Positions 1 to 34,784 of a stretch of DNA of 34,784 nt are shown here, piece after piece. Below the pieces are notes generated by a model. The model had not been told where the DNA came from, did not search any database, and saw only the letters and a program-made list of their open reading frames with translations. The position numbers and the translations under genes are program-made. The stretch is from the NCBI RefSeq assembly GCF_029168335.1, contig NZ_JARGYC010000048.1:1-34784 (forward strand), given 5' to 3'. The DNA is from Psychromarinibacter sediminicola (GTDB lineage: Bacteria; Pseudomonadota; Alphaproteobacteria; Rhodobacterales; Rhodobacteraceae). Each line of letters opens with the position of its first letter. Within the stretch, counting starts at the first letter, position 1.

Positions 1-352
1 TCTGGCGAGGATCGTGCCAAGTGTCCGACATTCATGCTTATGTCTCCGACAGCGCAAAGTTCGACCGCGACCCGGCGGGTCGGCGCTGCACGGCGCTCCG
101 CTCGACCGGGGCCGCAATCCGGCAATGCAAAGGAAGCAGTGTCGTGTAGTATGGTCCGTCCGCGCGCCGTCCGATACCGGCGCGGCACCGCCAGAACGGA
201 CCCCAGGGCCCGATCCGACCGACGCCCGCTGCTTCTTCTGGCTGAAAGTACTCCAGGGGGGGGGGCCATTGTCGCGCCATTGGTCCGAGAGACAATGGCG
301 ACGGGGACAGCGTCCCCCCCAGCGGATCGGACCGCCGCAGGCGGTCCGAGAC
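1..352. repeat. Gene-free 3' region of the P450 gene: stacked inverted repeats and a G10 tract
   Basis: I see no convincing gene here; the open frames are GC-rich shadows. Reading away from the P450 stop on the minus strand there are, in order: a 9-bp inverted repeat with a 3-nt loop (328-336/340-348, arm CGGACCGCC), a short hairpin GGGGAC/GTCCCC (303-308/312-317), an 8-bp inverted repeat CCATTGTC/GACAATGG (266-273/291-298), a run of ten G (256-265 on the plus strand) and a GTACTTT...AGAAGAAG motif (232-254). The first hairpin recurs immediately after the last gene of the window. The rest (1-230) shows no recognisable element. The stacked hairpins may end P450 transcription, but no T-tract follows them. 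Confidence 0.6.
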
Positions 353-1726
353 CTACCGCGCCGTCACGCGCAGCCGGATGCCGTTCTTCGCCCGGACCGT
401 CAGATAGGCCACCGGCACCGGGTCGTCGCCCGGCACCCGCTCGAACCGGAAGGCGCGCACCAGGAGCGCCAGCAACAGCGGCCCCTCGACCATGGCAAAG
501 CCCGCGCCGGTGCAGACCCGCGCGCCGGCGGAGAACGGCATGTAGGCCTCGCGCAGGCATTTGCGGCCGTTCTCGGTGGCATAGCGGTCAGGGTCGAACT
601 CGTCCGGCCGCTCCCACAGCCGCTCGTGCCGGTGCAGGTGCCAGGGGCTCAGCACCACCTGCGACCCCTTCGCCAGCTCCCGGTCGCGGAAATGCTCGCA
701 AGCCGTCGTCTCGCGCACCATCATCGGCACCGGCGGGTAGAGCCGCAGCGCCTCGCGGAACACGTCGCGGGTGAAACGCAGCTTCGACAGGTCGGAGAAC
801 GCGATCTCCGGCCCCGCCTCCGCCGCCTCGCGCGCCACGCGCTCCTGCACCTCGGGGAAGAGCGCCAGCAGGTACAGCGCCCAGCCGAGCGCCGAGGCCG
901 AGGTCTCGTGCCCGGCGAGAAAGAAGATCGCCACCTGGTCGACCATCTCGTCGGTGTCGAACAACTCGCCCGTCTCGGGGTCGGCCGTGGTCATGATCTT
1001 GGTGGCCAGGTCGTTCGGCGCCGTTTCCGCCTCGATGGCCCACATCCGGTCGGAGGTCAGCTTGGTAATCAGGTGGCGGATCGCCTTCGCCGCCCGCTTC
1101 GTGCGGCGGCGGTGAAAGCGCGGCATCCAGCGCGGCAGCGGCAGGAAGGCGGCGACGTTCAGGATCGGCTGGCTGCGCTGGTAGGCGCGGAACTCGTGGA
1201 ACACCTGCGACGCCACCTCGTGCTCGATCGGGATCGAGAACAGCGTGCGGAAGATGACGTCGGCGGCGGCGTGGCTCATCTCCTCCTCGATCTCGACCAC
1301 GCCCTCGCGCGCGGCCAGCCGGGCGACGGCCGCCTGCCCCGCGGCGTGCATCGCCGGGAAGGTGTCGCGCAGGCGGCCGCCCTCGAAGGCGGGGTCGATG
1401 ATCCGGCGCTGGCGCAGCCAGGTCTCGCCGTTGGTCAGGAAGACGGAGTTGCCCAGCAGCGGGCGCAGCCCCTCGCCCACCCGCCCGGATTTCGGGAAGT
1501 CCATCGGCCGGGCGGTCAGCACCTCGCGCAGGAGGTCGGGCTGGTTCACCAGGTAGGAGCGGAAGAACGGCGTGCGGAACTCCGCCATCCAGGCCCGGTA
1601 GAGCTTGGCGGGCTGCGCCGACAGGATGTCCTGGCGGAAGAGCTTCGCGTAGCGCCAGAGCGACACGCGGCCCTCGCGCGCGGGCGGCTTCGGCGGGGTC
1701 GGTTTCGGGGGGCTGTGCAGGTTCAT
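353..1726 (-). CDS. Cytochrome P450 monooxygenase
   Basis: Heme-thiolate monooxygenase of 457 residues. Landmarks are the I-helix AGHET (residues 271-275), the K-helix ExxR (EALR, 325-328), an RPDEFDPDRY stretch equivalent to the PERF region (373-382) and the heme-binding loop FSAGARVCTG with proximal Cys405. There is no N-terminal membrane anchor, so it should be a soluble class I enzyme needing a ferredoxin and reductase, neither of which is in this window. The start at MNLHSPP is preferred over a longer frame because it gives an ATGA overlap with the upstream gene, which implies translational coupling; there is no clear ribosome binding site. The substrate cannot be told from the sequence. 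Family assignment is certain. Confidence 0.93.
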   Translation of the reverse strand: MNLHSPPKPTPPKPPAREGRVSLWRYAKLFRQDILSAQPAKLYRAWMAEFRTPFFRSYLVNQPDLLREVLTARPMDFPKSGRVGEGLRPLLGNSVFLTNGETWLRQRRIIDPAFEGGRLRDTFPAMHAAGQAAVARLAAREGVVEIEEEMSHAAADVIFRTLFSIPIEHEVASQVFHEFRAYQRSQPILNVAAFLPLPRWMPRFHRRRTKRAAKAIRHLITKLTSDRMWAIEAETAPNDLATKIMTTADPETGELFDTDEMVDQVAIFFLAGHETSASALGWALYLLALFPEVQERVAREAAEAGPEIAFSDLSKLRFTRDVFREALRLYPPVPMMVRETTACEHFRDRELAKGSQVVLSPWHLHRHERLWERPDEFDPDRYATENGRKCLREAYMPFSAGARVCTGAGFAMVEGPLLLALLVRAFRFERVPGDDPVPVAYLTVRAKNGIRLRVTAR

Positions 1727-3003
1727 GCGGCCATGCTGGTGTAACGCGACGCGGGCACGTCGATGCGGCTTTTCGACGGGGCGCGGCCGGCATAGCGCTC
1801 GCCCAGTGTGCGCGGCCCGGCGGTGATGCGGAAATAGTCGTAGTCGCCCGGCCGGTCGAAGGCGCAGAGATACTGGAAGTGCAGCCGGAAGAAGCGCCAG
1901 CGCAGCGCCTTCCATGTCTCGGGCGCGAGCGTCTTGGTGAAGGCGGCCGAGAGGACGAGCGGCCAGCGCTGGTTGTCCGGCGCCACGCCGGAGACGGCGA
2001 CGGGGTCGCAGAGCGCGAAGGCACAGCCGTCGCCGGGCGCGGTGACGTCGATCCAGGCGATCTCGTCGCGCTGCGACAGGAAGTTCAGGTCGGCGCGCAG
2101 GCGGTCGGCCTTCGGCAGGAACGACACCATCGGCACCACCTGCCCCAGCGTCAGGAAGGACAGCTTCGGCCCGTTCGCCGGCAGTCGGGTCTGCCGGATC
2201 AGGTCGGCCAGGATCGACACGCCCAGATGCGCGCCCGAGGAATGGCCGACGACCAGCACCTCGTCGACCTCGTCGGTCAGCGCGGCGGCGATCACGTCGC
2301 CGAACTCGGCCAGCCGCTGTTCGAGATCCTGCGGATAGGCGCCGCCGTGCTGGCAGCTATGGGCGTAGTCGTGCATCAGGTAATAGGCGTAGAGCTTGCC
2401 GTCCCTTGCCTTGAACCAGCGCAGGACGAAGACGGCGCCGCCGAGAAGGCCCGCCCACCACAGCGCGTCGAGCACCGCGGTCCAGACCGCGCCGCCCGCC
2501 GTCCACCCGAACAGGCCCAGGAGCCGGTCCACGCCCCAGCCGATGCCGCCCGACAGCGCCATGCCCAGCAGCGCGCCGACCAGCAGCGCCGCGACGAGCT
2601 GCGCCAGCAGCATCCCCACCGGGTAAAGCGCCGCGATCACCGGCCCCTTGCGCATCCACATCAGCCGCCGCAGCGTGCCGGAGGCGATGTAGGTCCAGGC
2701 GGTGCGCACAAGCTGCAGGTAGGTGGCGGGGATCGTGTTCGACATCGAGGCGCGCACCAGGTCGGACCAGACCAGCACCTCGACCGAGGCCGCGACCTTT
2801 TGGCCGTCCATCGTCGCCGCGACGTTCCAGCCGTAGCGGTCGCCCCGGCGCGGGGTAATGCCGATCTCGTAGCCCGAGATCTCCGCCTGTTTCGCGGATT
2901 CGGTGCGGTAGAGCTCGCGGTAGCGGCGGGGATGAATCGGGTCGTAGCCGGGAATGTAGAAAACCCGGCGTTTCCTGACGCAGCTGCTCGGTTCGGGCGC
3001 CAT
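1723..3003 (-). CDS. Membrane protein with alpha/beta-hydrolase-like domain, function unknown
   Basis: Protein of 426 residues. It opens with a possible first beta strand (RVFYIPGYDP, 13-22). Two hydrophobic stretches follow (about 122-150 and 176-196), and then a soluble part with GHSSG at 253-257, the nucleophile elbow of alpha/beta hydrolases (candidate Ser255). I cannot assign the catalytic acid and His with confidence. It looks like a membrane-anchored serine hydrolase, perhaps esterase- or lipase-like, but no named family is recognised. Its stop codon overlaps the start of the P450 gene (ATGA), so the two proteins are probably made together, for example as a hydrolase and an oxygenase acting on one lipid-like substrate. 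That pairing is inference. Confidence 0.8.
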   Translation of the reverse strand: MAPEPSSCVRKRRVFYIPGYDPIHPRRYRELYRTESAKQAEISGYEIGITPRRGDRYGWNVAATMDGQKVAASVEVLVWSDLVRASMSNTIPATYLQLVRTAWTYIASGTLRRLMWMRKGPVIAALYPVGMLLAQLVAALLVGALLGMALSGGIGWGVDRLLGLFGWTAGGAVWTAVLDALWWAGLLGGAVFVLRWFKARDGKLYAYYLMHDYAHSCQHGGAYPQDLEQRLAEFGDVIAAALTDEVDEVLVVGHSSGAHLGVSILADLIRQTRLPANGPKLSFLTLGQVVPMVSFLPKADRLRADLNFLSQRDEIAWIDVTAPGDGCAFALCDPVAVSGVAPDNQRWPLVLSAAFTKTLAPETWKALRWRFFRLHFQYLCAFDRPGDYDYFRITAGPRTLGERYAGRAPSKSRIDVPASRYTSMAA

Positions 3004-3081
3004 GGCTCGGCCTCTTGTCGCTTTGCCCGGCAGGCTAGGCGACGTTTTGGGCGAAAATAAGCCTGACCCGTTTCCGGACCG

Positions 3082-3834
3082 TTACCCGATGGTCGCGAGC
3101 GCGGGGAATTGTTCCAGAAGCCAGTAGGAGAAGGCGCTGAACTGGCCGGTCAGCATCATCAGCCCGACGGTCCACAGGAGCAGCCCCATGATCCTCTCGA
3201 TCCGGTCCATGTGGCGTTTCATCCAGGCCATGACGCCTTGCATTCGCGGAAAGAACAGCGCCACCAGCAAGAACGGAATGCCCAGCCCCAGCGCGTAGAC
3301 GCCCAGAAGCGTGGTGCCCTTGGTCAGGCTCGCCTCGGAGGCGGCGAGCGACAGGATCGCGCCCAGCTGCGGGCCGATGCAGGGCGTCCAGCCGAAGGCG
3401 AAGGCGAGACCCAGCACATAGGCGCCGAAGGCGCTGCCGCCGCGGTCGCCGGCCTCCATCCGGAGTTCGCGGTCCATGAAGCCGATGCGGTAGATGCCGA
3501 TGAAATGCGCGCCGAAGACCATCACGATCAGCCCGGCGACGATCACGAACCAGTCCTGGTTCTGCAGGAAGAACGAGCCGAAGGCCGAGGCGGTGAAGCC
3601 CAGAAACAGGAACACGGTCGACAGGCCCAGCACGAAGAACAGCGCCGAGATCAGCACCCGGCGGCGACCCGAGAGATCGCCGGTCATCTCGGTCATCGTC
3701 ACGCCGCCCATATAGGCGAGGTAGGGCGGCACGATCGGCAGGACGCAGGGCGACAGGAAGGACAGGAACCCCGCGGCGACGGCCACCAGCATCGCCGGCA
3801 GAAGGCTTGCGTCGATGATGTCGATCCCGAACAT
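3082..3834 (-). CDS. ccdA: CcdA-type cytochrome c biogenesis / thiol-disulfide transfer protein
   Basis: Polytopic inner-membrane protein of 250 residues with about six membrane segments. It resembles the DsbD central domain and CcdA, which pass electrons from cytoplasmic thioredoxin to periplasmic thiol proteins for cytochrome c maturation. The two redox cysteines lie in the expected settings: LSPCVLP (Cys30) in the first segment and WTPCIGP (Cys152) in the fourth. Length is normal for CcdA. It is transcribed divergently from the TusA-like gene and lies 78 nt upstream of the hydrolase-like gene on the same strand. No cytochrome c maturation genes are nearby. Confident assignment. Confidence 0.93.
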   Translation of the reverse strand: MFGIDIIDASLLPAMLVAVAAGFLSFLSPCVLPIVPPYLAYMGGVTMTEMTGDLSGRRRVLISALFFVLGLSTVFLFLGFTASAFGSFFLQNQDWFVIVAGLIVMVFGAHFIGIYRIGFMDRELRMEAGDRGGSAFGAYVLGLAFAFGWTPCIGPQLGAILSLAASEASLTKGTTLLGVYALGLGIPFLLVALFFPRMQGVMAWMKRHMDRIERIMGLLLWTVGLMMLTGQFSAFSYWLLEQFPALATIG

Positions 3835-3950
3835 GCGTGGCGGTCCCCGTGCTTGCCGGGGTCGTCATATCGCGTGGCGGCGGCGGCGTCACGCGGCGCG
3901 GAGTCACATCCCCGTGGACAAGGCGTCGCGGGGTGGCCTATGCGGCCTGC

Positions 3951-4181
3951 ATGACACCCGACGAGGAGATCGACGCGCGCGGCCTGATCTGCCCGCTGCC
4001 GGTGCTGCGCCTGCGCAAGGTGCTGCAGGGGCTGGCGGACGGCGCGGTGGTGCGGATGCTGGCGGACGATCCCGTCGCGGTGGTGGACGTGCCGCATTTC
4101 TGCGCCGAGCAGGGGCACGCGCTGATCGCGTCGGAGCCGGCGGGCGACGCGCAGCGTTACGTGGTGCGCAAGGGGGGCTGA
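3951..4181 (+). CDS. TusA-family sulfurtransferase
   Basis: Small cytoplasmic sulfur carrier of 76 residues in the TusA/SirA fold. The CPxP motif (CPLP) has the sulfur-carrying Cys14, inside the usual GLICPLPVLRLRK context. The family carries persulfide sulfur for tRNA thiolation, molybdenum cofactor or oxidative sulfur metabolism; the exact client cannot be told here. The start at MTPDEEIDARG fits the family N-terminus; an upstream in-frame ATG at 3837 would add 38 unrelated basic residues. It is divergent from ccdA and ends just before a bidirectional terminator shared with rne. Confidence 0.9.
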   Translation: MTPDEEIDARGLICPLPVLRLRKVLQGLADGAVVRMLADDPVAVVDVPHFCAEQGHALIASEPAGDAQRYVVRKGG

Positions 4182-4183
4182 CG

Positions 4184-4214
4184 AAAACGGGCGCCGCGGG
4201 GGCGCCCTTTTCGT
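4184..4214. terminator. Bidirectional intrinsic terminator between tusA-like gene and rne
   Basis: A GC-rich hairpin (GGGCGCC at 4189-4195 and GGCGCCC at 4201-4207) is flanked by AAAA on the left and TTTT on the right, so it has a U-tract on either strand. It lies 7 nt after the tusA-like stop and 5 nt before the rne stop, so it can end both convergent transcripts. Confidence 0.85.
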
Positions 4215-4218
4215 GAGA

Positions 4219-7092
4219 TCAGCGGCCCACCGACCACCAGCCGCGTTTCTTCGGCTTCGACGTCTCCTCGGCCTCGGCCATCGCGGGCTCTGGCTCGGCG
4301 CTGTCCTCGGCGTCCTCGGCTGGGGCCTCGGGCTCCGGCTCTGGCGCGGGGGTGTCTTCGGCGGTGTCTTCCGTCGCGGCCTGTGGCGTCTCCGCCTCGG
4401 GTTCGGCGGCCTCTGCCGGTGCGGCCTCTTCCGGTGCGGCGTCCTTCGCGGTTGACGCTTCCGTGGGTTCGGCCTCCGCTGCGGCTTCGGGCTCCGGGAC
4501 GGCTTCCGCCTCCGGCGCGGCAGCTTCGGCCTCCGGAGCTTCAGCCTCCGGCGCAGCCGTCTCTTCGACCGCCGGTTCGGGCGCCGACTCGGTGCTCTCC
4601 GCCTTTGCCTCCGGGGCTTCGGCGGTCTCCGGGGCCGGGGTCTCGTCGGCTTGCGCGGCCGCGCCCTCGGCGGCCTTCGCCTCGGCGTCGGCCGGCTGAT
4701 CCTGCGACTCCGTCGTCTCAGCGGGCTTCTTCGACCGCGTGCGGGTGCGGCGGCGCTTCTTCGGCTTTTCCTCCTCCGAAGGCGTCGCCCCCTCGGCGGT
4801 CTCGTCCGCCTTCGCCTCGGCCGGCTCGGGAGCTTTCGGCGCCTCGGACGTGCCATCCTTGTCGCCGGTGTCCTTCGCGTCGGCCTCCTGGCCCTGATCG
4901 GTGGACTGCTCGCCGCTCTCGCCATTGCCGTTGCCGCTGCCGCGGCGCCGGCGCCGGCGGCGGCGTTTCTTCTTCGGCTTCTCCTCGCCCTCGGGCGGGC
5001 CGGAGGCGGCGTCGGCCTGCGCCTCCGCCTGCGCCGGGGCCTCGTCTTCCTCCTCGGCCTCGACGGGCATCAGCGAGGCGTCGACCGAGACGACCGGCGA
5101 GGCCTCGGTGACCGGGCGGCTCGCCGTCTTGAACTTCTCGATGGAGAAATCGGGCGAGATCAGGAACGGGTCGGCCTCGATCCGGACCGACATGCCATAG
5201 CGCGCCTCGATCCCCGCGACATGCTCGCGCTTCTGGTTCATCAGGAAGTTGACGATCCCGACGGGCGCCTTCAGCAAGACCTCGCGGCTCTTGCGCCGCG
5301 TGCCCTCTTCCTCCAGCTGGCGCAGGATGTTCAACGCCAGGTTGTCGTCGGAGCGGATCAGGCCGGTGCCGTGGCAGGCCGGGCAGGCCTGCGTCGTGGC
5401 CTCCAGCATCCCCGGGCGCAGCCGCTGGCGCGACATTTCCAGAAGGCCGAAGCCCGAGATGCGGCCCACCTGGATGCGGGCGCGGTCGGTCTTGAGCTTG
5501 TCCTTGAACTTCTTCTCGACGGAGGCGTTGTTCTTGCGCTCTTCCATGTCGATGAAGTCGATCACGATCAGGCCCGCGAGGTCGCGCAGCCGCAGCTGGC
5601 GCGAGATCTCCTCGGCCGCCTCCAGGTTGGTCTCGAGCGCCGTCTCCTCGATCGAGCCCTTCTTGGTGGCCCGGCCGGAGTTCACGTCGATCGCCACCAG
5701 CGCCTCGGTCACGCCGATCACGATGTAGCCGCCGGATTTCAGCTGCACCGTCGGGTTGAACATCGAGGACAGGTACGACTCGACCTGGTAGCGCGCGAAG
5801 AGCGGCATCGGGTCGACGTAATGCTTCACGTTCTTGGCGTGGGACGGCATGATCATCTTCATGAAGTCCTTGGCCACGCGATAGCCGGCCTCGCCCTCGA
5901 CCAGCACCTCGTCGATCTCGCGGTTATAGAGGTCGCGGATCGAGCGCTTGATCAGGTTGCCTTCCTCGTAGATCTTCGCCGGCGCGATGGATTGCAGCGT
6001 GAGCGCGCGGATCTGCTCCCACAGCCGCTGCAGATACTCGTAGTCGCGCTTGATCTCGGACTTGGTGCGCTTGGCGCCCGCCGTGCGCACGATCAGCCCC
6101 GCGCCCAGCGGCACGTCGATCGAGGTCGCGATCTCCTTGAGCTTCTTGCGGTCGGCGGCGTTGGTGATCTTGCGGGAGATGCCGCCGCCGCGCGCGGTGT
6201 TGGGCATCAGCACGCAGTAGCGGCCGGCGAGCGACAGGTAGGTGGTCAGCGCGGCGCCCTTGTTGCCGCGTTCCTCCTTGACGACCTGCACCAGCAGGAT
6301 CTGGCGGACCTTGATGACCTCCTGGATCTTGTACTTGCGCGGCTTGGCGCGGCGCGGCTGGCGGATTTCCTCGGCCACGTCCTCGTCGGCGACCGACTCG
6401 ATGTCGGAATCCAGCTCGGTCGCGTGATCGACCGCGGCATAGGGCTCGTCGTAATCGCCCTGCTCCGCGTTCTGGCCGTTCTCGCCGCGCCCCGCATTGC
6501 CGTTGTCGCCCTGGGCATTGCCGGCCGCCGGCGCCGGGCCATCGGCCTCCGCCGCAGCCCCGCCGTCCGGCGCGTCCTCGGTCAGGCCGACCGGGCCGTC
6601 CTCGGCGCTGTCGCCGTCGTCCAGGTCGACCACGCCCATGCCGGGGATGTCGTCGCTGGAGACGTCGCGGCTTTCGACGGCGTCGTCGCTGGCGGCGGTC
6701 TCGGCCTTTTCGGCCTTGTCCTTCGACTTGCTGCGGCTGCCCCCGCGCGAGCGCGAGCGGCTCTTGGGCTTGTCCTCGTCCTCTTCCGCGGCCTGCTGCG
6801 CGGCATAGGCGCGTTCCTCGGCCAGGAGCGCCTCGCGGTCGGCGACCGGGATCTGGTAATAGTCGGGGTGGATTTCCGAGAAGGCGAGGAAGCCGTGCCG
6901 GTTGCCGCCGTATTCGACGAAGGCCGCCTGCAGCGAGGGCTCGACCCTGCTGACCTTGGCGAGGTAGATGTTGCCGGCTAGCTGGCGCTTGTTCTCCGTC
7001 TCGAAGTCGAATTCCTCGACCTTGTTTCCGTCGACCACCACGACGCGGGTTTCCTCCGCGTGGGTGGCGTCGATGAGCATTTTCTTTGCCAT
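4219..7092 (-). CDS. rne: Ribonuclease E
   Basis: Endoribonuclease E of 957 residues, core of the RNA degradosome and of rRNA/tRNA/mRNA processing. The S1 domain begins at about residue 35 (GNIYLAKVSRVEP) but is split by an acidic, Ser/Arg-rich insertion of some 165 residues (about 85-250), a feature of alphaproteobacterial RNase E. Catalytic Asp469 (VAIDVNSGRA) and Asp512 (IDFIDM) are present, as is the Zn-link CPACHGTG at about 568-575. The C-terminal tail (about 674-957) is low-complexity Ala/Glu with an Arg cluster near 706 and ends in GWWSVGR; it serves as RNA/partner binding scaffold in homologues. The start MAKKMLIDA is chosen because AAGGA precedes it; the frame is open 40 codons further upstream. 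Confidence 0.96.
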   Translation of the reverse strand: MAKKMLIDATHAEETRVVVVDGNKVEEFDFETENKRQLAGNIYLAKVSRVEPSLQAAFVEYGGNRHGFLAFSEIHPDYYQIPVADREALLAEERAYAAQQAAEEDEDKPKSRSRSRGGSRSKSKDKAEKAETAASDDAVESRDVSSDDIPGMGVVDLDDGDSAEDGPVGLTEDAPDGGAAAEADGPAPAAGNAQGDNGNAGRGENGQNAEQGDYDEPYAAVDHATELDSDIESVADEDVAEEIRQPRRAKPRKYKIQEVIKVRQILLVQVVKEERGNKGAALTTYLSLAGRYCVLMPNTARGGGISRKITNAADRKKLKEIATSIDVPLGAGLIVRTAGAKRTKSEIKRDYEYLQRLWEQIRALTLQSIAPAKIYEEGNLIKRSIRDLYNREIDEVLVEGEAGYRVAKDFMKMIMPSHAKNVKHYVDPMPLFARYQVESYLSSMFNPTVQLKSGGYIVIGVTEALVAIDVNSGRATKKGSIEETALETNLEAAEEISRQLRLRDLAGLIVIDFIDMEERKNNASVEKKFKDKLKTDRARIQVGRISGFGLLEMSRQRLRPGMLEATTQACPACHGTGLIRSDDNLALNILRQLEEEGTRRKSREVLLKAPVGIVNFLMNQKREHVAGIEARYGMSVRIEADPFLISPDFSIEKFKTASRPVTEASPVVSVDASLMPVEAEEEDEAPAQAEAQADAASGPPEGEEKPKKKRRRRRRRRGSGNGNGESGEQSTDQGQEADAKDTGDKDGTSEAPKAPEPAEAKADETAEGATPSEEEKPKKRRRTRTRSKKPAETTESQDQPADAEAKAAEGAAAQADETPAPETAEAPEAKAESTESAPEPAVEETAAPEAEAPEAEAAAPEAEAVPEPEAAAEAEPTEASTAKDAAPEEAAPAEAAEPEAETPQAATEDTAEDTPAPEPEPEAPAEDAEDSAEPEPAMAEAEETSKPKKRGWWSVGR

Positions 7093-7655
7093 GTTATCCT
7101 TCGACACCGGAAAACCCCCGACGCGCCCGGGGGTGCTAGGGGTCTTGCCGGCCGTCTTGTCTGTGCGAGAGTCGGCGCGCGCGCATGGGCGACGGCGGAC
7201 CCGATGGCCCACCGCTCGATCATGTTACGTCCTGCGCGCCTCATCGCGGTTCTTCTCCGGCATTCCGTTCGCGGAACACCATTCAAGGCCCGGCCCACGG
7301 GGGCTGTGTCGGGCGATTCCCCGGCCCTTGGGGCCTGGTTCTCCTCTCATGATCATCCCCCGGCGCCAGCCGTGTTATGGAAAATCATGAAAATTCAATT
7401 CTGTTCGCAAAAACGGACCAATACCGCCGTTGCGATGCCATGTAACATAAGGGCGAAGCCTGCCGCATTACAATGGAGAAAATACGGCGAGCCTCGCGCA
7501 GGACGGTAGTGCAGGAGTGTCAACGATCCGTCAACAGGATCGTCGGAACGGCGCCCGCCCCGTCGATCACGCCCCTCCATTCGCGCCGTTCATGCCGCAG
7601 GGGCATCGCCTCCGCCGCCGGCCCCGGCCCCCGGGGACATGGCGCCGCAGGCGGG
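7093..7655 (-). promoter_or_regulatory. Long rne leader/promoter region
   Basis: This 563-nt stretch between dctD and rne holds no gene I can support. On the minus strand it should contain the rne promoter and a long 5' leader. A possible sigma70 pair is TTGTAA (7473-7468), 17 nt, TTATGT (7450-7445); it is only a moderate match. The AT-rich block 7378-7480 stands out against the GC-rich surroundings. A 7-bp inverted repeat ACGATCC/GGATCGT (7523-7529/7537-7543) lies 112 nt past the dctD stop without a T-tract. A terminator-like hairpin sits just before rne and is listed separately. RNase E is autoregulated through its 5' leader in E. coli; the same is possible here. Confidence 0.45.
7109..7134 (-). 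terminator. Terminator-like hairpin in the rne 5' leader
   Basis: On the minus strand a perfect 7-bp stem (ACCCCCG at 7134-7128, CGGGGGT at 7120-7114) with a 7-nt loop is followed by a T run, 22 nt before the rne start codon. It could be an attenuator, an end point of an upstream transcript, or an RNase E target in autoregulation. The T-tract is short (TTTT), so strength is uncertain. Confidence 0.5.
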
Positions 7656-8987
7656 CTACAGGTAGTCCGACCGCTGCAGCCCGTACTTGGCCATCTTCTC
7701 GTTCAGCGTCCGGCGCGGCAGGCACAGCTCGTCCATCACCGCGACGATGGAGCCCTTGTGGCGCCGCATCGTGTTGTCGATCAGCATCCGCTCGAACGCC
7801 TCGACATATTCCTTCAGCGGCTTGCCCTCGGTGGTCATCACCGGCTGCTGGTCGTCGCTTTCGGCCATCAGGAGCGAGGCGATGGTGCCGGTGCCGCGGC
7901 GGTTCTGCAGCACCGCGCGCTCGGCCACGTTGATCAGCTGGCGGATATTGCCCGGCCAGGGCGCCTGCAGCAGCTGCGCCGCCTCCTGCGCACTGACCTG
8001 CGGCGCGTCGCAGCCGTATTCCTCGGCGAACTGCTCGGAGAAATGCGTGAACAGCATCAGGATGTCCTCGCCCCGCTGGCGCAGCGGCGGCAGGGTGATC
8101 TTCATCGCGGCGAGCCGGAAGAACAGGTCCGGCCGCAGCACGTCCTCGCAGGTCTTGCCCTGCTCCTGCAGGTTCGAGATCGCGACGATGCGCGTATCGG
8201 GGGGATTGCCCTGGTCGTTCATCCAGCTCAGAAGCCGCGCCTGCAACTCCTGCGGCAGGCTCTCGATATCCTCCAGCACCAGCGTGCCGCCGCGCGCCTC
8301 CTCCAGCGCCGGCAGGCCGCCGCCGTCCTCGACGGGGCCGAACAGCTTGGCCCCCAGCGTGGCCTTGTCGTTGGCCGCGCAGGACAAGAGCACGAACTTC
8401 TTGCCGGCCTTGGCGCCGACGGCGTGCAGCGCATGCGCCACCAGCGTCTTGCCGGTGCCGGTCTCGCCGTCGATCAGCACATGACCGTCGGCCTGGCCGA
8501 GATCCAGGATATCCTCGCGCAGCCGCTCCATCACCGGGCTGGCGCCGATCAGCTTCTTCATCAGCGTCGAGCCGTCCGACAGCTCCTTCCTGAGCGCGCG
8601 GTTGTCCAGGATCAGCCGCCGCCGCTGCGTGGCGCGCTTGGCCAGCTCGGTCATCTTGTCGGGGTTGAACGGCTTTTCCAGGAAGTCGAAGGCGCCCACG
8701 CGCATCGCCTCCACCGCCATCGGCACGTCGCCGTGGCCGGTGATCATGATCACGGGCAGCGTGCTGTCCACGCTCATCAGCTTCTTCAGGAACACCATGC
8801 CGTCCATGCCGGGCATCTTGATGTCGCTGACGACGCAACCGGGATAGTCCGGCCCCAGCGCCTTCAGCGCATCCTCGGCGCTGCCGAAGGTCTCGGTGTC
8901 GAAGCCCGACAGCGCCAGCCACTGGCTGATCGACTGCCGCATGTCCTGCTCGTCGTCGATGATCGCGATCTTCATGGCCTGTGTCAT
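7656..8987 (-). CDS. dctD: C4-dicarboxylate response regulator DctD, lacking the GAFTGA loop
   Basis: NtrC-family response regulator of 443 residues. The receiver domain (about 5-120) has Asp11/Asp12, phosphoacceptor Asp55, Thr83 and Lys105. The AAA+ domain has Walker A GETGTGKT (174-181), an RPDLFFRL arginine-finger region (285-292) and PWPGNIRQL (343-351). A Fis-type helix-turn-helix ends the protein (about 405-437). The family motif GAFTGA, which contacts sigma54, is absent: after LFG (215-217) comes PVEDGGGLPALEEARGGT, some six residues shorter than usual. The Walker B acidic pair reads Glu239-Asp240 instead of Asp-Glu. It probably regulates C4-dicarboxylate uptake genes without sigma54, as known for Rhodobacter capsulatus NtrC. 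It follows dctB by 12 nt. Confidence 0.9.
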   Translation of the reverse strand: MTQAMKIAIIDDEQDMRQSISQWLALSGFDTETFGSAEDALKALGPDYPGCVVSDIKMPGMDGMVFLKKLMSVDSTLPVIMITGHGDVPMAVEAMRVGAFDFLEKPFNPDKMTELAKRATQRRRLILDNRALRKELSDGSTLMKKLIGASPVMERLREDILDLGQADGHVLIDGETGTGKTLVAHALHAVGAKAGKKFVLLSCAANDKATLGAKLFGPVEDGGGLPALEEARGGTLVLEDIESLPQELQARLLSWMNDQGNPPDTRIVAISNLQEQGKTCEDVLRPDLFFRLAAMKITLPPLRQRGEDILMLFTHFSEQFAEEYGCDAPQVSAQEAAQLLQAPWPGNIRQLINVAERAVLQNRRGTGTIASLLMAESDDQQPVMTTEGKPLKEYVEAFERMLIDNTMRRHKGSIVAVMDELCLPRRTLNEKMAKYGLQRSDYL

Positions 8988-8999
8988 TCCTGGTCCACC

Positions 9000-10760
9000 C
9001 TATTCGGCCGCCCTCACGTCGTCGTCGATCAGCGGCAGCCGCACCTCGAAAACGGCGCCGCCGGCCCGACCGTTCCGCGCATAGAGCCGGCCGCCGAGGT
9101 CCTTCACGATGCCGGAGGAGATGGCAAGGCCCAAGCCCACCCCGTCGCCCGGCGCCTTGGTCGTATAGAAGGGTTCGAACAGGGAATCGAGATCCTCGAT
9201 TCCGGGGCCGTTGTCGCGCACGGTGATCGTCGCGATCTGGCCCACGGTCAGCAGGATGTCGATGGCCGGCTCGTCGGTCTCCTTGGTGGCGTCCAGCGCG
9301 TTGCGCAGCAGGTTGATCAGCACCTGTTCCAGCCGGATGCGGTCGGCCATGATCATCACCGGCTCGTCGGGCAGCGACCGGGTGATGCGCACCTTGCGGT
9401 TGTTCAGCTGCGGCTCCATCATCGACAAAGCCGAGGAAATACAAGTCCTTGCGTCCACGGCTTCAAGCGCGTCGCCCTCCTTGCGGGCAAAGCTCTTGAG
9501 CTGCCGGGTGATCGCCGTCATCCGGTCGATCAGATCGTCGACGCGGGAAAAGCTCGACAGCGCCTCCTCGGGCCGCCGCCGCTGCAACAGAAGCTTGGCG
9601 CCGGCAAGGTAGGTCCGCATCGCCGCCAGCGGCTGGTTCAGCTCGTGGCTGACGCTGGCCGACATCTCGCCCAGGGCCGCCAGCTTGGAGCTTTGCGCGA
9701 TGGTCTGCTCGGCGACTTCCAGGTTCTTTTCCGCCTTCTCGCGTTCGGCGATTTCCCGCTGCAACGCCTCGTTCAGCTGGCGCAGTTCCGCCGATTCCTT
9801 CTGAAAAAAGATCGACCGCGCCAGTGCCCGGCGGCTGGACAGGTAGAACGCGCCCGCCAGAAGGATGGCGAAGAACATGATCTCCAGCGCCAGAACGCCG
9901 TTCACCCGCTCGCGCACGCTGGAATAGGTGGTGAAGGTCACCATCCGCCAGCCGCGGAACGGAATCCGGTTTTCCAGCCGCATCAGCGCAGAGCCGCGAT
10001 AGAACGCCTCGGTCGGCAGCGCGGCCCAGTCGGCGGTCGCCCGGATCGCCCGCTCGATCGCCGAGGGGGCCGAGCGCAGCTTCAGCGCCTCCGCCTCGGT
10101 CAGCCCGCGCCATTTCGGCTCGGTCGACAGGATGATCTGGCCCTCGCTGTCGGTGACGATGACGGCGTCCGAGATCGTCGACCAGGTCTGTTCGAACTTG
10201 CGCAGGTCGACCTCGACCACGATCACCCCGATCAGCTCGCCCCCCGCCTCGATCCGGCGGGAATAGTTGAACTGCATCACCCCGTTATCGCCGCGAAAGG
10301 CGTTGAAGACGGTGTCGTTGGAGCGCAGCGCGGCGATGTAATAGGGCTGCTGGCGATGGACCGAGCCCAGGTTCTGCCGGTCCGTCGACGCCACCACGCG
10401 CCCGCCGGCGTCCAGCATCATCAGCGAGGCGGCGCCGATCTCGTCCTTGACCGAGATCAGCCGCTGCGACGACCGGCTGTGATCGGCCGAGTTCAGCGCC
10501 CCGATCAGCACCGGGTCGCGCGCCAGCAGGAGCGGCACGATGGAATTGCGCTGCAGTTCCGACAGCAGGTTGCCGGCATAGAGCGCCTGCCGCACCTCGG
10601 CGCGGTTCTTGGTGGCGACCGTGTAGCGCTCGGTCAGGAACTGGTTGGTGAACCAGACCACCGTCACGGCCGCGGCGATGAACATCAACAGAACGATGCG
10701 CGCGCGCCAGGACAGGGCGCTGCGCACGGACTCCCTGAGCGATCCGGCGGTGTCGTTCAT
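9000..10760 (-). CDS. dctB: C4-dicarboxylate sensor histidine kinase DctB
   Basis: Membrane sensor kinase of 586 residues. TM1 (about 22-39) and TM2 (about 288-307) enclose a 250-residue periplasmic sensor of the double-Cache/PDC type, the domain that binds succinate or malate in DctB proteins. A coiled coil (about 318-356) leads to the H-box SVSHELNQPL with phosphoacceptor His372, the N-box NLLRNALDA (483-491), G1 DNGPG (516-520) and G2 GVGLGL (540-545). It lies directly upstream of dctD on the same strand. No dicarboxylate transporter (dctPQM or dctA) is in the window, so the target is inferred from family. It starts 46 nt after the purQ stop, which may allow read-through. Confidence 0.92.
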   Translation of the reverse strand: MNDTAGSLRESVRSALSWRARIVLLMFIAAAVTVVWFTNQFLTERYTVATKNRAEVRQALYAGNLLSELQRNSIVPLLLARDPVLIGALNSADHSRSSQRLISVKDEIGAASLMMLDAGGRVVASTDRQNLGSVHRQQPYYIAALRSNDTVFNAFRGDNGVMQFNYSRRIEAGGELIGVIVVEVDLRKFEQTWSTISDAVIVTDSEGQIILSTEPKWRGLTEAEALKLRSAPSAIERAIRATADWAALPTEAFYRGSALMRLENRIPFRGWRMVTFTTYSSVRERVNGVLALEIMFFAILLAGAFYLSSRRALARSIFFQKESAELRQLNEALQREIAEREKAEKNLEVAEQTIAQSSKLAALGEMSASVSHELNQPLAAMRTYLAGAKLLLQRRRPEEALSSFSRVDDLIDRMTAITRQLKSFARKEGDALEAVDARTCISSALSMMEPQLNNRKVRITRSLPDEPVMIMADRIRLEQVLINLLRNALDATKETDEPAIDILLTVGQIATITVRDNGPGIEDLDSLFEPFYTTKAPGDGVGLGLAISSGIVKDLGGRLYARNGRAGGAVFEVRLPLIDDDVRAAE

Positions 10761-10806
10761 GAACGCAGTCTATGGCGGGGTCGCGTGCCGCTCAAGCGCG
10801 GCCGGC

Positions 10807-11475
10807 TCACGCCGGCGCGACGAGCCCCGCGATTGCGCGGAACATCGCCGCCCCGTCGGTGCCGCCATGGGCCGCGTCCACCGCCCGCTCGGGATGCGGC
10901 ATCAGGCCCAGCACCCGCCGGTTCTCCGACAGGACCCCGGCGATATCGGCGACCGAGCCATTCGGGTTGTCGGTGTAGGTAAAGGCGATACGGTCCTGAT
11001 CCTGCAGCGCTTTCAGCGTGTCGGGGTCGGCCACGTAATTGCCGTCGTGATGCGCCACCGGCAGGTGGATGACCTGGCCGTCGTCGTACGCGCGGGTAAA
11101 GACGCTGTCGGTGGTGGCGACGCGCAGGCCCGCGGTCTTGCAGATGAACTTCAGCCCGGCGTTGCGCATCAGCGCGCCGGGCAGCACCTTGGTCTCGGTC
11201 AGCACCTGAAAGCCGTTGCAGATGCCGATGGCATGGCCGCCCGCATGGGTGAAGTCGATGACCGCCCGGGTGATCGGCGACTGCGCCGCGATGGCGCCGC
11301 AGCGCAGGTAGTCGCCATAGGAGAACCCGCCCGGCACGCCCACGATGTCCAGCCCCGCCGGCAGCGCGGTGTCCTTGTGCCAGACCTTGGTGACCTCGGC
11401 CCCCGCACGCTCGAAGGCGACGGCGAGATCGCGGTCGCAGTTCGATCCGGGGTAGACGATGACGGCGGCTTTCAT
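10807..11475 (-). CDS. purQ: Phosphoribosylformylglycinamidine synthase subunit PurQ
   Basis: Glutaminase subunit (222 residues) of FGAM synthase, which converts FGAR to FGAM in purine synthesis; it supplies ammonia to PurL in a PurL-PurQ-PurS complex. The class I amidotransferase triad is visible: Cys86 in GICNGFQ, and His194 and Glu196 in MPHPERA. The start is supported by AGGAG 6 nt upstream. Its partner purS lies about 1.5 kb upstream on the same strand, with two unrelated genes in between. purL is not in the window. Confidence 0.96.
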
Positions 11476-11484
11476 TGGCCTCTC

Positions 11485-12525
11485 CTATCGGCTGAAATCC
11501 GTGATGACGGCCACGCCCGGCGGCGCGGGGGCGTCGAAGGCGGCGAGCTCGGCGCTGGCGTCCGACAGCGCGACGCGGCGGGCGATCAGCGGGGTCAGGT
11601 CGACATGCCCGCCCTCGATCAGCGCCATCAGGCTGGGGTAGCGATGCGCCGGCATCCCGCGCGTGCCATAAAGCGCAAGCTGCCCGGAATAGACGGCATC
11701 CATCGGCAGGGTCATCTCGGCATGCTTGCCCGCGGGCATTCCGACTTGCACCATCCGCCCGAGTTTCCTGAGCGACAACAGCGCGTTGCGGGTCGTCTCC
11801 TCGACCCCCAGCGCCTCGACGGCGACATGCGCGCCGCCGGTGATCTCCTGCAGATGCGCCACCGGGTCGCCGTGGCTCGCGTCGATCGCAGCGTCGGCGC
11901 CGAGATCCTGGGCGTGGTCGAGCTTTTCGCCCACCACGTCGATCACGGCCACCCGCGCCCCCAGCGCCCGGCCCAGCAGCATCGCCGACAGGCCGATCCC
12001 GCCGGTGCCCCAGACCGCCAGCCACTCGCCCGCCTGCAGCGCCGCGCGGCCGGTCAGCGCGTGCCAGGCCGTGGTCACCCGGCAGCCGAGCGCGGCGGCG
12101 AGCGCCGGGTCCATGCCGGCCGGCAGCGCCGTGAGATTGACGTCGGCATGCGCCACCGCCAGCCGCTCGGCGAAAGCGCCGGGCCCGGTGAAGCCGGGCA
12201 CGACCTGGGACGGGCATGTCGTCTGATGCCCTGCCTGGCAGGCCGGGCAGCGCCCGCAGGCCAGGATGAACGGCGCGATGACCCGGTCGCCGGGGCGCCA
12301 GCGCGTCACCTCGGCGCCGGCCTCCACGACGATGCCGCAATACTCGTGCCCGGGGATATGCGGCAGCGCGATGTCGGGGTCGGTGCCGGTCCAGGCGTGC
12401 CAGTCCGAGCGGCACACGCCGCAGGCCAGCACCTCCAGCACCACGCCGTCGGCGGGGCAGACCGGATCGGGCGCCTCGCCCATCTCCAGCGGGTCGCGAT
12501 AGGCGGTCAGCACGGCCGCCCTCAT
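11485..12525 (-). CDS. Zinc-dependent alcohol dehydrogenase, MDR family
   Basis: Medium-chain dehydrogenase of 346 residues. Catalytic zinc ligands are Cys38 (CGVCRSD), His60/Glu61 (GHEYCG) and Cys148 (GCRVTTAWHAL). The structural zinc site is Cys90, 93, 96 and 104. The nucleotide-binding loop is GTGGIG (173-178), followed by Asp195 at the end of the next strand, which suggests NAD rather than NADP. Substrate is unknown. The gene sits between purS and purQ, with an ATGA overlap with the DUF3592 gene upstream and 9 nt from purQ, so it appears to be co-expressed with purine genes although no metabolic link is evident. Confidence 0.92.
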   Translation of the reverse strand: MRAAVLTAYRDPLEMGEAPDPVCPADGVVLEVLACGVCRSDWHAWTGTDPDIALPHIPGHEYCGIVVEAGAEVTRWRPGDRVIAPFILACGRCPACQAGHQTTCPSQVVPGFTGPGAFAERLAVAHADVNLTALPAGMDPALAAALGCRVTTAWHALTGRAALQAGEWLAVWGTGGIGLSAMLLGRALGARVAVIDVVGEKLDHAQDLGADAAIDASHGDPVAHLQEITGGAHVAVEALGVEETTRNALLSLRKLGRMVQVGMPAGKHAEMTLPMDAVYSGQLALYGTRGMPAHRYPSLMALIEGGHVDLTPLIARRVALSDASAELAAFDAPAPPGVAVITDFSR

Positions 12526-13013
12526 GCCGCCGCCCCCTGCCAGCGCCGCAGCCGCCAGGTCGCGAGCAGCGCCGGGAGAAGCAGAACCAGCCCGATGCCC
12601 CCGATGATCAGCCCGGCATAGAAGTTAACCGCGCCCGGCAGCACCACGTTGGTCTTGCGGTCGGGGAAATAGCGGATCTCGCGCACCGAGCCGATCTCGA
12701 AGTTCCAGTCGGGATGGGACATGCCGACGCTCGCCTCCGTCTCCTGCCCGTCGCTCCAGGTGTAGCGGAAGACCGGCCCGTAATTCGCCATCCCGCGGTC
12801 GAAGATCGTGTCGCCCTCCCAGGCGTAGACCCGCACCACCTCGCCCTGCGCGGGCACGGTCGCCAGGTGCCGGTAGCCCTCCCAGGCCAGCATCAGCACC
12901 GCGGCCCCCAGAAACAGCACCGGCAGGAGCCAGATCAGCACCCAGGTCCGCCAGCTCACCTCGCGCCGCCCGTCCGGGTGCTCGCGCCAGAAGAAGAGCT
13001 GGGTGTGCCGCAT
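12522..13013 (-). CDS. DUF3592-type membrane protein
   Basis: Protein of 163 residues with two membrane segments (about 22-44 and 131-153) around a soluble domain of mostly beta character. The layout (TM, beta-rich domain with a YAWEGD...YGPVFRYTW pattern, TM) fits DUF3592, whose function is unknown. The soluble domain should face the periplasm. The gene begins directly after the purS stop and overlaps the alcohol dehydrogenase start by ATGA, so it is locked into the purine operon. The assignment to DUF3592 is by pattern only. Confidence 0.75.
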   Translation of the reverse strand: MRHTQLFFWREHPDGRREVSWRTWVLIWLLPVLFLGAAVLMLAWEGYRHLATVPAQGEVVRVYAWEGDTIFDRGMANYGPVFRYTWSDGQETEASVGMSHPDWNFEIGSVREIRYFPDRKTNVVLPGAVNFYAGLIIGGIGLVLLLPALLATWRLRRWQGAAA

Positions 13014-13014
13014 C

Positions 13015-13254
13015 CTAGCCGATCTCGATCTGGTAGCTCTCGATGACGGTGTTGGCGAGCAGCTTCTCGCACATCTCGGTCACCTGCCCGCGCGCCGCCT
13101 CCGGATCGCTCTCGGCCAGGTCCAATTCGATCACCTTGCCCTGCCGCACGCCCTCGACGCCGTCGAATCCCAGCGACCCCAGCGCGTGGCGCACCGCCTC
13201 GCCCTGCGGGTCCAGAACCCCGGCCTTCAGCATCACCTGAACCCGTGCCTTCAT
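13015..13254 (-). CDS. purS: Phosphoribosylformylglycinamidine synthase subunit PurS
   Basis: Small subunit of 79 residues that bridges PurQ and PurL in FGAM synthase. The N-terminus (MKARVQVMLKAGVLDPQGEA) and the C-terminal ANTVIESYQIEI are typical of PurS. The start chosen gives normal length; a longer frame to 13308 runs through an intergenic repeat motif and is not believed. It lies 79 nt downstream of purC. The DUF3592 gene follows after 1 nt. Confidence 0.95.
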   Translation of the reverse strand: MKARVQVMLKAGVLDPQGEAVRHALGSLGFDGVEGVRQGKVIELDLAESDPEAARGQVTEMCEKLLANTVIESYQIEIG

Positions 13255-13284
13255 GCCCTCACCCCCGGCAGAGCGCCCGCCCTG

Positions 13285-13307
13285 CTTCTTCTCGTTCCAA
13301 ATACGCA
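13285..13307 (-). repeat. Intergenic GTATTTGG...GAGAAGAAG motif, copy between purC and purS
   Basis: On the minus strand this 23-nt motif begins TGCGTATTTGG and ends GAGAAGAAG. The same 23 nt occur without a mismatch at 21404-21426, and looser copies at 21329-21350 and 232-254. It starts 27 nt after the purC stop and reads in the direction of purC. An inverted repeat lies just before it (GGTGCCCG/CGGGCGCC on the minus strand). Function unknown. Confidence 0.7.
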
Positions 13308-13333
13308 CATCCGGCGCCCGCCACCGGGCACCG

Positions 13334-14095
13334 TCAGTTGATTAGATGCGGCTTCGTCGCGTGGGTCACGTTCGACGGCAGCACGCCCAGCCGCCGGGCG
13401 ACCTCGGTATAGGCGTCGGCCAGGCTGCCCAGGTCGCGGCGGAACACGTCCTTGTCCAGCTTCTGACCGCTCTCGATGTCCCACAGCCGGCAGCTGTCGG
13501 GGCTGATCTCGTCGGCGACGATCAGCCGCTGGAAGTCGCCCTCCCAGGCGCGGCCGATCTCGATCTTGAAGTCGATCAGCCGGATGCCGACGGCCAGCAT
13601 CACGCCCGACAGGAAATCGTTCACCCGCACCGCCAGCGCGACCATGTCGTCGAGATCCTGCTGGTTCGCCCAGCCGAAGGCGACGATATGCTCCTCGGTG
13701 ACCAGCGGATCGCCCAGCTTGTCGTCCTTGTAGTAGAACTCGATGATCGGCCGGGGCAGCGGCGTGCCCTCCTCGATGCCCAGCCGCTTCGACATCGAGC
13801 CGGCGGCGACGTTGCGCACGACCACTTCCAGCGGGATGATCTCCACCTGCCGGATCAGCTGCTCGCGCATGTTGAGACGCTTGATGAAGTGGGTCGGCAC
13901 GCCGATGTTGTTCAGTCCGGACATGAAATATTCGGACAGGCGGTTGTTCAGCACGCCCTTGCCGTCGATCACGTCCTTCTTTTCGGCGTTGAACGCGGTG
14001 GCGTCGTCCTTGAAGTACTGCACCAGCGTTCCGGGCTCGGGCCCTTCGTAGAGGATCTTGGCCTTGCCTTCGTAGAGCTTGTTGCGCCTTGCCAT
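13334..14095 (-). CDS. purC: Phosphoribosylaminoimidazole-succinocarboxamide synthase
   Basis: SAICAR synthetase of 253 residues, joining CAIR with aspartate in purine synthesis. The N-terminus [16 protein letters not shown], the [17 protein letters not shown] segment and the DFKIEIGR segment are the conserved signatures. The start at [11 protein letters not shown] matches the family; the frame extends far upstream only because of GC richness. It heads the minus-strand run purC-purS-DUF3592-ADH-purQ and is divergent from the zeta-subunit gene, 150 nt away. Confidence 0.97.
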
Positions 14096-14245
14096 GGAAT
14101 CTCCGATCGCGCGGGCGCGGCAGCGCGCCCAATGCGGCGTTCCTATAGGCCAGAAGGCCGCAACCCGCAAGACAAGCCCGCCCTTGCGGAACGGCGCCCC
14201 CGCGGGCATATCTGGCGGTAACGGTATGCAGGCTGAGAGGACCCC

Positions 14246-14566
14246 ATGACCACCTTCGACGACCGCGAGAGCGCCTTCGAGAACAAGTTCGCGCATGACG
14301 CCGAAATGCAGTTCAAGGCCGAGGCGCGGCGCAACAAGCTCCTGGGGCTCTGGGCCGCCGAGCTTCTGGGCAAGACCGGCGCCGAGGCCGAGGCCTATGC
14401 CCGCGAGGTGATCAAGGCCGATTTCGAGGAGGCCGGCGACGAGGACGTCTATCGCAAGGTGGCCGCCGATCTCGAAGGCAAGACCGACGAGGCGACGATC
14501 CGCGCCAAGATGGTCGAGCTGATGGCCAAGGCCAAGGGCCAGCTGATCGACGAACTGCCCGGCTGA
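14246..14566 (+). CDS. ATP synthase inhibitor subunit zeta (DUF1476)
   Basis: Protein of 106 residues matching DUF1476 along its whole length ([20 protein letters not shown], then [15 protein letters not shown]). In Paracoccus denitrificans this family is the zeta subunit, which binds F1-ATPase and blocks ATP hydrolysis through its N-terminal region. The predicted four-helix bundle composition fits: charged, Ala-rich, no Cys and no membrane segment. The start follows GAGG by 6 nt. It is monocistronic and divergent from purC; the atp operon is not here. The role is transferred from the family. Confidence 0.9.
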
Positions 14567-14884
14567 CGCCGCCCCCGGCCGCAGGCCGGCCCTCCGGCGG
14601 AGCCCCGGCTCCGCCGCGTTGCCGCATCCGCCGCGGATCGCGTGTCGACAGACTTTTCCCAACATTGTCGAATGACGATCCCGGCCGCCGAGCGGGCGGC
14701 CCGGCGCGGCCGTCCCGCGCCCGGATTCGCGCGGCGCGACGGGGCCGCGCCGCCGGTAACATGAGCACGGCCTCACGAAGTTTATGACGATTATAGATTT
14801 GCGTCATAATCCCAGCGGTGGCATCCCCTCACGCAACCGGCAGCGCCCCCTCGGCGCGGCCCTTCCCGATATGGACAGGACCCC
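14567..14884. promoter_or_regulatory. Upstream region of the homocysteine methyltransferase gene with a palindromic site
   Basis: No gene is seen in these 318 nt. The first half holds GC-rich hairpins just after the zeta gene (14579-14620) that may end its transcript. The notable element is an inverted repeat TTATGACG (14782-14789) and CGTCATAA (14802-14809) with a 12-nt AT-rich spacer, about 75 nt before the start codon. It has operator geometry, and a TATAGA-like -10 (14792-14797) lies inside it. I looked for SAM/SAH riboswitch signatures and found none I could support. A methionine- or SAH-responsive repressor site would fit the gene, but no regulator can be named. Confidence 0.45.
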
Positions 14885-15904
14885 ATGACCGACAACGCCC
14901 TCTCCCGTCTGCTCTCTTCGCGCGACTGGCTGCTGGCCGACGGCGCGACCGGCACCAACCTGTTCAACATGGGGCTCAGCTCCGGCGACGCGCCCGAGTT
15001 CTGGAACGAGGACGAGCCCGACAAGATCCGCGCGCTCTACAAGGGCGCGGTGGATGCGGGCAGCGACATCTTCCTGACCAACTCCTTCGGCGGCAACGCC
15101 TCGCGGCTGAAGCTGCACGAGGCCGAGCACCGCGCCCGCGAGCTGTCGCGCCTGTCCGCCGAGATCGGCCGCGAGATCGCCGATGCCGCCGGCCGGCCGG
15201 TGGTCGTCGCCGGCTCGATGGGCCCGACGGGCGAGATCATGGCGCCGATGGGCAGCCTGACCCACGCGCGCGCCGTCGAGATGTTCCACGAACAGGCCGA
15301 GGGCCTGAAGGAAGGCGGCGCCGACGTGCTGTGGGTCGAGACGATCAGCGCCATCGAGGAGATGAAGGCCGCCGCCGAGGCCGCGGGGCTCGCCGGCATG
15401 CCGTTCTGCTGCACGATGAGCTTCGACACCGCGGGCCGCACGATGATGGGCCTGACCTCGGAGGGCTGGGCCGAACAGGCGGCGAAGCTGCCGACCGTGC
15501 CGACCGCCTTCGGCGCCAATTGCGGCGTCGGTGCCTCGGATCTGCTGCGCACCGTGCTGGGCCTGTCGAATGTCGGCGGCGAGATCCCGATCATCGCCAA
15601 GGGCAATGCCGGCATCCCGAAATACGTGGACGGCCACATCCATTACGACGGCACGCCCGAGCTGATGGCGGAATACGCGCTGCTGGCGCGCGACGCGGGC
15701 GCCACGATCATCGGCGGCTGCTGCGGCACCATGCCCGAGCACCTGGAAAAGATGCGCGCCGCGCTGGAGAGCCACGAAAAGGGCCCGCGCCCGTCGCTCG
15801 ACCGCATCGCCGAGGTGCTGGGCGGCTTCTCCTCGCCCAGCGACGGCACCGACGACGCGGCGCCGCAGCCGGAACGGACCAGGCGCCGGCGCCGCCGCGC
15901 GTGA
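14885..15904 (+). CDS. bmt: Homocysteine S-methyltransferase (Hcy module of split methionine synthase / betaine-homocysteine methyltransferase)
   Basis: Protein of 339 residues with a complete Hcy-binding barrel: DGATGTNL (19-26), GSMGPTGE (110-117) and the three zinc-ligating cysteines Cys213 (GANCGVG) and Cys279/Cys280 (GGCCGT). It corresponds to the first domain of cobalamin-dependent MetH alone. Rhodobacterales proteins of this type are usually annotated betaine-homocysteine methyltransferase, but with a free corrinoid protein nearby (17270-17974) it more likely works in a methionine synthase made of separate subunits. The Arg-rich C-terminus (TRRRRRRA) is unusual. An AGGA sits 6 nt before the start. 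Confidence 0.9.
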   Translation: MTDNALSRLLSSRDWLLADGATGTNLFNMGLSSGDAPEFWNEDEPDKIRALYKGAVDAGSDIFLTNSFGGNASRLKLHEAEHRARELSRLSAEIGREIADAAGRPVVVAGSMGPTGEIMAPMGSLTHARAVEMFHEQAEGLKEGGADVLWVETISAIEEMKAAAEAAGLAGMPFCCTMSFDTAGRTMMGLTSEGWAEQAAKLPTVPTAFGANCGVGASDLLRTVLGLSNVGGEIPIIAKGNAGIPKYVDGHIHYDGTPELMAEYALLARDAGATIIGGCCGTMPEHLEKMRAALESHEKGPRPSLDRIAEVLGGFSSPSDGTDDAAPQPERTRRRRRRA

Positions 15905-15936
15905 CGCGCATGCGCAGTCGCCCCGTCCCTCGCAAA

Positions 15937-15958
15937 CGGGCTCTTCCAGAAGAGCCCG
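15937..15958. terminator. Hairpin after the homocysteine methyltransferase gene
   Basis: A perfect 9-bp inverted repeat CGGGCTCTT/AAGAGCCCG with a CCAG loop lies 33 nt past the stop. No T-tract follows directly, but two more palindromes follow (15962-16015). It is a plausible terminator between convergent genes. Confidence 0.55.
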
Positions 15959-15961
15959 CCC

Positions 15962-16015
15962 GTCAAAATCTTCTAGAAGATTTTGACCCGGCAGGATTTT
16001 CTAGAAAATCCTGCC
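15962..16015. repeat. Double CTAG-centred palindrome, copy 1
   Basis: Two perfect 26-nt palindromes lie 2 nt apart. Palindrome A (15962-15987) has the half-arm GTCAAAATCTTCT and palindrome B (15990-16015) the half-arm GGCAGGATTTTCT; both are centred on CTAG. The block fills the gap between two convergent genes. A second copy in reverse order lies at 24953-25000. Each palindrome could fold as a hairpin in RNA from either strand, so bidirectional termination is likely; a REP-like repeat is the alternative. Confidence 0.8.
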
Positions 16016-16029
16016 ACACCGAACCGCTG

Positions 16030-17109
16030 TCAGAACAGCTCCAGCTGGTCGCCCGGCCGCGGCGGTACGCGGAACAGGTCGGTCCGCAAGGGCGGCAGAT
16101 CGTGCGTCAGGCCCAGCCTTTTCACCGCCACCCGGAACCGCGCCGCGATCAGCTCGGCATATTGCCCCTGCCCGCGCATCCGGCGGCCCCATTCGGGGTC
16201 GTAGTCCCTGCCGCCATGCGCCTCGCGCACCCGCGCCATCACCCGCGCCGCGCGGTCGGGGTAATGCGTCTCCAGCCAGTCGCGGAACAGCGGCGACACC
16301 TCGTGCGGCAGCCGCAGCATGATCCAGCTGGCGGCCACCGCGCCCGCGTCGCGCGCCGCCTCCAGGATCCGCTCCAGCTCCATGTCGGTCAGCCCCGGCA
16401 CCATGGGCGAGGCCATGACCCGCACCTCGACCCCCGCCTTCGCCAGCCGCTCGATCGCCTTCAGCCGCCGCGCCGGCGAGGGCACCCGCGGCTCCAGCCG
16501 CCGGGCGAGATCGCGCTCCAGCGTGGTCACCGAAATGCCGACCCGCGTCAGCCCGGCCGCCGCCATCTCGCCCAGGATGTCGATATCGCGCTCGATCAGC
16601 GTGCCCTTGGTCACGATGCCCACCGGATGCCGGAACTCCGACAGCACCTCCAGGATGCCGCGCATGATCCGGTGCTCGCGCTCGATGGGCTGGTAGGGGT
16701 CGGTGTTGGTGCCGATGGCGATCACCTTCGGCAGGTAGGATGTCGCCGACAGCTCGCGGGCCAGCCGCGCCGGCGCCTCCGGCCGCGCCACCAGCCGCGT
16801 CTCGAAATCCAGCCCCGGCGACAGGCCCAGGTAGGCATGCGTCGGCCGGGCGAAACAGTAGATGCAGCCGTGCTCGCAGCCCCGGTACGGGTTGATCGAC
16901 CGCTCGAACCCCACGTCGGGCGAGCTGTTGCGGGTGATCACCTTGCGCGGCCGCTCGACGCTGACCTCGGTGCGCAGCGGCGGCTGGTCCTCGTCGCGCT
17001 CCCAGCCGTCGTCCACGGCCTCCGCCTGCAGCCGGTCGAACCGGCTCCCCGGATTGGTCGCGGCGGCACGCCCCTTGCGGCGTTCGGCGGAGATGTCTGG
17101 CAGGCTCAT
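16030..17109 (-). CDS. PA0069-family radical SAM protein (spore photoproduct lyase-like)
   Basis: Radical SAM enzyme of 359 residues. The cluster-binding CxxxCxxC is Cys78, Cys82 and Cys85 in YRGCEHGCIYCFARPTHA, a context shared with spore photoproduct lyase relatives. The N-terminus (about 1-65) is charged and probably disordered; the rest is the partial TIM barrel with EIGVSVTT-like and MASPMVPGLTD segments. The reaction is unknown; members are annotated as DNA-repair-like only through similarity. It stands alone on the minus strand inside the methionine/corrinoid gene group, divergent from the corrinoid protein gene with 160 nt between them, which may point to a role in B12 or methyl metabolism. 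Confidence 0.88.
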   Translation of the reverse strand: MSLPDISAERRKGRAAATNPGSRFDRLQAEAVDDGWERDEDQPPLRTEVSVERPRKVITRNSSPDVGFERSINPYRGCEHGCIYCFARPTHAYLGLSPGLDFETRLVARPEAPARLARELSATSYLPKVIAIGTNTDPYQPIEREHRIMRGILEVLSEFRHPVGIVTKGTLIERDIDILGEMAAAGLTRVGISVTTLERDLARRLEPRVPSPARRLKAIERLAKAGVEVRVMASPMVPGLTDMELERILEAARDAGAVAASWIMLRLPHEVSPLFRDWLETHYPDRAARVMARVREAHGGRDYDPEWGRRMRGQGQYAELIAARFRVAVKRLGLTHDLPPLRTDLFRVPPRPGDQLELF

Positions 17110-17269
17110 GGCGCAAAGATAGAACCAAACGAGAACATTTGCCAGCGCTCATTCGCTGTTAAGTCGGTTGCGGCATGCTCCATGTCGCAAAAGGCTGAGT
17201 GCATTCCACCGGAATCGCTCAGACAAACTGCAAACCATCGGCGCGGATGCGCCAAATCGGAGAGCCCGA

Positions 17270-17974
<705 letters not shown>

Positions 17975-18023
17975 CTCCGGCCTATCCTGCCGGCATCGAC
18001 CGTGCCGGCCCGGGATTTGAGAC

Positions 18024-20054
18024 ATGCCGATTGCCCCGACCCTGACGGAATGCGCCTACGCGGCGCATGCCAAGGGGGCCATGCCGGCGCTGATGTCCCC
18101 GCCGGAGCTGCACCGTTTCTGGCCGCGGCTCCGCGCCCTTACCTTCGCCGTGCTCTGCGGCCTCGTCCCGGTGGCGCTGATCCCGGTCATCGACCTGCTC
18201 GGGCCGGATATCGGGCCGCAGACGGTGGTGACCCCGCCCGACCTCGCGGCGCTGGAGGCGGCGAGCGCGGCGAAGCGCCGGGCGCTGGTCGAAGAGCTGA
18301 CAGCCGGCGTGCCGCCGGCGGCTGCGTCGGATGCGGCGGATGCGGATGCCGCGACGACGGAGGCCGAGGACGGCCGGCCCGGTGCGCCGGACACGGCCAC
18401 AACGGAGGCCGACATCACAGCGGCCGACACCGCGGCCGAAGACGGCCCGCCGGCGGCAGAGGGCGACGGCAGCTCCGGCGACACCGTCCCCTACAACTCC
18501 GCCGCCACCGCCGATGCGGCCGACGCGGCGCTGAAGCGGCTGGTGGATGCCGCCCAGGCAGAACAGGTCGACCAAGGCGCGAAGACCTATGCCATCTACC
18601 GCGCCAAGCTCCTGCTGATCGGCGGGCTGGTGCTGTTCGTGCCGCTGCTGGCGGTGATGACCCTCTACCAGCTCCGGCTGGTCCGCCGCATCTGGTCGCC
18701 GGTGCTGCGCACCCGCTACGGCCCGGCGCACTCGATCGGGACCGGCCACTTCCTCGCCTGGCTCTTGCCCTTCGGCCTCGCCGGGCTCGGCGGCGGCATT
18801 ATCGTGCGGCTCCGGCAGGTGGACCTGCCCGCCGCCGAGACCTGGCTCTGGCTCGGCACCGTCCTGGCGGTCGGCGGCCTCGCCCTGGTCCTGGCGCTGG
18901 CCGGCGCCGCGACCCGCGGCGGTCTGCGCGCGCGCCTCTTCGCCAACCGCCCGGCCCTGGTGACCGGGCTGACCCTGGCCTGCGCCATACCGCTGGGCAG
19001 CTGGGCCGCCGCCGCGACCCACGCGCCCGACCTCCTCGGCGCCGCCCTCGTCCCCGACATCCCCGATCTCGCGGTCCTCGGCGTCGCGCTGGTCGCGGGG
19101 CTGTTCGCCGCCCTCGTCACGCTGACCGTCCTGGGCACCCGCACCCTGTCGCAAAGCTTCCCCGACCCCGAGATGACCGAAGCCTTCGTCCATGCCGGCC
19201 CGATCGCCCCGCGCGAGGCGGTCGATCACGCCGCCGGGATCTGGGAGGCGCTGTCGCAGCTGGACCTGCCCGACCCGGCCCCGGGCGCCGCGCCCGCGAC
19301 CTATCCCACGATCCCCGGCCCCAGCGCGGTGACGCTGGTCAACGCGATGGTCCGGGTGCTGGCGGTCACCATGGTCGGCGCGCTGGTGGTGGTGAGCCTC
19401 GCGCTGGAGGTGCTGGTGCGCGCCGACCCCACGCCCGCGGCGCTGGCCGACAGCCTGGCCTCGGGCGTCAGCGCCTGGCTTCTGCTGCTGGGCGTGGTGT
19501 TCTCGGTGATCCTCGGGCTGGTCTATATCGGCCCCGCCGTGCGCCTCGACATCTATGCCAGTGCGCACGAGATGGCCCGGAAGGCGCTCGACACCGCCGA
19601 CAAGGCGGCGAAACCGGACACGCCCCGACAATGGTCCGGCCGCGCCTCCGGCCCCTTCGGCGATGTCGACGTCACCCTGCGCGAGGGCCCGCCCCCCGCC
19701 GCACCGGCCGGCGGCCCGGCCGCCACGGCCCGCATCACGGCCCGGCCCGCGACGCTCCACGCCTCGACTTTCCTGTCGCCGGCACGCCCGGTGCCGCGGC
19801 CGCGCCCGCCGGCGGTCCCCCTTGCGCCTGTGCTCCCCGGCCTTCTCGCCCATCCGGCGCCGCCGCCCTTGGACGCCCGCCTGACCCGCTGCCTCGGCGC
19901 CGACCGGCTGCGCTTTGCCACGCTGCTGGCCACGGTTCACTACGGCGGCGCCTTCCATTCGCTGCTCGAAGGCCGGCTGCAACCCCGGATCCGCGACATC
20001 GTCACCATGATCGCCCCGGCCGGGGTCAGCGCCGTGCTCGCTCTGTTGAAATGA
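18024..20054 (+). CDS. Uncharacterised multi-pass membrane protein
   Basis: I do not recognise this 676-residue protein. A hydrophobic segment at about 38-58 is followed by an Ala/Asp/Thr-rich, probably unfolded stretch (about 70-180), then roughly seven membrane segments (about 198-218, 246-265, 273-292, 308-326, 343-368, 437-460, 483-505). The last 150 residues are Pro/Ala-rich and end in a short hydrophobic tail. The frame is preferred over long overlapping frames on both strands because it alone gives coherent membrane segments and ends 49 nt before the next ribosome-bound start. The ribosome binding site is weak. It follows the corrinoid gene by 49 nt, so it is probably in the same operon. 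Confidence 0.72.
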   Translation: MPIAPTLTECAYAAHAKGAMPALMSPPELHRFWPRLRALTFAVLCGLVPVALIPVIDLLGPDIGPQTVVTPPDLAALEAASAAKRRALVEELTAGVPPAAASDAADADAATTEAEDGRPGAPDTATTEADITAADTAAEDGPPAAEGDGSSGDTVPYNSAATADAADAALKRLVDAAQAEQVDQGAKTYAIYRAKLLLIGGLVLFVPLLAVMTLYQLRLVRRIWSPVLRTRYGPAHSIGTGHFLAWLLPFGLAGLGGGIIVRLRQVDLPAAETWLWLGTVLAVGGLALVLALAGAATRGGLRARLFANRPALVTGLTLACAIPLGSWAAAATHAPDLLGAALVPDIPDLAVLGVALVAGLFAALVTLTVLGTRTLSQSFPDPEMTEAFVHAGPIAPREAVDHAAGIWEALSQLDLPDPAPGAAPATYPTIPGPSAVTLVNAMVRVLAVTMVGALVVVSLALEVLVRADPTPAALADSLASGVSAWLLLLGVVFSVILGLVYIGPAVRLDIYASAHEMARKALDTADKAAKPDTPRQWSGRASGPFGDVDVTLREGPPPAAPAGGPAATARITARPATLHASTFLSPARPVPRPRPPAVPLAPVLPGLLAHPAPPPLDARLTRCLGADRLRFATLLATVHYGGAFHSLLEGRLQPRIRDIVTMIAPAGVSAVLALLK

Positions 20055-20103
20055 CGCGGCCCGTCGCATACTTCGACAAGCGGGGGTGCAACGGAGACAC
20101 GCC

Positions 20104-20319
20104 ATGCCGCTCGACAAGTTCGTCCTGATCCTCGTCCTGGTGGTCGTCGCCGCCGGGATCACGGTCTGGGTCGCCTCGATGGTGCTGACCGCGCTGCAGA
20201 TGCCGGTGGCCTGGTTCGCGTTCATTCCCGTCGCGCTGGTGGGCTACGTGGTCTGGCGGGTGATCGCCGACCGGATCGGCAGCCGCGAGGACGATCACTA
20301 TGACCACATCGAAAAGTGA
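20104..20319 (+). CDS. Small two-segment membrane protein, unknown
   Basis: Protein of 71 residues, nearly all of it two adjacent membrane helices (about 6-30 and 34-56) with a short charged tail rich in Asp, His and Glu. GGAG lies 7 nt before the ATG. Its last 20 nt overlap the start of the YbjQ gene, so translation of the two is probably coupled. I know no family for it. Its place between a large membrane protein and YbjQ suggests a small accessory subunit, which is inference. Confidence 0.72.
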   Translation: MPLDKFVLILVLVVVAAGITVWVASMVLTALQMPVAWFAFIPVALVGYVVWRVIADRIGSREDDHYDHIEK

Positions 20320-20635
20320 CATGCTGGTCGTGACGACCGACGGCGTCCCCGGCCGCGAGATCTCCGAGGTGCTGGGCCTCGTCCGCGGCTCCACCGTGCG
20401 CGCCAAGCACCTGGGCACCGATATCGTCGCCGCCCTGCGCAACCTCGTCGGCGGCGAGGTCCGCGAATACGCCGCGCTGATGGCCGGCGCGCGCGAGCAA
20501 TCCATCGACCGGATGATCGACGAGGCCTACCAGCTGGGCGCCGACGCCGTGGTGGCGACGCGCGTGCAGACCTCGATGATCCAGCAGGGCGCCTCCGAGG
20601 TGCTGGTCTACGGCACGGCCGTGCGCCTGGCCTGA
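20300..20635 (+). CDS. YbjQ family protein (UPF0145)
   Basis: Protein of 111 residues covering the whole YbjQ/UPF0145 domain: a DGVPGREISEVLGLVRGSTVRAK first half and a QSIDRMIDEAYQLGADAVVATRV second half. The family is often labelled heavy-metal-binding, but its function is not established. It is cytoplasmic, with no signal or membrane segment. The start overlaps the preceding small membrane gene and its TGATG junction with the next gene implies coupling, placing it firmly inside the operon. Confidence 0.88.
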   Translation: MTTSKSDMLVVTTDGVPGREISEVLGLVRGSTVRAKHLGTDIVAALRNLVGGEVREYAALMAGAREQSIDRMIDEAYQLGADAVVATRVQTSMIQQGASEVLVYGTAVRLA

Positions 20636-21312
20636 TGGCCGACGCCGGCGACACTGCCGACCGCGACGGGCCCCTGCCCGACGACGGCACCCTCACCGAA
20701 CAGGGCCTGGCCCCTGCGGGCGCGGGCCGCATCCTGCTGATCGCCTGCGGCGCGCTGGCGCGCGAGATCCTCGACCTGATCCGCGCCAACGGCTGGACGC
20801 ATATCGAGCTCATGTGCCTGCCCGCGATCCTCCACAACCGGCCCGAGAAAATCCCCGAGGCGGTCGCGCAGGCGGTGGAGACGCATCGCGACGCCTATGC
20901 CGCGATCCATGTCGTCTATGCCGATTGCGGCACCGGCGGGCGGCTGGCCGAGACCTGCCGCAGGCTCGGCGTCGACATGGTCGAGGGGCCGCATTGCTAT
21001 TCCTTCTTCGAGGGCAACGCCACCTTCGCCGCCCGCGCCGAAGACGAGATCACCGCCTTCTACCTCACCGATTTCCTGGTCCGGCAGTTCGACGCCTTCG
21101 TCTGGAAGCCGCTTGGCCTCGACCGCCACCCCGAGCTGCGCGACATGTATTTCGGCAATTACGAAAAGCTGGTCTATCAGGCCCAGACCGACGACCCCGC
21201 GCTCGACGCCAAGGCCCGCGCCTGCGCCGACCGCCTCGGCCTGGCCTACGAGCGCCGCCTCACCGGCTACGGCGACCTCGCGTCCCATATCGAGAGCTGG
21301 GCCGCCCGCTAG
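20635..21312 (+). CDS. DUF1638 protein
   Basis: Protein of 225 residues matching DUF1638: LLIACGALAREILDLIRANG near residue 34, LMCLPAILHNRPE, VVYADCGTGG, and HCYSFFEGN. Several conserved Cys and His residues suggest metal or corrinoid binding. Members occur in methanogens and in Rhodobacterales, near corrinoid methyltransferase genes, so a role in B12-dependent methyl transfer is likely though unproven. The first 30 residues are an acidic extension. The start overlaps the YbjQ stop (TGATG). It ends the co-directional run that begins with the corrinoid protein. Confidence 0.85.
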   Translation: MADAGDTADRDGPLPDDGTLTEQGLAPAGAGRILLIACGALAREILDLIRANGWTHIELMCLPAILHNRPEKIPEAVAQAVETHRDAYAAIHVVYADCGTGGRLAETCRRLGVDMVEGPHCYSFFEGNATFAARAEDEITAFYLTDFLVRQFDAFVWKPLGLDRHPELRDMYFGNYEKLVYQAQTDDPALDAKARACADRLGLAYERRLTGYGDLASHIESWAAR

Positions 21313-21328
21313 GCACCGCCCCGCCCCG

Positions 21329-21350
21329 TCTTCTCGCCCCCAAATACGCA
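21329..21350 (-). repeat. GTATTTGG...GAGAAGA motif, degenerate copy 3' of sufE
   Basis: On the minus strand TGCGTATTTGG is followed by GGGCGAGAAGAC, a looser version of the motif at 21404-21426, 53 nt further from sufE. The two copies make an uneven direct repeat between the convergent DUF1638 and sufE genes. Confidence 0.6.
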
Positions 21351-21403
21351 AACGCCCCGACCATCCCGCGCCACCGGTCCGACGCCCGACGCGCCGCTCT
21401 GCC

Positions 21404-21426
21404 CTTCTTCTCGTTCCAAATACGCA
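21404..21426 (-). repeat. GTATTTGG...GAGAAGAAG motif, exact copy 3' of sufE
   Basis: These 23 nt are identical to 13285-13307 and lie 80 nt after the sufE stop, in the direction of sufE. An inverted repeat ACGGC/GCCGT with a TTGC loop (21487-21500) lies between the stop and the motif, as a comparable hairpin does at the P450 and purC copies. Confidence 0.7.
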
Positions 21427-21506
21427 TCCGGCCCGTCCGCCCCGCCCCACCGGTCGGACAGCGAACGACAGCCCCGGCCGGCTCTAACGGCGCAAGCCGT
21501 CCGAAA

Positions 21507-21932
21507 TCACGCCGCCTCGGCCGCCGCGATCCCCCGGATCCGCTCCACCATCGCCCGCAGCCCGTTCGAGCGCTGCGAGGACAGGTGATCGTGCAGCTCC
21601 AGCCGCCCCAGCTCGGCCGCGGCATCGACCTCCAGCACCTCGCGCAGGGTCAGCCCGGAATAGAGCGCCTTCAGGATCGCGATCAGCCCGCGCACGATCA
21701 TCGCGTCGCTGTCGCCGCGGAACGAGAATTTGGCATCCGCCCCGTCGCCCTCGATCTCGGGGACGATCCAGACCTGGCTGGCACAGCCGTCGACCTTGGT
21801 GGCGGGGACGCGGAAGGCGTCCTCCAGCGGGTCCATCGCGCGGCCCAGGTCGATCACGTGGCGATAGCGGTCTTCCCAGTCGTCGAGGAAGTCGAACGTG
21901 TCGGCGATCTCTTCGAAGGCGGGGGTGGCCAT
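21507..21932 (-). CDS. sufE: SufE family Fe-S assembly sulfur acceptor
   Basis: Protein of 141 residues that takes sulfur from the SufS cysteine desulfurase and passes it to the SufBCD scaffold. The acceptor Cys50 is in KVDGCASQVWI; the N-terminal FDFLDDWEDRYRHVIDLG and the C-terminal LSSQRSNGLRAMVERIR are typical. No other suf gene is in the window, so it acts apart from the main suf operon. The start is set by family length; the frame is open far upstream. It is divergent from the lipoprotein gene. Confidence 0.94.
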   Translation of the reverse strand: MATPAFEEIADTFDFLDDWEDRYRHVIDLGRAMDPLEDAFRVPATKVDGCASQVWIVPEIEGDGADAKFSFRGDSDAMIVRGLIAILKALYSGLTLREVLEVDAAAELGRLELHDHLSSQRSNGLRAMVERIRGIAAAEAA

Positions 21933-22059
21933 CGGGCGGCTCCGGTCGTGTCGGTTCGGCCTGTCAGGTAAGCCTCCGCCGGCGAAAGGTAAAGGGCGGC
22001 CGGGCTTTTCAAAGCGCGGGCGATCGGCTAACCCGGACGCAAGCGAAGGGAGTGTGGGC

Positions 22060-22521
22060 ATGACACGCAGGGTGATCGCCGCTTTGGCGCTGGTGGGAAC
22101 GGTGGCGGCCTGCGGCACGGTCCGGGACTCGCCGATCAACCCGCTGAACTGGTTCGGCCGGTCCGAGCGGGTGGCGACGGACACGTCGAACCCCGCGGCC
22201 GACCCGCGGCCGCTGGTGACCCAGATCGCCGATCTGCGGCTGGAACAGGTGCCGGGCGGCGCGATCGTCAAGGCCACCGGGCTGCCGCCGCGGCAGGGCT
22301 ATTACGACGCCGCGCTCCTGCCGATGAATTCCGGCCTGCCGGTGGACGGGGTGATGCATTATCAGCTCCGCGCCTTCCCGCCGCAGGAGCCGACCCGCGC
22401 CGGCACGCCGCAATCGCGCGAGCTGGTCGTGGGGCTGTTCGTCTCCGACCAGACGCTGGCCGGGATCCGGACGATCCGGGTCAGCGCGGCGCAGAACGCG
22501 CTGGCCGTCCGGCGGCGGTAG
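22060..22521 (+). CDS. Predicted lipoprotein, unknown function
   Basis: Protein of 153 residues. A short signal peptide ends in the lipobox VAAC with Cys18 as lipidation site, after two Arg (MTRRVIAALALVG). The mature part has no family I recognise; it has a beta-rich look (RLEQVPGGAIVKATGLPPRQGYYDAAL) and ends in a basic RRR. AAGGGAG about 8 nt before the ATG supports the start. It is divergent from sufE and converges with the alpha/beta hydrolase gene, 37 nt away. Confidence 0.82.
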   Translation: MTRRVIAALALVGTVAACGTVRDSPINPLNWFGRSERVATDTSNPAADPRPLVTQIADLRLEQVPGGAIVKATGLPPRQGYYDAALLPMNSGLPVDGVMHYQLRAFPPQEPTRAGTPQSRELVVGLFVSDQTLAGIRTIRVSAAQNALAVRRR

Positions 22522-22558
22522 CACCCGCCCGGCCGTACGCGCCGGCGGCGCCGGCCGG

Positions 22559-23419
22559 TCAGCGCGGCCGCGCCTCGATCCGCAGCAGCAGGCTGGCCAC
22601 CTCGCGGGGCAGCGACAGGAACGGCGAATGGGCCGCGCCCAACGTGTGGACCTGCGTCGCGCCGCCGATCTCGCGGTCCATCCGCGCCACCATCTCGCGC
22701 TGACCCTCGATGGTGATCGCCCGGTCCCCGGTGCATTCGACATAGTGCCGCGGCACGCACCCGAACCGCTCCGCCGTCACCGGCGAGGGCACCAGGGCCA
22801 CCTGCGCCGGCTCGTCGGGATGGAAATGGCGCAGCGCCTGGGCAAACGCCTCCGGCGTCACGTCGCCGGCATAGGCCAGGCGCATCCGCTCGACATAGTC
22901 GGGGTCTTCCGACGCCGGGTCGATCCGCAGCGCGCCCACCTGCTCGGGATCGGCCAGAAACAGCGACGGCACCAGCGCCCGCGCCATCAGCGGATGACCG
23001 ATCATCTCCACCGCCGGCACGCCCGGCGCCAGCAGGAAGGCGGTCAGGTAGACCGCCGCCGACAATTCCTCGGGCACCCGCTCGGCCACGTGGCTCACCG
23101 TCAGCCCGCCCAGCGAATGCCCCACCAGCACCGCGCGCCCGCCGGTGCGCGCGTTCACGTCGCGCAGCGCCGCGATCACGGCGTCGGTGCGCTGGTCCTG
23201 GGTGACGCCGGCATTGGGCGACGGCTCGCTGGCGAAGGCCGCCATGTCCAGCGGGCGGCGACGGTAGCTCTCGGGCACCGCCGCGGTCTCGCCCGCCCCC
23301 GGCAGGTCGAGCACGGCCACGTCGCGCCCCGCCGCGCGCATCGGCGGCACCACAGCCTCCCATGTATGCCGGTCGTGCCAGGCGCCATGGACCAGAACGT
23401 ACCCCGAAGCCTCTGCCAT
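22559..23419 (-). CDS. Alpha/beta hydrolase
   Basis: Soluble hydrolase of 286 residues. The oxyanion region VLVHGAWHDRHTW (8-20) and nucleophile elbow GHSLGG (100-105, Ser102) are clear; Asp232 and His264 (GAAHSPFLS) complete the likely triad. The HGAWH start and the SPF after the His resemble the plant-type methylesterase/hydroxynitrile-lyase branch often annotated as EstC-like esterases. Substrate is unknown. It is divergent from the DUF21/CBS gene, with 184 nt between them. Confidence 0.88.
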   Translation of the reverse strand: MAEASGYVLVHGAWHDRHTWEAVVPPMRAAGRDVAVLDLPGAGETAAVPESYRRRPLDMAAFASEPSPNAGVTQDQRTDAVIAALRDVNARTGGRAVLVGHSLGGLTVSHVAERVPEELSAAVYLTAFLLAPGVPAVEMIGHPLMARALVPSLFLADPEQVGALRIDPASEDPDYVERMRLAYAGDVTPEAFAQALRHFHPDEPAQVALVPSPVTAERFGCVPRHYVECTGDRAITIEGQREMVARMDREIGGATQVHTLGAAHSPFLSLPREVASLLLRIEARPR

Positions 23420-23603
23420 CGTCGGTCTCTCCCTTGGCCGGTTCGCCCGCGGGACGCTAGCGCAGACCGGATGGCCGCGAAACGGGTTTGTCGCCCCCCT
23501 GCCCGCGGCCCGCGGCCAGCACGCTGACACCGATGCGCCGCCCGGTCCCTTGCCACGGCCCGCGGCCCAACCCATAACAGGCCCAGCACAAACAGGACGA
23601 CCC

Positions 23604-24899
23604 ATGACCTTCGACGCCGCCCTCTGGGGCTCCGCCGCCGCCATCCTCGCGCTTCTGGTCCTTTCCGCCTTCTTTTCCGGCAGCGAGACCGCGCTGACCG
23701 CCGCCTCGCGCGGCAAGCTGCGGGCGCAGGCCGACCGGGGGTCCAAGGCCGCCGGCACGGCGCTGACCATCACCGAGGACAACGAACGCCTGATCGGCTC
23801 GGTCCTTCTGGGCAACAACCTGGTGAACATCCTCGCCACGTCGCTCGCCACGGCGCTGTTCACGCGGCTTTTCGGGGAAAGCGGCGTGGCGCTCGCGACG
23901 CTGGTGATGACGCTGCTGGTGCTGATCTTCGCCGAGGTGCTGCCCAAGACCTATGCGATCACCAATGCCGAGCGCGCGGCGAGCTTCGTGGCGCCGGCGA
24001 TCCGGCTGGTGATCCTGGTGCTGAACCCGGTCGTGGGCGCCGTGCGGGCGCTGGTGCGCGGGCTGTTGCGGCTGTTCGGCGTGCAGACCGACCCCGAGGG
24101 CCAGATCCTCGCCGTGCGCGAGGAGATCATGGGCGCGATCACCCTGGGCCATCACGAGGGCGCGGTGGAGAAGGAGGACCGCGACCGCCTCCTGGGGGCG
24201 CTGGACCTCGCCGAGCGCGCGGTCGAGGAGATCATGCTGCACCGCAGCCAGATCGAGATGATCGACGCCGAGCTGCCGCCGCAGGAGGTTCTGGACCAGT
24301 GCCTCGCCTCGGCCCATACCCGTCTGCCGGTCTATCGCGGCGAGCCCGAGAACATCGTGGGCGTGATCCATGCCAAGGACCTGCTGCGCGCGATGTACGC
24401 CCGCACGCGCGAGGCCAGCGCCGGCGCAGACCCGTTCGCCGGGTTCGACGTGATGGACGTGGCGATGCAGCCCTATTTCGTGCCCGAGACCACGACGCTG
24501 GACGACCAGATGCGCGAGTTCCTGCGCCGCCACACGCATTTCGCGCTGGTGGTGGACGAATACGGCTCGCTGGAGGGGCTGATCACGCTGGAGGACATCC
24601 TCGAAGAGATCGTCGGCGAGATCACCGACGAGTTCGACGTGGACGAGGACCATCCCGTGCGCCAGACGGACGAGGGCGACTACCTTGTCGACGGGGCGAT
24701 GACGATCCGCGACCTGAACCGCGCCAACGACTGGTCGCTGCCCGACGAGGAGGCGAACACGGTCGCCGGGCTGGTGATTCACGAGGCCCAGACGATCCCG
24801 AGCCAGGGCCAGGTGTTCAACTTCCACGGCTTCCGCTTCGAGGTGGCGGCGCGCAAGGACAACCGGATCACCCGGCTAAAGATCCGGCCCGAGGCGTGA
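23604..24899 (+). CDS. DUF21/CBS-domain membrane protein (CNNM/CorC, hemolysin-like family)
   Basis: Protein of 431 residues. A DUF21 membrane domain with four hydrophobic segments (about 8-28, 60-85, 95-118, 128-155, including FFSGSETALTA and AEVLPKTYAI) is followed by a CBS pair (about 200-340, with HTRLPVYRG and HFALVVDEYGSLEGLITLEDILEEIVG) and a CorC_HlyC domain to the C-terminus. The family is linked to Mg/Co efflux or homeostasis; the hemolysin name is historical. AGGA 7 nt upstream supports the start. Its TGA stop falls in the first unit of a 7-bp tandem repeat. Confidence 0.92.
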   Translation: MTFDAALWGSAAAILALLVLSAFFSGSETALTAASRGKLRAQADRGSKAAGTALTITEDNERLIGSVLLGNNLVNILATSLATALFTRLFGESGVALATLVMTLLVLIFAEVLPKTYAITNAERAASFVAPAIRLVILVLNPVVGAVRALVRGLLRLFGVQTDPEGQILAVREEIMGAITLGHHEGAVEKEDRDRLLGALDLAERAVEEIMLHRSQIEMIDAELPPQEVLDQCLASAHTRLPVYRGEPENIVGVIHAKDLLRAMYARTREASAGADPFAGFDVMDVAMQPYFVPETTTLDDQMREFLRRHTHFALVVDEYGSLEGLITLEDILEEIVGEITDEFDVDEDHPVRQTDEGDYLVDGAMTIRDLNRANDWSLPDEEANTVAGLVIHEAQTIPSQGQVFNFHGFRFEVAARKDNRITRLKIRPEA

Positions 24900-24949
24900 G
24901 GCGGGAGGCGGGAGGCGTGAGGCGTGAGGCGTGAGGCGTGAGGCGGGGG
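24894..24949. repeat. Heptanucleotide tandem repeat GCG(T/G)GAG
   Basis: Seven full units of 7 nt run from 24894 to 24942 (one GCGTGAG, two GCGGGAG, four GCGTGAG), with a degenerate eighth to 24949. The first unit contains the stop codon of the DUF21/CBS gene, so changes in copy number alter only the 3' spacer. The four identical units suggest recent slippage. Confidence 0.9.
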
Positions 24950-24952
24950 ACA

Positions 24953-25000
24953 CGATCTTCTAGAAAATCCTGCCCTGTCAAAATCTTCTAGAAGATTTTG
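24953..25000. repeat. Double CTAG-centred palindrome, copy 2 (reverse orientation)
   Basis: Here palindrome B comes first (24953-24974, one arm intact, the other decayed) and palindrome A second (24977-25000, perfect over 22 nt), again 2 nt apart. It is the 15962-16015 block inverted, and it again lies between two convergent genes, 5 nt from the HerA-like stop. Confidence 0.8.
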
Positions 25001-25005
25001 CGGCG

Positions 25006-26526
25006 TCAGCGCCCCTTGAACAGCGTCCCGAACAGCCCGCGCACCAGCCGCCGGCCGGTGGTGCCGCGCAGCTCGGTCTTCAGCGCCTCGGTCAGCGCCC
25101 CGCCGATGCTGTCGTCGGAACCGTAGCGCCGCCCGCCGCCGCCGGCCCGCCCCGGCGCATAGCGCCGGCCGGCGGTGAATTCGCGCGTCTCGGCCTCCGG
25201 CGCGTCCTCGGCCGCGCGCGCCGCCGTTCCGGCGCGCGCCTTCAGCCGCTCGTAGGCGCTGTCGCGGTCGGTCACGGCATCGTACTTGCCGGCCACGGGC
25301 GAGGCGGCGACGACCGCGCGGCGCTCGGCCTCGGTGATCGCGCCCAGCCGCGACGACGGCGGCCGGATCAGGGTGCGCTCCACGATGCCGGGCGCGCCCT
25401 TGGCCTCCAGCATCGAGGTCACCGCTTCCCCGACCCCCACATCCCGGATCGCCTCGGCGGTGTCGAAGCGCGGGTTCGGGCGGTAGGTGTCGGCGGCCCG
25501 CGCCAGCGCCTTCTGATCGCGGGCGGTGAAGGCGCGCAGCGCGTGCTGGATACGGTTGCCCAGCTGGCTCAGCACGTCCGGCGGCACGTCGTCGGGGTTT
25601 TGCGTGCAGAAATAGACGCCGACGCCCTTGGAGCGGATCAGACGGGCCACCTGTTCTACCTTGTCGATCAGCGCCTTGGGCGCGTCGTCGAACAGCAGAT
25701 GCGCCTCGTCGAAGAAGAAGACGAGCTTCGGTTTCTCCGGATCGCCCACCTCGGGCAGATCCTCGAACAGCTCCGACAGAAGCCACAGCAGGAAAGTGGC
25801 ATAGAGCTGCGGCGCCGCCATCAGCCGGTCGGCGGCGAGGATCGAGACGCGGCCGCGGCCGTCGGGGTCCACCTGCATCAGGTCGTCCAGATCCAGCGCC
25901 GGCTCGCCGAACAGCCGCGCGCCGCCCTGGTTCTCCAGCACCAGGAGCTTGCGCTGGATCGCGCCGATGGAGGCCGCCGAGATATGGCCGTAGCGGAGCG
26001 AGAGGTCGGGCGCGTTCTCGCCCACCCAGACCAGCAGCGCGCGCAGATCCTTGAGGTCCAGGAGCGGCAGCCCCTCCTCGTCGGACAGGCGGAAAGCGAT
26101 GTTCAGCACGCCCTCCTGCGCCTCCGACAGATCGAGCATTCGCGCCAGCAGGAGCGGGCCCATCTCGGCCACCGTGGTGCGCACCGGGTGGCCCTTCTCG
26201 CCGAAGAGATCCCAGAAGGTGACCGGAAAGGCGGCATAGGCGTATTCGTCGAAGCCGATGGTGCCGGCGCGTTTCCGGAAGGCGTCGTGGAGCTTGAAAT
26301 CGGCGGAGCCGGACACGGCCAGCCCGGCCAGGTCGCCCTTCACGTCCGACAGGAAGACGGGCACGCCCGCGGCGGCGAAGCCCTCGGCGAGGATCTGCAC
26401 CGTCACCGTCTTGCCGGTGCCGGTGGCGCCCGCGATCAGCCCGTGGCGATTGGCATAGTCGAGCCGCAGGCCCTGTTTCTCGCCATACTCCGGCCCGCCG
26501 CCGCCCAGGAACACCCGATTGTCCAT
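25006..26526 (-). CDS. HerA-like ATPase (DUF853, YjgR type)
   Basis: P-loop ATPase of 506 residues. Walker A is GATGTGKT (33-40) and Walker B LVFFFDEAHLL with Asp273-Glu274; CTQNPDDVP and LGNRIQHALRAFT are the later motifs of the HerA/FtsK-like DUF853 group. The C-terminal part (about 440-490) is Ala/Gly/Arg-rich. HerA proteins translocate DNA with NurA in archaea, but the bacterial YjgR branch is uncharacterised and no nuclease gene adjoins. The start MDNRVFLGGGGPEYG is preferred to an upstream Met that lies in the promoter region. It is divergent from the small-RNA region. Confidence 0.88.
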   Translation of the reverse strand: MDNRVFLGGGGPEYGEKQGLRLDYANRHGLIAGATGTGKTVTVQILAEGFAAAGVPVFLSDVKGDLAGLAVSGSADFKLHDAFRKRAGTIGFDEYAYAAFPVTFWDLFGEKGHPVRTTVAEMGPLLLARMLDLSEAQEGVLNIAFRLSDEEGLPLLDLKDLRALLVWVGENAPDLSLRYGHISAASIGAIQRKLLVLENQGGARLFGEPALDLDDLMQVDPDGRGRVSILAADRLMAAPQLYATFLLWLLSELFEDLPEVGDPEKPKLVFFFDEAHLLFDDAPKALIDKVEQVARLIRSKGVGVYFCTQNPDDVPPDVLSQLGNRIQHALRAFTARDQKALARAADTYRPNPRFDTAEAIRDVGVGEAVTSMLEAKGAPGIVERTLIRPPSSRLGAITEAERRAVVAASPVAGKYDAVTDRDSAYERLKARAGTAARAAEDAPEAETREFTAGRRYAPGRAGGGGRRYGSDDSIGGALTEALKTELRGTTGRRLVRGLFGTLFKGR

Positions 26527-26579
26527 CGCTCCGCCTCTCCGCCGCACGGCGCAAAAATACATCGTTAACACTTAAGTGC

Positions 26580-26670
26580 CATACAGGTTCGCGTCCGGCG
26601 CGCATTCGCGTGCGTCGGGCAGACTTCCTCCCTGTCAGACTGGCCGCGCCTTCGGGCGCGGCATTTTTTT
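26580..26670 (+). ncRNA. Candidate small RNA 1 (3' end defined, 5' end uncertain)
   Basis: A strong plus-strand terminator needs a transcript, yet the gene on its left runs the other way, so an unannotated RNA must end here unless the terminator is a remnant. The segment before the terminator has CTTCCTCCCTG (26624-26634), which resembles an anti-Shine-Dalgarno loop. No convincing promoter was found upstream, so the start is a guess. Confidence 0.4.
26643..26670 (+). terminator. Intrinsic terminator 1
   Basis: GCCGCGCC (26643-26650), TTCG tetraloop, GGCGCGGC (26655-26662), one A, then seven T. It works only on the plus strand. Textbook geometry. Confidence 0.88.
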
Positions 26671-26712
26671 GGTGTGGTTAAGATGCAACTATGAAATGTG
26701 AAAACTTGCCTG

Positions 26713-26741
26713 TTGACGGTTGCGACCAAAGGCCGTAGCTT
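26713..26741 (+). promoter_or_regulatory. Sigma70-type promoter of candidate small RNA 2
   Basis: TTGACG (26713-26718), 17-nt spacer, TAGCTT (26736-26741). The -35 is nearly consensus and the -10 is acceptable for this group. Predicted transcription start is about 26748. Confidence 0.65.
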
Positions 26742-26747
26742 TCGCCT

Positions 26748-26818
26748 CACAAGACAAGTCGGCCAGTCCGGCAGGGAGAGAATCATCAAGGAAAAAGGGC
26801 CCGTTAGGGCCCTTTTTT
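26748..26818 (+). ncRNA. Candidate small RNA 2, about 70 nt
   Basis: The interval from the predicted start of the 26713-26741 promoter to the end of the terminator at 26818 is about 71 nt and has no coding capacity. It carries GGCAGGGAGAG (26770-26780). Its segment 26760-26778 can pair with 26628-26646 of candidate RNA 1 (17 Watson-Crick pairs, one G-U, one mismatch). The alternative is a terminated leader of the ialB-type gene, 119 nt downstream. Confidence 0.5.
26792..26818. terminator. Intrinsic terminator 2
   Basis: GGGCCC, GTTA loop, GGGCCC, flanked by five A on the left and six T on the right, so it can act on both strands. Very strong form. Confidence 0.88.
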
Positions 26819-26936
26819 CATGTACGGGCCGCGGCGCCCGCCCGCCGCCGAGGGGTGTTCAATTCGGGGACTGACACGGATCGGGGCGCATGATACACCC
26901 TCGCCGACCGTTTGACCCCGGAGGGATGGAAGAAAG

Positions 26937-27560
26937 ATGAAAGACCTGATTCGCACGTTGCCGCTCGCCCTGGCTGTCGCGCTTGCCGGGCCCGCCATCG
27001 CGCAGGAGACGCCCCTGGACGAAGAGGCGCCGAACCCGATGGAGCTGAACATGGGCGTGGATTCGCCCGAGGAGGACGGCCCCGGCTCGGTCTACACCAA
27101 GAGCACGCACGAGGATTGGCAGCTGCGCTGCATCCGCGGGCCGGAGGGCAACGATCCCTGCCAGCTCTACCAGCTTCTGAACGACGCCAACGGCAACCCG
27201 GTGGCCGAGATCAACGTGTTCCCGATCACCGACGACAGCACGGACGCCGCCGCCGGCGCCACCGTCGTCACGCCGCTGGAGACGCTGTTGACGGCGCAGC
27301 TGGGCTTCAAGGTCGATGACGGGGGCGTCAAGCGCTATCCCTTCGCCTGGTGCTCGCAGATCGGCTGCTTCGCCCGGCTCGGCTTTACCGACGAGGACGT
27401 GAACACGATGAAGCTGGGCGCCGAGGCGAGCATCCTGATCCGCCCGGTCGCGGCGCCGGACCAGGTGGTCACGCTCGGCGTGTCGCTGACCGGCTTCACC
27501 GCGGCCTACGAGGCGGCCATCGAGGCGAACGCGGCACTGCAATCCGCGCCGGCCGAGTAA
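26937..27560 (+). CDS. IalB-family (invasion associated locus B) periplasmic protein
   Basis: Exported protein of 207 residues. A signal peptide ends at AIA (cleavage after residue 22). The mature domain shows the IalB pattern: WQLRCIRGPEGNDPCQLYQLL with a Cys pair, then PFAWCSQIGCFARLGFTDED with another Cys pair, probably disulfides. The family name comes from Bartonella, but most members are in free-living alphaproteobacteria and their function is not known. The start follows GGA at a good distance. It is monocistronic, ending at a hairpin shared with the converging ketoacyl synthase gene. Confidence 0.9.
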   Translation: MKDLIRTLPLALAVALAGPAIAQETPLDEEAPNPMELNMGVDSPEEDGPGSVYTKSTHEDWQLRCIRGPEGNDPCQLYQLLNDANGNPVAEINVFPITDDSTDAAAGATVVTPLETLLTAQLGFKVDDGGVKRYPFAWCSQIGCFARLGFTDEDVNTMKLGAEASILIRPVAAPDQVVTLGVSLTGFTAAYEAAIEANAALQSAPAE

Positions 27561-27588
27561 CGCGCCCGCCACCGGAGGACCGGACCCC

Positions 27589-27622
27589 GACGCCGCCGCG
27601 CGAGATCGCCGGCGGCGTCTTT
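27589..27622. terminator. Terminator of the IalB-family gene
   Basis: A perfect 10-bp stem GACGCCGCCG (27589-27598) and CGGCGGCGTC (27610-27619) with an 11-nt loop, followed by TTTCGTT on the plus strand, 28 nt past the stop. Confidence 0.75.
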
Positions 27623-27641
27623 CGTTGGAACGGCCGGCACG

Positions 27642-28850
27642 TCACACCTTGCGCAGCGCCAGCACCGCGTTCAGCCCGCCGAAGGCGAAGGCGTTGGACA
27701 GGACCGCCGTGACCGCCGCCTCGCGCGCCTCGTTCGGCACCACGTCGAGCGCGCATTCCGGGTCCGGCTCCTCATAGCCGATGGTCGGCGCGATGATCCC
27801 GTCGCGCACCGCCATGATGCAGGCCAGCAATTCCACCGCGCCGGTGCCGCCGATCAGGTGGCCGTGCATCGACTTGGTCGACGAGATCATCGTGCGGTCC
27901 GCCTGCGGCCCCAGCGCATCGGCCACCGCCGCGCATTCGGTCTTGTCGTTGGCCGCGGTGCCGGTGCCGTGGGCGTTGATATAGCCCACCTCGTCGCGGT
28001 TCATCCGGGCATCCGCCACCGCGCCGGTGATCGCCCGCGCCGCGCCCTGCTTGGACGGCATCACGATGTCGGCGGCGTCCGAGGTCATGGCGAAGCCCGC
28101 CACCTCGGCCAGGATCTCGGCGCCGCGGCGCCTGGCGTGCTCGTATTCCTCGAAGATGAAGATGCCGGCGCCCTCGCCCTGGACCATGCCGGAGCGGTTG
28201 GCCGAGAACGGCCGGCAGGCGTCCTTCGACATCACGCGCAGCCCCTCCCAGGCCTTCACGCCGCCGAAGCACAGCATCGATTCCGAGCCGCCGGTGACCA
28301 TCGCGTCGGCCATCCCCGCCCGGATCATCTGAAACGCCAACCCCATCGCGTGGTTCGACGACGCGCAGGCGGTGGCGACGGTGAAGGACGGCCCCTTGAG
28401 GTTGTACTCCATCGACACGTGGCTGGCGGCCGCGTTGTTCATCAGCTTGGGCACGATGAACGGATGGACGCGGTTCTTTCCCTCCTCGTAGACGGCGCGA
28501 TAATTGTCGTCCTGCGTCGACAGCCCGCCGCCCGAGGTGCCCAGCACGACGCCGGAGCGCGCCGCTAGATCGCCGATGAATTCCAGCCCCGCCTGGCCGA
28601 TCGCCTCCTTCGCCGAGAGCAGCGCGAACTGCGTGAACCGGTCGTAGAGGGCGATCTGCTGGCGGTTGAAATTGGCGTGCTCGTCATAGCCCTTGACCTG
28701 CCCGCCGATCTTCACCGACAGCCGGTCCACGTCGCGGATTTCCAGCTCGGTGATGCCGCACCGGCCCTCGCGCATCGCCTCCAATGTCTGGGGAACATCC
28801 TGACCGAGCGGGTTGATCGTCCCCGCGCCGGTTATGACGACGCGCCTCAT
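27642..28850 (-). CDS. Beta-ketoacyl-ACP synthase (KAS II/FabF-like)
   Basis: Condensing enzyme of 402 residues that lengthens acyl-ACP with malonyl-ACP. The Cys-His-His triad is Cys162 (TACASSNHAMG), His294 (NAHGTGT) and His331 (KSMHGHLIGG). Length is normal. It overlaps the acyl carrier protein gene by ATGA and sits downstream of lpxD, so it is probably not the general FabF but one devoted to the acyl chains of lipid A. That role is inference from position. Confidence 0.92.
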   Translation of the reverse strand: MRRVVITGAGTINPLGQDVPQTLEAMREGRCGITELEIRDVDRLSVKIGGQVKGYDEHANFNRQQIALYDRFTQFALLSAKEAIGQAGLEFIGDLAARSGVVLGTSGGGLSTQDDNYRAVYEEGKNRVHPFIVPKLMNNAAASHVSMEYNLKGPSFTVATACASSNHAMGLAFQMIRAGMADAMVTGGSESMLCFGGVKAWEGLRVMSKDACRPFSANRSGMVQGEGAGIFIFEEYEHARRRGAEILAEVAGFAMTSDAADIVMPSKQGAARAITGAVADARMNRDEVGYINAHGTGTAANDKTECAAVADALGPQADRTMISSTKSMHGHLIGGTGAVELLACIMAVRDGIIAPTIGYEEPDPECALDVVPNEAREAAVTAVLSNAFAFGGLNAVLALRKV

Positions 28851-29113
28851 CCGTGCTGGTCTTTCACCAGGTCTTCCACGGCCTTCACGATGGCATCGAC
28901 CGAGGAGATGTCGAAGTCGCTCTTCTCGGGTTCGTTCGCGTTGAAGGGCACCTGGATGTCGAACTCCTCCTCGATGGCAAAGATCGATTCCACCAGCCCC
29001 AGGCTGTCGATGCCGAGATCCTCCAGCGTCTGACTGCCCTTGACGTCCTCGACGTCCAGCACCGCCTGCTCGGCGACGATGCGGATGACACGATCCCTGA
29101 TAGTGCCCGTCAT
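28847..29113 (-). CDS. Acyl carrier protein
   Basis: Protein of 88 residues, acidic, with the phosphopantetheine serine Ser37 in GIDSLGLVE. It differs from housekeeping AcpP (DSLDTVEL) in having GLVES after the serine and a longer C-terminal part with NANEPEKSDFD, as in specialised carriers. It lies 30 nt downstream of lpxD and overlaps the ketoacyl synthase, so the three are one unit. A dedicated carrier for lipid A acyl groups, comparable in position to AcpXL systems of Rhizobiales, is likely but not shown. Confidence 0.92.
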   Translation of the reverse strand: MTGTIRDRVIRIVAEQAVLDVEDVKGSQTLEDLGIDSLGLVESIFAIEEEFDIQVPFNANEPEKSDFDISSVDAIVKAVEDLVKDQHG

Positions 29114-29143
29114 GCGCGTCCTCTCACCCTTTGGGGGGCTGAT

Positions 29144-30238
29144 CTAATCGGTCTGGGACGCTTTTGAAACCGCTTTCTTCAGGCCCGCGACGGTCTCGGC
29201 CAGGCGCGGCAGACGGCGCAGCGCCTTGTACATCTCGGTATGCGTTTCCATCTTCACCGCCGGGTAGCCCATGACCACGCGGCCCGCGGGCACGTTCGAC
29301 AGGATGTTGGTGCCGCCCCCCGCGACGACGTTGTCGCCGACGAAGACGTTGTCCACGACGCCGACCTTGCCGCCGAAGATCACGTTGTCGCCGATGGTGA
29401 CGGAGCCGGCGATGCCGGTATGCGCGGCGAACAGGCAGTCGCGGCCGATCCGGCAGTTATGCGCGATATGGACGAGGTTGTCGATCTTGGTGCCGCTGCC
29501 GATGCTCGTGGGCCGGATCGTGCCCGCGTCGATGCAGGCATTGGCGCCGATCTCGACATCGTCGCCCAGCGTCACCGCGCCCAGCGAGTGGATGCGGATC
29601 CAGGGCTGCCCCTCGGCCGCGCCCGCATCGCCCATATTGGCGCGGGCGGCCTCGGCGCGCGACGGCGCGCGGGTGACGAAGCTCAGCCCGTCGGCACCGA
29701 CGACCGCGCCGGGCTGGGCGATGAAGCGGGCGCCGATGGTCACCCGCGCGCCGATCCGGGCGCCGGCGTGGATCAGGGCATCGTCGCCGATCCGCGCCTC
29801 CGCGCCGATGGAGACATGCGCGGCGATGCGGGCATTGGCGCCGATCCGCGCGCCGCGGCCGATATGGACGAAGGGGCCGATGGCGGCGCCGGGGCCGACC
29901 TGCGCGGCCGGGTCCACCACGGCCGACGGGTGGACGCCCGGCGCGATCTCCGGGCCGGGGTCGAGCACCCGCGTCGCCCCGGCCATGGCGAGCCGGGCGC
30001 GGTGGACGTAGATGCCGGCCTCAAGCCCCATCGCCTGCCAGTCGGCGCCGGGCCACAGAACCGCCGCCCGCGCCTGCCCCTGGGACAGGCCGGCGGCGTA
30101 TTTCGGGTCCATCGCGAGGGCCAGCTCGTCGGGCCCCGCGCTGGCCGGCTCCGCGACGCCCCGCACGGTCAGCGCGGTGTCGCCGACCGCCTCGGCCTCC
30201 ATGGCCTGCGCGATCTCTGCGATGGTGACGGCCTGCAT
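29144..30238 (-). CDS. lpxD: UDP-3-O-(3-hydroxyacyl)glucosamine N-acyltransferase
   Basis: Third enzyme of lipid A synthesis, adding a second 3-hydroxyacyl chain from acyl-ACP; 364 residues. The N-terminal uridine-binding domain (about 1-100) is followed by a left-handed beta helix of hexapeptide repeats (about 100-330) with [15 protein letters not shown], catalytic His260. A helical C-terminal tail follows. Other raetz-pathway genes (lpxA, lpxB, fabZ) are absent from this window, unlike the usual bamA-lpxD-fabZ-lpxA order, so the gene has its own setting with an ACP and ketoacyl synthase. Confidence 0.96.
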
Positions 30239-30260
30239 GATCCCTCCGCCGCAAATGCGA

Positions 30261-30288
30261 ACGGCGCGGGCCGGATGACCCGCGCCGT
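30261..30288. terminator. Perfect inverted repeat between the L,D-transpeptidase and lpxD genes
   Basis: Ten-base arms ACGGCGCGGG and CCCGCGCCGT with an 8-nt loop, 18 nt past the transpeptidase stop and 23 nt before the lpxD start. No proper T-tract on either strand. Probably a partial terminator or mRNA stabiliser that sets lpxD expression apart. Confidence 0.5.
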
Positions 30289-30305
30289 CCCGGATGGCAT
30301 GCCTT

Positions 30306-31925
30306 TTAGGTGCCGTAGGCGTTCAGCGAAACCCCGGAGCGCAGCAGCGCGTCGAAGATCTTGCCGTCGCGGCCATAGACGTCGTGCCGGAAGTTCAGCC
30401 GCCCCTTCGGCGAGGTATAGGCCGTGCGGTAGACGAGGTGGACCGGGATCGGCTCCTCCAGCGGCACCTGGGTGTTCTGGCCGGTGTTCAGGATGCGGTG
30501 GAAGAACTCCTTGGGGTTCTCCTCCTGCGGCTCCAGCAGGTGATAGGCGAATTCGAACGGATCCTGCAGCCGGATGCAGCCATGGCTGAAGTCGCGCCGG
30601 TCGCGCAGGAACAGCGACTTCGACGGCGTGTCGTGCAGGTAGATGTTGTACTGGTTGGGGAACATGAACTTCACCAGCCCCAGCGCGTTGCCGCGGCTGG
30701 GCGGCTGGCGCAGGTTGAACGGGAAGTTGCGCGGGCTGTAGGCGCCCCAGTTGACGGCGCCGCGCGGCACCACCTGGCCGCCGCCGGCGACCAGCTGCAG
30801 ATGCCCGGCGGCCGCCCCGCCCGAGGCGATCATCCCCGGCAGGTATTCGTTCACGGCGATCGACCGGGGCACGTTCCAGTACGGGTTGATCTCCATGTAC
30901 TCCATCATGTCCGAGAACTCGACGGAGCGGCGGTCGTGGCTGTTGGCGCCGATGACCGAGCGGGTGCGGAACGTTACCTCGCCATGGTCGACGATGGCGG
31001 CGGTGAAGTCGACGAGGTTCACCCAGACATGGCGCTCGCCGCGCGGGATGTTCATCCAGCGCTCGCGCTCCATCGCCACCAGAAGCGACGGCAGCCGGTC
31101 CTCGATCTGGACGTTCAGCTCCTGCATCGTGGTGCGGCCGGCGACGCCGTCGGTGTTCAGCCCCATGTCGTGCTGGAACAGCTGGACGGCCTCCTGCAGC
31201 GCGGCGTCATAGACCATCGAGGCCGAGCGCTCCATGTAGCCCATGGCGATCAGCCGGTTGCGCATCGCGACGACGGCCTGGCCGCGGTCGCCCGGCTTCA
31301 GCGAATAAGCGGGCACCGTCGGCCCCCAGCCGCCGTCGGCCAGCTGCTTCTGCAGCTCGATCCGCGCCTTCTGCAGGCGGGTGTATTCCGGAAACTGCGG
31401 CGGCAGCGAGCGCAGGAACTCCGTCGGGTTCGCCGCCGCGAAGGAGCGCAGCAGCTCCTCGCCGTCGCGGCGCGGCACGTCGCGGGCGATGCCGGGGTCG
31501 ATATCGGCGGGGTCGAGAATGCCGGTCGAGACGTCGTGGGCGTATTTCAGGAAGGTCTTGGACAGCATCACCTCGACGCGACCCAGGTCTCGCTGGGTGG
31601 TGATGTTGCGCATCGCCGCCTCCAGCGCCTCCAGCCGGTAGCTGTCGACCGGCAGCGCGTGGTCCCCGGCCCGGCGCAGCGCGCCCAGGAGCGCCGCGCG
31701 GCGCGCCTTGCTCTCGGCGTCCTCGCCGACCCAGATCGGCTCGTAGCCGTTGGCCTTGTAGAAGGCCGACACCTCGGATTCGAGCGCCGCCGCCTGGGCG
31801 ATGGCGGACATGAAGGGGCTGATCTGCGCCTGGGCCTGAACGGGGGCCGACACCCCGATGGCGGCCGTTGCAATCAACGCCGCCGCGATCGTCCGTCCGG
31901 CGCCTCTCCGCAGTCCAAGCAGCAT
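30306..31925 (-). CDS. YcbB-type L,D-transpeptidase with peptidoglycan-binding domain
   Basis: Exported enzyme of 539 residues that makes 3-3 (mDAP-mDAP) crosslinks in peptidoglycan. A signal peptide (about 1-32, ending AQA) precedes a scaffold domain, a peptidoglycan-binding domain (about 208-272, [17 protein letters not shown]...DGVAGRTTM) and the YkuD catalytic domain with His431 (YLHD), His448 and Cys450 in FSHGCIRL. The size and the large insert in the catalytic domain are those of the YcbB (LdtD) branch. AAGGA 7 nt upstream supports the start. It is divergent from a MepK-like hydrolase, 362 nt away. Confidence 0.94.
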
Positions 31926-32287
31926 TCCCGGTTCCTTTCCCCTTAAAGTGCGACTCGCATTACCCTTTAGACGCCACGCTAGCCTGTCGCGTTCAGAAGC
32001 GAACGATCACATTTCGGTCAGGCCGCGCCAGTGTCACAGGAACGCAACGGTTTCCGCCCGCCGTCCGCACGCCGCGCGCCCCGATCTTTTCTCTTCCCGG
32101 TTAACCTGAAATTAACACCGTTTCAGCAGAATTCCGCCGATTCCGAATTCATTTTGGAACCATGCGCCCCGGAGCGGTTGGATTGGTCGCGGCAATGTGC
32201 CAAAAGTTACATGCGCCTGGGGATGAGGCAGCACCAAGAGCCGCGATAACAGCGGCAAACACGGCAAGCGACGGGACGCTTTACATC
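31926..32287. promoter_or_regulatory. Divergent promoter region of the L,D-transpeptidase and MepK-like genes
   Basis: No gene is seen in these 362 nt. The middle (32095-32160) is AT-rich with GGTTAAC and ATTAAC words. A possible plus-strand promoter is TTGGTC (32184-32189), 18 nt, TTACAT (32208-32213), about 75 nt before the MepK-like start. I found no convincing promoter for the transpeptidase, whose start is preceded by AAGGA. Confidence 0.35.
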
Positions 32288-32854
32288 ATGACGACGAGCT
32301 CGAGGGGCCTTTCGAGGCGCGCGCTGCTCGGCGCATTCGCCGCCACCTCCGTGGCCGCGGCGCCGACATTTTCCAAAGCAGCCGGTTTTCTGCGCGGGGC
32401 GGGGGATATCCGCCGCATCAAGATGTACTCCGGCCGGACCGGCGAGATGATCGACACGATCTACTGGATCGAAGGTCAGTACATCAACGACGTGATGAAA
32501 GAGATCACGTATTTCATGCGCGACTGGCGCGACAACACCCAGCACGGCATCGACATGCGCACGGTCGACATCATGGCCGCCGCGCACAAGCTGATGGATG
32601 TCTCCGAACCCTACACGCTGTTCTCCGGCTACCGCTCGCCCGCGACCAACGCGATGCTGCGGCGGCGGTCCAGCGGCGTCGCCAAGAACTCGCTGCACAT
32701 GCAGGGCCAGGCGGCCGACCTGCACCTGAAGTCGCGCAGCGTGAACCAGATGGCCCGCGCGGCCGAGGCCTGCCACGCCGGCGGGGTCGGGCGCTACTCC
32801 GGGTCGAAATTCGTCCATATGGACTGCGGCGCCGTCCGCTCCTGGGGCCGCTGA
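32288..32854 (+). CDS. MepK/YcbK-like murein endopeptidase (DUF882), Tat-exported
   Basis: Protein of 188 residues. The N-terminus LSRRALLGAF (Arg10-Arg11) followed by a hydrophobic stretch to about residue 31 is a Tat signal. The mature domain is the DUF882/peptidase M15 fold with metal ligands His137 and Asp144 (HMQGQAADLH) and His177 (FVHMDCG), and the GYRSPATNAMLR signature. E. coli MepK, of this family, cuts 3-3 crosslinks, the product of L,D-transpeptidases; the divergent neighbour is such an enzyme. The ATG at 32288 is chosen because it puts the twin Arg in place; a frame to 32162 is not needed. The ribosome binding site is weak. Confidence 0.92.
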   Translation: MTTSSRGLSRRALLGAFAATSVAAAPTFSKAAGFLRGAGDIRRIKMYSGRTGEMIDTIYWIEGQYINDVMKEITYFMRDWRDNTQHGIDMRTVDIMAAAHKLMDVSEPYTLFSGYRSPATNAMLRRRSSGVAKNSLHMQGQAADLHLKSRSVNQMARAAEACHAGGVGRYSGSKFVHMDCGAVRSWGR

Positions 32855-32888
32855 GGCCGCCCCCTCCTTACCCAAATCCGACTTTCGC

Positions 32889-32918
32889 GGGCCGCCCTGA
32901 TCAGGCGGTCCCTTTTTT
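32889..32918 (+). terminator. Intrinsic terminator of the MepK-like gene
   Basis: GGGCCGCC, CTGATCA loop, GGCGGTCCC (one bulged base), then six T, ending 2 nt before the mobA stop. A clear rho-independent terminator on the plus strand. Confidence 0.85.
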
Positions 32919-32920
32919 GT

Positions 32921-33541
32921 TTAGGCCCGCGCCTGCACGATCTCCTCGGCCTGTTGCAGATCCTCGGAGGTGTTGATGTTGAAGAACGGATCCACCGGGT
33001 CGGCGAGAAAGGTCGCCTCGGCCGCCCCGTAAAGCGCCACCCAGTCCATCACCTTGCGCGCGCCGTCCTGCAGCGCCTCGCGCAGGTCGCCGCGCAGGAA
33101 GACCGGCCAGAGCCCGAAGACCGGGTGGCGCCGGTAGCCCCCGGCGCCGTCGGGAGTGACGGCGATTGCGATGGGCTTTTCGTGCCGCTCGGAGGCATAG
33201 CGCAGCTTCTCCACCAGGTCGGGCGGCAGGAACGGCGTGTCGGCGGCGACGGTGACGATCTCGGCCAGCCCCTCGCCCGCCGCCCAGTCGAGCCCGGCCA
33301 GCACCCCGGCCAGCGGCCCGAAATGGTCGGGCGTCGGATCGGGCAGGACCGGCAGGCCGAACGGCGCGAATCGCGCGGCGTCGCCATTGGCGTTCAGCAC
33401 CACCTGCGACACCTGCGGCGCCAGCCGGCCGATCACGTGGCTCAGCACCGGCTTGCCCGCCAGCGGCAACAGCGTCTTGTCGCCGCCGCCCATGCGCCGC
33501 GACAGCCCGCCGGCCAGAACGATCCCCGGAATCTCGCCCAT
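32921..33541 (-). CDS. mobA: Molybdenum cofactor guanylyltransferase MobA
   Basis: Protein of 206 residues that attaches GMP to molybdopterin to form the MGD cofactor of DMSO reductase-type enzymes such as formate dehydrogenase or periplasmic nitrate reductase. The GTP-binding loop LAGGLSRRMGGGDK (9-22), with the usual Lys, and the DTPFLPPDLV and NINTSEDL segments mark the family. No mobB or molybdoenzyme gene adjoins. It ends against the terminator of the converging MepK-like gene. Confidence 0.94.
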   Translation of the reverse strand: MGEIPGIVLAGGLSRRMGGGDKTLLPLAGKPVLSHVIGRLAPQVSQVVLNANGDAARFAPFGLPVLPDPTPDHFGPLAGVLAGLDWAAGEGLAEIVTVAADTPFLPPDLVEKLRYASERHEKPIAIAVTPDGAGGYRRHPVFGLWPVFLRGDLREALQDGARKVMDWVALYGAAEATFLADPVDPFFNINTSEDLQQAEEIVQARA

Positions 33542-33590
33542 CGCGCGCCCATTCCCCGCCGCGGACCCCCTGCCCGCGCGCGCCGAGCCT

Positions 33591-33694
33591 AGAGCATGTC
33601 GCGCAAAAGTGGGAACCGGTTTTGTGCGCCTCGGACATGCGAGATCGACAAGTCAGAGCGCGTCGCGTGAATGCGACTGAACGCGACACGCTCT
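33591..33694. repeat. RIME-like mosaic repeat made of two large palindromes
   Basis: The first palindrome (33594-33640) has outer arms GCATGTC/GACATGC around GCGCAAAA...GGTTTTGTGCGC. The second (33655-33694) is a 14-nt arm AGAGCGCGTCGCGT with its near-exact complement ACGCGACACGCTCT around 12 nt. This layout and wording match the intergenic mosaic elements (RIME) known from Rhizobium and relatives. It lies between the divergent mobA and quinone oxidoreductase genes, starting 50 nt from mobA and ending 87 nt before the oxidoreductase, so it may carry or influence their promoters. Confidence 0.78.
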
Positions 33695-33780
33695 GGTGCA
33701 ATCCCCGCGCCCCCGCCAGCGCTGGACGCCGGCGCCGCCCCGCCCTACCGTTCGCGGGCCGCAGCAACGGAGGGACGACG

Positions 33781-34755
33781 ATGGCACGCACGGTGGTGAT
33801 CGAGGAACATGGCGGGCCGGAGGTGATGAAGCTCGTCGACCGGCCGGTGGGCGAGCCGGGACCGGGCGAGATTCGCATCCGGCACGAGGCGATCGGGCTG
33901 AACTACATCGACACCTATTTCCGCAGCGGGCTCTATCCCGGCGAGCTGCCGCTGGCGCTGGGGATGGAGGCCGCCGGCGAAGTCGAGGCCGTGGGCGACG
34001 GCGTGACACATCTGCGCGTCGGCGACCGCGCCGCCTATGCCGCGCGGCCCCCCGGCGCCTATTGCGGGGCCCGCGTGATGCCGGCGGCCCAGGTCTGCCC
34101 GCTGCCCGACGGGATCAGCTTCGAGCAGGGCGCGGCGGTGATGCTGCAGGGGTTGACGGTGGAGTACCTGTTCCACCGGATCGTGCCGATCCAGGCGGGC
34201 GACCGGGTGCTGTTCCATGCCGCGGCGGGCGGCGTCGGGCTGATCGCCTGCCAATGGGCGAAATCCGAAGGCATCGAGCTGATCGGCACCGCCGGGACGC
34301 AGGCGAAATGCGAGCTGGCCGGGGAGGCCGGCGCGGCGCATGTGATCAACTACCGCGAGGAGGATTTCGTGGCGCGGGTGCGCGAATTGACCGACGGGCG
34401 CGGCGTCGACGTGGTGATGGACGGCGTCGGCAAGGACACCTTTGAGCGCTCGCTCGACTGCTTGCGGCCGGTGGGGATGATGATCTCCTTCGGCAATGCC
34501 TCGGGGCCGGTGCCGCCGGTGAACCTGCTGGATCTGTCGAACCGCGGCTCGCTGCAGGTGACGCGACCGACGCTGTTCACCTTCGCCAGCGACCACGCCA
34601 CCTGCCAGGAGATGGCCAAGCACCTGTTCGACAAGATGCTGGCGGGCGACATTCAGGTGACCGTCGGGCAGCGCTTTGCCCTGGAGGACGTGGCCGAGGC
34701 GCACCGGGCGCTGGAAGGGCGCGAGACGACCGGCTCGACGGTGCTGACCCTGTGA
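33781..34755 (+). CDS. NADPH:quinone oxidoreductase, zeta-crystallin type (Qor)
   Basis: Zinc-free medium-chain reductase of 324 residues that reduces quinones with NADPH. The nucleotide-binding loop AAAGGVG (147-153) follows the substrate part with GLNYIDTYFRSGLYP (39-53), a hallmark of Qor. The zinc-ligand positions of alcohol dehydrogenases are not conserved, in contrast with the MDR enzyme at 11485-12525. GGAGGGA upstream fixes the start; the frame extends back into the RIME-like repeat but has no support there. Length is normal. Confidence 0.95.
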   Translation: MARTVVIEEHGGPEVMKLVDRPVGEPGPGEIRIRHEAIGLNYIDTYFRSGLYPGELPLALGMEAAGEVEAVGDGVTHLRVGDRAAYAARPPGAYCGARVMPAAQVCPLPDGISFEQGAAVMLQGLTVEYLFHRIVPIQAGDRVLFHAAAGGVGLIACQWAKSEGIELIGTAGTQAKCELAGEAGAAHVINYREEDFVARVRELTDGRGVDVVMDGVGKDTFERSLDCLRPVGMMISFGNASGPVPPVNLLDLSNRGSLQVTRPTLFTFASDHATCQEMAKHLFDKMLAGDIQVTVGQRFALEDVAEAHRALEGRETTGSTVLTL

Positions 34756-34784
34756 GGTCTCGGACCGCTTGCGCGGTCCGATCC
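34756..34784 (+). repeat. 3' hairpin repeat, cut by the window end
   Basis: Directly after the Qor stop, CGGACCGC (34761-34768), TTGC, GCGGTCCG (34773-34780) form a hairpin within GGTCTC...GATCC. The reverse complement of 323-354, after the P450 stop, has the same flanks and nearly the same arms. The rest of the element lies beyond the window. Confidence 0.7.

Follow-up and report, generated by a model that had tools for sequence, protein, structure and literature searches.

A conserved small RNA upstream of ialB in Rhodobacteraceae, predicted to act as a decoy for SorX/SorY-type sRNAs

The window, a stretch of 34,784 nucleotides of Psychromarinibacter sediminicola DNA, contains a 410-nt gap between a HerA-like gene and an ialB-like gene, and this gap houses two compact small-RNA-like units on the plus strand, RNA1 and RNA2. 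RNA2 is predicted to be a stand-alone, trans-acting decoy (sponge) for the family formed by RNA1, SorX and SorY, a reading which we consider probable. In R. sphaeroides, SorX and SorY have been studied for their part in regulating the photo-oxidative stress response; takP is a reported SorY target, and a spermidine transporter mRNA is targeted by SorX. RNA1 is proposed, from its core and architecture, to be one more anti-Shine-Dalgarno sRNA, close to SorX and SorY and resembling the alpha-R8 RNAs. The conserved gene anatomy, the seeds, their complementarity to RNA2 and the persistence of RNA2 without RNA1 can be read directly from the sequences compared; the transcription of RNA2, its Hfq-assisted pairing in cells, the direction of its effect and its physiological trigger are what we infer.

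According to the mechanism proposed, the 21-nt core of RNA2 would mimic the Shine-Dalgarno-like target of anti-Shine-Dalgarno sRNAs and would pair with their shared seed, CUCCCUGU(U/C)(G/A)GACU-GGCC. RNA2 would sequester, and probably destabilise, the neighbouring RNA1 as well as SorX- and SorY-type sRNAs encoded elsewhere, and the mRNA targets of all these sRNAs would be relieved. RNA2 is best read as such a target mimic because AGGGAG and its flanks resemble the ribosome-binding-site target of those sRNAs.

Layout and conservation of the two units

The features of the region are collected in Table 1. In RNA1 the 5' hairpin is followed by an open stretch rich in pyrimidines, ACUUCCUCCCUGUCAGACU (in shorter form CUUCCUCCCUGUCAGACU), and then by a terminator; in RNA2 the order is hairpin GUCGG-CCAGU-CCGGC, AGGGAG, a linker and the second terminator.

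Table 1. Features of the intergenic region 26527-26936 and of its neighbours (window positions).
Feature	Coordinates	Strand	Basis and remarks
HerA-like helicase gene	25006..26526	-	PF05872 HerA_C (Pfam); divergent left neighbour
Conserved block ATACA-N3-TTAAC...TGCCA	26557..26585		RNA1 and the divergent HerA-like gene may have overlapping promoter elements here
RNA1, SorX/SorY-like sRNA	~26592..26670	+	start inferred; core and terminator conserved
RNA1 5' hairpin	26593..26620	+	fold
RNA1 core CTTCCTCCCTGTCAGACTGGCCG, anti-Shine-Dalgarno-like seed	26624..26646	+	conservation over 151 loci
RNA1 terminator	26643..26670	+	stem 26643-26662, T-run to 26670; pattern scan and fold
RNA2 promoter TTGACG-N17-TAGCTT	26713..26741	+	TTGACG 26713-26718, TAGCTT 26736-26741; conserved in 151/151 loci
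RNA2, predicted sponge sRNA	~26748..26818	+	start inferred from promoter; covariance model R2
RNA2 core GTCGGCCAGTCCGGCAGGGAG, 21 nt	26758..26778	+	AGGGAG preceded by hairpin GTCGG/CCGGC; complementarity to the seeds of RNA1, SorX and SorY
RNA2 terminator	~26790..26819	+	fold; T-run 26813-26818
Probable own promoter of ialB, CTGACA-N17-TACACC	26871..26899	+	TG before -10; conserved pattern
ialB-like gene	26937..27560	+	PF06776 IalB (Pfam); right neighbour

The original prediction had described two plus-strand terminators 148 nt apart, a left neighbour running in the opposite direction, a sequence TTGACG-17 nt-TAGCTT ahead of the second terminator that would give an RNA of about 71 nt, and inverted copies at 26628-26646 and 26760-26778. 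This description holds: both terminators are present and the ends of their T-runs repeat at the 148-nt spacing, the left neighbour is a HerA_C gene (PF05872) on the minus strand, promoter and RNA lie at the coordinates claimed, and the two copies pair over 19 nt with 17 Watson-Crick pairs, one G-U pair and one A-C mismatch. The pattern scan for terminators listed only the first one and is no proof by itself, since about 1.1 such sites are expected per shuffle of the 1601 bases scanned; the fold energies stand out from those of shuffles, with z -4.32 for 26748-26819 and z -3.53 for 26580-26672. A sigma-70 scan listed no site at the RNA2 promoter, because its -10 is off consensus. RNA1 has no standard promoter, which leaves its 5' end less well defined than the 5' end of RNA2.

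A search of related genomes, suggested together with the original prediction, found promoter, terminators and pairing segments conserved across Rhodobacteraceae. When the region was compared by BLAST with 101 genomes, it was mostly the two cores that recurred across the family (91/101 genomes at E<=1, chance matches included). With covariance models built from 27 RNA1 and 28 RNA2 sequences, the 394 Rhodobacteraceae genomes searched for RNA2 gave a match in 384 cases at E<=0.01 and in about 343 at E<=1e-6. The distinct loci examined numbered 171, chiefly the best-scoring ones and not a random sample. One of them, L199, a match with four errors, was rejected as an RNA2 locus, since the pattern had hit a SorX-like RNA on its opposite strand; this leaves 170. 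The RNA2 pattern did not find L189 (in genome G005). The neighbour counts still use 171 loci with L199 included, and refer to flanks of about 800-1500 nt, some of which end at contig ends: the HerA-like gene lies upstream of RNA2 in 150/171 and ialB downstream in 166/171. RNA1 was recognised by pattern in 151 of the 170 RNA2 loci and by eye in two more (L198 and L213).

In all 151 loci having both units the promoter hexamers of RNA2 are present, without substitution in 137, with one in 11 and with two in three, and the spacing is 17 nt in 149. The alignment of RNA2 has 101 rows (100 loci and one weak opposite-strand match in L138) and is fitted to the model, which favours structure; the hairpin is paired in 100% of its cells and contains one covarying pair. 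For the terminator the figure is 99%, and at each of the 8 pairs counted there both sides have changed. The core columns of the alignment are 95-100% identical except for three, the loop base at 78%, one at 82% and an A/G position at 50%. Identity falls to 56% immediately after GGGAG, the point at which RNA2 ceases to be complementary to the sRNA seed, and declines more gently on the 5' side, where the positions leading up to the core have 92% and 97%. The hairpin of RNA2 itself explains part of this invariance, with no partner needed. RNA2 possesses, then, a promoter and a terminator of its own, both conserved, as is expected of a sponge.

A small open reading frame behind the GGGAG of RNA2 was considered and rejected: in 112/171 loci there is no start codon 4-16 nt downstream, and 52 have a frame of at least 20 codons. 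A conserved peptide is thus argued against, the start being missing in most loci.

As for the block upstream of RNA1, ATACA-N-TTAACC occurs within two substitutions in 131/151 loci. Of the 138 loci with both neighbours, ATACA is found in 103, TTAACC itself in 99 and an element resembling it in 125. The corresponding counts are 1, 6 and 13 for the 15 loci with RNA1 but without the HerA-like gene, and 8, 3 and 6 for the 13 with the helicase gene but without RNA1, where the stretch searched is twice as long. On a loose reading of these small numbers, ATACA may belong to the helicase promoter and TTAAC to RNA1.

RNA1 and its relatives

Within the RNA1 core, TTCCTCCCTGTCAGACTGGCCG is identical in 74 of the 151 loci, the rest being variants within six edits. 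RNA1 shares architecture and seed with SorX and SorY of R. sphaeroides, but scores under both Rfam cut-offs (28.5 bits against 46.6 for SorX, RF02784, and 24.6 against 111 for SorY, RF02651), as it does for alpha-R8, or MmgR/suhB (RF00519; 22.2 bits against 41). Curated Rfam membership was therefore set aside for RNA1 and RNA2 alike, no family having reached its gathering threshold in the window. The available text of PMC12559287 defines alpha-R8 RNAs by a single-stranded 10-mer, UUUCCUCCCU, flanked by a hairpin and a terminator; RNA1 carries CUUCCUCCCU, which agrees with it at 9/10 positions, between its own hairpin and terminator. The highest RF00519 score of a module RNA1 among the matches listed for 14 genomes was 40.8 bits (G045), the cut-off being 41. 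Two of these genomes have an alpha-R8/MmgR RNA above the Rfam cut-off (L418 in G008, 61.7 bits, and L419 in G005, 60.4 bits), and the 12 other genomes tested have none.

When R. sphaeroides was searched with the RNA1 model, the local RNA1 (36.6 bits), SorX (33.9) and SorY (32.2) ranked first, with the next match, to a terminator only, close behind at 31.5 bits. The genome in question (G055) is taken to be R. sphaeroides 2.4.1, since its SorY and SorX matches start at 1,632,645 and 2,598,225, in agreement with the 5' ends of 1,632,642 and 2,598,224 given for that strain in the available part of PMC6238624. Its module (L213) lies, by Pfam, between a catalase gene on the left and ialB on the right, and its RNA1 seed has diverged to CUCCCUGAACUGGACUGGCC. 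It occupies the minus strand of chromosome 1, with RNA2 at about 1,426,523-1,426,606 and RNA1 at about 1,426,674-1,426,756. The catalase gene may be katE, RSP_2779 (PMC3413700).

Two RNAs of the P. sediminicola genome itself exceed the SorX cut-off: an ortholog of SorX at 87.8 bits and another SorX-like RNA at 55.7. Five matches of this genome to the RNA1 model were viewed closely, on contigs C221, C111, C188, C77 and C201, the last one lacking the seed; weaker matches are mostly partial, to the terminator. Another SorX-like candidate (L228, C111:65101-65172, minus strand) has the seed CUCCCUGACUGGACAGGCC, scores below the Rfam cut-offs and is complementary to RNA2.

In 35 of the 151 loci (among them L007, L008, L011, L020 and L022) the motif (A/T)UG(U/C)CCUC occurs in the 60 nt before the RNA1 core; the window is without it. 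It is possibly a second anti-Shine-Dalgarno seed, situated in the 5' hairpin of RNA1.

Pairing of RNA2 and the competing readings

The complementarity between the two units exceeds what shuffled sequences provide. When the 410-nt region was dinucleotide-shuffled 300 times, the best result, obtained once, was 16/19 Watson-Crick pairs, below the 17 observed. The RNA1/RNA2 duplex has -41.1 kcal/mol against a mean of -25.1 (sd 3.5) for 1000 shuffles of the 5' part of RNA2, 1/1000 being as low. Indels are absent from 111 of the 151 loci, and there 18 of the 19 positions pair with RNA1 in 104-111/111, so that unpaired exceptions amount to at most 7/111 per position, the A-C mismatch apart; the mismatch itself is kept in 92/111. 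Variation at the pairing positions is mainly of A/G opposite U or of C/U opposite G. Clear double changes are those of L012 (UUGCC/GGCAA) and L170 (GGGCC/GGCCC), compensatory change being scarce because both cores are almost frozen. True RNA1/RNA2 partners pair at -36.82 kcal/mol and permuted ones at -36.60 (sd 0.05; 0/300), a small advantage in a comparison uncorrected for shared ancestry.

RNA2 also matches sRNAs encoded in trans. The SorX-family seed CUCCCUGUUGGAC pairs with it free of the A-C mismatch of RNA1; at the position of the mismatching A found in most RNA1s, SorX and SorY carry a G, and the invariant C of RNA2 is therefore explained by SorX and SorY, and by the hairpin of RNA2, but not by RNA1. 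In R. sphaeroides, RNA2 is complementary to the local RNA1, to SorX and to SorY. Four partners of the SorX/SorY type (R. sphaeroides SorX and SorY and two SorX-type RNAs of the P. sediminicola genome) pair with RNA2 without the mismatch, three of them, namely R. sphaeroides SorX, SorY and the SorX-like RNA on C188, at the price of a 1-2 nt bulge. With internal structure taken into account, the dimer gain is -17.1 to -22.1 kcal/mol in five pairs, and 0/100 shuffles were as low for each pair. Within the P. sediminicola genome, RNA1 gains more (-22.1 kcal/mol) than the SorX-type RNAs (-19.8 and -18.1), so dimer gains do not put SorX above RNA1. The extended complementarity of RNA2, as a separate RNA, to the seeds of sRNAs is a further feature of a sponge.

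Moreover, RNA2 outlasts its neighbour. Of the 170 RNA2 loci, 15 have no RNA1 and two a decayed one, as judged within 600 nt upstream by pattern and 330 nt by eye; all 17 retain the promoter and core of RNA2. All 17 of these genomes have SorX-family matches elsewhere, above the Rfam cut-off in 15. Of the 49 SorX-like loci listed in these genomes 30 were examined; all 30 contain CUCCCUGUUGGA, and their core-limited duplexes with the local RNA2 range from -33.4 to -43.2 kcal/mol. The original prediction had named as a point against itself that close relatives might retain the flanking genes yet lack the pairing segments; this is seen for RNA1, in a minority of loci, and is not seen for RNA2. Strong RNA2 matches (E<=1e-6) are missing in 11 of 13 genomes without a SorY-family match and in 14 of 185 with one (Fisher 8.7e-10), a contrast which is uncorrected for phylogeny, in which the SorY tally can include RNA1, and in which G005 counts as lacking RNA2 although BLAST shows the core there.

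Two interpretations had been offered initially, an RNA with its own antagonist or a duplicated and inverted regulatory site. The second finds no support, as each copy lies in its own conserved transcription unit and the flanks differ. Of the first, the existence of two units resembling sRNAs, with one capable of pairing with its neighbour, is strongly supported by family-wide conservation; an antagonist of RNA1 alone, forming a local sRNA/anti-sRNA pair, is unlikely. Such a pair would account for the adjacency of the two units on one strand, for the recognition of RNA1 by pattern in 151/170 RNA2 loci and for RNA1 giving the largest dimer gain among the three partners in the P. sediminicola genome, but not for the 17/170 loci where RNA2 promoter and core persist without intact RNA1, nor for the lack of the A-C mismatch in SorX/SorY-type seeds. 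Since it outlasts RNA1 and matches trans-encoded SorX/SorY-type RNAs, RNA2 looks like an antagonist of the whole sRNA family.

The position of ialB downstream of RNA2 in 166/171 loci could also suggest a 5' leader of ialB, an attenuator whose terminator governs read-through and to which RNA1 or SorX-type sRNAs bind as a switch; in R. sphaeroides a 5'-UTR-derived sRNA with a co-transcript, UdsE/RSs2778, is described in the available text of PMC8625941, and it may or may not be the module RNA. This possibility appears very remote, considering that the RNA2 terminator covaries and that [CT]TGAC-N14-16-TGNTA is found between RNA2 and ialB in 156/170 loci against 1/170 shuffled stretches; with this separate promoter-like site, RNA2 and ialB look like separate units. 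We regard as improbable, too, that RNA2 is an ordinary mRNA-regulating sRNA whose match to other sRNAs stems from the common alphabet of ribosome-binding sites. AGGGAG is indeed a generic Shine-Dalgarno sequence, and ACAGGGAG-N3-9-ATG occurs 40 times in the P. sediminicola genome against five times for a reversed control, but the match does not stop at the Shine-Dalgarno part: it takes in CCAGUCCGAC and spans the sRNA seed and the foot of the sRNA terminator.

The decoy proposed here has counterparts among known sRNAs. In Caulobacter crescentus, CrfA sponges SisA-D, of the alpha-R8 family, according to RIL-seq, structure probing and compensatory base exchange (available text of PMC12559287); like RNA2, it is one sRNA of an alphaproteobacterium complementary to the anti-Shine-Dalgarno seed shared by several dispersed siblings. 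By that account, the part of CrfA that binds the 10-mer UUUCCUCCCU is its second stem-loop, rich in G and A. RNA2 would use its 5' hairpin together with AGGGAG, in a duplex of about 19 nt, and usually adjoins one of its predicted targets; the two RNAs are likened by description and not by sequence. The same kind of likeness, by description and from other bacteria, holds for QrrX of Vibrio, one sponge for the sibling Qrr sRNAs (PMC12559287; see also PMC9732341). StsR of R. sphaeroides is likewise an sRNA that targets another sRNA, binding UpsM and promoting its decay in the account available from PMC8307010, and with UpsM as its described partner it was dropped as a candidate for RNA2 itself. 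The open-access papers searched yielded no report of a SorX or SorY sponge, and one review (PMC13414033) mentions neither SorX nor SorY. RNA sponges are already known as a kind; what appears new is RNA2 itself, its breadth and its linkage to one target.

If the decoy reading is true, it adds to SorX and SorY a conserved layer of control that is absent from the papers found, it affects how sorX and sorY mutants are to be read, and it suggests that sponging of anti-Shine-Dalgarno sRNA families recurs as a design in Alphaproteobacteria; the idea is directly testable in a laboratory strain. More tentatively, and at somewhat less than even odds in our estimation, one master decoy would set the free level of the whole anti-Shine-Dalgarno sRNA family (RNA1, SorX, SorY and relatives) in most Rhodobacteraceae genera, encoded beside one target, outliving it and independent of Caulobacter CrfA, with two orders converging on the same control point.

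Occurrence in other families and further records

Among 142 genomes of the class, six gave RNA2 matches at E<=1e-5. Two of the six belong to the family; in the remaining four the core is missing and the model matched the terminator. At 1466-1550 of L029, in a genome of another family of the class (G092), a terminator follows an RNA1-like core, CCUCCCUGUCAGACUUCAGCC, with no RNA2 beside it by pattern.

In named records and viral contigs at least 119 module-like stretches were found, one of them in viral contigs. Among the 119 matches listed, strict patterns detect both promoter and terminator in 103, of which 88 have RNA1 and 15 do not; two of these 15 are cut by a contig end and 13 lack CTCCCTG within 450 nt. 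The remaining 16 were inspected by eye: 13 resemble RNA2 loci and three (L323, L347 and L397) look like chance. A phage origin of the module was discarded: the contig of the single match among viral contigs also carries GapA-like and IalB-like genes and is regarded as bacterial.
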